DNA from: Harmothoe impar | Taxonomy: Eukaryota > Annelida > Polychaeta > Phyllodocida > Polynoidae | DNA length: 64,000 nt | Direction of reading: 5' to 3' | NCBI GenBank assembly: GCA_947462335.1 | Contig: OX381714.1 | Coordinates: 18,882,618 to 18,946,617 of the forward strand | Part shown: positions 1 to 64,000 of the stretch, one piece after another | How the letters are laid out: each line of letters starts with the position of its first letter | How positions within the stretch are numbered: position 1 is the first letter of the stretch | Translations under genes and position numbers: made by a program | The notes under the pieces: generated by a model | The model's database searches: none | Seen by the model: only the letters and a program-made list of their open reading frames with translations | Told to the model about the DNA's origin: nothing

Positions 1-177
1 TAGGAGGAGTATTTATAGATTCTGTAAGCACATTCAACATGATGTGGTGTCTGCTGAGTTGAAAAAAGGATGTTAGTACTGCTGTCAGCGATTAGAATGT
101 GTCTTTTGTGTTTCATAGAGGTGGAATTGACTTTGTATTACATTTATCCGACTCATAAGTAGGGGCCCATTTCTCAA

Positions 178-684
178 GTTTGAACGATTCATTTGGCTTA
201 ATATTGCTTAAGTAAAGCAGTGAACGATTCATGCAACCCTTACATATGGCAGTGAACGATTCATGCAGCCCCTTACATATAGCTGAATCGTTCAGGTATT
301 CATGGCTATCAAATAGTCATCCCTCCCTCCCTCCCTCCCTCCCTCCCTCCCTCCCTCCCTCCCTCCCTCCCTCCCTCCCTCCCTGCCTGCCTCCCTGCCT
401 CTGGAGTTTGAACGATTCATTTGGCTTAATATTGCTTAAGTAAAGCAGTGAACGATTCGTGCAACCCTTACATATGGCAGTGAACGATTCATGAAGCCCC
501 TTACATATAGCTGAATCGTTCAGGTATTCATGGCTATCAAATAGTCATCCCTCCCTGCCTCCCTGCCTCCCTCCCTCCCTCTCTGCCTGCCTCCCTGCCT
601 GCCTCCCTGCCTCTGGACAAAAGCTCTGGGCGAAAGCTAGCTCTGGACGAAAGCTAGCTCTAGACGAAAGCTCTGGACAAAAGC
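178..684. repeat. Tandem duplication (~228 bp unit) with CCCT microsatellite and a short GAAAGCT repeat
   Basis: Two consecutive copies of a ~228-bp unit start at 178 and 406 with GTTTGAACGATTCATTTGGC. Each contains several copies of TGAACGATTCATGCA and ends in a (CCCT/CCTG)n tract; the pure CCCT run is about 321-384. From about 613 to 684 a shorter repeat, CTCTGGACAAAAGCT/CTGGACGAAAGCTAG, follows. No coding potential is seen; the open frame across the CCCT run is only Pro-Ser-Leu low complexity. Confidence 0.85.
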
Positions 685-1568
685 CATGCCTTTAGACAAT
701 TTGCTCTGTACAATTTTACCAGATATTAATGTTTTGCTTATGATGCGATCATTTCCCTTTGAGAAATGTGCCCCAGATGATTTAGCATTTGATAATAGAT
801 TCTGTTAGCATTGTTCTTTTCTTGTTATGTGTACCTCAGGGCAGTATAATAGTTTGTTAGATATATTTTGTTACCGTTTGACCAATGTTGTTGTTGTAGA
901 TATATTTTCATTCTGGCAGAGTAATTTTAGGACATCACTTTTTTCACTGAAATGCCAAGAAACCTTGCAAGCCAAGATTTCGATTTTTACTTCATTTATT
1001 ATAGTTAATTTGTGAGCCAACATCGTTGATGTAGTTAAACATCGTTGATGTAGTTACATAGGGGTGCAGTTGTATAGTTTAGTTTATCAAAGGGCAAAGA
1101 CAAGTCATGCTTGATAATAATTACAATATTAGCATTGTGTTCCCGTTTTGATTTTATACTTTATGTTCAGAATGTAACAATGAAAAAGAGAGAACGCGTG
1201 CATAGGTCATGTTACAACATCTTGTGTTTCACTGGTGTTCTGATGAGTTGTCTGACAGACTGTATGAATGAACAACATTTAATCAGAGAGAGGGTTTCTC
1301 CTGAGTAACCTTTTTTCTCCATATTCACTTCGTCATTGGTGTTATTTAATTTTGGAGTGTGCTTGACTGGTGTGAATTTAAGAATCAAATATAGAAGGCT
1401 GGTACATATATTTTTAATCAGCAATCTACCTATTTTAGAAATAATCTGATGAATAAAATTATATTGTTATGAAAAAATAAAAGAATTCAGTATGTTTGAG
1501 GTCAATAATTGATTGTTCACCGGGATGGTTTCACTGACCCTGTGGGGATACCAACTTGAGCATTGCTC
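685..1568. other. Gene-free AT-rich stretch
   Basis: Only short unconvincing frames are present. A 19-bp direct repeat (CATCGTTGATGTAGTTA) occurs at about 1021-1056. I see no gene or known element. Confidence 0.6.
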
Positions 1569-2137
1569 TTAAGGTGGCCGGCGGCCATTATAGTTCTGCT
1601 GCAGGACACCAGTGGGCGATTTCATGACCTTTGTACATGCTGTGACGGAATTGATAACGTACTAGAGTGTACGGCAGTGTTGGGAACTCTCGACCTTCAG
1701 ATTGAAAGGCAGACGCCATAACCATCACACTATGGAATCTGTCGTAGGTGGATAGGTAGAAAGGTATATTTAGCCTGCCTGGGACTGTTTTCATCATATT
1801 ATTGTCTTTTTTATTTCAAACCTCAAAACTCTTGCATATATATATATATGCTCGGGACTATTATGTTCAAAACACATTTTCTGGATAGATTACATTATAT
1901 AGAATATTGTGGCAAACATAGTTACTTTGCAAGGGTATTTCATCAATATTTGTAATAGAGCACTATATGATGCTGTTACAGGTCACTCAAAATTTGCGTT
2001 TAATATCGCAGAAACTAGCTCGGGACCCCCCTATTTTTTTCTTATTTTCTTGGAGTATAATCATACCCTTTGGAACATCTGATCTAGATATTGTGAAGCC
2101 GTAGTTATTTCTAGCCTATACCCGCCGGCCACCTTAA
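1569..2137. mobile_element. TTAA-flanked MITE (piggyBac-like ends)
   Basis: The segment begins TTAAGGTGGCCGGCGG (1569-1584) and ends with the reverse complement CCGCCGGCCACCTTAA (2122-2137). This is a 12-bp perfect terminal inverted repeat flanked by TTAA on both sides. TTAA target duplication is the hallmark of piggyBac and some other cut-and-paste superfamilies. At 569 bp with no transposase frame it would be non-autonomous. The superfamily is an inference from the TTAA. Confidence 0.7.
1640..1760 (-). repeat. tRNA-like (SINE head) segment inside the TTAA element
   Basis: Read on the minus strand, the segment contains a box-A-like TGGTTATGGCG followed by TCTGAAGGTCGAGAGTTCC, which resembles a degenerate box B (consensus GGTTCGANTCC). 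Spacing is like that of a tRNA. No complete cloverleaf is apparent, so it reads as a tRNA-derived SINE fragment or decayed tRNA rather than a functional gene. Confidence 0.4.
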
Positions 2138-2341
2138 AGCTGGGGCTCCACTTCCCGATTTTCTGGTCCATTCTCACAAAAGCAAATCTGCCAGATCACG
2201 ATCACAACCATTTATGATAGGGGTTGTTTATATTTGTATTTGATTTGTGGGAATTTGCATCTGATTTGTGGGTATTTGTATCTGATTTGTGGGAATAGTC
2301 CCGATCTGACAACAACATCGTGTAGTGAAGGCCCAGCTTTA
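2135..2341. mobile_element. Small MITE with AAAGCTGGG ends, TA-flanked
   Basis: The ends are TAAAGCTGGGGCTCCACT and AGTGAAGGCCCAGCTTTA, inverted repeats with two mismatches, flanked by TA. The interior repeats TTTGTGGGAATTTG/ATCTGATTTGTGGG. No coding frame. It abuts the TTAA element; the TTAA at the junction is shared. A Tc1/mariner-type origin is a guess from the TA flanks. Confidence 0.65.
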
Positions 2342-3359
2342 GAAGCTGTCTCGAGACACATCTGAGAATCAGATTTCAACGTTTGAGACACGTCAACAGG
2401 TACATCGACTGATGGCAGATCTATAATATTTCAAGGAGGTGACCCATTTTAGCCCACAGAGTAACTAAAAAGGTCAATTGAAGTCCTCCACAATATGCCT
2501 GACTGCACAGGGTGGACATTCCTCACCGGGGACCACCTACATCGCTGGAGGGACAGGAGTAAATAGACCTACTTAGTTTAGGCTGTCAGCTATATCCCAA
2601 AGTTTAAAGCTGCTATACCAGTTGGCACACTCAAACCTACATTTTCTTCATTTGTATCTCATATGATAGTGTAACCCTTTCCCTCTCATAATCTGCCATT
2701 TATTTTGACAAGAGATTTTTAATGGGTGCAATACAAGACTTCAATTCTAACTATAATTTATATTCTGGTGGGGCTTGGTTATTTGGTGTTGACAAAATCC
2801 ATCAGGTGGCAGTACTGAGTGGAGAGGAGCCTGGAAGTTTTCCATTGCTCAACTCACAAACACACCCACCAGGAGGCAGTATTGAGTAGGCAATTTGCAG
2901 ATTGTTATTGTTATCCGGTTTACAATTGGTTGACTTTTATTCTCATAGGAGGTATTCCACCTATTTCATATAGAAAGAATGACCTATTTTATTTATAAAT
3001 TAACCTGTCCACAGATAAGTCTGAAATGATTGCTGACAGGTTAAAATCTAAAATTCGCTGGTCTGAGCTAAAGCTGCTGCTTTAAACGGATCAAGGTCCT
3101 GTCACGTCTATCCCTGCACAATGTACAAAAAAAAAGAAGTTACATCCCTTGAACAATTTGGGTATTAGACAACTTAAGTAGACATGCATTCTAAGTATTG
3201 GAGTCAATCAGTTGCATCATTGCATCTTTTCAGTAATTGTGGATACGGAGAAGAGCATAACAATAAAGCTCAATGAAGCCTTAGTGAATATGTGGGTTTG
3301 CAGTTTGCATCAAAATGTGTCCATTGTATAAAAAAGAAAAAGAAACTCATAGATATATG
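2342..3359. other. No gene recognised
   Basis: AT-rich DNA with no credible exon. A direct repeat near 2805 and 2865 (CCACCAGGAGGCAGTA-type) is the only structure noticed. Confidence 0.5.
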
Positions 3360-4179
3360 TCTAAATGTATGATCATCCATGTGAATGGGTAGGTGACAGG
3401 GACATCTATATAGTAATTGGTGATAACATTTTATGCGGGGATCTTTGTAATTAGATAATTAGACAGCAAAATATGTCTTACGCCTGACCAGATATGCACT
3501 ATTAAAACTGACAAAGAGGTTGTAAATGTGCTGGCCCATGGCTCAAATATTTAATTTCACAAGTATACTTTTCTTTGTAAACAACTGATAATATTTAGTA
3601 AAACTTTATTTTTTGCAATTTCATATGTTAATTGCCTTCTCGTGAACTTCTTGAAACAGGTGAATTATATTAAGTCCACGTGGAGAAATGTTTAAAACAA
3701 ATGAAGCAGATTTAAATGTCTGTTTATTCAGGAGTAAGTTTTAACCATCTACATAGTTACTACATAAATATTGAATTTATAGACCTATATCCTATTGACA
3801 TTATTAAGTAAAACCTTTTGACAGAATGATATTATAAAGATGCACGCTTTGGAAACACAAATGTTCAACAGTCAGTCAATGTCAGTCTAGCCCAGCAACA
3901 TAATAGTACTATACCCCATGCTTAGATATTAACACACCAACCAATATAGTCCGCCATGATCGGTTCCATGCACAACCACCAGATGGCCACAGCCACTTAT
4001 TAAGAACTCACACTGCTCCCTGTGCTCATGAGTTTCTATCTTCTGGACAGAGCGAATACGGATCAAAGGCTGCAGAGATTCTGGAATATTCTGATAATAA
4101 TAACTAATGTTATGTATAGGTGGCTCTACTAAACTGCAAATATTACCTCATCATGAACTCGTCCTCGTTTGCAAGCCTA

Positions 4180-4938
4180 CACTGTAAGAAGTAAGTATTG
4201 TACACCTACAGCAAAAGTTGCTGGCAATTTTTATGTCAGTAAATTTTGCTGTATGTGTAAAGCAACTGACTTGCTGTACATCTACAGCAACTTCTACTGT
4301 AGATTTACAGCAACTTCTACTGTACATCTACAGCAAAAGTTCCGGCAACTTTTGTTCCAGTAGAATTTGATGTACATGTACAGCAACTGGATGCTGTGAA
4401 ATTACGGCAACTTCTACTGTACATTTCATATTGTTATTGTCATCAATTTATATCAATTGATATCCATGCATGGAGAGTACTTTCCTGCATAATAGTTCAA
4501 TTTCAGATAGGATAATACACACTACACAATGTAATAGTTTAATCCTATTTAAATACAGCTTAACTGTATGTGATACCAGCATTTTCCCAGTCCAAGCACT
4601 TAAGCATTTAACTTTTCCTACCAATCTGATGTCTATTCTATACTTTTGCAGTTTTTTTGGTATTATTCAACACAATTAGGCAAATATCAATACACTTTAT
4701 GATAACTGCATCCAGTCTCTCTCATCCATTCTTATTCTACAATGTTTCCTAGCGGCAGAAATCTACAGCACAATGTAATGCAAATGTACAGCAACATTGC
4801 TGGAGACCCAATTTACAGTACATAATGCTGTAATTATACAGCAAATAGTGCTGTAATACAAACTACAGCAAAAGGTGCTGTAAATGTACAGCACATTGTG
4901 CTGTTTAAAGACAGTAACTTTTTATAATGTATCAAAAC
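4180..4938. repeat. CTGTA...TACAG-rich insertion element
   Basis: This block is absent from the duplicate copy, where the flanks are joined at about 12168-12174, so it inserted after duplication or was lost from the other copy. Ends TACACTGTAAGAAGT and ACTTTTTATAATGTA form a weak inverted repeat. The interior holds about a dozen variants of TGCTGTANATNTACAGCA, each a short palindrome, in two clusters (4180-4425 and 4760-4915). No protein is encoded. Confidence 0.6.
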
Positions 4939-5002
4939 ACCCACCACCTCACGCAATAAGAGAGAGATAACTGCCATGATAATTTTATAGCCTACATACC
5001 GT

Positions 5003-5008
5003 TTTATT
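5003..5008 (-). promoter_or_regulatory. Candidate polyadenylation signal AATAAA
   Basis: AATAAA on the minus strand lies about 126 nt past the stop codon of the left GS copy. The corresponding site in the right copy (near 12241) has been mutated away from the hexamer. Confidence 0.45.
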
Positions 5009-5133
5009 AAACATTAATATTCCCAAAATTGATTGTCTAATAAGGCATTTGGTAGTCAGATTTCCTCCTTTTGATAACTATCACCATTATGCTAGGCTAT
5101 AAGTATTTCTTAATGGATCTAAGAAAGAACCCA

Positions 5134-6888
5134 TTAGAGCAGCCTAACATATTTTTGAATGTGAAGTGCAAGTAGCTCTTCCTCATCAGTGATTCCTTCA
5201 ACAGGCTTCAACTCAGACTCTGTCTTGCTCATGACAAACCACTCAACAAAGGTCTTGCCAAGACCCTTAACCATTATCTCATCCCCCTGGAGAGCCTCCA
5301 GTGCCTCTTGGAGACTGTAAGGGAGGAGTGGAGCTCCAGCATCATGGGGCTCTGGGCAGGAGAGTTCCCTCTGAACCCCATCCAGACCTGCCAGTATGGT
5401 GGCAGATAGGGCAAGGTAGGGATTGGCAAGTCCAGTAGGTAAGCGGTTTTCAAAATATGTACCCTTAGGACCATCATTCTTTACCCTGATCATGGCATTG
5501 CGATCCTGGAGACCCCAGTTAGCACGGTCTGCAAACCAGGGCTTGTGGATGTGGAGGTAGCAGTTGGTCGTTGGGCAGCAGATAGCAGTCAGAGCCCCTG
5601 CATGGTGAACCAACCCTGCTATCCAATGCTTTGCAATCTCACTTAACTTATCAGGGGTCGATGCATCCCAAAATATGTTCCCTTCCTTCTCCTTCTCCCA
5701 AAGGGAGAAATTCAAATTAAGGCTATTACCATCACTTGATAGAGAACGCTTAGACATGAACGTTGCCTTGAAACCCTTCTGGCTGGCTATTTCCATGATG
5801 GCTTGCTTAGGGCTCTATCACACATGCATCAATTCCCTTGATGCCATATCTTGGTGAAGTAGTAAACTCAAATTGTCCTGGAGCATATTCACAGTGAATA
5901 CGCTCCAGAGCGATGCCAGCCTTGCCCACATTCTGATCTACATCTACAATGAAGTCGTGAAAGTCACTTTGTGTGAGAACACACATGTAATCGGGTTGGG
6001 AGAAAACAGGCTCCTTGGTTGTCTTATCTAACAAATTGAATTCAAGCTCTATGCCTGTTAAGATCTTGAGGTTGGCTTCCTCCAACCTTCCCAGCATCCG
6101 TTTTAGAATACTCCTTGAGCATGCCTCTTGAGGGATAGATTCATCCCAGAAGGTCCCACACAGTAGCTGTCCAACTTTATGTCTGAAATTATGAAAGGCT
6201 CATAGATACCCAACATCCTTGGCTAATATTTATGAGATGAAACTTTGGCAGATAATAAACCAATGGATGCTATTACCTGATACAATATTGTCTTTTCTGT
6301 AAACTGTCAACATGGCTCTACTTAAATTATTATAGTTCAAGAACTTAACATGCAACTGTAAAGCAAATTAGAAACTTACTCTGGGCGTGGTAGCCATGGA
6401 ACTGCATGAAGAGTATCCAGGTCAGGTATCATGCTGGCATCACCCCACCTGCTCTGCTCCACCTCCTTTGGATAGATCACCTCATTATTAGGTCCATAGG
6501 CCTGCAGTCCTGAATTGGTATTGGCTTTTTTTAAATTGTCATTTTGATATTTCATGAATGTGTACAGGTTAAATAGCTCCATTGAAAGACATTTCAATTG
6601 ATCAACTATCAATTCTCGATTTATAAAACATGAAATCTTTAACTGTTGGGATAACGTAGATACTCAGAGATGTGATGTTTCTTTGATCAAATTGCTTTTT
6701 TTGTATTGTATCACTTTATGTCTGAAGAGCTTACCACTGAAGCAGCCAGTGCCAGACTCAAGGAAGCGTACGGCAGATGCAGAAGGTAAGATGCAGCCCC
6801 GGGGTACACCGTTCATGTCCACAAAGGTAAACCTGATGTACGCAAACTGCTGCACTGCCTCCTGTCTCTCCATCTTGGAATCTGCCAT
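5134..6888 (-). pseudogene. Lengsin-like glutamine synthetase family gene, left copy, frameshifted
   Basis: Three exons read on the minus strand: 6735-6888 (start ATG at 6888), 6380-6509 and 5134-6182 (TAA stop). They are joined by GT donors (GTAAG) and TTCAG/TTTCAG acceptors in phases matching the intact neighbour. The GS-I type fold is recognisable from the ELEF pair of acidic ligands, the EYAPGQFE motif, and the C-terminal ENRLPTGLANPY and AGLDGV motifs. Compared with the copy at 12376-14164 there is a 4-bp insertion (GGCT, about 5811-5814) in exon 3. It shifts the frame and ends translation soon after GIDACVI, removing the catalytic-barrel C-terminal half. The rest of the reading frame is undamaged, so the lesion is recent or a sequencing or assembly error. 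Without the insertion the length would equal the intact copy's 442 codons. As in the other copy, the usual HxH of the nucleotide/metal site reads NLN. Confidence 0.8.
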
Positions 6889-6976
6889 TTCTAGATGTAT
6901 ATTGATCACAGACAGAGCGAAAATAACAGTTATTTGAGGGAGGTGCAAGAGTGATTTGCTTTCCATTAAAGTAATT

Positions 6977-8515
6977 ATGATCTTAATGCACAAAGTGCAG
7001 GTATCTTTTCCATAGTGTAATTGCTATCCCTTTTACATGTCAAGATATATTGGATATATTGAAGTGTATTGATCAAACAAAAGCCTCCAATATCAAGCAT
7101 ATTAAAACAAAGGTTATTTGTGATTGAACAAATATTTACCCATTCCCCTATATTCCTGCCAATGCCCCCACACTACACTCCTTGTGGGGCTTCATATCAA
7201 TGCTAAAGCCTAAAGGATACCTGTCACAATCTGTTCTTGACAGTTGACAGATTGACAGCACCCATTTCTGAAATGAGAATTCACTTTAACTCTACAATTG
7301 ACTGTGTGTTGACAGTTGACACCTTGACAGTAGTGATTTCTTTTCTCACTTGCAAATGTGATAGTAAAATTGAAGTTGAGATGTGAAAGTGAATTTCCAT
7401 TTCAATTTTCACTTTCAAAAGTGAATTTTCATTTCAATTTTCTTTTCAAAAACTGAATTCTCATTTCAAAAACTGAATTCTCATTTCAAAAACTGAATTC
7501 TCATATCGAAAACTGAATTTTCATTTCTGAAATGGAATTTCACTTTTTGGCCCTCCTGGGCCACTGTACACTGAGAGGCAACATTCCCACAAGCGTGGAA
7601 GGTAGCAACCATATGCCCCATTCCCAGAAAGACTAACAGGAAAAAGGTTACTGACTTGAGACCCAAACATTCAACCACCTCTGCTACAACGACCTACCTT
7701 AGATATATATGAAATGATAGAACAGCATAACAAGCCTATAGCCTATTTTTAGATTATTCCAAAGCTTTTGATACAGTATCACACCCTGTATTACTGAACA
7801 AATTGAAAATATTGGTCTCAGTACAGAAAGTTGCATGTGATTGAAGAGCTATTTAACCAACAGCAACCAAACAGTGATTGCTAATGACAGACTCTCACAG
7901 CTAAGAGGCATACGCTATGGAGTCCCCCAGGGGTCTATATTAGGCCCTATCCTGTTAACACTATTATATTACCAAATTACCAAACTGTGCACCCCTATGT
8001 GATACCATACTCTATGCAGATGATGCAGTCACATCATCTACAGATATAAATGTATTAACTAGAAGTGTCATAAATGTTATTAAATGGTGTGCAACAAACC
8101 TGCTTACTATAAATACAGTGAAAACCAAATGGATGTTTATTGGGCACCAGGACGCACTGCCACAATATCCATACATTGACAATGTACCCATGGAGCGTGT
8201 TATGGAATTAAAATATCTACGCATACTAATTGATAAAAATGTAAATTTTAGGAAACATAAGGATGTTGTATATTATAATGTTGTACAAAGGATACATCAA
8301 TTTGCTGATATAAGGAAATACCTTGATGTATCCCACCCTATTGAATCATATAAAACCACAATACTACCTATATATATAAAAGACTACATAGATATTGTAT
8401 GGGATAAACATACAGTCTTGACGTCAAAATTGGGTAAATTTTCCTCTCATTGGCTGAGAGCTGGATTAAGTAGAAAAAAAATTAAAGGTAAAAATACACT
8501 TACCTTCCCTTTGGG
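6977..8515. mobile_element. ~1.5-kb insertion in left duplicate, containing LINE remains
   Basis: In the right copy, sequence matching 6940-6976 runs directly into sequence matching 8515 onward (junction near 14240-14246). The intervening 1.5 kb here is therefore an insertion or was deleted there. It contains a tandem 19-bp repeat (about 7440-7525, CAAAAACTGAATTCTCATTT) and an RT fragment (7735-8450). Exact boundaries and target duplications could not be fixed by eye. Confidence 0.55.
7735..8450 (+). pseudogene. Non-LTR retrotransposon reverse transcriptase fragment
   Basis: Reading plus-strand frames, RT motifs appear in order: FLDYSKAFDTVSH (about 7747), GVPQGSILGP (about 7920) and LYADDAVTS (about 8013). 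A downstream stretch reads NLLTINTVKTKWMFIG...ELKYL (about 8098-8220), typical of the thumb region of LINE ORF2 proteins. The frames are broken between these blocks, so it is a decayed, 5'-truncated copy. The catalytic YADD is present. A Jockey/CR1-like clade is plausible but not established. Confidence 0.8.
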
Positions 8516-10849
8516 CCAGCTTATGATGTTATGAATGAGATCAAGGTTATAGCACTGTGTAGTTTGAAGCAGGAATATGTTGGTCAGCTACCCAGCAAAT
8601 TAGTGCCAGGTTGTTTCACCTTGTTTCACCCCTGAAATTGAGTGTTCATTTCATGCATTTTGTGTCTTATTCACACAGAATGAAAATGACTGGTGATTTT
8701 GTTTGGATAAAGGTCTGACTACCCCCTGCTATATCTACGTATATATTGTGTTAATGTGTGGCATGAATTGCACATTCTTCACATGAACTTCATCAAGCCT
8801 ACACTATACTGATAGGAATCTTGTTGAATAAATTAACATTAGCAGAGAGGGCACCATCAGATTTCTGCTATGGTGCCCTATGCCAACTTCTACTCAGTAT
8901 TACAAACATAACAGGCTTTCCAAATTTATTTTTCAAAATGACATTTTTAAAAGTAAAACAATATGGTCCACACATTTTTGTGCGATGGTACATGATCCTG
9001 TGTGAATATGTGTGAATATGTGAGAATATGTGGCTTTCCTGTCCTATGGTGTACGGCGTCATATTGAGCCAAACAGCTAATAGGACAACAGTCACACAAG
9101 GTGCACATACCAGAAACTAACTCACGCTAATTTGCTGGGCATAAGTGTGCAGAGGAATATCTCATCTGGGGCGAAGCACAATTAAGAAAAAAGGAAGAGA
9201 ATCAGTCATCAATGAAACCCCCATGGAAATAGTGCTTTTAGATAACAATAAGTGAATGTTCACTTTTGTTTTACAAAACAATGTGATTAATTGAGTATGC
9301 AGATAGCATTATACAGGTAGTACAGTAATGCAGGCCCCATCCTAGATATGTACATTGGTTTAGATTATGGTGGCACCATGACTACCAAACTTCAAATTTT
9401 AAACGTTGAAGTGGTGCATTTTTCACAGAGTTTTGTGTCCTAGGTTCCTATGTGTTAAATGTATGACGTACGTACGTCTTCTGCTTGACGTCAGTTTTAT
9501 ATACTTTGGCGTTTTCTTGTAAATCTGATGGATATTGGCAGTTTTAGAGCAATTTGAATAAGTTACGAAATTAAGACATGTTAGGCTTATAGGAGTTGAC
9601 TAAATATCCTGAGGAAATGGAATATTTTACCCCCTAAGACGATTTTACTTGACATTTTTGGAGAGAACTGATTTCTTTTTAACAATTGTTGTAGTGCTGT
9701 AAAGAAAAATAATTTGGTTAAATGTACTTCTTGTGGGTTATCGCTGAAATAAAAATAAAAACCTCCAGAAACCTTTTTCTCTTTAGAGATGACCAAGTTT
9801 TCACTTAAAAATACTGTGAGCACATTTGGGTGTTCATTATGTTTGTGTTTCTTTTATTAGTATGTAGTCAGGTTCCTTATGTAGCTATGTTAGCCTCTCC
9901 GGAGGTTTTGTGGGGAAAAGTCAGTTCTGTCATGGTCTGTCAGTTAGGCCTTATATCACAGAACTACATAAACTACAATTGTATATCATATATAATCATT
10001 CTTTCTTATTTGGAGGGTGCTGGTGTGTGTATGTTACACACAGGTCCAAGAAGCATCTCGTATTCCCCGTCTTGCATTCCTCCTCATAATCAATGGAAGC
10101 AGGCATCATATACCTGCTTCAGGTATTGGTCAATAGGAGGCACCACTGCCCCACACCTTACCTGTGCCCAGGTGTAACCAGCCTCGAGCTCTCCAGGCCC
10201 AGTGCCGCCATCAGGCGATACTGGGCCTGGACAAATTTATATCTAAATAAAATGATCCGGAATCCTGGAACATTTTTCAATTAGGTGTATGGGTTTGAAT
10301 CCCACCTTGGCACAATAGGTGGTTCGTTTTTTACATTACCTATTAAACCCATTTAAAGCATAAATCCACCTATAATGACCTAGTAGTATCACCTATTGAA
10401 TATGTGACTGGGTACATTAGGTTAAATTTAGGTCGATTATGTAGTTATCAATTGAAGTACTGATTGAGCCACAGTGGGGTTAGAACCCACATCCTCCTGA
10501 GTGCTGATACACAATAGCATAGTACATGAGGGCCAGTGTAGGTATAGGTCTGTAAGTAAACCCCCAGACTGTAAACGTACAGTCAGGGCCCGAGACTGAG
10601 GTGTAACTAGGTCAGCACAGGTCCAACCCAGCAGGCAGGCAGGGCAGACTCTTGTAAAAATTGTAAAAATGTGTTTAAATGTTTAATAGATAGGCTGGTG
10701 TGTGTATGTTACACACGGGCCCAAGACGCATAACTCCCATTCCCCGTCTTGTGCTCCTCCTCATTATCAATATGATCCTGTATATTGATATCTCATCATT
10801 TGAATGTATACTCTATTTTTAAAAATCACCATGTGAAAATTAAAAAAAA
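8516..10849. other. Non-coding remainder of duplicate and spacer
   Basis: 8516-9602 matches the right duplicate and carries no convincing exon. 9603-10849 is unique spacer. It contains two copies of a ~70-bp repeat (about 10016-10090 and 10691-10765, GCTGGTGTGTGTATGTTACA) and two tRNA-like scraps (GGGTTTGAATCCCACC near 10288; GGGTTCTAACCCCA on the minus strand near 10480) that look SINE-derived. Confidence 0.5.
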
Positions 10850-11528
10850 CTTCATAAACTCAAAATCATCTATGTGAACGGGTAGATGAAAGGGGACGTC
10901 TATGTAGTAATTGGTGATTACATTTTGTGTTATGATCTTTGCAATTAGATCATGAAATACAGCATGCCTGGTTGTCTTGAGCAAAATGTTTAAGCATGAC
11001 CAGATATGCACAATTAAATTTGAAAAAGAGGCTGTAAATGTGCTGGCCCATGACAAAATTATTTAATCATGCAAGTATACTTTTCTTTGTAAACAACTGA
11101 TCTGATTTAGTAAAACTTCTTTTTGTTGTAACTTCACATGTTAATTCTCATGCACTTCTTAAAACAGGTGAATTATATTGAGTGAAAATGGAGAAATATT
11201 TAAAACAAATAAAGCAGATGTAAATGTGAGTTTATTTAGGAGTACTTAAGTTTTAACCATCTACAAAAGTACCACACAAATGTTTACAGAAGATATCCTT
11301 TTGACATTGTTTAGCTAATTTGACAGTATATTATAGGTGCACGCAACCTCAGGAAACACAAATGTGACCCCTCTAGGGAAAAGACCTGTTTAGGCCAGAT
11401 TTTTAGTTCTAATTTTGCCCAGCAGGGGGTACTATAGTTGCAAAGGGGTGTTGAACTTGAATACATGATAAAATGTTCTAGGACATTTTTTTATGTAGAA
11501 TGCAATAAATAGACAGAGCTGCACGCTA

Positions 11529-11655
11529 AAGTGACTGAGTCAGTGGTTATGTCACGAGTGGTGCCTGGCCCTCATTGCACACTGGCCGTAGGCCTAGTGC
11601 AATACGGGCCAGGCACCACGAGTGACATAACTACCAGCGAGTTCACTTTTGAGTG
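11529..11655. repeat. Imperfect long hairpin (inverted repeat)
   Basis: A core arm of 26 bp (GTTATGTCACGAGTGGTGCC... at 11546) is repeated in inverted orientation, ending at 11631 with two mismatches. The loop is about 34 bp. Weaker pairing extends outward to about 11529 and 11655. It probably is the body of a small foldback element; no gene is present. Confidence 0.6.
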
Positions 11656-12375
11656 ACGTTCTGTGTTTATTTCAGGGTATATCAATCTAAAACAGACATG
11701 CAGTCCATGTTTGATTACTTCCGCAATGTTTGTTTACTTCCGTGGTGTTTGTTTACGTCCGTCGGCCGCCATTTTGAACTCCGCAACAAGTCACGTGACC
11801 TTTGGTAACCTAGAATGTTAAATACGGGCACAGCGTGCAGAACGGCTGAGGGTTATTGCAGGCTACCTTCGGGAACGACCCTCCCATTGGTTTAAGCTTG
11901 ACAGTCTGTATTCACCATGAAATAATGGTGCTTAATGGAGTCCTCCAAGGTTAGTTCCATGCACCAGATGGCCACACTCGCAGACACTAATTAAGTACCT
12001 AAGCTGCACTCTGTGCTCATGAGTTTCTATGATCTGGACAGAGATTATACAGCTCAACGGCTGTGGATATTTGCCATATTCTAATAATATTAACCAACAT
12101 AATGTAGAGGTGGCTCTACAAAGCTGTAAATATTACCTCACGATAAACTAGTCCTTGTTTACAAGCCCATTCTAACACCCACCACCTCAGGCAACAATAG
12201 AGAAATGAACTGTCATGATAATTTTATAATCCACATACCGTTTCAATAAACATTGAAAAATGTTCCTAAAATTGATTGTCTGATAGGGGATTTGGAAGTC
12301 TGATTTCCTCCTTTTGATAACTATGACCCATTACGCCATGCTAAGTATATCTTAATTGATCTAAGAGAGAACCCA

Positions 12376-14164
12376 TTAGAGCAGCCTAACATATTTTTGA
12401 ATGTGAAGTGCAAGTAGCTCTTCCTCATCAGTGATTCCTTCAACAGGCTTCAACTCAGACTCTGTCTTGCTCATGACAAACCACTCAACAAAGGTCTTGC
12501 CAAGACCCTTAACCATAATCTCATCCTCCTGGAGAGCCTCAAGTGCCTCTTGGAGACTGTAAGGGAGGAGTGGAGCTCCAGCATCATGGGGCTCTGGGCA
12601 GGGGAGTTCCCTCTGAACCCCATCCAGACCTGCCAGTATGGTGGCAGAGAGGGCAAGGTAGGGATTGGCAAGTCCAGTAGGTAAGCGGTTTTCAAAATAT
12701 GTACCCTTAGGACCATCATTCTTTACCCTGATCATGGCATTGCGATCCTGGAGACCCCAGTTAGCACGGTCTGCGAACCAGGGCTTGTGGATGTGGAGGT
12801 AGCAGTTGGTCGTTGGGCAGCAGATAGCAGTCAGAGCCCCTGCATGGTGAACCAACCCTGCTATCCAATGCTTTGCAATCTCACTTAACTTATCAGGAGT
12901 CGATGCATCCCAAAATATGTTCCCTTCCTTCTCCCTCTCCCAAAGGGAGAAATTCAAATTAAGGCTATTACCATCACTTGATAAAGAACACTTAGACATG
13001 AATGTTGCCTGGAAACCCTTCTGACTTGCAATTTCCATGATGGCTTGCTTAGCTATCACACATGCATCGATTCCCTTGATGCCATATCTTGGTGAAGTAG
13101 TAAATTCAAATTGTCCTGGAGCATATTCACAGTGAATACGTTCCAGGGTGATGCCAGCCTTGCCCACATTCTGATCTACATCTACAATGAAGTTGTGAAA
13201 GTCACTTTGTGTGAGCACACACATGTAGTCTGGTTGTGAGAAGACAGGCTTATTGGTTGTCTTTTCTAACAAGCTGAATTCAAGCTCTATGCCTGTAAAG
13301 ATCTTTAGGTTAGCTTCATCTAGCTTTCCAAGCATCCTCTTTAGAATACCCCTTGAGCATGCCTCTTGAGGGGTGGATTTGTCCCAGAACGTTCCACACA
13401 GTAGCTGGCCAACTTTATGCCTGAAATTATGAAAGGCTCATAGATACCGAACATCCTTGGCTAATATTTACGTGATGAAACTTTGGCAGATAATAAACCA
13501 ATTATTGATGTTATTACCTAATACAATATTGTCTTTTCTGTAAACTGTCAACATGGCTCTACTTAAATTATTATAGTTCAAGAACTTAACATGCAACTGT
13601 AAAGCAAATTAGAAACTTACTCTGGGCGTGGTAGCCATTGAACTGCATGAAGAGTATCCAGGTCAGGTATCATGCTGACATCACCCCACCTGCTCTGCTC
13701 CACTTCCTTTGGATAGATCACCTCATTGTTAGGTCCATAGGCCTGCAATCCTGAATTGGTATTGGCATTTTTTTAATTGGCATTTTGATATGAATGTCGA
13801 CAGGTTAAATAACTTCATTTACATTCATTTGAATAAAACTGAGTGAATGTGCTGTGTGAATATGTCAATAGATTTAATCAACTCTTAGTTCTTGATTTAT
13901 AAAACATAGATTCTTTAAATGTTGCGATAATGTAGATGCTCAGAGATGTGATGTTTCTTTGATCAAATTGCTTTTCTTGTACTGTATCACTATATGTCTG
14001 AGGAGCTTACCACTGAAGCAGCCAGTGCCAGACTCAAGGAAGCGTACGGCAGATGCAGAAGGTAAGATGCAGCCCCGGGGTACACCATTCATGTCCACAA
14101 AGGTAAACCTGATGTACGCAAACTGCTGCACAGCCTCCTGTCTCTCCATCTTGGAATCTGCCAT
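12376..14164 (-). CDS. Lengsin-like glutamine synthetase family protein, intact copy
   Basis: Minus-strand gene with exons 14011-14164, 13621-13750 and 12376-13420. They join to exactly 442 codons plus TAA, with GTAAG donors, CAG acceptors and matching phases. The start is the ATG of MADSKMERQEAVQQF. The protein has the GS-I layout: a short N-terminal beta-grasp part, then a catalytic domain. Acidic metal ligands are retained: E140/E142 in GIELEF, E193 and E200 in CEYAPGQFEF, and E338 in FENRLP. ANPYLALSA (from about 346) and LAGLDGV follow. In the nucleotide/metal signature, where active enzymes have HxH, this protein reads N249-L-N251, and the usual K-P begins K-C. Animal lengsins are GS-fold proteins without demonstrated synthetase activity, so a pseudoenzyme or structural role is inferred. 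A divergent active enzyme remains possible. Confidence 0.85.
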
Positions 14165-15442
14165 TTCTAGATGTATAGACAGAGAGAAAAGAACAGTTAT
14201 TTGAGGGAGGTGCAATCTTTCGTGAGTGGTTTGCTTCCCATTAAAGGGTCAGCTTATGATGTTATAAATAAGATCAAGGTTATAGCACTGTGTAGTTTGA
14301 AGCAGGAATATGTTGATCAGCTACCCAGCAAATTAGTGCCAGGTTGTTTCACCTTGTTTCACCCCTGAAATTGTGTGTTCATTTCATGCATTTTGTGTCA
14401 CAAGTGTGCCCTCACACACACTGATACTGTGTTCCATGGAACACATTCACATAGTTCTGACAGATTTTTAAAAAGCTTTAAGGCTTATTCATGCAGAATG
14501 AAAATGACTCTGGTGATTTATTTGGACAAAGGTCCGCCTACCCCCTGCTATAGATGTGCGTATTGTGTTAATGTGTGGCATGAATTGCAAATTCTTCACA
14601 TGAACTGCGGCCTACACTACCATGGTAGGAATATTGGTGCATACATTACTAGCATGCACACAAAAGCAGAGAGGGCACCATCAGAATTCTGCTATGGTGC
14701 GATATTCTACTCAACATAATGAGTATTACAAACATAGCAGACTTTTCTTTTATTCAAAACAATTTAAAAAAAAAAAGTAAAACAACAACTACTATGGTCC
14801 ACAACTTTTTCTGCCATGGTGCAGGATGCTTTGTGAATATGTGTGCGTATTGTGCCATTTGCTGTCCCATGGTGTACAGTGGCATATTGTTCATAGGACA
14901 ACAGTCACACTAGTGCTTTTAAGTTTAATTTAGAAAAAAATTAGGGTAAATGATACGGTTGTATATAATGTACTGCCATTAGTTAATGTATGCAGGTAGC
15001 ATAATACAGGTAGTATAGTGATGTAAATCCCTAGCTTATATTTTCTTCTTTTTTTGTGCAGCCTGTAGAAGTTGTTTAGATTATGGTGGAACCATGACCG
15101 CCAAGCTTCCGATTTTAAACATGAAATGACGTATTTTTCACATAATTTTGTGTCTTAAGTTTCTATAGTATATATGTGTTAAATGTATGTCTTCTGATTG
15201 ACGTCAGACTTGTATACTTAGGCTTTTTCTTGTTAATCTGATGGATATTGATTAGCCGTTTTAGAGCAATATGAATAAAAGTACAAAATAAAGACATGTT
15301 AGGTTTTTAGGAGGTGACTAAAAAAAACAAAAAACAAAAAAAAACACGAAACAACTTAGTTGCCTAAACACACCTTTTGCCGATTATTGTTGAAAAAAAA
15401 GAGAGAAAAACCTTCCAAGCATCATAAAAGGTGGCGGGTATA

Positions 15443-15653
15443 ACTGTAAAACCTCGCGTTTAGGCCGCAGCTAGCATGAGCGCTGCGACTTATAGGATCG
15501 GCCCAAGGTCAGGGTGTGGCATATACGTGTGTTTTGCTACTATGGTAGAGTACTAAATTCATCATAATCAGGTTACTAGTGCAGCTTATAGGATCTGCCC
15601 AAAGTCAGGGTGAGGCTAAAATAAGAGTTAGGCTTATACGTGAGGTTTTACAG
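15443..15653. mobile_element. MITE with CTGTAAAACCTCGCG ends
   Basis: Left end ACTGTAAAACCTCGCG and right end CGTGAGGTTTTACAG are inverted repeats. Inside, GCTTATAGGATC-GCCCAA-GTCAGGGTG is repeated twice. It resembles the elements at 20276-20498 and 45434-45649, whose ends also contain GTAAAACC. Probably a mariner-type non-autonomous element. Confidence 0.65.
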
Positions 15654-15729
15654 ACAAAAACAATTTGTTGAAGAAGGCAAGACATTCTCGTCTTGTATTA
15701 ACATGACATCGTGCAAAGCGTTTACGTAA

Positions 15730-16780
15730 TACTGTGAATCTAGAAATAGATACTGCTAGAAATAAATATTTTTCTGAACTTAGTGATGCCATGCTGAATG
15801 ACTTAAAGGGTTTCTGGGCTACTTTAAAAGATATACTTCCCTCAAATAAAACTGCCTCAAAATTTATTAATTTAATTAATGATTTAGGCAATGAGATACC
15901 CCAAGATGATACAGCCGACTTTATAAACTGTTTTTTCGCAGTTAGCTGAGGTACACCAGAAAGACTTTGAGTTTAACGGTAGAAGATGTGAACGCGACAT
16001 GCCAAATGTTTCTTAACAACAAACAAATAATTGATTGTGTAAAAAAATCTCGACGTGTCTAAGCCAACTGCGTTGGATTACTTACCTATCCATATTTTTA
16101 AGCAAGCTGTGATACATAGTCCCTCACGTTTCATAAAATAATAAACCTGTGCATTTCTAGATGTAAAATTCCCAACAGTTGGAAGATAGCGACGGTCACA
16201 CCGCTACCCAAAGGTGGTGATTCCACAAATGTGTCAAATCTAAGGCCAATAAGCGTCTTACCCGTACCTGGGAAGGTATTAGAGAGGCTTCTCCACACTG
16301 AGCATTTAGAAGCAAATAATATTTTATCGACTCACCAAGGTGGTTATCAAAAGGCCAAATCCACACTTGACTCTATAAGTAATTTAGTTGATAATGTGTT
16401 AGAAAATAGGAATGTTCAAAGGAAATATAAGTCTTGCTGCATTTATTGACATTAAAAAAGCTTTCCATTCTGTAAATTGCACCATATCAATATCTAAATT
16501 AGAAGAATACGGTATAAGAAATAGGACTTTAACATTAATAGAAAACTACCTATCTCAGAGACAGCAGTGCACAATAGCAAATAATGTCAGATCTACTACC
16601 CTTCCTCATACATGTGGCGTGCCGCAAGGCTCAATTTTGGGTCCTTTATTTTTCCTTTTATATATTAACGACTGTATAAATGTCGAGGATGACCACTAAA
16701 CAATGCTCTATGCTGATGATTCAGTCTTATACGTATCTGCCAAAAATATACAAACCCTAAGTAATAGACGTTCGGTATTT
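15730..16780 (+). pseudogene. Decayed non-LTR retrotransposon ORF2 (reverse transcriptase)
   Basis: An ordered but frame-broken RT region. The pre-RT linker ends near DTADFINCFF (about 15930). It is followed by SNLRPISVLPVPGKVLERLL (from 16234), GGYQKAKSTLDSI, FIDIKKAFHSVN (about 16442), GVPQGSILGPLFFLLYINDC (from 16615) and LYADDSVLY (about 16704). At least two frameshifts and a premature stop separate the blocks; endonuclease and tail are missing. It belongs to the Jockey/CR1/L2-like LINE group by motif style; the clade is not resolved. Confidence 0.85.
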
Positions 16781-16799
16781 CAATAATCGTATGTGAGAC

Positions 16800-17282
16800 T
16801 GTATAATTTATTTTAATAACTTTTCTTTTTTTAAATGGGGGACATGAACAACACTATGAAAATATAGGTGATATGTATTGCAGCTAACGTATTTCCGTAA
16901 AAGATTTATTGTTATTTGGGATAAAGTATTATGATTGATTTGACTTATTGACCAATACAAGTGAATTTCTGTACTTGGACTAAAGAATTATGGAAAAACT
17001 GTTTATTGGATTGCAACGTATGGATCAAAATCCTTTAAACCCAAGTGAATGCAAACTGAGAGGTTGTGAAAATTAAGATACTGTGGTCAATAAAGTTAAA
17101 TTTGTTTTAAAAAAAACAGTGCCACTACACAGCAAATGGTGTTAAATCTTGAAGTGAAAAAAACTCCCCCTGTTGCCTCCTTTACATCAAAGTAATGCTC
17201 TTGATCATCATTATTTTAAATACGAAGTAAACCAGTATACTCACAGGTGTTCCCTGAGGCACACTTCCACCAACCTTCCCTG
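16800..17282. other. No gene recognised
   Basis: AT-rich sequence following the LINE fragment; no exon or element identified. Confidence 0.45.
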
Positions 17283-19110
17283 CAAGCTGATTTATGAAAA
17301 GAATGTGTCCTGACAAACAGAGCTGCTCTTATACCTGAAAGACAATGACTTCAGACTTAACAACTAAAACATATCTGAAGGTTTTAAGTTTATGTTAAAT
17401 ACTTTATAATGAGCTTGACCATGTTGCTCTGTGTATGGCTTCCTTTTTTCAGATAACTGCTACGCTAAAGAAAACAAATGTAATGGCGTGCCATGAGATA
17501 TTTCCCCCAGCTTCACAATGATACATAATATTAACATAAGGAGGCTAGTGATAAACGCTGGAGATGAATTACAATGTAATTCTGTTGATATAATGTGGAT
17601 ATCATAATACAGATATGGCAGTAGTATTGACATTACAATTATATCCATCCTTTTTTTCAGTTGTATCTGCTTATTTAACTGAAATAACTTCCTGCAAATG
17701 ACTGCAGCTGGCAGCAGTACACTCAGCTGAACTTAGCCGGCATTTTCGCCCAATTTATCTCAATAACATACAACGTTTTTAGTTAGTGAGATATTCCTGA
17801 GGAACAATGAATCTAAGCATACCGGAAGGTTTTAGGTTTTTGTTAAATACTATAATGATCTCGGCGATTTGATCAGTGTCTGACTGACTTTTTATGAATA
17901 ATCGTTAAGCTAAAGAAAACAAATGTAATGGCATGCCATGAGATATTTCCACCCATTTTGACAATGATACATACTATTAACATAATAAGGAGGTTAGTGA
18001 TGAATGCTGTAGATGAATTACAATGTAATTCTGTTGATATAATGTGAATATGATAATACAGGCATTACAGTGGCATTGGCATTGCAATGGTATGGATCCA
18101 TCTTTCTTTTTCAATCTTATCTGTTTATTTATATACATTCTGCAAATGAATGCAGCTATCAACAGTACACTCAGCTGAACTTAGCACTGTTGTCCAATTT
18201 GCCTCAATAATATATGTAATGCTACCTTTATTTTTGTTTTAACAAAGTATTAAAGAATTATTTGTGTGATATTACCTAGAAAAGGGAATAGGGGGAGGGT
18301 TAAAGATGAAAAGGCTATGTATGATTCTTAGTTCAATTAATAACCCAGTGAAAAGAATGTGTACTGGCGAACATGAGGCTCTTATTCCTGAAGGACAATG
18401 AATTCAAACTAAACTATTCAAACATAATGTTATCTCAGGGGCGTGGCAAGCAGTTTCAAAGTAGGGGGGACTGAGGGGTATTTTGACCCTTATTGACCCC
18501 TTTTTAATTGACCTTTTTGGTTTGACCTTTTTCAGGGTTGGTCAAAAGTGGGGGAGGGGACATGTCCGCCCCCCTTCACCCGGTTGCCACGCCCCTGGAT
18601 TATCTGAAGGTTTTAAAGTGGCATAATCACTGAACGCATCCCACTCACAGTTCTAGTACTGTTCTAGTTTACTATGTGGTTAAGTGTGAGTGGTGAGAAT
18701 CCCCTTTAAGTTAATATCATAATGAGCTTGGCTATGTTGATCTGTGTCTGACTGTTTTTGTTTTTTTTAAAGATAACCATTAAGTTAAATTGAACAATTC
18801 TAAAGCATTCCATGAGATGCTTCCACCCAGTTGTACCCAGTTTCAAAAAAATACATAATTTTAACATAAGGAGGTGAGTGATGAATGCTGTAGATGAATT
18901 ACAATTGCATTTGTTGATGTAATGCAGATATGATAATACAGGTATTGCAGTAGTATTGACATTACAATGATATCCATCTCAATTTCATCTGTTTATTTAA
19001 CTGAATATTCTGCAAATGAATGCAGCTATCAGCAGTACACTGAGCTAAATCAAGGCACTATTTATGTCCAGTTTCTCTCAATTACATACAAAATTGTTCA
19101 TAAATTATGT
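17283..19110. repeat. Three tandem copies of a non-coding ~430-490 bp unit
   Basis: Units begin about 17283, 17790 and 18350. Each runs through TCTGAAGGTTTTA, a GAGATATTTCC-type block, GAATTACAATGTAATTCTGTTGAT and CTGCAAATGAATGCAGCT (variants between copies). The third unit is enlarged by a 162-bp MITE (18436-18597). Open frames in the units are short and not conserved between copies, so a non-coding repeat is inferred. Confidence 0.75.
18436..18597. mobile_element. hAT-like MITE with CAGGGGCGTGGCAA ends
   Basis: Ends CAGGGGCGTGGCAA and TTGCCACGCCCCTG are perfect 14-bp inverted repeats. The flanks TGTTATCT and GATTATCT are a degenerate 8-bp direct repeat. The first unit of the surrounding triplication reads ACATATCTGAAGG, approximating the empty site. 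CAGGGGCG ends and an 8-bp duplication fit the hAT superfamily. A related copy in reverse orientation is at 28262-28412. Confidence 0.8.
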
Positions 19111-20275
19111 AATACTACCTTTAGTTTTGTTTGGATAAAGAATTTATTGATCAATATTACTTAGTAAATGGAAAAGGGGAAGGGTGAATGATAAAATAGC
19201 TAGGTATGATTCTTATCAGTCGAATAAAAAAGTGCATAAATCACCTCACCAAGGCTCCAATTAGATTATATGGAAATACTCAGTTATACATTTTTGGAAG
19301 ATAGTCAGAATGTACTCTGTAAGTGCATACCTACCCTGCTCATTAACAGTATTTGAGGAGAGCACATTACCTACTAACTTATTCCACGAAGGATTATTAT
19401 CACATTAATTATCAGTTTTGAACCATGAAGGAAAAGTAAATAGTAACCAATCATTTTGTAACAACTGCTCTTATGAATGACTGCTTTTACTATATTTTCA
19501 AAAAGTGACTGTTTTATTCTAACCCAGGTATCATAATCATTAGAATGCAGTATAGTTATACACATGTCCAACCCACTCTTTACAAGCTGAGACTATTTGA
19601 TGTTCCTGATATCTTATTTCAAGTTAATCAATTTCAATTCAAAATGTTATCCTTAAATACAGTTTGTAAATTACACAAACAAAAGTGTTATGTGTTAATT
19701 TGAACAAACCTATTGAGGGCCCTTAAAGGGTTAAGAGGTAAAGCCCGCTAAGATACAAGGTTTGTACAAGCTTCCATTACCACCCGACATTTCATAACAT
19801 ACAATATGAATAAGCTATAAATGCAATATATACATTATAAGGATACTTACAGGGGTTTTGGGCAGGGGGTGCGACGTTTGTATTCTCTGTGGGCCTATAT
19901 CTGAATATCAGATGAACAGGGTTGGCCTCCCATCATGCAGAATAAGCCAACGCCGGTGAGTGATCCCAAGTTCTGTGTGATCTGAAGCGTACTTATACCG
20001 TTGTATATGGGGTGGGTAGGGTAGGGTCATGTGGCACGTCCGATCACTGAAAGAGTTGGTCCCCTCCCATAGGGGTGGGGGCAGAAATGAACTTACTTAA
20101 GTGGAGGAACTAAGTCGTGCACTCCTAGGACACTATGATGGGGTATTTAAATTGTGTACGATTTTTTTCATGTTTTTCTTTTTGGTTGTCTTTTCTTAAG
20201 ATGGATCGCTACCTCGTGAATATGGACCCACTGCGCAGGTATCTGCGCATATAGCTGAAATGTATCAGAATAAGC
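19111..20275. other. No gene recognised; one MITE fragment
   Basis: A terminal scrap of the TTAACCC family (GGGCCCTTAAAGGGTTAAG) lies at about 19718-19736. The remainder shows no exon with both splice sites and a conserved motif. Confidence 0.45.
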
Positions 20276-20498
20276 TACCGTAAAACCCCTCCTTTAAGAC
20301 GACCCCACCTTTAAGACAACCCCCCAACTTTGGCAAAAAATCCGTCTTGTACAAAAAACACTTGAAAATCGATTTCACTATTATCTTATATATAAAAATC
20401 CCACCTTTAAGACGACCCCTAATTCTAGGAAAAAAATCGTCTTGCAGAGAAAAAAAAACACCAAATAAAATCCGTCTTAAAGCCGGGGTTTTACGGTA
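20276..20498. mobile_element. MITE with TACCGTAAAACCCC ends
   Basis: Left end TACCGTAAAACCCC and right end GGGGTTTTACGGTA are a perfect inverted match for 14 bp, continuing imperfectly (CTTTAAGACG) further in. TA at both tips is consistent with TA target duplication of Tc1/mariner-type elements. No coding capacity. Confidence 0.8.
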
Positions 20499-23400
20499 AT
20501 ATTAAGGAATCTGATACATATACATGCTGACTAAGCCAGGTTAAAAAATTGAATGATTTCGAGCAAAATTGACCGTTTTATTGGACTTTGAATATTTGAT
20601 ATATTTGTCGCCCATGATATTTGCCACTTTTATCAAAAGTTAGAATATTGAAACTGTTTACCAATAAAACATTATTTAGAATGATTTATAGATCTCATTA
20701 AGTTACTTAGAATAACTAAGGGTATAAATTTTAGCCATTTTCTATCCTGATTCTAGCCATTTTACACTTTATTTCTAGCTTTGAATGTAAGATTTAGACC
20801 GATTTTGCTATATTCTTTAACTTCAAAGGCCATAAAAACCTAAAAATATGCCTGGGACCCCCTATCAAAATCACTTTCATATGTTAGCAAATGATCTGAA
20901 CTATTTTCTGAGAGAGTTTAAAAAGGTTCTGTTAATTCTGAATACTATTTTTAGCCAATAAGGCTACAAAATAATAGCAATTTATTCTTATATTTTCCCG
21001 AAATATCATTTCTACCCAGAATGCCATGGGATACAACTGTAAAATTATTTTCGCAGTACAGTGGAACATATAGGCGTTTCAAATCTGAAGTTTTACATTT
21101 CTGTGCATAATGGTTGATATTTTTTTTAAAGAATGAAGTTTTTACATTTTTTTCTCATTTTGAGAGAACAATTAAAATACTTTAATTTTTCAAAATTCTG
21201 TATCCAAAAAAGTAGGTGGGGACCCCCCATTTTTCTTTCCATTTTCCGATTCTATATGATTCAGACTGTCCATAGAAAAAAATAGAGACATTCTGTTAAC
21301 TTTGATCAAAGAGTAGCGACGCACCTTAATAGCACTTAATTGCTATTTAACATCATGCGACTACCGAGATCTACGCCCTTGTTAGTTCACTATTAGTGAG
21401 TATTACTTTCTCCCAAATTATTACAATTACTATTAACGGCGAAAAGAAAAAATACACAGGTGTGGATCCCTGCAGTAGGTGATGGTCCAGTGAACATGAA
21501 GACCTTGACCCTGACCTGGGGCATACAGAGCCAGCAGGCCAGAAAGTCTTAGTATAAACCTAAGTAATACATAATATTATATAACCAACTGTAACTATTC
21601 ATACCGGTAGCATTATGCTTATATAATTATGAGGTAATTATAAACACAATAATGATTGTAATTGCCTCTGATACCTATATTACACAGAGCAGTTTGTTCA
21701 TTATGATTCATGATGATTCATTCCAACATGGAGTTAGTTAGAATACATTACTTTTACTTGTACACTAGATAAACGTATTAACGATGTACAGTGTACAATA
21801 AAATATGAACGCGCATAGTAGTCTAAATTCAAGTTACATATAGGGTAAATTCACCATAAGTCGACCCTTCCCGTCACAGTTTTACATGACCTTAAGCAGA
21901 TGCAGTCAAGTAAAACCACTATTGGATACCTGTTGTACCAGACATTGAGGGATGTTCCAGGGGGTTAAATTTATCATGTTTGAAAATGTTATGAACAATA
22001 TCACATGTAGATTATTGCCCTTATATTTGGAAATTTCAAATGGTCTATTTTCACTTAATGTTGACCAAAATTAATCTAGAGTGCACCACTCTCATCTCCA
22101 TCAAATAAAGTGAATCATTTTAAATTCATATCCAGATGAACTGGATTCACTAAATAAAATATGATTAGAATTATGGAGGTTTATTATTTTCCCATTAAGG
22201 GAGTGTTTTCTTAAACTATGGAGCTTTTGAAAAGCAGCTATGTAGGTAGCATTCCTTACAGAATAACAGTTGCTATAGGGTTACTGCTAACACCTTGTGG
22301 ATTGAGGTCGTCTTATGGTGACATTCTGGCCAGGTCATGGTGAAATTAGTAGGTGCTAGCTTATAAGCCCTAGCTACCTTTTGAGAACAGGGATGCTTTA
22401 TCAAAAGAAGTAGTCACATATGTTCAAAAGATGTGTATCCACTCATTTAATATCACAATTAGTAGATAATTTGACTGGGATGTATAATACTGTTCTAGGA
22501 CCAAATAAAACCGGGGGCAGACCTGCCTAACTAGATTAATTTGAGGTCACTGAATCCAAAAATGATGGTAGAAGGTGCACCATAAGTCTCACTATCTAAT
22601 TACTATGAGTCTGTATCAATTATCTTAATTAAAACAAAAATTACGATGAATGTACTAATGACATTGTATTTATAAATCACAGGCGAAACGGCTTCTAGGG
22701 ATCCAAGGAAATCCATAGTGTATATGTAAAACTACAGTAGATGCTACTTTCTATTTACACTAACTATTAACAATGCACGGTGCTTGATTCTATAGTCATA
22801 TGCATTTATAAACTATAAATGTGTATGTCATGCTTATTTTTGACTAATCTCTCAGGCCAGGGGCACTTGCAGAGGAAGGTTCACAGATAACGTCAAAGGA
22901 TTAATAATAGTGCGTGGGAATTGGAGAGTCCCAGCATTGGTTGCGTCATTTCTGAACGTCCCCTAGCTTATTAGCCAAATATAATTTATATGCTCCTATA
23001 GCATAGTGTAACATAATGGCATGTAGGGCCAGACAACACAGTTGACAACACTTTAATGATCAAGATCAGAACCATAACAATTTAAGCAGAAAAGCTGTTC
23101 ATTTAACAGAATGATAATATCGATATGTATTTATTCACCTATCGAATCCGCATTTGCTGTTCAATACCCTCCCCCTCCCCTCTGTCCACAATTCTATGAG
23201 ACCAATGGATCCTTGATTGTGTGTTCCACATCTAGAACTTGAGTGACACATGGTAGCAAACTGTGGTATAATTTAGGTTAGCATCTACTGGCAGTAAATT
23301 GCAATGTGCAAGGTACAATATAGATTCAAAATATTAGACATAGACACATAAGTATTCTTAGGAAATCAAAATAACTACTTTTTTTAACAATGGGGTGCAT

Positions 23401-26203
23401 ATAGTGTTTAATAACAACTATTAATTAATGTGATCTCTCATAAAGGGGCTGTAATAACTAGAGGCCTTTCATAGTGACTCATAATTCTTGAGAATATATA
23501 ATGAAAGGCTTGTATTTAGGAAGGCCCATCTATGAGAAATCAAATGCATAAGCAGTTGCTATGAAACACTATGCACTCCACTGTTGACTGTTCCACTTGA
23601 GTGACTGAGTAACTGGTGCCACTGATTATACTACAATGTACTAGGCAGATTGGAAAGGCACCTTCAAACTGCTTTGGCCCTTTACAGAGGATTTTTCCTT
23701 TACAGAGATAATGTATTTTCTTTTGGGTTGTAGCAACGGACTTCTGAGAGTCTCCTTCACCGGATTCCCAGATTATATTATGTGTTTTCTTGTAAAACAA
23801 AAACCACCTTAGAACGTCCATACTACTGGGCGAAGATACCGTGTCAGATACATTGCCCTGGTAGGGGTAGAGAATGATTCTAGACACTTAAAGTCAGACC
23901 GGGACATATGCCCCCTCTCCACCACCCCCATACTGATAGAGTACAAAACAACCCCTGCATGAAGATAAACCTGTAAACCCTAAAGGGGTTGGTCAGAGAA
24001 TGCGACTGTGTCATGCCAGCTAGAAAGATATACCCGCCCTGACCTGTTACCATTGGAAAACCATAGTACACAACGTATCTATCCAGGATGGGCGATTGGG
24101 GAATAGAACCACACGCAGAATGTATGCAGCAAACATGTCCAGCTAAATAGCTGCAGATTCTGACATTCTTTCATCACCAATTATTATTATACAAATTACA
24201 ATTAATTGCAATATACTTATAATTAACTTGTGTATGACATGAATAACGCGAACACGTATCTGGCAATATAAAGCAGTGTAATATCATTCTGTTACACAAT
24301 TAATAAAAAAAATACATCTTTATAACATTAACTTTCTATTAGAAACGAGCAACAACGCTTCTGGTCCATGTGTGTGCAGGCAAGCAGAAAGGATGGTCCC
24401 CGCGGGATTAGTTCCGATTTTAGCCACCAGGGGGCGCCACTATGGCCTAAAATGAAAGAATTAGGCTAAAAATTGGTCTTGGGTACTTTTTTCTGGAGAA
24501 TTCAATAGGATTACATAAAACATTCCATTTTTGACAAAAAGCTTCTTTATTTGGCAGGTAAAAGGAATGTTCTAAAGCCCAAATGGGTGTGCTTGTTGAT
24601 ATGTGTTGCCATGGAAACATGATTTTTATTCCAAATAGGGGAAAGTAAGACAAAAATTGATAAAATGATTTGTGAGGATTGCCATGGTGAAAACAGAACA
24701 AAATTATGATTACTAGATCGAATTTTATGACTTAAAGAATGAAAATGTATCATAAATTTCTAATTATCATAAATAATGCTAATTAAATAGGGATATCCTG
24801 GAAAATATGAGACATAGAGCTTATTCGGATTTTGGAAGGGGTGATGCCCACACATATTCATGAAGCCATTTCTCAAAGACTAGAAATAATATCTTCTGGT
24901 GTAATATATCACTGGAAAGCTTATGACGTCAATTTCAAAGTTGGCTTTTTCCTTGGAGTACCCTTTTCCCTTGCCTGTACACATGTTGTAATTGCTTGAC
25001 TATAATCTCACCAGAGGGAGACTGCCTTACCCTCAAAATATATACAATGGCATATTATACATACTGCACACTCTTATATTACGGCAGTAGATTGTACTGT
25101 ACACTAAACTGTACACCTACAGTAGATGGAACTGTGTACCTACAAGAAAGGCAGCCAACTAATACAGTGTGACAGTGTGTATTTTAACAAATAAAAGCCT
25201 CATTCTATACAGTTTAATGAGGTGCATATAGGATTAAATAATTCTATACAGGTGTGTCTTTTTATAGTAATAGTATACTTGGGTAGCACCAAAACTGATA
25301 ATTGGTGTGATAAATAAGGACAGAAGGAAGTGTAATTAGATTATCATAAGTGAGACTTGCACTTCGAAGATGACACCAGATTAGAGGTCAGTCTACTAAT
25401 CTGATAAAGACAGGCCACACCACTTAACGCCCACATAGGACACAACTCCCTTCTAAGAACGTTAAAATTGATAAGGTCCTTGTCTATGCACTTTCAATGT
25501 CCTAGGATTTCGAAATAAGGAGTCCTTTTTCTCGAGAAACATTCTTGGATTTTAACATAATGGGCCTATTTTTCTCAGTGAACTGTGGATTATGAAATAA
25601 TTGGTATTTTTCCTCAAACCACTGCATGGACTACAAAGACTTGTTTTCTATCACAAGAGGGGTTGTAGGTGTGTAGAAATCCCTGTTTTTTTCCCTGGGA
25701 AAAGCGGTGTTCTGTTCTTTTTATCTCAAAATCCATGGTTAAAGGGCTATTTCTAAGGACTTGGAACATACGTGAAGTCCCCTTTTGATGCTGAGTGCGG
25801 GGCAGATGCTTCATGCCCCTTGACATGTAGGCCCCCCACTCTTAGTGCATGTTGGTGTGACATCAAAGACAAAACTATGCTATATCTCTTATCAGCACGT
25901 ACGTTTAATATATCCATGAAGAACCGGAAGCTAACATCTTCCACGGATAACCCGGGGCTGGGGGTGGAACATTTTATACCTCTCTCATATATACCCTGAG
26001 ATTGATCCGCCTGTATTAAAAAAAATCTAGTTCTAATAATCACTCCTTTATCGCCCAGTCTGATAATATTCAAAATATCTAGCTTCCTATGTTATAGCCA
26101 CTTTCCGGTCAGTTTTCTGACTGAAAAATACAGGATGGATTCTAATATCAAACAAGTTAAGAACGTGTTTCTATGGTAATAACAATGTAAACATTAACAT
26201 TAA
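20499..26203. other. Long gene-free region
   Basis: About 5.7 kb of AT-rich DNA without a credible exon. Open frames (for example 23540-23887 and 25753-26073 on the minus strand) are short and match no motif I know. Minor structure: an X-box-like palindrome at 24606-24619 and CTGTA/TACAG words at 25085-25145 like those at 4180-4938. Regulatory DNA or distant exons could be hidden here. Confidence 0.5.
24606..24619. promoter_or_regulatory. X-box-like (RFX) palindrome
   Basis: GTTGCCATGGAAAC differs by one base from the ideal RFX X-box GTTGCCATGGCAAC. RFX sites are common near animal ciliary genes, but no such gene is recognised here, so a chance match is possible. Confidence 0.3.
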
Positions 26204-28177
26204 TCAAGTTAAATGGGGGAGGGTAGCTGTCGAGTTTGTGATGTACCACGTCACATTCTTCCTGTTTCCTTTATACAGGTTCCTCCTTTTGGACCCAAAG
26301 CATAAAAACGACACAGGTTCTGCGTCGTTCACAGAGTCAATACCCCTACCATCAGGGGCTGGCGGATCTTCAGCGTTACTTTCCTGCCTAATCTCTGAGA
26401 GTGAGAGTGCACTCGTTGAAATACCGAGCTCCCCATTACCAACTAATCTTCCCACATCCGACTGTGGCTCTGGACTGGACTCTTCTGGTATCAACTCGCT
26501 ACTTTGTTCATGGAGCGTTGGTCTATTGCTGCTTGGGTTTGAACTAAGTCCATGTACAGTAGATCTTGTGCCTGTGTCTTTGACCAGCTGTTCACCGGCA
26601 GTTACAGGCCAGGCCGGTGCTGGTGGCCTCACAAATATCACTGCAGGGTTCTGTTCAGGCACTTCATATGTCACACCATGGTAGTGGCGCTCCCCCTGCT
26701 GTGGGACAAACTCAATGCTACCAGGAGCCTTTATTTCTGCAGGTAGAACAAAACCATCTAGCTGATCCAGTAACTCCAGGCACAACTGAATATCTGGCTC
26801 CTCACTTCCAATGGCAACTTCAAGCTTTCTCTCAAATGATTCCACTCTCCCTAGCTCTTGCCCATAATATTCCAAATTATACTTAAACTGGTTTTGAAGT
26901 TGCCACACCCTGTTGGAGGCAGTGGCCTCTGCCTCTGCCTGTACGTCATGTATGCGGGCAGACACTGCTGCCGTCTGGCGGCCAATGCCTTCCCACACCT
27001 TGTGCAGCACCTGCTGAGAGGACTGTCTGATGTCATCTACATAGTGAATGTAAGCACTCAGGACATCAGTCTCGTAGTTCACATCGTGTAGACACCGCGT
27101 GAGCTCTTCACGGAGCAGGGCCTCTCCAGTCCCTATGCTGTGCACCTCACAGCCGCTGGAGGAGTGGCTTAAGGCACAGCAGATGGAGCAGAGGTAGGAG
27201 TGGTCAGGGCAGGAGACGCACAGGTACCTCAGCACCTGGCGGGGGTGCTGGAGGCACAGCTGGAGCCCTCCTCCAGTGGCTGACAGCTTGGTGAGGGTGT
27301 GATCATTAAACACTGCCCGCTCTGAGTGCCTCCTGGAGCAGCTCCTACAGTAGAACACAGGACACTGCTCACAGAGCAGCTCGGCCACCTGCCGCCGACA
27401 CACATCACACTCTGGTGTCCTACTGTAGGACGTGTCCACCTCCTGCTTTGTTCTGTTACCAGGCACCCATCTTCTCGGGATGGACGATTCTGTGTTGCGT
27501 CGTTGTAGATTTGATCTGGGGACAATGGTGTAGCTGGAATGGCTTCGTACAAATTTAGGTGGGGGTCTCTCTTGATTGATGTCACATAAGCTGCCCGTCG
27601 TGCTGACCTCACGCGAGCTGGTGACGTCACGAGAGCTGGTGACATCACGTGAGCTGCCCATCCTGGTGACGTCACGTGAGCTGCCCGTTCTCATGACGTC
27701 ACGTGAGCTGCCCGTCCTCGTGAAGTCATGTGAGCTGGTGACGTCACGTGAGCTGCCCATCCTGGTGACGTCACGTGAGCTGCCCGTTCTCATGACGTCA
27801 CGTGAGCTGCCCGTCCTCGTGAAGTCATGTGAGCTGGTGACGTCACGTGAGCTTCCCATCCTGGTGACGTCACGTGAGCTGCCCGTTCTCATGACGTCAC
27901 GTGAGCTGCCCGTCCTCCTGACGTCACGTGAGCTGCCCGTCCTCGTGAAGTCACGTGAGCTGCCCATCCTTGTGAAGTCATGTGAGCTGGTGACGTCACG
28001 TGAGCTGCCCGTCCTGGTGACATTATTTGAACGGTCCATTGTGGTCACATCATTTGAGGTGATGGCATTGCTGGCATTGTCGAGGGAAGTATCTTTGCTT
28101 GTTGGTTCAGCAGGGAATGTGACGCCTCCCAGGTGGTAGGCCACCTTCTCAGAGAAGGACCTTGGACGGTGCGCCAT
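26204..28177 (-). CDS. Double B-box, coiled-coil (TRIM-like) protein with N-terminal octapeptide repeats
   Basis: A single open frame of 657 codons starting at an ATG in good context (CTCACCATGG). Residues about 53-200 are tandem variants of an 8-residue TGSSRDVT repeat. B-box 1 is at about 256-298 (CDVC, CEQC, YCRSC, then H284 and H293). B-box 2 is at about 306-348 (CLQHP, YLCVSC, YLCSIC, H338, H346). A predicted coiled coil follows from about 355 to 470, with LTRCLHDVNYETDVLSAYIH-like heptads. The C-terminus is polar and low complexity. There is no RING finger upstream and no recognised C-terminal PRY-SPRY or NHL domain, so it is a RING-less TRIM-type scaffold. Family members often act in ubiquitin, signalling or innate immune complexes; its partner is unknown. 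Further 5' non-coding exons are possible. The Polinton-like element begins about 770 bp upstream of the start codon. Confidence 0.8.
   Translation of the reverse strand: MAHRPRSFSEKVAYHLGGVTFPAEPTSKDTSLDNASNAITSNDVTTMDRSNNVTRTGSSRDVTSSHDFTRMGSSRDFTRTGSSRDVRRTGSSRDVMRTGSSRDVTRMGSSRDVTSSHDFTRTGSSRDVMRTGSSRDVTRMGSSRDVTSSHDFTRTGSSRDVMRTGSSRDVTRMGSSRDVTSSRDVTSSREVSTTGSLCDINQERPPPKFVRSHSSYTIVPRSNLQRRNTESSIPRRWVPGNRTKQEVDTSYSRTPECDVCRRQVAELLCEQCPVFYCRSCSRRHSERAVFNDHTLTKLSATGGGLQLCLQHPRQVLRYLCVSCPDHSYLCSICCALSHSSSGCEVHSIGTGEALLREELTRCLHDVNYETDVLSAYIHYVDDIRQSSQQVLHKVWEGIGRQTAAVSARIHDVQAEAEATASNRVWQLQNQFKYNLEYYGQELGRVESFERKLEVAIGSEEPDIQLCLELLDQLDGFVLPAEIKAPGSIEFVPQQGERHYHGVTYEVPEQNPAVIFVRPPAPAWPVTAGEQLVKDTGTRSTVHGLSSNPSSNRPTLHEQSSELIPEESSPEPQSDVGRLVGNGELGISTSALSLSEIRQESNAEDPPAPDGRGIDSVNDAEPVSFLCFGSKRRNLYKGNRKNVTWYITNSTATLPHLT
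27590..28020. repeat. 24-bp coding minisatellite rich in GACGTCACGTGAGC
   Basis: The unit is about 24 bp (GTGACGTCACGTGAGCTGCC plus four bases), in roughly 18 variant copies, with a higher-order repeat of about 120 bp. Read on the minus strand it encodes the TGSSRDV(T/M)R repeat of the B-box protein. Read on the plus strand it is also stop-free. Each unit contains a palindromic CRE/E-box-like core, TGACGTCACGTGA. Confidence 0.9.
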
Positions 28178-28261
28178 GGTGAGGATTGTAGTAGGCTATG
28201 TCTGAAATGTTGAAAAAAGGTGACATTGTATGAATCCTGATCAGTGATTGTTGCACTGCTA

Positions 28262-28412
28262 GCCTGACTAGCGGGAGAGACATGCCCCCCCCCCCCGCCC
28301 CACTTTTGACCAACCCCAAAAAAGGTCAAACCAAAAAGGTCAAGTAAAAAGGGTCAAAAAGGGTCAAAATACCCCTCAGCCCCCCTACTGTGACACTGCT
28401 TGCCACACCCCT
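28262..28412. mobile_element. Partial reverse copy of the CAGGGGCGTGGCAA MITE
   Basis: The reverse complement aligns with 18436-18597 through GTATTTTGACCCTT, TTGACCTTTTTGGTTTGACC and GGTTGGTCAAAAGTGGGG. One terminus (CTTGCCACACCCCT) is recognisable; the other is lost in a poly-C run. It lies just upstream of the B-box gene. Confidence 0.75.
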
Positions 28413-28940
28413 CAGCCTGCAGTAGAAACGACTGGAAAGCAAAAATACCTCCTTTTTGATATTATGTACTGTGTAGCTAGACAACAGTGTGCACGCACTT
28501 TGAAGGCTCATGTCGACCCCTCCCCACCCCTGTTGCTAAAAGATGATCACTTTCTAAAGGTTGTCTTTACTGTGGAGAGGTACAAATTGATGTTGATGAA
28601 GGATTAGAAAGCCTGGGATTCCGCTAGCCACTCGCCAAATCGCCAATGGCAAATCAAAGCTTTTTTTGGCTAATGCTACCCACTGAAAATTCGCCAAATT
28701 GGCTAATTGTGGATGTGGGAATTTCTTTTCCTTCAAGTAGGGGATGGGACATAGAAACAATATCAGACCAGAAGACCAAAAAGACACTATTTTACACAAT
28801 TTGGCCCCTAGATTTTCAGAACGGTTTGAAGTAGATGGGCCTGCCTACCATGGCCTCGTGACTTCACACAATCTTCAGAGGAAAATGACCACCTCCTAAT
28901 ATGTAAAAGGTTTGGCTAATTGGTATATAATTTGGCTAAT

Positions 28941-28946
28941 CAAAAT
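28941..28946. repeat. Target-site duplication, left (CAAAAT)
   Basis: CAAAAT directly precedes the AGTAGTATAG terminus and is repeated at 38162-38167 directly after the opposite terminus. Six-base duplications are characteristic of Polinton/Maverick integration. Confidence 0.85.
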
Positions 28947-29033
28947 AGTAGTATAGTATGTATCGGAACGGGACTATAGTTAAGTACTGTTTATTACTCA
29001 ATCGACCTGCAGCCAATCAGAGGCCTCCATTTG

Positions 29034-29345
29034 GTCACGTGACCGGAAGTGACCTACTTAGGGGATTAGTGGTGAGGTCACGTGACCTAGTTAGCCAATC
29101 AGAGGCCGCCATTTGGTCACGTGACCGGAAGTGAGGTCATATGACCTACTTATGGACCGGAAGTGACGTCATATGACCTACTTAGGGGACCGGAAGTGAC
29201 CTACTTTAGGATCACGTGACCGGAAGTGACCTGATGAGTCACGTGACCGGAAGTGACGTCACATGACCTAATGGCCAACCGGAAGTGAGTGACCTGATTG
29301 AGGATCACGTGACCGAAAGTGACCTGATTGATCACGTGACCGGAA
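29034..29345. promoter_or_regulatory. Array of composite E-box/ETS/CRE-like sites in the left TIR
   Basis: About nine spaced variants of CACGTGACCGGAAGTGAC. Each joins an E-box (CACGTG) to an ideal-looking ETS/GABP site (ACCGGAAGTG), several followed by TGACGTCA. The right TIR holds a similar series at about 37700-38095. Known binding preferences of USF/MAX, ETS and CREB/ATF proteins suggest promoter or enhancer use; binding itself is inferred. Confidence 0.6.
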
Positions 29346-29834
29346 GAAGAAGAAGAAGAAGAAGAAGTGACGTCACGCGACTTAATGAAGAGATGAGCGT
29401 CTTTAAGGGGTCACGCGCTTTAAAATGTGATATCTTTTTTTTTGGAGGAGGAGGAGGAGGAGGAGGAGGAGGAGGAGGCGAGTCTCTTATTTTTTTCGGT
29501 AAACTAATAAAAAACACTACGATATAAGTTTGTTTTTTTTTTCATTTTTTATTGTTTTACGAGCGACTGGAAGTGACTTATTGAACTAGGTAGAAGCGTT
29601 CTTTAGAGTGTATAAAGGGGGGGGAGGGGGGGGAGGGGAGGGGAGGGGAGGGGAGGGAAGGGGAGGGGGGTCTTTTTAAGATGCATGGGGAGGGGGGCGC
29701 TTTTAGGATGCATGGGGCGAGTGGTGGGGGGGGGAGGGGGGGAGGGGGGAGGGGGGCACTCTAGGGGGGTGGGGGGCACTCTAAGGGGCGTTTGTCTCTT
29801 TTAAGAAAAAAAGAAAAGAAAAAGATTTCAATCG

Positions 29835-29876
29835 AGAGACACGCTTCTTCCTCTCGAGAGGAAGAAGCGTGTCTCT
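29835..29876. repeat. 42-bp perfect palindrome
   Basis: The arms AGAGACACGCTTCTTCCTCTC and its exact reverse complement meet with no loop at 29855/29856. I see no counterpart in the right TIR. In a minus-strand transcript it would lie about 150-190 nt past the Death-domain gene stop codon. Confidence 0.9.
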
Positions 29877-30027
29877 TCGTTTTTTTTTTGTTTATCACGT
29901 GCTTCGATGAGGCGATCAGCTGCGACTGGAGGAAGTGACACTTTAAGAGGGCGCGCGTCTTAATTGTTATGATATTTTTTTTTTTACTTACTAATAAAGA
30001 AGACGTATGAAAATAAAACACAACAAT

Positions 30028-30768
30028 TCACATGTCCGTCGTTCTCGTTGTTTCTTGCTTGATAAAGTCAAGTAATATCGCGATGCCGAGGTCAAACTTT
30101 CCCATGTCCTCAGTCAACACTCGAAGGAGTTCAAAAGGTGTACCGCCGGCACCGTCAGCTTCATCTTGCCACATTTTCAACACTCGGAAGGCCCACTCAG
30201 CGGGACTTCCTCCGTATTCGCATTCTTCAGCGATCTTATCTAACCTCTCAGGCGACAATTTTAAATGGTCCCCCACCTCTTTCCACCTGCTACCTAGACG
30301 TCTGCCGAGGGTGCCCAAGTGCTTATGCATCGCGCGCGAGTCGGGGTTTTCGAAATCCAACCCCTGTCTGTGGAGAAGGGACATCCACTGAGCCAACAGT
30401 TCCACGCGTCTAATGCGGGTGAAGACGCGACCGAGCTCTCCCCATCTATGACGATGCGGGGTTTCACCCCACCAGACTCGGAACATCGCCGTACACAGCT
30501 CCTCCGGTGTCTTGACACTGCGCTCTACTAGAGCATCCATACGGGCGGCGGTAACTTTTAAGCTACTGCCCAACTCTCTCCAACAGCCGCTCAACTCTTT
30601 ACCTAGTTGACGAAGCAAGGCGTCGCTATAGGCTAACCGCCGCTGTCCTACCTCTCTGTTCTCCCCATCGGTCTGCCTCGCGCGTCTCACGTCGTCAAGC
30701 TGCATTAACTTTTTTTCAGGTGGACAAGGCGGTGAAGGCGAGCTTGAAAGTGGAATAGCTTGAGCCAT
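30028..30768 (-). CDS. Tandem Death-domain protein carried by the Polinton-like element
   Basis: A 246-residue intron-less frame, ATG in good context (GACGAGATGG). After a 45-residue proline/serine-rich, basic lead come two similar helical modules. Module 1 is about 51-130: LGKELSGCWRELGSSL, then TPEELCTAMFRVWW and WGELGRVFTRI. Module 2 is about 149-236: LGRRLGSRWKEVGDHLKLS, then AFRVLKMW and TPFELLRVLTEDMGKFDLG. Both show the Death-domain pattern: W-[RK]-[ED]-[LV]-[GA] in helix 2, an acidic helix 3, a L-x-x-W helix 4, and T/W-x-x-L-L helix 5 leading to a final amphipathic helix. No enzyme, TIR, CARD or kinase domain is attached. Death domains bind other Death domains in receptor and Toll/NF-kB complexes, so a decoy or adaptor role is inferred. 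The stop codon sits exactly at the edge of the left TIR. It diverges from the PC4-like gene across about 1.07 kb. Confidence 0.8.
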   Translation of the reverse strand: MAQAIPLSSSPSPPCPPEKKLMQLDDVRRARQTDGENREVGQRRLAYSDALLRQLGKELSGCWRELGSSLKVTAARMDALVERSVKTPEELCTAMFRVWWGETPHRHRWGELGRVFTRIRRVELLAQWMSLLHRQGLDFENPDSRAMHKHLGTLGRRLGSRWKEVGDHLKLSPERLDKIAEECEYGGSPAEWAFRVLKMWQDEADGAGGTPFELLRVLTEDMGKFDLGIAILLDFIKQETTRTTDM

Positions 30769-30778
30769 CTCGTCTCGT

Positions 30779-30788
30779 CTTGGCGGTG

Positions 30789-30846
<58 letters not shown>

Positions 30847-30857
30847 TGGTGGTAGTA
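30779..30857. repeat. GGC/GGT triplet repeat in the 5' leader of the Death-domain gene
   Basis: Nearly pure (GGC)n with GGT interruptions on the plus strand, hence CCG repeats in the minus-strand transcript leader. Frames through it give poly-Arg or poly-His and are not credible proteins. Confidence 0.8.
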
Positions 30858-30910
30858 GACGTTACTGTGGTCAGAGGCGATATGTTTTTTTTCCAACAGA
30901 AATCAGAGCT

Positions 30911-30918
30911 TTTTTATA
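30911..30918 (-). promoter_or_regulatory. TATA box of the Death-domain gene
   Basis: TATAAAAA on the minus strand, about 145 nt upstream of the start codon, giving a plausible leader of roughly 115 nt. Confidence 0.5.
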
Positions 30919-31392
30919 CAGAGGGAGTTTAATCCCATTTCCAACAGCACTCCAGCTGTGTAGCGACCTGTCCGCATGACGCTTTTTCAACCGCTCCGCT
31001 CCTTAAGAGCTTAGATGACGAGGGGTGTGTCATCGCTATCCGTGGAGACCAGCTGAAAACGGTGTTTCTTCCTCATCCATAGCCTTACCTCCTACCCCCT
31101 ACCTGAGGACGTCTCCCTCCCTCTGACATTCATTGTAACAAACGTCAGAGGTCAGGTGAAAATCGGATTTTTTTCATGCACAGCCTTAGTCAGCTGTCAC
31201 CCCTCCCTATTGAACTAGCCGGCCGCCGCCTGGCCGGCCCGGTCTACTCACCACGGCAGGAGGTGGTGAGTTTTTTTTTGTCTTACACTTAAGTCGCTCA
31301 CCACATGCACACGCCTCTACTCACAGACAGACACGTTCGTCTTAGGGGGGTCCTGCTTTTTTTTTTTGTATACACACTCTAAGCTCATCACC

Positions 31393-31738
31393 GTTAATCC
31401 TTTATACAGCTAACGCGCGCTGAATGGCTGAACAGGGTGGTAAGTGGCTTAGCTCATGACAGTGGATCCCTCAAAAAAAAAAGAGGGGAAAGGGATCCAG
31501 CTGAAAACGTCATACCTTATGTCTTTGTGAATGGCCGCCGGTCAGTCGACGGCAGCAACCGGTTAATCCTTTATACAGCTAATGCGCGTTGAATTGCTGG
31601 ACAGGGTGGTAAGCGGCTTAGCTCATGACAGTCGATCTCTCAAAAGGGGGGAAAGGGATCCAGCTGAAAACGTCATGCCTTATGTCTTTTGTTTCTCTTT
31701 GTGAATGGCCGCCGGCCAGCCGGCGGCAGCTGAACAGG
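31393..31738. repeat. Two direct ~170-bp repeats in the central divergent control region
   Basis: Units start at 31393 and 31562, both GTTAATCCTTTATACAGCTA, and run through CAGGGTGGTAAG, GGCTTAGCTCATGACAGT, GGGATCCAGCTGAAAACGTC and GAATGGCCGCCGG. A third partial unit (from about 31728) leads into the TATA box at 31775. Another AGCTGAAAACG copy is near 31051. Such repeated control DNA could be promoter or replication-origin sequence; neither is shown. Confidence 0.75.
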
Positions 31739-31774
31739 GTCAGTAAGTAGCTTAGCTCTAGAAGCGAGAAGGCG

Positions 31775-31783
31775 TATATAAGG
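31775..31783 (+). promoter_or_regulatory. TATA box of the PC4-like gene
   Basis: TATATAAGG lies 66 nt before the ATG at 31841, with a TCACTCACTCATTC stretch about 25 nt downstream of it suitable as an initiator. Confidence 0.6.
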
Positions 31784-31840
31784 GGTCTGGAAACCTCCAT
31801 TCACTCACTCATTCTTTTGCTGCTCTCTACAGTCACCACC

Positions 31841-32251
31841 ATGAGCAAAAGACAACACCTAGCGCCGTCCAAGAACAAGAAGACTACGCGGAACAGCGCT
31901 CGTTTAGCGTCAGTGCCTCCTCTTGCTACTGAAAATGAGACTACCGCCGCAGCCGCTTGGTCTTATCACCCTCCCGCTGTAGCGAGCGCTCGCGGCAGTA
32001 CTAGTAGTAGTAGCAGTAGTAGTAGCAGTAGTAGTACTAGTAGTAGTAGTAGTAGTAGTAGTAGTACTACTGGTAGTAGTCGTCGTGCTAGCGACGTTGT
32101 TACACTCGCGACGGTACACGTTGCTGCTAAGCGCGCTGCCGCTGCTACTGCCGCCCCGCCTGCTGCGGCTGCTGCTGCTGCTGCTGCACCTGCTACCGCT
32201 GCGCCTGCTACTGCTGCGCCTGCTGAGGCTGCTGCGCCTGCTACTGTTGCG

Positions 32252-32291
<40 letters not shown>

Positions 32292-33436
32292 CTGCTGCAC
32301 CTGCTGCTACCGCTACTACTACTGACGACAACGCTCCTGGCACAGCGCAGTACTGGCAACCGGGTTTTTACCTCCCCACTACTGTTGATGACTTTGATGA
32401 CCTGCCGCACGTTGCACAGCCCCTCTCCTCCACCACTACATCGACCGACGCCCTCGACGCCGCTCGCGCTGAGAGTGACAGCTATTCGGACACTCAGCCC
32501 CTAAACCGAGAAGAAGAGGAGGAGGAGGAGGAGGAGCAGCAGCAACAGGGTGAGACAGAGAACGACGCTGACGACGAGGCGTACGAACAACCCGAAGGGA
32601 AAGGGGTGGGCGGTACGTTTTTCGGCTTCCCTCTTCGACCTTTCGACCTCACTTCCTCCACTAGTAGCGTCCCGTCCGGTCCGTGGCGACTGCCCTCACC
32701 GCCACCTTACGAGGGCGGCGGCGCTTCATCTTCTACCGCTACACTCAGCACCGACGGCGTGTGGCTGCGCTGTTCCAACAACGAGGCCTCGGATACCACC
32801 AGCGCTGACGCTGCTCCTGCTATCGGTTCTGCTGCTGATTCAGCTCACGCTGATGGTGTTACTCATCCTGCGGGTGTGAAACGTTCTAAGGTGAGTTCCA
32901 GAACAACAAGGCCTAGTAAGAAGAGAAAAATACAAGAAAAAGAACGAGATGGACGAGAAGAAGCAGAGAAAACCTTCTCCCGTCTTCTCGGGTTAGAGTT
33001 CTGCTTAGACGGAGCTTTGACGCTGGAGATCTGGGAGGACGTGGCTAGACTGTCTAGGAGGCCGCGCTACACAAAAGACGGCCAGGTGAAAGAGGCATCT
33101 CTGACCAGAAGCAAGCGAGTGCACTTCACGGCCGACGCGCTGCGCGAGCTAATAGCACGCATCGCCGATATCCGCGCAGTGGTGCGCATACGCGACACAG
33201 CGGCCGCGCAAGGAAAACCTAATCACACCCCCTGGTTCGCAGTGCTGGATGAGGAGGGCGAAGTGTACGCAGCTGTGAGCTACTACAGCGGTAAGAACCT
33301 CGTCCACGTGCGCAAGTACGAAGGTCCTGACAAAAAACCCACACAGCAGGGAGTGACGCTGTCCGCCAGAGCGCTCAAAGAGTTGGATGACAAAACAGAG
33401 ATCATTCTGAAATATCTCGGCATAGATTCGGAATGA
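31841..33436 (+). CDS. Low-complexity nuclear-type protein with C-terminal PC4-like DNA-binding modules
   Basis: A 531-residue frame from the ATG in CACCACCATGAGC; an upstream in-frame TTG is not a likely start. The order is: basic N-terminus; poly-Ser (about 52-80, AGT repeats); poly-Ala/Pro (about 97-157, GCT repeats); acidic Glu run with Gln (about 224-240); Pro/Ser/Thr-rich middle; basic RPSKKRKIQEKER (about 358-370), a likely nuclear signal. The last ~170 residues are well ordered. RYTKDGQVKEA...FTADALRELI (about 408-445) and VHVRKYEGPDKKPTQQGVTL (about 488-507) followed by SARALKEL both resemble the p15/PC4 single-stranded-DNA-binding fold (V-R-x-Y, then P-x-x-x-G-[IV]-x-L, then a closing helix). 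A role in replication or transcription of the element is inferred. The position just upstream of PolB, in the same direction, fits. The low-complexity half could also hide a core- or capsid-like function, but no motif supports that. Confidence 0.65.
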
Positions 33437-33453
33437 GAGACGCTCAACGCTCA

Positions 33454-33600
33454 CGCGCGCACACACACACACACACACAGCGTTTGACGTACGCTGTATG
33501 AGACAGACAGACGGATACACAGACAGCAGACAGAAAGATAAATAGATAGATAGATAGACAGATAGATTGATAGATAGATAGATAGTTAGACGGCTAAGTA
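33454..33600. repeat. (AC)n and (GATA)n microsatellites between two element genes
   Basis: (AC)n at about 33455-33478, then GACA/GATA tetranucleotides at about 33500-33590, filling the gap between the PC4-like stop and the polymerase start. Confidence 0.9.
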
Positions 33601-33624
33601 GTTGGTAACTGAGTGAAAAAAAAC

Positions 33625-35496
33625 ATGACACAGTACGTATGCGAAAAGTGTTTCAAAATGTTTAAAAGACCGTACAACCACGAGAGACACGTAGAAAATT
33701 GTAGAGTAGTACCTAAGTTTTGCCCTCTATGCGGCGAAGGCGATTGCCGAAAGATCGCCTGTCGACGCGAATCTCTGGACGGGGTGACCGTCCCTCCGCG
33801 CATATGTGCTGTACCGAACGGGGAGGAAACGTTCACGGCGAATTGGCCTGCGATACAAACGGGCGTCAGGATGCACGGGACTCGCGTGAGTGTAACAAAC
33901 TTCAGGCTACCAACCGGCGAGTTGAATGACGCTGTAGATACTATGCGTCGCATTCACTTGACACAAAGATTCAGATACAAAGTGGGTTTCTCGGTAGGCT
34001 TACTCTTACAACACAGAGAAGACAAGAGCAAACTGCGCTACTTTCACGCCTCCCAGAACAACGCAACTTTCATACAACCGCTCCCTACTATAACTAATTC
34101 AGAAACTTTGGAAGAGCTCCTCTCAAAGATGGAAAACACCGTCGCTTGCGAGGAAGTACGGAAACTTTGCGACGCTGACACCAAGTGGCACGTTCTTTTT
34201 CCTACCAATTTGAACATTTGCGTTTACATGGGACCGGGGGAATTCCCCATAGGCGGTAGGATCACTCAGGCCGGTCGAGTTGGAAAGAGAAGCGGCGTGT
34301 TAGATTTTCCCAACAAGGACAACCTCTGCATCTTCCGCTGCATTTCCTTTCACTTATACAACACCAGCAAGCGCGCTTCAGATTTGTTACGTCAGTTCTG
34401 TCCCGCTGCCACACCTGAATCCTTTCCGGGTCTGAACATCCGCGACTTACCCGCGTTAGAGAACTTGTTTGACGTACAGATAGCGGTTTACACCGCGTCG
34501 CGTCAAGTGCCGGGGCGGAAGTTGAGAAGACGCGTTACTCTGATCAGACCGCCTTCCAGAACTCTGGCCGCCCGAGGTAAAGTCAACCTACACCTGACGG
34601 CGAAAGGCGGTTTGCACGTCTCTCTCGTCACGGACTTCAACGCGTACGCGGGCATATACGAATGTTGCAAGTGTAAGGCGGCGTTCACCACCGAGTTCTT
34701 GCTGAAGAGACACAGGAACCAGCTTTCCTCTTGCCGACAAGTCAAGTTGCGCTACGTAGGTGGCATCTACCAAAATTCGAGAACGATTTTCGAAGCGCTA
34801 GCAGACTTCTCCATTTTTCCCCCCGACGGACATTCCGGAATCTACCCTTACAAGATCGCCTTCGATTTCGAGGCTTTCTTCAGACCGTGCAAAGAACCGT
34901 CGACGGAACACGTGTCCCTGCTGTGGGATCACGTCCCTTTGTCGGCTAGCGTCGCATCCGACTTTCCGGGGTGGGAGGGGCCCGTCTGCTTCGTCAGAGA
35001 ATCCGACGCAGATTCCGACCCCTTGTTGGACCGAGTTTTAAATCACATAAACGAGAACGCCAAAGTCATCGGGGAAGCTACGCCTTCACTCGTTCTTCGC
35101 CTCCGGAGACCGAAGAAACCAAGAATTCAGCGTCATAAAGAGAAGCAATCAATACTTGGCGGTTTACACACAGCACACGGTTTTCTTGGACGTAGTCAAC
35201 TATTTGGCACCCGGTTACAACTACGCGACCTATTTGCGAGCTTTCACCAGGAACGAAGAGAAAGGTCACTTTCCTTACGAATGGATGACGTCTACCAGGA
35301 AACTGGCAAACAGAACGCTGCCACCGAGATCGGCTTTCGACAGCGAGCTGACGGGCATCAAAATGTCCGAATCCGACTACGCCGCATGTCAGAAAGTTTG
35401 GTCCGACGAGAAGATGCAAACTATGGAAGACTACTTGATCCACTACAACAACAAAGACGTCAAACCTTTCATAGAAGCTCTGAAAAATCATGCTAA
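33625..35496 (+). CDS. polB: Protein-primed family B DNA polymerase, N-terminal part (zinc fingers, OTU-like, ExoI)
   Basis: The ATG at 33625 (MTQYVCEKCFKMF) is preferred over an in-frame GTG at 33613. The order is: a C2HC/C2H2-like finger (C6, C9, H19, H22/C26); a cysteine cluster CPLCGEGDC; an OTU-peptidase-like segment with D232 and C235 in DNLCIFR (compare DGNCLFR of OTU proteases) and a candidate histidine near 331; a second finger around residues 347-370 (CKCKAAF...KRHRNQ); and exonuclease motif I as DFEAF (D414, E416). Beyond about nt 35085-35115 the frame loses homology and runs to a stop at 35496, while the continuation is in the next frame. The true N-terminal product therefore ends near there unless the break is a sequence error or is bypassed. 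Confidence 0.8.
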   Translation: MTQYVCEKCFKMFKRPYNHERHVENCRVVPKFCPLCGEGDCRKIACRRESLDGVTVPPRICAVPNGEETFTANWPAIQTGVRMHGTRVSVTNFRLPTGELNDAVDTMRRIHLTQRFRYKVGFSVGLLLQHREDKSKLRYFHASQNNATFIQPLPTITNSETLEELLSKMENTVACEEVRKLCDADTKWHVLFPTNLNICVYMGPGEFPIGGRITQAGRVGKRSGVLDFPNKDNLCIFRCISFHLYNTSKRASDLLRQFCPAATPESFPGLNIRDLPALENLFDVQIAVYTASRQVPGRKLRRRVTLIRPPSRTLAARGKVNLHLTAKGGLHVSLVTDFNAYAGIYECCKCKAAFTTEFLLKRHRNQLSSCRQVKLRYVGGIYQNSRTIFEALADFSIFPPDGHSGIYPYKIAFDFEAFFRPCKEPSTEHVSLLWDHVPLSASVASDFPGWEGPVCFVRESDADSDPLLDRVLNHINENAKVIGEATPSLVLRLRRPKKPRIQRHKEKQSILGGLHTAHGFLGRSQLFGTRLQLRDLFASFHQERRERSLSLRMDDVYQETGKQNAATEIGFRQRADGHQNVRIRLRRMSESLVRREDANYGRLLDPLQQQRRQTFHRSSEKSC

Positions 35497-37528
35497 ATTT
35501 TTCCAAGATCGCCGCATTGACATGTTGAAAGACGGAGTTTCTCTCGCCGGTTTGACTTTACGGTTCCTCTTCCAAAACCTAGAAGACGCGTTCACAACGT
35601 TCCCCCAGTTCGACGCCGTCCTCCACGCTCTGATCAAAGAAAATCTAGTCGGCGGTCCTTCCATCATCTTCCATAGATTTCACGAGAAGGGCACCACGCG
35701 GATAAGGGAGCACAAGTACGGCGAAGAAGCGAGACCGTGCCAACACATCCTAGGACTAGACGCTAACTCTCTGTACTTGCGCTGCATGAGCGAAGCGCAC
35801 TGCACGGGCTATTACGCGGTGAGACGGCCCGAGACCGAGTTCAAGCCTGAAATTAGGCAAAGAAACTCTCACAGCGCTTTGGAGTGGTTACGCTTCGTAG
35901 AGCACGACCGCGACGTGAAACTGCGCCACGCTTTGAACGGCGGCGAGATGGTTGTAGGCTGTCGGAGAATTCGCATGGACGGGTTTCACGCGGCCTCTAA
36001 TACGGTTTTCCAGTTTCACGGGTGTTGGTTCCACGCTCACGAGTGCATACCGTCGCACCGATATCAGTGCGCTTCACTGAGAGAGGAGAGACGCGACAGA
36101 ACGACCAGAGTAAGCGCTTACTTGAAAGCGCTAGGTCACAAGCTGGTCGTCGTGTGGGAGTGCGAATGGCGAGAGATGAAGCGTCGAGATGAGCGGGTCA
36201 AGGCCTCCCAACAACGCTGGAAGGTTGACGCTTTGAAAGTGTCTCGAAACGCGATGAGCGAGAGCGACATCCTTTCCGCTGTGAAAGAGGAGAAAATGTT
36301 CGGTTTAGTTCAAGTGGACATCACTACGCCGCCTCACCTACGAGACTACTTCGAAGAAATGACCCCCGTTTTCAAGAACGCGACCGTTTCAAAATCGGAC
36401 ATAGGACCTCACATGTCAGACTTTGCGCAGGAAGAAAAGCTGTTGAACACGCCTCAGAGATGTCTGATAGGGAGTTACCACGGAAAAAATATTCTCTTGG
36501 GAACGCCGCTTCTCAAGTGGTATTTAGAGCACGGTTTGATAGTCACCAAAGTGCAGCTGGTGGTAGAATACCTACCTAAACGCTCCTTTGCCGGTTTCGC
36601 GGACGAAGTAACGGCGGCGCGAAGACGTGGCGACGTGAACGAGAACGAGAAAATTCTGTCAGACTGTTACAAGTTAATGGGAAACGCTACGTACGGTAAA
36701 ACAATCTGCAACAAAGAAAAACACACGGCGGTGAGATACACTGACAGTCGGAAGTTCGAACTATTGGCCAATTCGTGGCGCTTCAAAAAGGCGTCCGAGT
36801 TGAGTTCCGATCTGTTTGAAGTCGAACTACAACCGAAAACAGTCAACAACAACCTCCCTATTCAAATAGGGTTCATGGTATACCAGTACGCGAAGTTGAA
36901 AATGTTAGAGTTCACATACGACTTCTTGGATAGATTCGTCGATCGGCGCGATTATGCCCTTTGTCAAATAGACACCGACAGTCTTTACATGGCTCTCAGC
37001 GGTGACACGTTGGATGACCTAGTCAAACCTCGCCTGAGAGAGACGTACTTCAGAGAGAAACGAAAGTGGCTTCCGACAGCGGTGTGCGACGATCACTTAG
37101 AGCTTTTCGTGAAGACAAAAACGGAAAGAGTGCGAGAATGGTGTCCGCCGCCCGGCGGATGTTGTGAGAGACGGTACCTTCACGATCTGAGAACTTCGGG
37201 GCTTATGAAAGCGGAGTGGGAAGGTGACGGGATCCTAAGTCTCAACCCTAAGACTTACATTTGCTACGATCGAGTCAGCGACACCGGTGAAAGAAAATCC
37301 AAAAAATGGAGTGCAAAAGGCGTACAGAAGAAACAAAACCCTCAGGAACCAGACGACTTCTTGGATGTTCTTCGCCAACGAAAAACTCTCATTGCTGTAA
37401 ATAGAAACTTCAAAGTGGTGCGAAACAAAATGGTCACCTACACCATAGAGAAAGACGGCGTGCGCTACTTGTATTATAAGCGTCGCGTGCATTCTGACGG
37501 TGTGACAACGAGTCCTTTAGAGATATGA
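35050..37528 (+). CDS. polB: Protein-primed family B DNA polymerase, C-terminal part (ExoII-III and polymerase motifs)
   Basis: This frame is +1 relative to the upstream part and is open from 35050 after a TAA at 35047. It has no own good start, so it is a continuation. Motifs: ExoII FLDVVNYLAPG (about 35183), GHFPYEWMTS, ExoIII YNNKDVKPF (about 35445), polymerase motif A LDANSLYL (from about 35756), motif B KLMGNATYGK (from 36671) and motif C DTDSLYM (from 36971). All catalytic acidic residues are present, so only the frame break separates this from an intact enzyme. The spacing and FPYEW signature are those of Polinton/Maverick-type pPolB, which starts synthesis from a protein primer at linear ends. 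Stop TGA at 37526. Confidence 0.9.
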
Positions 37529-37590
37529 AAAAAAAAAAAAAAAGCGTGTGCATCTTTTCAAAAATAGAGTGTTTATCAAGATTGAAAAAA

Positions 37591-37596
37591 AATAAA
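37591..37596 (+). promoter_or_regulatory. Polyadenylation signal AATAAA after PolB
   Basis: AATAAATAAA begins 62 nt past the polymerase stop, with further AATAAA-like words to 37613, just before the right TIR begins. Confidence 0.6.
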
Positions 37597-37616
37597 TAAA
37601 AAAAATAAAATAAAAT

Positions 37617-38161
37617 ATTGTTGTGTTTTTATTTTCATACGTCTTCTTTTACTAGTAAGTCGCGCAGTCTCTTAAAGCGTCACTCATGTGACGACGTCGC
37701 TTCCAGTCACGTGATCCTAAAGACCCTCACTTCCTAAACAAAAAACTTCTTCTTCCGCTCACGTGATCAATCAAGTCACTTCCGGTCACGTGATCCTCAA
37801 TGAGGTCACTCACTTCCGGTCGGCCATTAGGTCATGTGACGTCACTTCCGCTCACGTGACTCATCAGGTCACTTCCGGTCACGTGATCCTAAATTAGGTC
37901 ATATGACGTCACTTCCGGTCCCCTAAGTAGGTCAGTAAGTTACCCAGAATGCACCACTAATCCCCTAAGTAGGTCACTTCCGGTCACGTGACCAAATGGT
38001 GGCCTCTGATTGGCTGCAGGGTTACCCAGAATGCACCACTAATCCCCTAAGTAGGTCACTTCCGGTCACGTGACCAAATGGAGGCCTCTGATTGGCTGCA
38101 TGTCGATTGAGTAATAAACAGTACTTAACTATAGTCCCGTTCCGATACATACTATACTACT
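37617..38161. repeat. Right terminal inverted repeat
   Basis: About 545 bp, reverse-complementary to the outer and inner parts of the left TIR. It carries the CACTTCCGGTCACGTGA series and an extra local duplication (GGTTACCCAGAATGCACCACT at about 37931 and 38020). It lacks the G-rich arrays and the palindrome of the left side. Confidence 0.85.
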
Positions 38162-38167
38162 CAAAAT
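38162..38167. repeat. Target-site duplication, right (CAAAAT)
   Basis: Identical to 28941-28946 and directly adjacent to the ACTACT terminus. Confidence 0.85.
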
Positions 38168-38221
38168 TGATACAAATTCGCCAAATTGGCTAATAGAAAT
38201 CAATTCCTAGCGGAATCCCAG

Positions 38222-38461
38222 AAAGCATGAAGATTGATTCGATGTTTTGATTAAAATTCTAAGTCTTATATGGGATGATTGATTAATGATTATAGTATTG
38301 ATGTGATATGGCAATGCAGACGTTATAAACTACTGCAGATACCTATTTTGCGTTTATAGGAAGAATACATATATTAGTAGTAGGCCTACATGTAGTACAA
38401 TGGGTACGTTGGTAAACTTCGACACTAGCGACACGCCGACACGGCCCTTTTAAAAACCGAC
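38222..38461. other. No gene; flank of the nested elements
   Basis: AT-rich DNA, with CGACACTAGCGACACG-type words from 38418 that recur at 38670 and 41440-41600, marking an older dispersed repeat. Confidence 0.45.
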
Positions 38462-38469
38462 AGGGGCGA

Positions 38470-38620
38470 CAGCCCAGCTAACAAAAAACGTTATTTTACG
38501 TCAAAATAACGTTTTAAATTTTACATAACGTTATTTCATATTAAAGAGCCTTAGAAAAACGTTGACATATAACGTTATATAACGTTATAAAATGGTGTAT
38601 AACGTCATTTGTTTACTGGG
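38470..38620. mobile_element. Small AACGTTAT-rich MITE with 8-bp target duplication
   Basis: Flanked by AGGGGCGA at 38462-38469 and 38621-38628. The ends contain CCCAGCTAACAAA and TTTGTTTACTGGG in inverted orientation. The inside repeats ATAACGTTAT. An 8-bp duplication suggests a hAT-type origin. It sits inside an older GACACGGCC-type repeat. Confidence 0.75.
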
Positions 38621-38628
38621 AGGGGCGA

Positions 38629-39224
38629 AGGGCACAAAAAAACAGAGCAGTATGTATTAAATAAAAGTCAACATTGGCGACACGGCCCTGTCGCCAAAAA
38701 TTGACACAGTAAAGAAGTCGATTACCCATGTAGAGTCACATAGGTATCATGCATGCAAGCATCTAGATACATAACATAAGACATGTCCACCCAAATAACT
38801 AAATGTTATAGGGTGTGCATTGATAGTACGAATGTATAGGCCTATAGTTCAGTGTAAGTTCTTCTATAATCAATGTGTAATGGTACATACAACTATAGAA
38901 GCAAGACTATACTTACAAGTAACCAAAGGACCTGTTCGTGTATGTAGACTGTACTCTATCACCACGTAAACCACAATACGTGGTTGTGTATGTTAGTGTA
39001 ATAGGGATTCCCCCGTGTGTGGGCTTACCAGTGGAGAGTTTGTTAAACAGGAACAATAAGCAAGGCCTATCTTTTCAAAACTGATATGTATAAGTGTTTC
39101 TTATCTCCTCATAAAGCGGGTCGCCTCCGACGTCATATCAGCCCTTAGAGGGCACCTCCTAAACTGAAACTATATATCGACAAACAATTAAGTGTCCCCC
39201 TTTGATCGAATACATTGTAGCTCT
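38629..39224. other. No gene recognised
   Basis: AT-rich sequence without exon signals. Confidence 0.45.
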
Positions 39225-39515
39225 AAGGGAGTTGGGGGGGGGGGTGGTGGATTTGGGGGGGGGGGGGTAAAAAATTTGGACCCCTTGACCGGGGGGGGGG
39301 GGGTAAAAAATTTAGACCCCTCCTGGGGGGGGGGAGGTCAAAAAAATTTAACCTGTTTTGAGGGAAAAAGCCCGCGCGGTACTATGCTACAAAGGGGTGC
39401 GAACGCACACGATTTTCGGCCTGCCGGGGGGGGGGGGGGTTTAAAAATGTTGACCCCTCTTGCGGGGGGGGGGGGGGTGAAAAAATTTCGCGAAATCTCA
39501 CCGCCCCCCCCCCCC
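39225..39515. repeat. Degenerate G-tract repeat (GGGGGTAAAAAATTTGGACCCC)
   Basis: Seven or so runs of 8-14 G separated by AAAAAATTT-GACCCCT words, ending in a C-run (39503-39519). The plus-strand frame gives poly-Gly and is not credible. It has strong potential for G-quadruplex structure. Confidence 0.75.
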
Positions 39516-39519
39516 CCTG

Positions 39520-40329
39520 TTGTCGAAAAATGAGCACTCCCTAATGTTTAACTTAAAAATGAGAGATAACTGTCTATTGAATTTTACGATCACCTGATAA
39601 GAGTCATAAGAGCTCGAGGTCTTGCTGCTATCCAGAGAATATGAAAAAAAAAAACAACTTCGTGATAAGGAATACATTGACCGATTATCACAAAGGTTCC
39701 CTTTTCCCAATCTCTCACTGGTCAATGTAGATGTTTCACTTCCATTTAGTTGATAATAAAAATATCATTATTTTATTGACAACTAAAGGAAATCATTTCT
39801 GACGTGTCATATATTATATATATACCGGGTACATAAAGGGTAAAATAAATGTTTTATAGGAAGGATGTAGGTCGAATAGGGGAGGTCTTTTTTTCAGAAA
39901 TTGTAGGCTAGCCCCTAGAAAATTGTCCCAGTTAGTTGCCATTGTGTCTTATTAACTTACATTTACGTGCATAGCAGAACCATTTCTTTCACTGAGACTT
40001 ATAGACTGCAATTCAGTTCAAACCTGACACCTAGTGTACAATTCTAGAACCAAAGACAAAGCGAGGCTAGTATCGCCACCTGGCGTCAACCTAACACACT
40101 GTAAATTGCGCTACTTCGCGGACACACCAATCAATGCCAACTGCTGTTCCATTGTCCACTCACCTCCCTCTGCGTAGTATTTCTATTCTCTTGAATAAAG
40201 TGGCATTTTTTTCCGGTCAAGTTTGTCAGTATCGACATAGCTGAAGATCTATTAGTATTCAAATGTTTGATGATGTAATCTTGAACATTACACACTAGAA
40301 GAATGCGTGTGTTCTGCGATTAGAACACT
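39520..40329. other. No gene recognised; probable upstream region of the next gene
   Basis: AT-rich up to about 40300, then abruptly GC-rich. No exon motif. Confidence 0.4.
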
Positions 40330-41041
40330 GAATTCGGCTGGGGTGCAGGAAGTAGATGGAACAGCGCCGTCTGGAGCGAGTTTGGGCCGAGTTTGTTGTG
40401 CTTGGATGCTGACTGGAGGCGGAGAGGACAACGGGCTCCTCCAACTCACCGCCACCTCCCCTCACTACTCAGTGAGATAAATATAACCACCAAGTCACCC
40501 ACCCAGGGAGGCAGCCCTCTTCTCTCTCTGCTCCCTTCTCAAGTCGCGGCTCCCACCTCCAATTCCTACTCAACTCGCCATGGATAAAACTTCTGCCAAG
40601 TGAAACGCCTGCTGCACCCATCGAACCCGGGTGCCGAGAGAAAAGTGCCGGGAGCCCCGAGCCGTTGTGCCGGGAACAACGAACCGGCCGGCCGGGACGA
40701 GGACAATAACATTAGCAGTTTCCCAGCCCAAGTTGAGTTAGACTTGCAGTGCAGTCTAGCCCTTTCTTCACCGGCCAGAGACGGTGCATTTCTCCACCAC
40801 TGGCGAGGATTTTAGGAGGGGATCAGGACCACACGGTATAGCGACTGGATGGTACTAGAGGATTTGGGGCTGGGAGGAGTGGAAGGGAAAATGGCAACGT
40901 CTAGAGTGCCAGCACCACGGCGGACTAGGCGACAGAAAGATGCGGCCAGTGAGCCGGCCCCCATGGCCAATGGGGAGGCTGAGGAAGGGGATCCCAGAGT
41001 CAAGTATCAACTACCAGACCTTGACCTCCGCTCTACTCTTG
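40330..41041 (+). CDS. GC-rich first exon of an unrecognised plus-strand gene
   Basis: CpG-rich, purine/proline-coding sequence stands out from the AT-rich surroundings, as animal CpG promoters do. An in-frame stop at 40813 is followed by ATGs at 40849 and 40891. The second (GGGAAAATGGCA) has the better context and gives MATSRVPAPRRTRRQKDAAS, then an acidic stretch and QLPDLDLRSTL. The exon ends at 41041 before an ideal donor GTGAGT. From 40891 the coding part is 151 nt, leaving phase 1. No following exon was found in the window, so intron 1 may exceed 20 kb. The N-terminus is basic and disordered; I do not recognise the family. Confidence 0.5.
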
Positions 41042-43249
41042 GTGAGTGCATATAACCTTCTCATCTAGCCCTCTACACACCCTCTTCCAGGTTCACAAAC
41101 TAAGTCAAACACTTTTTTGTTTTGACCCCCCCCCCCCCCCCCCCAATACACACACATCCCCGCCTTCCCCAAGAACCAGAACAAAGAATGTGGGTTCTTG
41201 CCTGTTCTGTTGTCACTGTCAGTTGACTTTTAGCCCAAATCATAACAAAATACACCACATTTTAAGAAGTTAGGGCCTATATAATAGTTTAGACTAGAGT
41301 ATTTGACCCTTTAAGGGCCGCATAATACTTTATAACTTTCAATGCAGTAGAGTCATTGAGTCTGACTCTGAGATTGCCATTTGTCGTCATGGTATGTATA
41401 CAGCCCGTCCCCCTACAATGGGTGTGGACCACTAAATTCGACACGGCGACATGGCCGTTTTTGGGCCTAGTGACATGCGACATGAGGAAAAACAGAGATA
41501 GTGACATGGGACATGGCCATTTCTTAAAATCGACAGGGTGACATAGCCATTTCTTAAAATCGACAGGGCGACATGGTCATTTCTTAAAATCGACATGGGA
41601 AATCGGGACCCCCCCATCCAGACCCCCCCTACAGGTTTGATGCACTCCCAAAGCCAAGGGTCGGTATGATGCAGTCTCGTTAGGGCTGCATTCATGCATC
41701 ATGATCATGAGTGAAATGACAACAAAGCCAAAGGGCATAGTCATGATACCGTAGTGCATCATTTTTGAGGCCCTTATTCAAAAGCCTATTTTTGAATTGA
41801 AAAGGGCCAATGGAAACAGGAACTTTCATTCATTGAAATTGAAAACAAATAATAAAATACCAATAGTTAATACCCAGTAAGTGGTTAAGATATTAAATCA
41901 AAAATGTTATTTGATAATCTTGATAGATCGGCTTCTCTCTATTATTGTTTACCTCATTTCCTTCCATGGCGTGTGGTTATTTAGGCTACCAGTGGACAAT
42001 CGGAAAATGAATTCTATATAATAATTATTGTATTGTGAAAACGCGTTGCTATTGTGGTAAACTATAGTCTGAAAGATCAGATTTGATTTTTAGATATTGA
42101 TTTCCAAGGCTGGGTTATTGGCCTCCTAGTAGTAGCATGGACCATGGTATGGTATTGATTCTACTGCTTGCCCTGTACTGCAACCCCCGGAGCAGAGCAT
42201 GGGTCGGGGGGGGGGGGGCTGGCATGGATGTGGCATCCCTGGATCTGCATGTACGCACAGATTCATATCGGGGCACCCCCCCCCCCTCCATAAGAATCTC
42301 AGACCTCTCCAGTTTAAGCCAATCACACTTTTCCACCACACTCCAATGGGTACCAGTTATTACAGGTATAATGCCACATAGAAATTCTGTAGAGAAGACC
42401 AGGGAATTATTTCACTGACCTAAAATGTATTTCGCTAGGCGCTTATATAGGCCTGAACCCGCTAATAAAGGCAGCATATTGCTACCGTACTTAGTCTTAG
42501 TGCTCGATGCCCACTGTAGTCGATCAGTATGCATGAATGCATGAAGTTGCAATTGCCAGTGCTATATATTCATGCATCATGCCGACCCTATGGGGTACGA
42601 ATCCTGAAGCGTTAATTGGCATGATCATGTATGAATTGATGCAACCCTGGCGATTTGACTCACCAGTGCTGCATTCATGCATGCGGCATGACAAATAGCA
42701 TATCTCATCAAAGCATTATGCGGCCCTTAAAGGGTTAATTACTCAATACACATCAACTGTGAATTAAGGGACGTTTACAAATGACGATCGATGTGGCTTG
42801 TGTGGGAGGCAAATGGCCTGTGTAAGATCTCACCACACAGGGCACAGTGGCATGTGTGCATTGAAAGCCAAAATCACACGATATTGTAAACCAATTTCCC
42901 TCCAAAAAGTGACTGCATTTGCGAACGTTCCCTAGAATATAAACCGTCTTACCAAATATAGCAAGGCTACTCTGACCTCCGTCTATTTAGCAGTTAGCCT
43001 CCTGCACATATGCTTCAGGGCTGCGGTCTGCAGCTTAGGGAACGTTCACAAATTACATGGTCAGCTATGTGGGTTACAAAGACCCCAACCCAATATTGGC
43101 CTATGCCAATGTATAGACCGGGTCATATGTCCCATCACTAAAACCCAAAGAGCCAGCCCTGGTTGGTGACATCATTTGTGAACCTTCCCTCCATCTGCTA
43201 AAATGTACAATCACGGCATGTTCTCTGCCTGTTGCAGTACACGGACTGT
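41042..43249. other. Probable intron or intergenic DNA with MITE copies
   Basis: Contains a poly-C run (about 41127-41145), GACATGGCCATTTCTTAAAA tandem words (41503-41600), and two degenerate members of the TTAACCC family: about 41304-41765, interrupted, and about 42459-42738. No exon is seen. Confidence 0.5.
42459..42738. mobile_element. TTAACCC-family element (degenerate left end)
   Basis: The right end is GCGGCCCTTAAAGGGTTAA. The interior has GCATGAATGCATGAAG and GTGCTGCATTCATGCATG words like the copies at 46600, 51087 and 59715. Confidence 0.65.
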
Positions 43250-44176
43250 CATAGTCATACAGTACGTTAGCCAGTCCTGTACACAGACCCATAGTCATAC
43301 AGTATGTTAGCCAGTCCTGTACACAGACCCATAGTCATACAGTATGTTAGCCAGTCCTGTACACAGACCCATAGTCATACAGTATGTTGGCCAGTCCTGT
43401 ACACCGACCCATAGTCATACAGTATGTTAGCCAGTCCTGTACAGACCCATAGTCATACAGTATGTTAGCCAGTCCTGTACAGACCCATAGTCATACAGTA
43501 TGTTAGCCAGTCCTGTACACAGACCCATAGTCATGCAGTATGTTAGCCAGTCCTGTACAGACCCATAGTCATACAGTATGTTAGCCAGTCCTGTACACAG
43601 ACCCATAGTCATACAGTATGTTAGCCAGTCCTGTACAGACCCATAGTCATACAGTATGTTAGCCAGTCCTGTACAGACCCATAGTCATACAGTATGTTAG
43701 CCAGTCCAGTACACAGACCCATAGTCATACAGTATGTTAGCCAGTCCTGTACACAGACCCATAGTCATACAGTATGTTAGCCAGTCCAGTACACAGACCC
43801 ATAGTCATACAGTATGTTAGCCAGTCCTGTACACAGACCCATAGTCATACAGTATGTTAGCCAGTCCTGTACACAGACCCATAGTCATACAGTATGTTAG
43901 CCAGTCCTGTACAGACTCATAGTCATACAGTATGTTAGCCAGTCCAGTACACAGACCCATAGTCATACAGTATGTTAGCCAGTCCTGTACACAGACCCAT
44001 AGTCATACAGTATGTTAGCCAGTCCAGTACACAGACCCATAGTCATACAGTATGTTAGCCAGTCCAGTACACAGACCCATAGTCATACAGTATGTTAGCC
44101 AGTCCTGTACAGACTCATAGTCATACAGTATGTTAGCCAGTCCTGTACACAGACCCATAGTCATACAGTATGTTAG
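43250..44176. repeat. 40/38-bp minisatellite, about 23 copies
   Basis: The unit CATAGTCATACAGTATGTTA plus GCCAGTCCTGTACACAGACC. Some copies lack two bases (CTGTACAGACC), giving 38 bp; others read CCAGTACAC. Copies are highly alike, so the array is young. The minus-strand frame MTMGLCTGLANILYD repeats through it but is only a by-product. Confidence 0.95.
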
Positions 44177-45433
44177 TCGATCATATCAGTTTTCATCTCA
44201 GAGGAGCCCCCCCCCCGTCACACACACACCCCAGCCAGGTGTCATCATGTGTGAACGTCCCCTCCCTCAGTGTGGTAACATGTACAACCGTCACACCTCC
44301 TGCTTACTAGTATTCTCTGCACACAGACATCCTCATACACCTGACAGTGTTACAGCTTGCAGCCCTGTCAGTCTCCATCCCACAGGAGCTACTCAACCCC
44401 CCCCCCCCCACCACCACACTGAGCGGCTCATCTCACCTCTGTGTGATAAATAATTCACTGTACCCCCCCCCCCCCCAACCTCACACCATGAGTCGGAGTA
44501 GCACAGGGTCAGTGCTCGGATTAATTACATGTACTGACGTGTAGAATAGACCCATCTCTTAGCGCCTTTGCACCAGGAGTGCTCAGTCGCCTTTATTTTT
44601 TGTCTGCGATTTAATACTGGTGTCAGCGTCGTGTAAATGTTTTCCTTTTTTTCCTCCTTGTTTTTTTTTTTTTTTTTGGGGGGGGGGGGGGATCACCTGA
44701 TCACGTGCCACCAAGTAGAACTGAAGAAGCAGCTAACTCCACAGAACTAGTGGCGCCGCGGTGCGGCTCTATTTCTAGGAACAAAATATACAGGAGGCTG
44801 GCCTATATCGAGGTGTAGGGTGAGGCTGAGGTCGCTTAATATACCTATGATGTATGGGGGCAGGTATAGGCAGCCACTCCACGTTATACTAGACACAACA
44901 GTGTGCGTGAGAGTTCAACTCAGCTTAAGATGCCGATGTATAGCTGGTATACAAGTCATGTTATAATACAAATGTACACAATACCACATGTATAAGCTCT
45001 GCTCTATAGATAACCGACTGGCCATGGAAAGCGCTGCTCAAGCCTTCAGTGATATTGTGTACGGGTCCATGGCTGTAGCCTTGGACTGGCCTTGGAATAA
45101 TTAAGCTATACTAGGTTCAGACTATCAATACATAAAGTGATAATTTACTTGGCTAAGGACCAATATATATTGATTAAATAAAACAATGTAATCTTGGTCA
45201 GATATGTATACATTCCAGCTATGTCTCAATATCACTACAGCCTATAAGTAATCCTATTATCATAGTTAAACTAAGGTGATAGGATCACATTGTGAAAGCA
45301 GTCAGTGAAGTAGCATTACACTAACACTGTTACTAACAGACACGAGAAACTCCTTATCCTTTCTAACAGCAGATACGTATATCGTCTGGGACTATCAATC
45401 TAGGTGTGGATAAGGGACTATAGCTGTACCCCC
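44177..45433. other. No gene; homopolymer-rich
   Basis: C-runs at about 44207, 44397 and 44465, and a T-run followed by a G-run at 44659-44690. No exon recognised. Confidence 0.45.
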
Positions 45434-45649
45434 TACCATAAAACCTCGCCGTATAACCCGCACCCAGACTTTTTGAGGAAAGTGTATAACCCGCACACTG
45501 GGTCTGCCTACGGCTACTTTAGTACTGCAGTATACACACTATATAAAAAGATTAAAAAATCGTATAACCCGCACATAGACTTCGGGCAATCCTCACGAGG
45601 GTTCTGATTTGTGTATCACCCTGCAGGTTAAATGCACAGTTTTACGGTA
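45434..45649. mobile_element. MITE with TACCATAAAACCTCG ends
   Basis: Left end TACCATAAAACCTCG; right end AGTTTTACGGTA. CGTATAACCCGCAC is repeated three times inside. Related in its tips to 20276-20498 and 15443-15653. Confidence 0.65.
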
Positions 45650-46599
45650 GGTATCCACCTGTTGGGTTAAGAGCAATACAACTTTTACAAAGAAATCACA
45701 AACTATATAGGTAGCTATATAGCGAATCACACCACACTCGGAGCCATCAGAATCTCATTTGCATCCTGATTACTCTTGCCATAGCTCTACCATCATATAA
45801 CATTCTATGGGGTCAGTAAAATGGCCTACAATAAAAATCCTTTGCTTTTGCATAACAAAGCCCTGCATTAAAATTCTACACTGAACAGACCCCATGAACC
45901 TGGCCCCCTAACTGCCCCCGAGTGCAGACCCGTGCCCGGGGGTCAGTGCGTGTGATTAATCAGCATGCAGTCAGTGGGACAACTCCCAGGCCTCAACTAC
46001 CACAAATTACCCTGACTCCCCCAGAGCTAGCTAATATCCAGGCCCACACCCATAGGTGCAGACAGGGCAGCAAACAAAGCGGGATGTACAATACAACTTA
46101 AAGGTGGGGCATTATTAAGGTATGTCATATAATGTATAATGTCTCAGCCTGGGGGCTTATGAAAGAGAAAAAGAGGGATGAGGGGGGGGGGCATAGTATC
46201 TACATTGACTACAGGTTAACCTTTTCTAAGAATTTGACACATATCTGAACTGTTTCTAGTCTTCATTCCCACTTTGTCCCAATTGTGGTTAGTATCCAGC
46301 CAAGCGACTGCACGAGTGTTTTCTACTTTTTGTACCGCCAATGTCCCTCCCTCTATACAACTAGACGTGTATCCATCTATAGTAATATTATACATAGAAA
46401 ACGAAAGTTATGATATCCATGTATCACAATGTAAAACTGAGTCTATTTATAGTACTGAGATATGGTATAACTGTCAGATCATGTATCGGACACCATACCA
46501 CACACATGTGGGAGTCACTTTGAGCTGGTTGCCGAGCAACAACGTGTCTATGTCACTGACAATGCCGCCTGACCGGCAACATATAGTGTAACAGATAAT
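45650..46599. other. No gene recognised
   Basis: A 105-codon frame at 46274-46591 has no recognisable motif. An X-box-like GTTGCCGAGCAAC is at about 46529. Otherwise plain sequence. Confidence 0.4.
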
Positions 46600-46840
46600 G
46601 TAACCCTTTAAGGTGCGCATAATGTGTTATTCCCATGTCGTTATGGTACATGAATGCAGCCCTGGTGATCGAGTAACTCTCCAGGGCTGAATTCAAGCAT
46701 CATCATGCTGACCCCCCGGGAGCGTATCAACCCTGTGGGGCGCCATGATGCATTCACGTACTCGCCAGGGGTGCACTCATGTACCAGGACGACAAAGGGA
46801 ATAATTCATTCAATAAAGCACTATGCGGCCTTTAAAGGGT
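46600..46840. mobile_element. TTAACCC-family element
   Basis: Begins GTAACCCTTTAAGGTGCGCA and ends GCGGCCTTTAAAGGGT. Interior arms ATGAATGCAGCCCTGG and CTCGCCAGGGGTGCACT are inverted relative to each other. Confidence 0.75.
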
Positions 46841-47930
46841 CCCCCGCCCATAAGTGTCCACCTACACAGTAGTATATAACCAGGTGTAGACCCCGGGGGG
46901 GGCACTGAGGTATGTTTTGGATAACAACTGCCGCACCTCTCTCAGGAGCGGTAGCGGTGGGTCGACAGAGAGGATGAAAAGTAGGGGCGGTCAGCCCTTC
47001 TTAAAATGGAAAGAAGGGGTGGTGACCCCCCCCCCCCCCTTATGAATGGGGGCCTTAATGCAGGTTTCCTGTGTTGATATAGCAATATTGGAACACAAAC
47101 ATGTTTCTGATTGTTATTTAAGTGCTAATTGGTAAGTTTGCCATTGTTATGTCTGGGACCTGATGCTCAAAGCAGGGGGACTTAGATATAATTTGACCTG
47201 TTTAGGGGGCGGTCACTCCAATAATCTCCCTTAGTATGAAAAGGGAGGGGCGGTCAGTGACCCCCTCAGCCCCCCCCCCCCCCCCCCAAGTTGAGAAGGA
47301 GAGGCTGTACCGCGGCAGTTGCCACTCACCAACATAGTGTCAGTGCCCACCCCGGGGTGTAGACCCACTGTAGACCACGTCTCACCCACACTTAACTTGG
47401 CGGTCCTCCAGGCGGTAGTCTAGTGCTGGGAGCAGGGTGTGTCCCCTACTGGAGGTATCTCCCTCCTGTAGCTGACGAGGGAACCTCGGCTCTACTCACA
47501 CCCATTAGAACCTCACAAACAATGCCCCCCCCCCCCCCGAACAATACGACTAGGCCCCGGGGACAAGGCCAATATTAACAGTCAAAGTTAATTGACTTGT
47601 CTTTCTATTGGGATTCTGGTTTAAAACCAGGGCATTTTTCTCATTTTATTTATGGATGGATTTTTAAAAGTACATGTACTACCCCCCCCCCCCCCGTAAA
47701 CGTACTAGTATATATATATACCTCGGCTTGTTTTCAGTTTCAAATCAGAAATTTCAGATGGAGTTTCATTTTCACAAACAATACGTTGTCTACCGTAATG
47801 CTATATAATATTATAATCATGACCAGTGCACATGGGTCAGGGTGAGGCAGGAGTTATGAGATAATTCTGAGATAGTGGATAGTCGTCAATAAGATAGTCA
47901 TCATATTAGTAGGGAGAGGACACCTGTCTA
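46841..47930. other. No gene; C-runs
   Basis: Poly-C tracts near 47027, 47270, 47526 and 47680, and related AGGGGCGGTCA words near 46983 and 47245. No exon. Confidence 0.45.
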
Positions 47931-48150
47931 TAACCCTTTGAGGACAGCATGTCATAAAAAAATTGCATACTCGCCGGGTTTGCATTGATTTGATATCTTT
48001 AATAGGGAGTGCCTCAACCGCATAGGGTCGACATGACGCTTGAGTGCAGCACTGGCGAGTTACCCGTCAGCGATGCATTAATGCATTATGACGACCAAGG
48101 GCATAAGGATATAATGCATTAAGCCATCATGCCGTCCTTAAAGAGCTAAT
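47931..48150. mobile_element. TTAACCC-family element, diverged
   Basis: Begins TAACCCTTTGAGGACAGCAT and ends GCCGTCCTTAAAGAGCTAA. The interior CGCATAGGGTCGACATGACG matches the CATGCCGACCC block of other copies. Confidence 0.65.
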
Positions 48151-49048
48151 CAGCTGATTCAGCAAAACACACCCCGTGGAGGCTCTGTTCACGTCATCGT
48201 GTTACTAAGTGCTTCTAGGAAGACCGACCACTCACTGGGGAACATGTAGCACCAGTTTTTGTGGGTGGTCTAAAACTTGGAAAGAAACCAAAGTTGTATC
48301 GTCACTTGCAAAAAGTTGATTGCATGATGAGATGTTACATTGTGCCGTGATATGCTAGGTCAGATTTAAATACTTCAAATACTAAACGTTTTTCAAGTGA
48401 AAAACAGTGAATTATCTCAGTACACTAGCGTAGCAAATGATCATACCAGGTAGCAATCGTGTATACAATGTGGCACTTTTTATCCTCATTATGCCCACCT
48501 TCCACAGACCACTAAATGGCCGATTAAGCCATACATTTCCTAAATAACCTGTTCATAATTCGACCAATTAGAGCCCAGTGGACGCTGGGTATTACCTGAA
48601 CAAGTGAGAAATAACTCAGCATGACAATTAGGCGTTTCCCAGCTCAACTTTTTTTATTTTTTTTTTTTATTACTGTGCGGGTATTTCTGTCCCAACGTTT
48701 TGACTTCTGAGAAAGCATTGGTTATTTAGTGCCTTTCTCCAAACACAACAATGCTGTCTAGTTCACTTTACAGCAGAGCACACACCCACAGTGGGCCTCG
48801 GGGAGACTATACATGCAGTTTGCATGAGGGAGATAGTGCCTAGGGTTGAAGAAATATCCATGTGTTAACGATAACATATGTGGAAAACATTTTGTCGGGT
48901 CGGATACATACCTTTTGTTTTTATTTCTATTTTGGTTATTCTATTTTTTTTGACCGAAACTTAGAAGATACTTCCAAAATAAATTAAGATAGGCTGAACC
49001 CTGAAGTCCAATTTCCAAAATATTCTAGATAGATCATGTTTCAATATC
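48151..49048. other. No gene recognised
   Basis: AT-rich; no motif or element found. Confidence 0.4.
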
Positions 49049-49232
49049 AGGGGCGGATCCAGGGGGTGGCCTGGGGGGCACGTGCCCCCCCCTAGACCCC
49101 CGGAGAAGGGGCCCTTGGTATGACTCTTAACTATAGGAAATGTGGTACAGGACCCTAGCTGGCTGTGCCCCCCCTAGACCAACTTTTCTTGGCTGTGCCC
49201 CCCCTAGACCACCCCTTCTGGATCCGCCCCTG
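49049..49232. mobile_element. MITE with CAGGGGCGGATCCAG ends
   Basis: CAGGGGCGGATCCAG at 49049-49063 is inverted exactly at 49218-49232 (CTGGATCCGCCCCTG). The inside is GC-rich, with GTGCCCCCCCTAGACC repeated. The CAGGGGCG tip fits hAT-type elements, but no clear 8-bp duplication is seen. Confidence 0.8.
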
Positions 49233-51086
49233 AATATATACCGTAGATACATATATAGAAGTCTGAAAATGCATTGAACTACGTATCTGAAACGCTAAAG
49301 ACCAAATATGCGGGCCTAAAGGTGATGTTTTTTTGTTGTTTTAAAAAAAAGCATATGCTATACTGTTTCTTCCAAGGAAGAGTCAAAAGAGATACACAAT
49401 ATAGTTATAAATAATCTCACCTTAGGCTCATGAGAATTGGTCAGGTCATTTATATTTCAATGAGTTCCTATTCAGACTGGATAAAGGTAGCGAGTACGAA
49501 AGTAACAACAATAAGGGCCCATATTGTGTGCGTTGACACTGTAGGGAAGAGGACATAAAGGAAGTCACTGGGAGTCATGTGTATTTAATTAAGTACTTGC
49601 CATAAATATACCCTGTCATATATACTTATTCATGAATATAGTGTTGTGTCCAGTCGGTGTTTGGGCGCCTCGAGCTAACTTTTTTTTTCAGTTTCCAGAG
49701 TCGTGTGGCTTTAGTAATCTTGAACCCTCTAGAATATTGTATCACGGACAAGGGCTGACTCAAAAAGTAATTGACAAAACAATTTTCCTTGATTAAACTT
49801 GAAATATTTTTCGATGTATCATTTGCATTCAAAAATAAGATAAAATAGGTCGGGATCCATATTTGCCATGGGCTAGCCATTGTAGGAAGGATTGTTATCC
49901 TACTGAAACGAATGTTCCAAGACTATGGACTTTCTGATATTCTAGGAAAATATTATTCCATACTAGATTACGATTTCTAAAATTATCCACCGCTACTTTT
50001 TCGGTCACATGAGTATGAGAATTGAAGACTATAATATACTGAGCATAATATTGCCATAAGGCTTACACGTATTATTTGATTTGTGATGGCCGTCGTCCAG
50101 TGGGCTCTATATACGGCCTTTATATACTGGGTTTATATAGAAACGAGTATTTACGAGCACGAGTTGACTATTTTAGTCGGGCCATGAACCCATTTGGACG
50201 GTGGCCATAACTCAAGTATGGGTATCGTCATGGTGTGTTGGGGTGTTGTCACATGTTTATGTACATTTCTCACGGTGTTGATAATAGCCATGTTTAAACT
50301 GACCAGCCTGTAAGTGCTATAGAGAAGCAGTCTTTAGTTCTGGGGCTCATACCAGACCAGTAAGAGTGCCACTTTAAAATAACAACGAGCACTTTTATAC
50401 ATGTATACATCAGTGTACCTTGACTGGTATTGGTATGTACCTGTAAGTGGGACGTAGAATTTAATGCATCCATTTGAAATACATGGATTTATGTATCAAG
50501 CTCTACAGCCCCTTGATGTTCATGCATATATGTTCTGAATTTAAATGTGAAAATAATGTGGGTGCTATATTAGAAAAAGGGACCAAAGTACCGCCAGATT
50601 ACATCCAAAAGTAGGAGAGTGAAGTTGGCTCGGCCCCAGCTGCGCCAGTCCACAGAACTACATGTCAACAGCAATTTACCTTTGTCTTTATTACATATAG
50701 GCCTAGTCTGAAATTTATTATACCTTCAAAAACTCAGTCCATAGAGACCAGTCATGTAGTAACACATTTAGAAAGATTTCCATTAGGTACCCCCCCCCCC
50801 CCCGCTAGCCCTCCGTCCCTGTTGGTAAGAAATGACCATGCACTCCCATAGAGTACATGTATATCGTCATCATGCAGGTGCCATGTGGATTGTTAACGCC
50901 AGTCTTAAGGCACACATGTTGGTACCCCGACAGTAACAGGCAGACTGGAGGCAGGACAGGTACGTGTACCTTTCTATAGGGTGGGTGGAGGTGTAACCCG
51001 GCCTCATTGCTGTAAGATACAACCTGTAACCTGCCCCGATCCTCATGAACTGCACAACTCTGTGGTCACATGTCCACCCTAATACG
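49233..51086. other. No gene recognised
   Basis: AT-rich sequence with one C-run (about 50790-50805). No exon. Confidence 0.4.
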
Positions 51087-51328
51087 CTAAGTCCTTTAAG
51101 GGCCGCATAGGGCTTTAATGTGATATGCACTTTGTCCTCATGATGCATGAACGCATCGATCATGCTGAATATATTCGGGAATGTTTCGACCCTATATTAT
51201 AGGATAGGCTTGATCATGCTTTGATAGAGCTGTGGCGAGTTACACGCCAGAGTTAACTGCATTCACGCACCATGGGGACAAATGCAGCTAGAGCACATTA
51301 AAGTAACCTGCAGCCATTAAAGGGTTAA
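51087..51328. mobile_element. TTAACCC-family element
   Basis: Begins CTAAGTCCTTTAAGGGCCGC and ends GCAGCCATTAAAGGGTTAA, with ATGCATGAACGCAT and CATTCACGCACCATG in the arms. Confidence 0.7.
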
Positions 51329-54300
51329 TCTCCACAATGTTCAGCAATGCTATTATGATTGGCAGACCATGTGTAGTGCAGTTACATAACCATGGTCAGT
51401 CCACTCTGTTTAGGCTTAACATTTTCTTGGTATGAGATATGGGGTGATAGAACGGTAATTATCAGACCTAACCGACTGTGATCTGCATGTTTCTTGGTAT
51501 CAGCAAAGAGCATTGAACACTATTTTTAGTTAATCGGCACCTGTTACATACTTGAGCAATTATCTGGCAGTTTAGAATGGCGCAATATTGGAAGGATCCA
51601 TGACATTAAAAAGTAAAAAATATTCCCTAGACAAAAAAAAAAGTGTGTTTCAGGTTACATGGTGTACAAATTTAGGGCAGGTAGGTCGGATATTTTTCTA
51701 AACTTAAGCCTGAAAAGTAACAAGAAATTGAGCTGCAGTACTGACTTACCGACCACCGGGTCGACTCGCTGAGCTTCAACTCGACCCTAAAATAGCCACA
51801 AAATGGCCAGAAATAGTGTGTTTTCCCCACAATTGGATCAGCCCTGTTTTGCTAGGTACGGTCGAGTAACCTGACACACACTATGCTTTAGCTCTACTAG
51901 ACCACATGGAAATACTTGTGTACATTAATGTGACTTTAGGGTTATTGTTATAGTAAGATGCACACAGTGTGTGCCAATTAATACCCAGTCCCTAACGTTG
52001 CACCTTGTTGTATGTACACACAGTGCTGCATGACATGGGGGGCTCTTTAGCAGTGTTGTGGTACGCCTGTACAGTGTGTACGGTACACATACACCATTCA
52101 TCCCCTTAGAGTGGGGAGTAGTGGTCTATATGTTGTTGTGGGTGCCCCCTGATGTCCCATATAGAGGAGATGACGAGTTCACTCATGTCCACAGATCTCA
52201 TGAGCCGTAATGCAAGCACGCCCGGGGCATACTGCCGCTGCTACCTTCTGGTTATAACTTGTGTTATAAGGCCACCGTCTGACAACTTACTGGTACATGT
52301 ACCAACCATATGGATGGTTAAAGGCATGTGTTATAAACATAACATCAATCTTGTGTAGCCTAATTACTAAAAGGCATGCGATTTCTTGTTGATTTCACGC
52401 AAAAATGAATACATGGAATATGTCACTTCTGTGGGACTTTCGCAAATCCATACGGGTTGGTATGTCTCTAGTAGCTCATAGAATTATCGCAGAAAATTAA
52501 AACAATGCATGAAAACTGATAACAGGGTTGCCACCGTCAGGGAAAATGTCAGGGAAGAGTCAGAGTTCCTGGCAACCTTGAATGAAGAATCGCAGGAGCT
52601 AGGAGGGGCATGTCTGCGTACTGTAAACCATTGAGGGTATACTATATATAGTTATGAAGATAAGCATGTGAAAGACTATTAATCCGTTTTCTTCCTCCCA
52701 TTAAAGAACAACGAAGAGTTCAAATTGTGTGAATAATATGCCGATCAACCTTTACTGGAAACCGGTGGAGGTGGGGGGAGGGGATTAAAACACGGGGAGT
52801 GAGTTAATTCAATTTAAACTTATATCATAAAGGAGATTTTCCAGTCGAGCTGTTAGAACTAGATGACAACAAGTTGATCCTTATTTATAAAAAGCCCATT
52901 TTAAGGGTCATTTAATTTGTCATGAATTTTGAGTTTGAATGCTAAATAATGAAGAAAACATATATTAAGAATATACATCCTATTTTAAAATCAATATGAC
53001 ATTAGCTATAATTATTTGTTGGTTTATCTATGTTATACATTATGGACTAGAATGTCTGCCCAATCGATTTTTACATCGACATATGTTTTCGCTTGGGGAA
53101 AGGTGAATTCTGACATCAAAACGTCAATAAATATGATTTCATGCCTTATTTTTCTCAGGAATCAGGGGCAAGTTCCCATCCACAGGTTTATCATCTGGAT
53201 GTTGTTCTACCTCCCATGTCCCACATCTGTGAAATGACCGATAGCAACGTAACAGTAACATATGGGTTTGGTATATACCGGTAGTAATGTTTGTTGTTGC
53301 CTTGCTGGGTCCATAGGAAAGACACAAATAGAAACTAGCAATAACATAATACATGGGGGAAGCATGTTGCTGCCCGGACTTATTCAAACATAGGTCAATG
53401 AAACATGCTATAAATAGATTATATATACAGGCACTTGGGTTGCCATTAATGCAAATATTATTATGTGGGATTTGAGACCATGCATGACTGAGGTGAAAAA
53501 AGATACCTCCATAGAAACCTTTGTGGATGGTTGTTGCACAGGAAATTAGCTTATATTATAATTGTTATATTACAAGTCATTAGGATTAAACTAGTCTAAA
53601 TAAATCAAATTTAATAAAGTGCTATATTGCCTGACAGGAAGTGATTATATTCATCTTATAATGCAATAAAAGAAGACAAAACAATGAAATGATTTCAGTA
53701 ATGTAATTATGATGTATATATCATTTGAGCCCATATCATATTTCATCGTCCTCCCATTTACACATGACATGTAATAAAGAATGATGGTTGTGTCATGATG
53801 AATGTATTTGTCATACATCACACCAAGCTATAAAGATTAATTGATCCAGGTCATCTTCACACTAAAGCTTTGTCAGGACTATATGGTAACTATCTGAAAT
53901 GTCTTGACTCATTTTTCATGGTTATGTCTATAAGAGGTCTAGACTATTTAATTAAGTTGAGACTTCTATTTATATACATATATATGTACATCTCAGCAAT
54001 TCAGCTCCACCTCGATCCAGTATCTGCAGTTATAAATCTAATAGAATGTAGAATTTACTTGCAATAAACACCTACACTTGCATCAATCACCCCTATAGTT
54101 GTATACTCGAGGTATATAGTATGTAAACCATGGAGAACTTAGAAGCCCTCAGCTCCAGGCTAAGTGCTTGAACTAATATGAGTACCGCCACCACCTCCAG
54201 GGTGCCTGTATCGGTATGAATGTGTGCCGAAAGGTCACCCACTGGAGGCAAAGTAAACTTGAATAAGCGGCAATGTAGCAGAATGGGGCACTACATGTAT

Positions 54301-55436
54301 AGTGTATACATACATGTGAACAGCCATACATAAAGGATGCCCCCTCAGAGGCACGTAGGGTATCCTTCTCGCGTGGCTATTCACATAGTATAATTAGCGG
54401 TGTATTATATGCCTGTGTATTTAGGACGTGGGTGTGCATGGTGGGTGCATTTGAGCAAACATTTTGTGAAGTTGGTGACATGTATGCGTTAGGAATGGCT
54501 AGTTAGATAGTAAATGTAATGGGGTATGGACACATTGAGCTATCTGTGAAACAGAATGAACAACCACAGTTTTAGAAATAATGGAGTATATAGTGCTGTG
54601 TTCATGTGATGGCTTGGGGGGTAGTGCTAGATTGGAGATGTTCCCAGAGAACCTGGGCAGAGGTTTAGACCAGGACCCTCGTCTGAAAGTTAACATGTTG
54701 ATATCCCAGAAACGCAAGATATAATGACATTTTAATGGGAAGGAGGGGTATAGTACCAAAGTCGTACATAAATCCGGATATACTGGAGGAAATAAACCTG
54801 GCTGGGCACTGTAATGTAGCGACCGTAACATGGGCTGACTAGGCTGTATTCAGGTAGGTAGGGGTAGGGGTGATAAGGCAACAGACTCAGGTGATAAAAT
54901 CAGCATACAGTGTTCCCCCTTCTCAACCAGGCATTTGTGTACTATACCAACTGAGTACTAGAACACAGACTCACAGACCTGAGGGGTGGAGCACATCCTG
55001 AGGGTGTATAATAGAGGGGTATGAGCAGCTCGCCGCACTATGGGGTGTTAAGTGTCATGCAACTGGATGGTAGCACATTCTTGCAGCTTATGAAATCCCT
55101 CTCTATCGTGATTCTGACTTAATTTCTGATTTCCAGGAAGCTTGAATCATTTAACAACATCATTTATTCAGCTGCACCCACCTTACGTCATCTATATTCA
55201 TGGCTGTACTGAGAAATTTGACTAACATACTATATTTATGAACTAACTTCCATTTAAATCATTTCATATATATAAGTTCAAGAAGCTGGCATAATAATAA
55301 TGAGTTGATAGGGAAATGGTATCGCTATGCAAACAAGTATAATTATGTCGAATTAGTGTATTCAAATGTGCACCTGCGTGTTAGATGAATGGATAAAACT
55401 CAGTTCACATATTGTGACTGGGATTATGACAGCAGC
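51329..55436. other. No gene recognised (about 4.1 kb)
   Basis: AT-rich DNA; short frames without motifs (for example 54499-54831 minus). No element with clear termini was found. Confidence 0.4.
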
Positions 55437-55690
55437 TCACACACACAGCAATTCATAAACTGCAGTTCACACATAGTAGCTCACACACAACACTATACAG
55501 AACAGCTCACATACAGAGCAGCTCACAGTTCAGCATAGACAGCAGCTCAAATACAGCAGCTCAAATACACAACAGCTAACTGAGTAGCTCACAGAGCAGC
55601 ATACAGACTAGAGCTCTCATAGAGCAGCTCACAGAGATATGCATCTTACAGAGATGTGCTGCAGGGAGCAGGGGCCGCATACAGCAGCAG
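55437..55690. repeat. CAGCTCACA-rich degenerate repeat
   Basis: Many irregular copies of CAGCTCACA/ACAGAGCAGCTCA, ending in a CAG run at about 55683-55694. Confidence 0.75.
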
Positions 55691-55795
55691 CAGCAGATGT
55701 TGTCTCACCAGATGGCAGCATCAGGGTCAGCCCCAGGGGCTCACACACAACTAGAACACACTATCTGAGAACTGTAGACGTGCCACACTAACTAG

Positions 55796-56240
55796 CATTA
55801 ACTCACACTAACTCACACTAACTCGCCCCAACTCACACTGACTCACACCAACTCACACCAACTCACACCAACTCACACTAACTCACATCTACTAACACCA
55901 ACTCACACCAACTCACACTAACTCACACTAACTTCCACCAACTCACACTCTGTATGCACTCACACTGACTCACACCAACTCACACTAACTCACACCAACT
56001 CACACCAACTCACACTAACTCACATCTACTAACACCAACTCACACCAACTCACACTAACTCACACTAACTTCCACCAACTCACACTCTGTATGCACTCAC
56101 ACCAACTCACACACAGGTAAAACACACTATCTGAGAGCTGTAGACGTGCCACGCCAACTCACACTAACTCACACCAACGTACACACAAGTAGAACACACT
56201 GTCTGTGAGTTTTAGACGTGCCACATCAACTCACACCAAT
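55796..56240. repeat. AACTCACACY tandem repeat with higher-order structure
   Basis: A 10-bp unit (AACTCACACT/AACTCACACC) in about 30 copies. A larger block of about 120 bp, including CTCTGTATGCACTCACAC, is itself duplicated (about 55850-55960 and 55970-56090). Then CAAGTAGAACACACT-type blocks repeat to about 56290. Confidence 0.85.
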
Positions 56241-56299
56241 TACCTCACACACAAGTAGTGTCGACACACTATCTGAGAGCTGTAGAATGCCATGCTAAC

Positions 56300-58740
56300 T
56301 CACAGTAACTTACACCGGTTTACACGGGTGTCTCTTATGAAGGGTAATCCATATATTATGGATTATAGACTTGCCAAAGAGAGCTCACACTTTAACATGG
56401 ACATACCGCCCACTGTCTTGAAGAGCATATATTATAGACTTGTCACAGAAGCTCACAGGGTTAACATAATTATATTCTATACTTAGTAGGAGAATTGTCC
56501 TGAAATCATGCCACCTGCACTGAAAGCACTGAGATTTACCTTGGCACGCAGAACAGGGTCAGTAACAACTGGTGATGTATTGCCTACTCCTTCCTTATCA
56601 TACTTTCTTAGAGCACAGTGAGTTACATGTAGTCTGTTCTGAGCCCAGGACCACAGTCTTACAACTAGTGTATTGGAAAGCATTTACGAGAACATGTACA
56701 GTCAAGTATGCCAACATGCTGTGTGTAGTTTACAAAAACACATCATCGTCCATTGATGCCCTGGCAGCCTTTGCCCAATACGTGCCTGTACGTAACATGC
56801 TTTGAAGCTTATGTCATTGACATTCCCCATGGGGCTCCTGGATATAGAAAGTCAGCCAAAACGCCCAGTGGTGGTCGGCTAAACCAAGGGTATTGTCAAT
56901 TAAGTCAATGGCAGTACTGCTGTGTTGTTGTTGTAGGATGATATTGGCCCTGATTCTAGACATAGTCTATACCTTGTGTTGGAGAACCTGGTGAGGCCGA
57001 CAAAGGGTCTGTAATGAGTTCTCTGTGGGAGCCTCATTAACACCACACTTCTCACCTCATAAGCTCCCCCCTTCAGTGTATTTAATTGAAGTGTGCTATG
57101 GATATGGACCGACATAAAGACCCTACACACTATAATTTATAGTAACGTACTGATGTACAGGGTTTTTGTCCTAACTACAGTAATCCAGTTGGACATATCA
57201 TGAACTAGATATTAACCCAGAGGAGTTCATTTGTGTCACGTGAAGATACTGCCATGCTTTAATTAACTTTAATTAAGGGAACACTCCTGCTCTTGGTAAG
57301 ATTCATGAATATTGTGAACTCCTATGACATGCAGTCCATATTATGTAATATATAAAACGTCCGATATGCATACACGGAATGCTGTGGTATTGAATGAAAA
57401 GTAGGAACACGACCCCCTCATATTTTATGAAGTTATAAACGGACTTTGCTACTCGTTACTGGCATTTGTAAAACTGCATTTGGTTTTGTATCATTGATTT
57501 ACCACAGAGAGGACCGAAACGTGGCTGCATAATGAATAAATACTATAAAACATAGATGTTGTAATCAGTTAATAAGCTGGCCTCATTGATCTTACACATG
57601 TTATGTTTACCACTACCTGTACTTACATTCTTACATAATTTGGCCCACAGAATAGGTTTGTCTCAATAGATCTGACCTAGTGTCACAAAACAGGCTGATC
57701 TGTGGAGATCTATATCGATATAATCAATATCACCGTGTGTTAGCTGCATGAGTGAAATATAAATAAGGTCAGCCCGTGAAGACTAAGATTCCTACATTTC
57801 TGGACTTCTTCATGGAAATCTAGAAATTGTTAGCCAATATTATGAGAGAAAAATTGGTAAGATGGTAATTAATTCTGACATTTTCAGAGTCTAGATAGAT
57901 TCGAGTACAGCAAATTGTAAAGTGAAATTATGCCTATAATGAACAGTACTCATCATTTTGTCTTGATCCTGATAATAATCTAAATTTATCAGATTAATTG
58001 AACACGATCTAGATTAAATTTCTCAATGTCATTGTGTACTTCGATGACTTTCATTCCAGGCAGATCCCATTATTATGTAGACTGCAGCTAAGTTCTAAAA
58101 GGTTATGGACACAGGTGTGGACATACACAGGTCTACCATATGGGCTGTGGTATAAGGGCTGCGGGCAGTGCGTGCTAACATAGATTGAGTACATTCAAAA
58201 TTGGGTTTCACCTGCCCATAACTCACAGTTGATGTAGGTTACTAGTTATCAAGGCACATTGATAGCAGGTGGGGCTGGGTGAGTTATTGGCCAGCAGTAT
58301 TGTACAATAGATGTCACTTCTTACCACCATCACATCTACCTGTTAGGTAACAGGTAACAATTAAACTCTCAGCGAGTATAATATATTGAGAGTACATAAC
58401 CAGTCCATCTGCTAATATAAACACTCTTAAACATTCCTTAATTATTCACATTTATTTCTCCATAGAAGGATGAAATACCAACACCACAATAACCATATTA
58501 TACTGTCGAATGCAGTATATCATAAAGAAAGGTAGATTAATAGATAAGTGCCCTGAGAACAAGATATATTAGGATTGACAAATATAAAACATGGACATGA
58601 TCTATGTGATGGAGCTGGGTTGTCCTCCTGTGCCTGCTGTGACAGTCTCCCACACATGTGGACGTCTTAAGGTGACACCTCCTCCTGCCCAGGTCACCAC
58701 ACACGGCCCCAGCCTCCTCCAGGTGCTACCCGACCCTGGA
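56300..58740. other. No gene recognised
   Basis: AT-rich DNA, no exon or clear element. A GC-rich 180-bp patch near 58600-58745 has open frames on both strands but no motif. Confidence 0.4.
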
Positions 58741-58997
58741 GGGGCCGTAGGGTGCTTTAATGTACCATGCCCGTGGTCGGTATGATGCATGAATGTAGCC
58801 CTGGTGAGTCTACTCGCCAGTGCTGCATGTATTCATGCCTGGTGTCGGACTGTTCAGGAGTGTACCAACTCGGTAGGACTGGTATGATGTATGAATGCAG
58901 CCACTAAATTATACGTTACGTACCACGGCTGCATCCATACATCTTATCGACAGAGGTTATTATTTCATTAAAGCACGGTGCGGCCCTTAAAGGGTTA
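58741..58997. mobile_element. TTAACCC-family element
   Basis: Left part GGGGCCGTAGGGTGCTTTAA; right end GCGGCCCTTAAAGGGTTA. Arms ATGAATGTAGCCCTGGTGAG and CTCGCCAGTGCTGCATG. Confidence 0.75.
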
Positions 58998-59714
58998 CTA
59001 GGGACACTCAATTCAGTACATGACAGGTGAGAGATGAACCCTAGTCTAAACCAGGGCAGGCAGATTTGTCACTGTGAGGCCTAAATTTGGCTATAACTCA
59101 TACTTACTATGGGTATACTGTAATATCATAATGCGTAACGTAGACACATTAAAATACTGGTAGTGCACTAGATACATTACAGATAGATTCAGGGAGCTTA
59201 ATAGCCACCGGGTAGGTAGGATATCTAACACACTATTAACCCTTTAAGAGCAGGATGATGCCGGATCAAGGTTCACGTTCAATTGTCACCATGACGTCAA
59301 AAGGACATATTAGAATAAGCAGTATGATCCCATTAAAGTGTTCAAGACCCCCCCCCCTCCCCCTATTGGTGCTAAATTTCATTTAGATTTAAATTAAAGC
59401 TAAGTTAGTTCTGTCAGGTGTGGGATAATGTTCTATAATATATAAACCTATTTGATGTTAGCCTATTAACTCCATTGGTCGACTATACGAGTATTCCACT
59501 CAAAGACATTAATTAGCCCACTTCTGATGTACCATGGGTATATACTGACTAGACGAAGACAAACTGAAGGGATTCAGTTCAGTAACTGACATATATACTG
59601 GTTCTGTGGGCAGATTATCGACTGGTACCAGTAGTAGTTCTGTGGTCATAATACAAATGTTCATACAAAGTAGTGCAGGTCATCGTTGTACAGACCGTGA
59701 CATACCCAGACTGG
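58998..59714. other. No gene; partial TTAACCC-family end
   Basis: ATTAACCCTTTAAGAGCAGG at about 59235 starts a truncated family member (to about 59345). No exon. Confidence 0.45.
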
Positions 59715-59954
59715 TTAACCCTGTAAGGGCTGCATAGTGCTTTAATGCACCATGCCCTTTGTTGTCATGATACATGAAATGCCGCTTTGGCGAGTAACCC
59801 ACCAGGGCTGCACGAATGCATCATGCCGACCCTAAGGGGCTGATCTGCATGATGCATGGATACAGCGCTAGAGAACTACTCGCCATGGTTGTATGCATGC
59901 ATCATGGACATGGTGACAGGACATTAAAGCAGTATGCGGCCCTTAAAGGGTTAA
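59715..59954. mobile_element. TTAACCC-family element, best-preserved copy
   Basis: Ends TTAACCCTGTAAGGGCTGCA and GCGGCCCTTAAAGGGTTAA are inverted repeats that continue through TAGTGCTTTAATG and CATTAAAGCAGTATG. 240 bp, no coding capacity. The interior has two CATGATNCATGAATGCAG-type arms. Confidence 0.85.
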
Positions 59955-61447
59955 TGACTTCCCACATAAGAGTTATCTAGATCTACCCTTAGAATAGACC
60001 ATATATTACACGGAAGTTAGCTGATGCAGAAGTTAGAGCTAGTGTCAGGAACTCGGATTGTAATAATTGTATCACTTCATAAATCTAGAGTTAAAATTGT
60101 AGTAGAAGGCGTAAATCAAGTGTTTTGTACTTGGCAGGCACATAGTCACGTTGATAAATGACTACTGAATGGAGCCTCATTTGGCATTGGGGCATAAAAT
60201 ATATATGAGCTTCCCATTCAGAAGTTTATATCATCGGTCCATGCGTTGGAGTTGATATATTAGTTGCGTTTAAAGCAGAGATAGATATCTCTCTGTTTAG
60301 AGTAAGTAAACAAAGGTGATTGGTGTTCTTTACTGGTAGTCAGTTTAACGGATGTTTTACCTTAACATATGATACCTTAACATGACTAGGTATAATCGTT
60401 GAATGTGGTGCTATGGAATTCCTGGTAAATTGTATGCCCCTCAACGAAGATAAGCCATTCAAAAAGAGACCACTCGAAAAAAGAAAAGAAAAGAATAACC
60501 CACAAACTCATTGCACCCTTGTTTCAATCTGGTACAAACACGTACACCCCAGCTCTGTCACGGATGCATTTCCCACCAGTGGAATATCCTGCACACAGAG
60601 TGCGTAGCCACTGTTGGTATTTTGGTGGTCCCCACCCAGTGTGACTCTGGATGGGGCGTCCGTTACCATGGTTACGGACGCTAACACCAGAGGGGTTCCG
60701 ATGTGGACGTGTAGGGGGCGCTAACTGTAGCCTTCCGGTGGGAATACACGCTGGGGACTGGGAGATGTGAATGCCATTTTAAAGCCCTGGAGTTAAAATG
60801 AAACTTTATAAACATAAAATCGATTGTAAATACTCAAGATGTAAAATCACTAGGTCTTCCTCTTGAATATTACTGCCCTGGAGGAAACCAATTGATCCTA
60901 GCTTAAAGTAAAATATGGATATAAAAATCAACAGCAAAATCTTTAGCAGGATGTAATCTTTGGCCTCAAGTGCTCTGCAAGTTTATGCTACCCTTGAATG
61001 TGGCAGGAAAGTGTATAAAATTGAGAAAGAAATTCTATATTTACCATAGTGATACCAGCTAAATGATCTCGCAGATATAGCCCTAGAACACAATGAGTAG
61101 AACTTTATGACACTGCTTCCTAGTTGACATATAAAAGCATTGAGGAAAACAATCAGTGGAAATAAACTGTGAATGTTCACCCATTTTGCATCCTGATCAT
61201 CAGACTGCCAAACACCTGCCCCATATTACATATAGCCCACAATGCACTACAACTGTGGGACAGAGCTAGTTCCCGTGAAGAGCCTCACATAATGTTCGGT
61301 AATTCCCGGACTGCAGCCGACATGTTCCGAGTTCCCGGGACTTGAAGCTCCATCAACACCTTGGTACTTAGGGCAGCCCCCAGGGGCGCCACCTGTGAGC
61401 TGCTCTGGGGATCGGGGGGGGGGGGCTGCTCATCTCAGTGTCTGCTG
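59955..61447. other. No gene recognised
   Basis: A near-palindrome GCGTCCGTTACCATGGTTAC (60657 on) and a G-run at 61420 are the only structure seen. Confidence 0.4.
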
Positions 61448-62196
61448 TAGGTTATAGTATACCCACCTACATGCACTGTACACACACAGTGTGCTGCTGT
61501 AGGGGTACATTACCCCCTACATGCACTGTACACACACAATGTGCTGCTGTAGGGGTGCAGTACCCCCTACATGCACTGTACACATACAATGTGCTGCTGT
61601 AGGGGTGCAGTACCCCCTACATGCACTGTACACACACAATGTGCTGCTGTAGGGGTACAGTAACCCCTACATGCACTGTACACACACAATGTGCTGCTGT
61701 AGGGGTGCAGTCACCCCTACATGCACTGTACACACACAATGTGCTGCTGTAGGTGTACAGTACCCCCTACATGCACTGTACACACACAATGTGCTGCTGT
61801 AGGTGTACAGTCACCCCCTACATGCACTGTACACACACAATGTGCTGTAGGGGTACAGTGACCACCTACATGCACTGTACACACACAGTGTGCTGCTGTA
61901 GGGGTACAGTACCCCCTACATGCACTGTACACACACAATGTGCTGCTGTAGGGGTGCAGTACCCCCTACATGCACTGTACACACACAATGTGCTGCTGTA
62001 GGGGTACATTACCCCCTACATGCACTGTACACACACAATGTGCTGCTGTAGGGGTACAGTACCCCCTACATGCACTGTACACACACAATGTGCTGCTGTA
62101 GGGGTACAGTACCCCCTACATGCACTGTACACACACAATGTGCTGCTGTAGGGGTACAGTCACCCCCTACATACACTGTACACATACAATGTGCTG
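61448..62196. repeat. 50-bp satellite, about 15 copies
   Basis: The unit combines ATGCACTGTACACACACAAT, GTGCTGCTGT and AGGGGTACAGTACCCCCTAC. Variants are 47-51 bp. Each unit has a GGGGTACAGTACCCC near-palindrome. Both strands stay open over much of the array, giving artefactual Cys/His-rich frames. Confidence 0.95.
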
Positions 62197-62681
62197 ATTC
62201 ATTTGTTTTCATGATATAATTATATATGTATGTGTATTAGTTGATTTATATTATAGGAACGCCCAAGGCACAAATAGCTAGGGGAAAGAAGGCCTGGTTT
62301 AATCTATAAAGTTGTTAAAGTGCTCACAAGTTATCTTAACATCAAAGGAATAACTGCTGTTAGTGATTGATAATCCTAAAATGTTGACATGTTACACGTG
62401 GATCCCGTCAAATAACATTCAGCTCACAGGGCACAGCCAACATTGTAGCAAACATACTTTGAACGAAGCTATTCAGCACCTGTGTTCTACAAGGAGCTCT
62501 TTAAGAGGGACTGATGAGTGGACAATCCAGAACATGCCATGTAAAAGAGGTAAAACCACAGAGCACCATTGCCCCATTACTGACTGTATAGTGATCACGT
62601 GTACACACGAGTCTGAATGAATGACTATCACGTGGACATGGCACGAGCTGGCAGCTCATCTGCTGAAGTATTACCCAGAAC
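62197..62681. other. No gene recognised
   Basis: Short frame at 62363-62620 without motif. Nothing else. Confidence 0.4.
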
Positions 62682-63022
62682 CTAACCCTTTAACTTAAGA
62701 CAGCAGAATACATACTTTAATGTATAGTGCACTGATGCATGAATGCAGCCCTTGCGAGCCAGCTGTATTCACGTATCTTGCCTACCATACGGGTAGGGTT
62801 ATAACCGTTATTAGGCATGATATTTGAATGCAGTCCTGGCGAATAGACTCACCAGGTCTGCATTCAAACATCATGACGACAAAGGACATAGAACATAATA
62901 GCTGTATGCATCCCATAAACTCCTCAACGGGTTCACCTTTAAGGACGGCATGACTTGGCGGGGCTGCATTGGTGCATCATGACAAATGTCATCTTTTAGT
63001 GACATCCGTCCTTAAAGGGTTA
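62682..63022. mobile_element. TTAACCC-family element, compound copy
   Basis: Begins CTAACCCTTTAACTTAAGAC and ends CCGTCCTTAAAGGGTTAAG. An internal CACCTTTAAGGACGGCATGA at about 62935 suggests a second copy inserted or fused. Confidence 0.65.
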
Positions 63023-63681
63023 AGGCTCTTCCTGTAGAATAATCAATCAGTAAATACTCAATCAATTCGAAACCACGCAGGAAGCGATTTGTCTGTGGAG
63101 GTTTATAGTTGGTAACTTGAGTATAATATCTGGCGGACGTGAGTAGTTTCATCACCTGTATGATTGGTAGACTGCCAGAAAGGTCTCCGGAACAATCAGC
63201 AAAATTATATAATAGTCCATTATGGGAATCATATGATAGGATTTGGGAATTCTTATCATTGAGCTCCTTGGCGTCGGCCCTACCAAAGCATTCTACACGA
63301 ACCAGATGTATATACATAGGGGTTAGTATCGACTCTCATGCTATATCATACCACTCCCCTTTGGACAATGTGAATGAGTCTATATAGACTGTTGTATAGA
63401 TTTCCTCAATATCCATGAATATAGTCTAGCTCATCTATAGTACAGTATATTATATACCATTTTAATGTATTTGGTTGGATTAAGTATAAATCGCTAAGTA
63501 CTAGTACTGGTTTGTTTTACATAGCAAATTTACTCTACCAAACCCACCCGGCCTTTATCATACTCCCAGAATAGAACACAGCTTTCCATATATCTGAACT
63601 CCTACTGACTGGAATGAACTTTGAGGTTTAGGTCAAACCCTGGTCAAATATCCGGAGGACTTGCTCAGTGGCCCTTACATA
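63023..63681. other. No gene assigned
   Basis: Overlapping frames at 63012-63317 (minus, 101 codons) and 63139-63387 (plus, 82 codons) are longer than background but carry no motif I recognise. Confidence 0.35.
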
Positions 63682-63966
63682 GGGCCAAAAAAAAAAAAAG
63701 GTTTGTTTCCGGTCACCCGACCGGGTCTAGCAAAACAGGGCCGGGTCCCCCTCTTTTTTTCTCTTTTTCAAATTTTTCTTTACATACCAGTTTTTACGGT
63801 TTGTAAATCGGATAATTTTTAAGGATTTTGGAGGAAAAACGCTAAAAATAGGCCTAAAATGGGAAAATTTAAAAAAAAAATTAAAAAAAAAAAAAAAAAA
63901 TCCGACCGGCCGGGTCTGGGTTGTCTGACCATGTTACCGGAAACCAACCTTTTTTTTTATTTGGCC
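63682..63966. mobile_element. MITE with GGCCAAAAAAA...GGTTTGTTTCCGGT ends
   Basis: Left end GGCC(A)n GGTTTGTTTCCGGT and right end ACCGGAAACCAACC(T)nATTTGGCC are inverted. Next inside, GACCGGGTCT and GGCCGGGTCTG also repeat. TA lies at both borders. Confidence 0.7.
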
Positions 63967-64000
63967 TAAGCATGTAGCTGGTCATATGTTTTGCCGCCAT

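What the first reader, a model, noticed from the sequence alone, without database searches (positions are those of the whole stretch)
28947..38161. Reduced Polinton-like element: PolB + PC4-like + Death-domain genes, no integrase or capsid
Seen: AG...CT tips, long inverted repeats, a 6-bp CAAAAT duplication and a protein-primed PolB, all as in Polintons/Mavericks. Also seen: only three genes fill the interior, and none shows integrase, packaging ATPase, protease or jelly-roll capsid motifs. Known: full Polintons are usually 15-20 kb and carry those genes. Inference: either a self-replicating but integrase-dependent Polinton satellite or a separate lineage of PolB-bearing mobile elements with its own accessory set.
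Basis: partly seen in the sequence, partly recalled or inferred. Interest (0 to 1): 0.9.

Follow-up and report, generated by a model that had tools for sequence, protein, structure and literature searches.

The report
Half of a two-part virus-like transposon
The sequence is a worn copy of one half of a virus-like mobile element whose DNA-copying genes and whose integration and shell-type genes sit on two separate DNA pieces with matching ends, both present in many copies in the same large genome.

Summary
In detail: 28947-38161 is a 9,215-bp element with AG...CT tips, long inverted repeats, a CAAAAT duplication, and PolB, PC4-like and tandem Death-domain genes, with no integrase, protease, ATPase or capsid match. 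It is not just a deleted Polinton. The same 1.51-Gb genome holds a second element (A) whose outermost 98 bp equal this element's right tip (98 of 98). A carries rve integrase, adenain, an IVa2/A32-like ATPase and capsid-like genes; no PolB, PC4 or Death gene was found in it. Ends of 10 more copies of each were read: 10 of 10 A (10.13-10.54 kb) and 8 of 10 of this type, B (9.51-9.54 kb), have both tips and exact 6-bp duplications. At least 109 integrases identical to A's and 34 stop-free B PolBs exist; the nearest listed pair is 16 kb apart. Best reading: a recently active bipartite Polinton, A for integration and particle, B for replication; the window holds an older B copy with a broken PolB. 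Mutual help and packaging are inferred. Rare unsplit copies or further segments are not excluded.

The parts
28941..28946 (.). target-site duplication CAAAAT, left copy
38162..38167 (.). target-site duplication CAAAAT, right copy
28947..29352 (+). left terminal inverted repeat; outer 98 bp match element A (97 of 98); array of ETS-, USF/E-box-, CRE- and CCAAT-like words (factor names recalled)
37746..38161 (-). right terminal inverted repeat; outer 98 bp identical to element A (98 of 98); also two CCCAGAATGC words
30028..30768 (-). tandem Death-domain protein, 246 aa (weak matches: first domain FADD, second GPX62 and RIPK1)
31393..31730 (.). roughly 170-bp unit present twice between the divergent Death and PC4-like genes, possible shared promoter (inferred)
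   Evidence: families D8, D14, D16
31841..33436 (+). PC4-like protein with low-complexity N-terminus; C-terminal PC4-like part, predicted single-strand DNA binder
   Evidence: low-confidence model
33613..35496 (+). PolB, first open frame: C2H2-like fingers and, by motif, terminal-protein/vOTU-like region; matches P0001 1-492
   Evidence: vOTU assignment by eye from PMC11071308 passages
35156..37528 (+). PolB, second open frame: palm with Vsr-like insert; matches P0001 559-1375

Best explanation
The window holds an older, damaged copy of segment B of a two-segment (bipartite) Polinton. Segment B (about 9.5 kb) encodes the replication module: protein-primed PolB, a PC4-like single-strand DNA binder and a tandem Death-domain protein. 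Segment A (about 10.5 kb) encodes adenain, capsid-like proteins, integrase and a packaging-type ATPase, and no polymerase that I could find. Shown: two separate units with matching 98-bp tips, ending in exact 6-bp duplications, complementary gene sets, many copies with open integrase or PolB frames. Inferred: PolB copies both segments from the shared tips by protein priming; A's integrase inserts both through the same tips; A's particle packages one or both; the Death-domain protein dampens host death-receptor-type signalling; the factor-site arrays in the repeats drive transcription and/or replication, as in adenovirus ends (recalled).
For: Outer 98 bp identical (98 of 98) between the window's right tip and element A, while the interiors share little: against the 6.3 kb held of the C350 A copy, blastn found the repeats and one 85-bp match of 75% just inside the right repeat, and tblastx only repeat matches plus short linked fragments. 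Complete A copies at C1 (10,495 bp, CGTTTT) and C12 (10,521 bp, AATATC). 10 of 10 further A copies: both tips (98-100% identical), exact 6-bp duplication, 10,130-10,536 bp. 8 of 10 further B copies: both tips (99-100%), exact 6-bp duplication, 9,508-9,538 bp. B copy at C4: 9,488 bp, duplication ACTATA, nested in another B's repeat. No PolB/Death/PC4 match (E <= 1e-3) from A's integrase to its far tip in 2 of 2 copies. No match of ten A proteins (E <= 1e-10) in the pieces of 2 B copies. Death and PC4 genes lie upstream of PolB in 2 of 2 B copies read there. 109 A integrase matches, all 100% (109 scored of 6,694 candidates); 34 B PolBs without stops (34 scored of 7,573); nearest listed pair 16.35 kb, with an A tip between them. 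Death and PC4-tail frames of the window and the C4 copy: dN/dS 0.37 and 0.18, on 22 and 8 changes.
Against: No experiment shows that the segments help each other; no reads or particles were examined. Only part of the candidates was scored, so an unsplit A+B element cannot be excluded. 2 of 10 B copies lack the left tip and the C10 copy showed no tip in its left piece. The genome-wide tip scan that would reveal further segments or unsplit copies did not complete. A copies are not uniform: C1 and C12 agree at 97.8% and 95.2% over two stretches. A's capsid label has no Pfam or PDB match and no meaningful PHROG match; it rests on homology to the ORFs beside PolB in other Polintons of this genome (24-28%) and recall.
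Confidence: 0.85

Rival explanations
1. A and B are two complementary deletion derivatives (or satellites) of a complete, unsplit Polinton that still supplies both functions from a few copies.
For: Shared tips point to one ancestor. Both tallies are lower bounds.
Against: None of the 109 listed integrases lies within 16 kb of any of the 34 listed PolBs. Lengths fall in two tight classes: 10 of 10 A and 8 of 10 B copies whose ends were read are complete units. The two gene sets were not seen to overlap and together make up a normal Polinton complement.
Confidence: 0.1
2. B is a satellite with its own polymerase that borrows A's integrase and capsid, while A is copied by a PolB from another Polinton family.
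For: Other Polinton PolBs occur in the genome, including 28 PF03175 matches spanning profile positions 12-462.
Against: Protein-primed polymerases are expected to need matching ends (recalled), and A's tips equal B's. Among L001-L020 the window's tip had one strong match, the A copy in L010; this is weak, since most of those pieces do not reach element ends. The one other Polinton with both ends held has a different repeat (L019/L020). Those PolBs are very distant from B's.
Confidence: 0.04
3. The window element is a mere internal-deletion remnant of an ordinary Polinton.
For: It is small and its PolB is broken.
Against: The same 9.5-kb size with exact duplications recurs in 8 of 10 copies whose ends were fetched, and at least 34 stop-free PolBs exist.
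Confidence: 0.01

Closest known systems
Polintons/Mavericks and adintoviruses (Preplasmiviricota)
   Same: AG tips, 6-bp duplications, PolB with OTU-like N-terminal region, rve-chromo integrase, adenain, IVa2/A32-like ATPase, capsid-like genes, counted over both segments
   Different: The gene set is split over two separately integrated units of 9.5 and 10.5 kb with matching tips; known ones typically measure 15-25 kb, reaching 40 kb (PMC6431247, passages)
Bidnaviruses
   Same: Polinton-type PolB in a DNA genome that is split in some members, with up to twelve segments (PMC11071296, passages)
   Different: They unite PolB with parvovirus NS1 and a single-jelly-roll capsid (same passages); no such Pfam match was seen here, and integrase and adenain are present
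Polydnaviruses
   Same: Double-stranded DNA with segmented genome, made from proviral sequences (abstract start of PMC2646287 in the listing)
   Different: No relation of genes was tested; here both segments insert with 6-bp duplications and carry Polinton genes

Membership tests
Polinton/Maverick (window element alone) | AG...CT terminal inverted repeats and 6-bp target-site duplication | tested here: met
Polinton/Maverick (window element alone) | protein-primed PolB | tested here: met
   family match; protein priming inferred from family; broken in this copy, stop-free in at least 34 others
Polinton/Maverick (window element alone) | rve integrase | tested here: not met
   no Pfam match in the ORFs given, no match to A's integrase; present in partner element A
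Polinton/Maverick (window element alone) | adenain, packaging ATPase, capsid genes | tested here: not met
   adenain and ATPase in element A
Polinton/Maverick (A and B taken together) | PolB, integrase, adenain and packaging ATPase all present | tested here: met
   adenain and ATPase only just above Pfam cut-offs
Polinton/Maverick (A and B taken together) | double jelly-roll major capsid protein | tested here: inconclusive
   no Pfam or PDB hit; homologous to ORFs next to PolB in other Polintons of the genome
Polinton/Maverick (A and B taken together) | single contiguous unit | tested here: not met
   for the copies examined
Bidnaviridae | parvovirus-type NS1 helicase and capsid beside PolB | tested here: not met
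   no such Pfam match in the ORFs given from either segment
Self-replicating satellite of a complete Polinton | a helper element with same tips carrying both integrase and PolB | tested here: inconclusive
   the element with same tips lacks a PolB match; rare complete copies not excluded (searches are partial tallies)

The most novel reading that the evidence does not exclude
A bipartite Polinton: a currently or very recently active double-stranded DNA transposon/provirus whose replication segment and integration-particle segment are separately integrated, share matching 98-bp tips and depend on each other. Close PolB relatives on 9-10-kb contigs elsewhere hint at a whole split-genome lineage.
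Probability: 0.8. Interest if true: 0.97.

Novelty: new variant of a known kind. Interest (0 to 1): 0.95.

Why it matters
Split genomes are well known for RNA and single-stranded DNA viruses and, among double-stranded DNA viruses, for polydnaviruses. A split Polinton would extend this to the lineage held to link adenoviruses, virophages and linear plasmids (PMC11071308, passages). Because both halves leave countable insertions with exact duplications in one genome, the cost and dynamics of a split genome would become measurable from sequence alone: copy ratio, co-activity, exchange of tips. It would also show how a polymerase-bearing element can separate from its particle genes.

Tried and rejected
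Tried without result: IMG/VR scans for PolB, its alignment, the tip and the A capsid-like protein; phage records by tblastn; AlphaFold models of the Death-domain and PC4-like proteins were of low confidence (mean pLDDT 43 and 46), so the Foldseek matches (PURA repeats E 4.5e-3 for the PC4-like part, none at E <= 0.001; nothing useful for the Death protein) are leads only. The 128-bp tip search of the genome found nothing, not even the window, so it is insensitive. PDB searches with the A capsid-like protein, a profile of eight such proteins, and the A ATPase gave no useful match. A 703-bp inverted repeat around another PolB (L011) was considered as a second PolB-only element, but its arm ends show neither AG tips nor a duplication. 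Rejected: deletion remnant, complete Polinton, bidnavirus.

Papers: passages of PMC11071308, PMC6431247, PMC11071296 (outline and abstract), PMC12220804 ('bipartite' there refers to networks). All others in search listings and abstract starts only. No split Polinton was seen in the listings; one search found no paper holding 'polinton', 'maverick' and 'death domain'. That is not proof that none is in print.
Full report
What is in the window. The element spans 28947-38161 (9,215 bp). Its inverted arms are 128 bp (one mismatch) and 156 bp (seven mismatches) long, its tips read AG...CT, and CAAAAT stands on both sides. It holds three genes: a 246-aa protein with two Death-domain stretches on the minus strand, a PC4-like protein on the plus strand, and a family-B DNA polymerase on the plus strand. 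No integrase, protease, ATPase or capsid match was found in the window ORFs and pieces given to Pfam (four, six). Two matches there are taken as chance: a glutaredoxin-like 0.0011 inside PolB, and a match of E 0.012, below its cut-off, in an 86-aa ORF. The PolB is broken: two overlapping frames match residues 1-492 and 559-1375 of the intact relative P0001.

The proteins. P0001 is 98% identical to the second frame and is a single 1,375-aa protein; 1,615 relatives were found and 120 listed. The family has C2H2-like fingers, an OTU-like region (by motif and by comparison with PMC11071308, where polinton PolBs are described as terminal protein, vOTU, exonuclease and palm) and a Vsr-like insert (PDB Vsr endonuclease E about 0.01; Pfam Vsr 0.035 and 0.038 in two of four relatives, below cut-off). 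The Death-domain protein has three relatives at 99, 78 and 55%. Profile matches in the PDB are weak: first domain FADD (best E 0.0023), second domain GPX62 (0.0027) and RIPK1 (0.033). The PC4-like protein has one relative, at 73%. So all three genes persist in sister families, although these searches do not show whether the genes lie together there.

The repeats. The left and right repeats are arrays of ETS-, E-box/USF- and CRE-like words with CCAAT words: CCGGAAGT 7 and 6 times, TCACGTGA 7 and 7, TGACGTCA 3 and 2, CCAATCAG 2 and 2, against shuffle means of at most 0.02. None of the words counted occurs in the 8,250-bp interior. The factor names are recalled, not searched. The repeats may act as promoters and replication starts; this is inference.

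The partner. Scanning the loci held from this genome with the window's repeats gave one strong match, in L010 (contig C350), starting exactly at the tip. Its outer 98 bp equal the window's right tip 98 of 98 and the left tip 97 of 98. Inward from there lie a 99-aa ORF, an adenain (Pfam Peptidase_C5 21.6 bits, cut-off 21.3), a 390-aa capsid-like protein, a 143-aa and a 372-aa protein, and an rve integrase (3.2e-13) with a weak chromodomain (0.0013, below cut-off). Against this stretch the window element shows the repeats, one 85-bp blastn match of 75% just inside its right repeat, and in tblastx repeat matches with short linked fragments, but no gene match. That contig ends early, so the integrase was used to find further copies: 109 matches, all 100% identical over 378 residues, from 109 scored of 6,694 candidates. 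In the copies at C1 and C12 the stretch from the integrase to the far tip holds a 436-440-aa protein, a 123-127-aa ORF, an ATPase (Adeno_IVa2 7.8e-5, just over the cut-off; Pox_A32 4.2e-4, below it), a 232-237-aa ORF and a 255-258-aa ORF, and no match (E <= 1e-3) to PolB, the Death protein or PC4. Both copies have exact 6-bp duplications and measure 10,495 and 10,521 bp. They are not identical: 97.8% and 95.2% over two stretches.

The window's own kind. P0001 found 34 PolBs without stops, 34 scored of 7,573 candidates. A copy at C4 measures 9,488 bp with duplication ACTATA and sits inside another copy's repeat; the Death and PC4 genes lie upstream of PolB in both copies read there (C4 and C10). 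The C10 copy showed its right tip only. The window copy is 91.6% identical to the C4 copy over the left part, whereas C4 and C10 agree at 99.0% over 3,956 columns: the window copy belongs to an older or divergent layer.

Two size classes. Only the ends of ten more B and ten more A copies were fetched, picked by hand from the lists. All ten A copies have both tips and exact 6-bp duplications, lengths 10,130-10,536 bp. Eight of ten B copies do, lengths 9,508-9,538 bp; the copies at C4:33239889 and C8:34488122 lack the left tip. The nearest listed integrase-PolB pair is 16,352 bp apart, at C11, where an A tip lies between them.

Reading. Two separately inserted units share matching 98-bp tips and divide one Polinton's gene complement with no overlap seen. 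Near-identity and open frames of the integrase and the PolB point to recent activity of both. The simplest mechanism is mutual dependence: B's PolB and PC4-like protein replicate linear A and B from the common tips, A's integrase inserts both, A's particle genes package. The anatomy is shown; the cooperation is inferred.

Other Polintons in the genome have integrase and a capsid-like ORF beside PolB (L009, L016). A tree of 32 PolBs puts the window's relatives P0001-P0003 with P0004 and P0005 (100/99) and far from both other PolB groups sampled from this genome; long branches make the deeper joins unreliable.

Limits. Integrase and PolB tallies are lower bounds, the tip census did not complete, and the capsid label lacks a database match.

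Noticed in passing
L010:8681 (C350:38681): An A copy begins directly beside another Polinton's capsid-like and PolB genes, apparently nested in it.
   Followed up: partly
L022:8127: Another tip with A's right-end sequence begins about 2.65 kb beyond the end of the C1 A copy, in inverted orientation.
   Followed up: no
L024:664-734 and L025:821: A B copy is inserted inside the terminal repeat of another B copy, with 6-bp duplication ACTATA.
   Followed up: yes
G000, L001-L008: 28 PF03175 matches spanning profile positions 12-462 in open frames of 1,133-1,189 aa (one 713; two with a stop inside): a second Polinton PolB family that looks recently multiplied; three sampled ORFs are nearly identical.
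   Followed up: partly
L019:3151-3243 and L020:6237-6150: Another Polinton at C1:41.55-41.58 Mb has its own 93-column inverted repeat (93.5%), unlike the window's tip.
   Followed up: partly
L011:919-7615: 703-bp perfect inverted repeats flank a PolB read in two frames; no AG tips or duplication at the arm ends.
   Followed up: partly
P0001, P0003, P0005, P0006, P0008: Longest contigs of 9,882, 9,859, 9,603, 10,059 and 9,323 bases for five of the eight closest PolBs (the others 4,271, 17,632 and 4,232); might be whole B-type units in other samples.
   Followed up: no
L022:2826-3536 and L023:2826-3521: The 237-aa protein of A differs by about 13% between two A copies while the neighbouring ATPase shows no difference over 240 codons: a fast-evolving or exchanged gene.
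   Followed up: partly
window 26204-28177: Intronless 657-aa ORF with in-frame tandem repeats (27 and 54 bp) and a cysteine-rich part, B-box-like by eye.
   Followed up: no
window 28687 and 38174: A 21-bp word AAATTCGCCAAATTGGCTAAT stands in both host flanks of the element.
   Followed up: no
window 43250-44176 and 61460-62196: Tandem arrays of a 40-bp unit (23.5 copies) and a 50-bp unit (14.7 copies).
   Followed up: no
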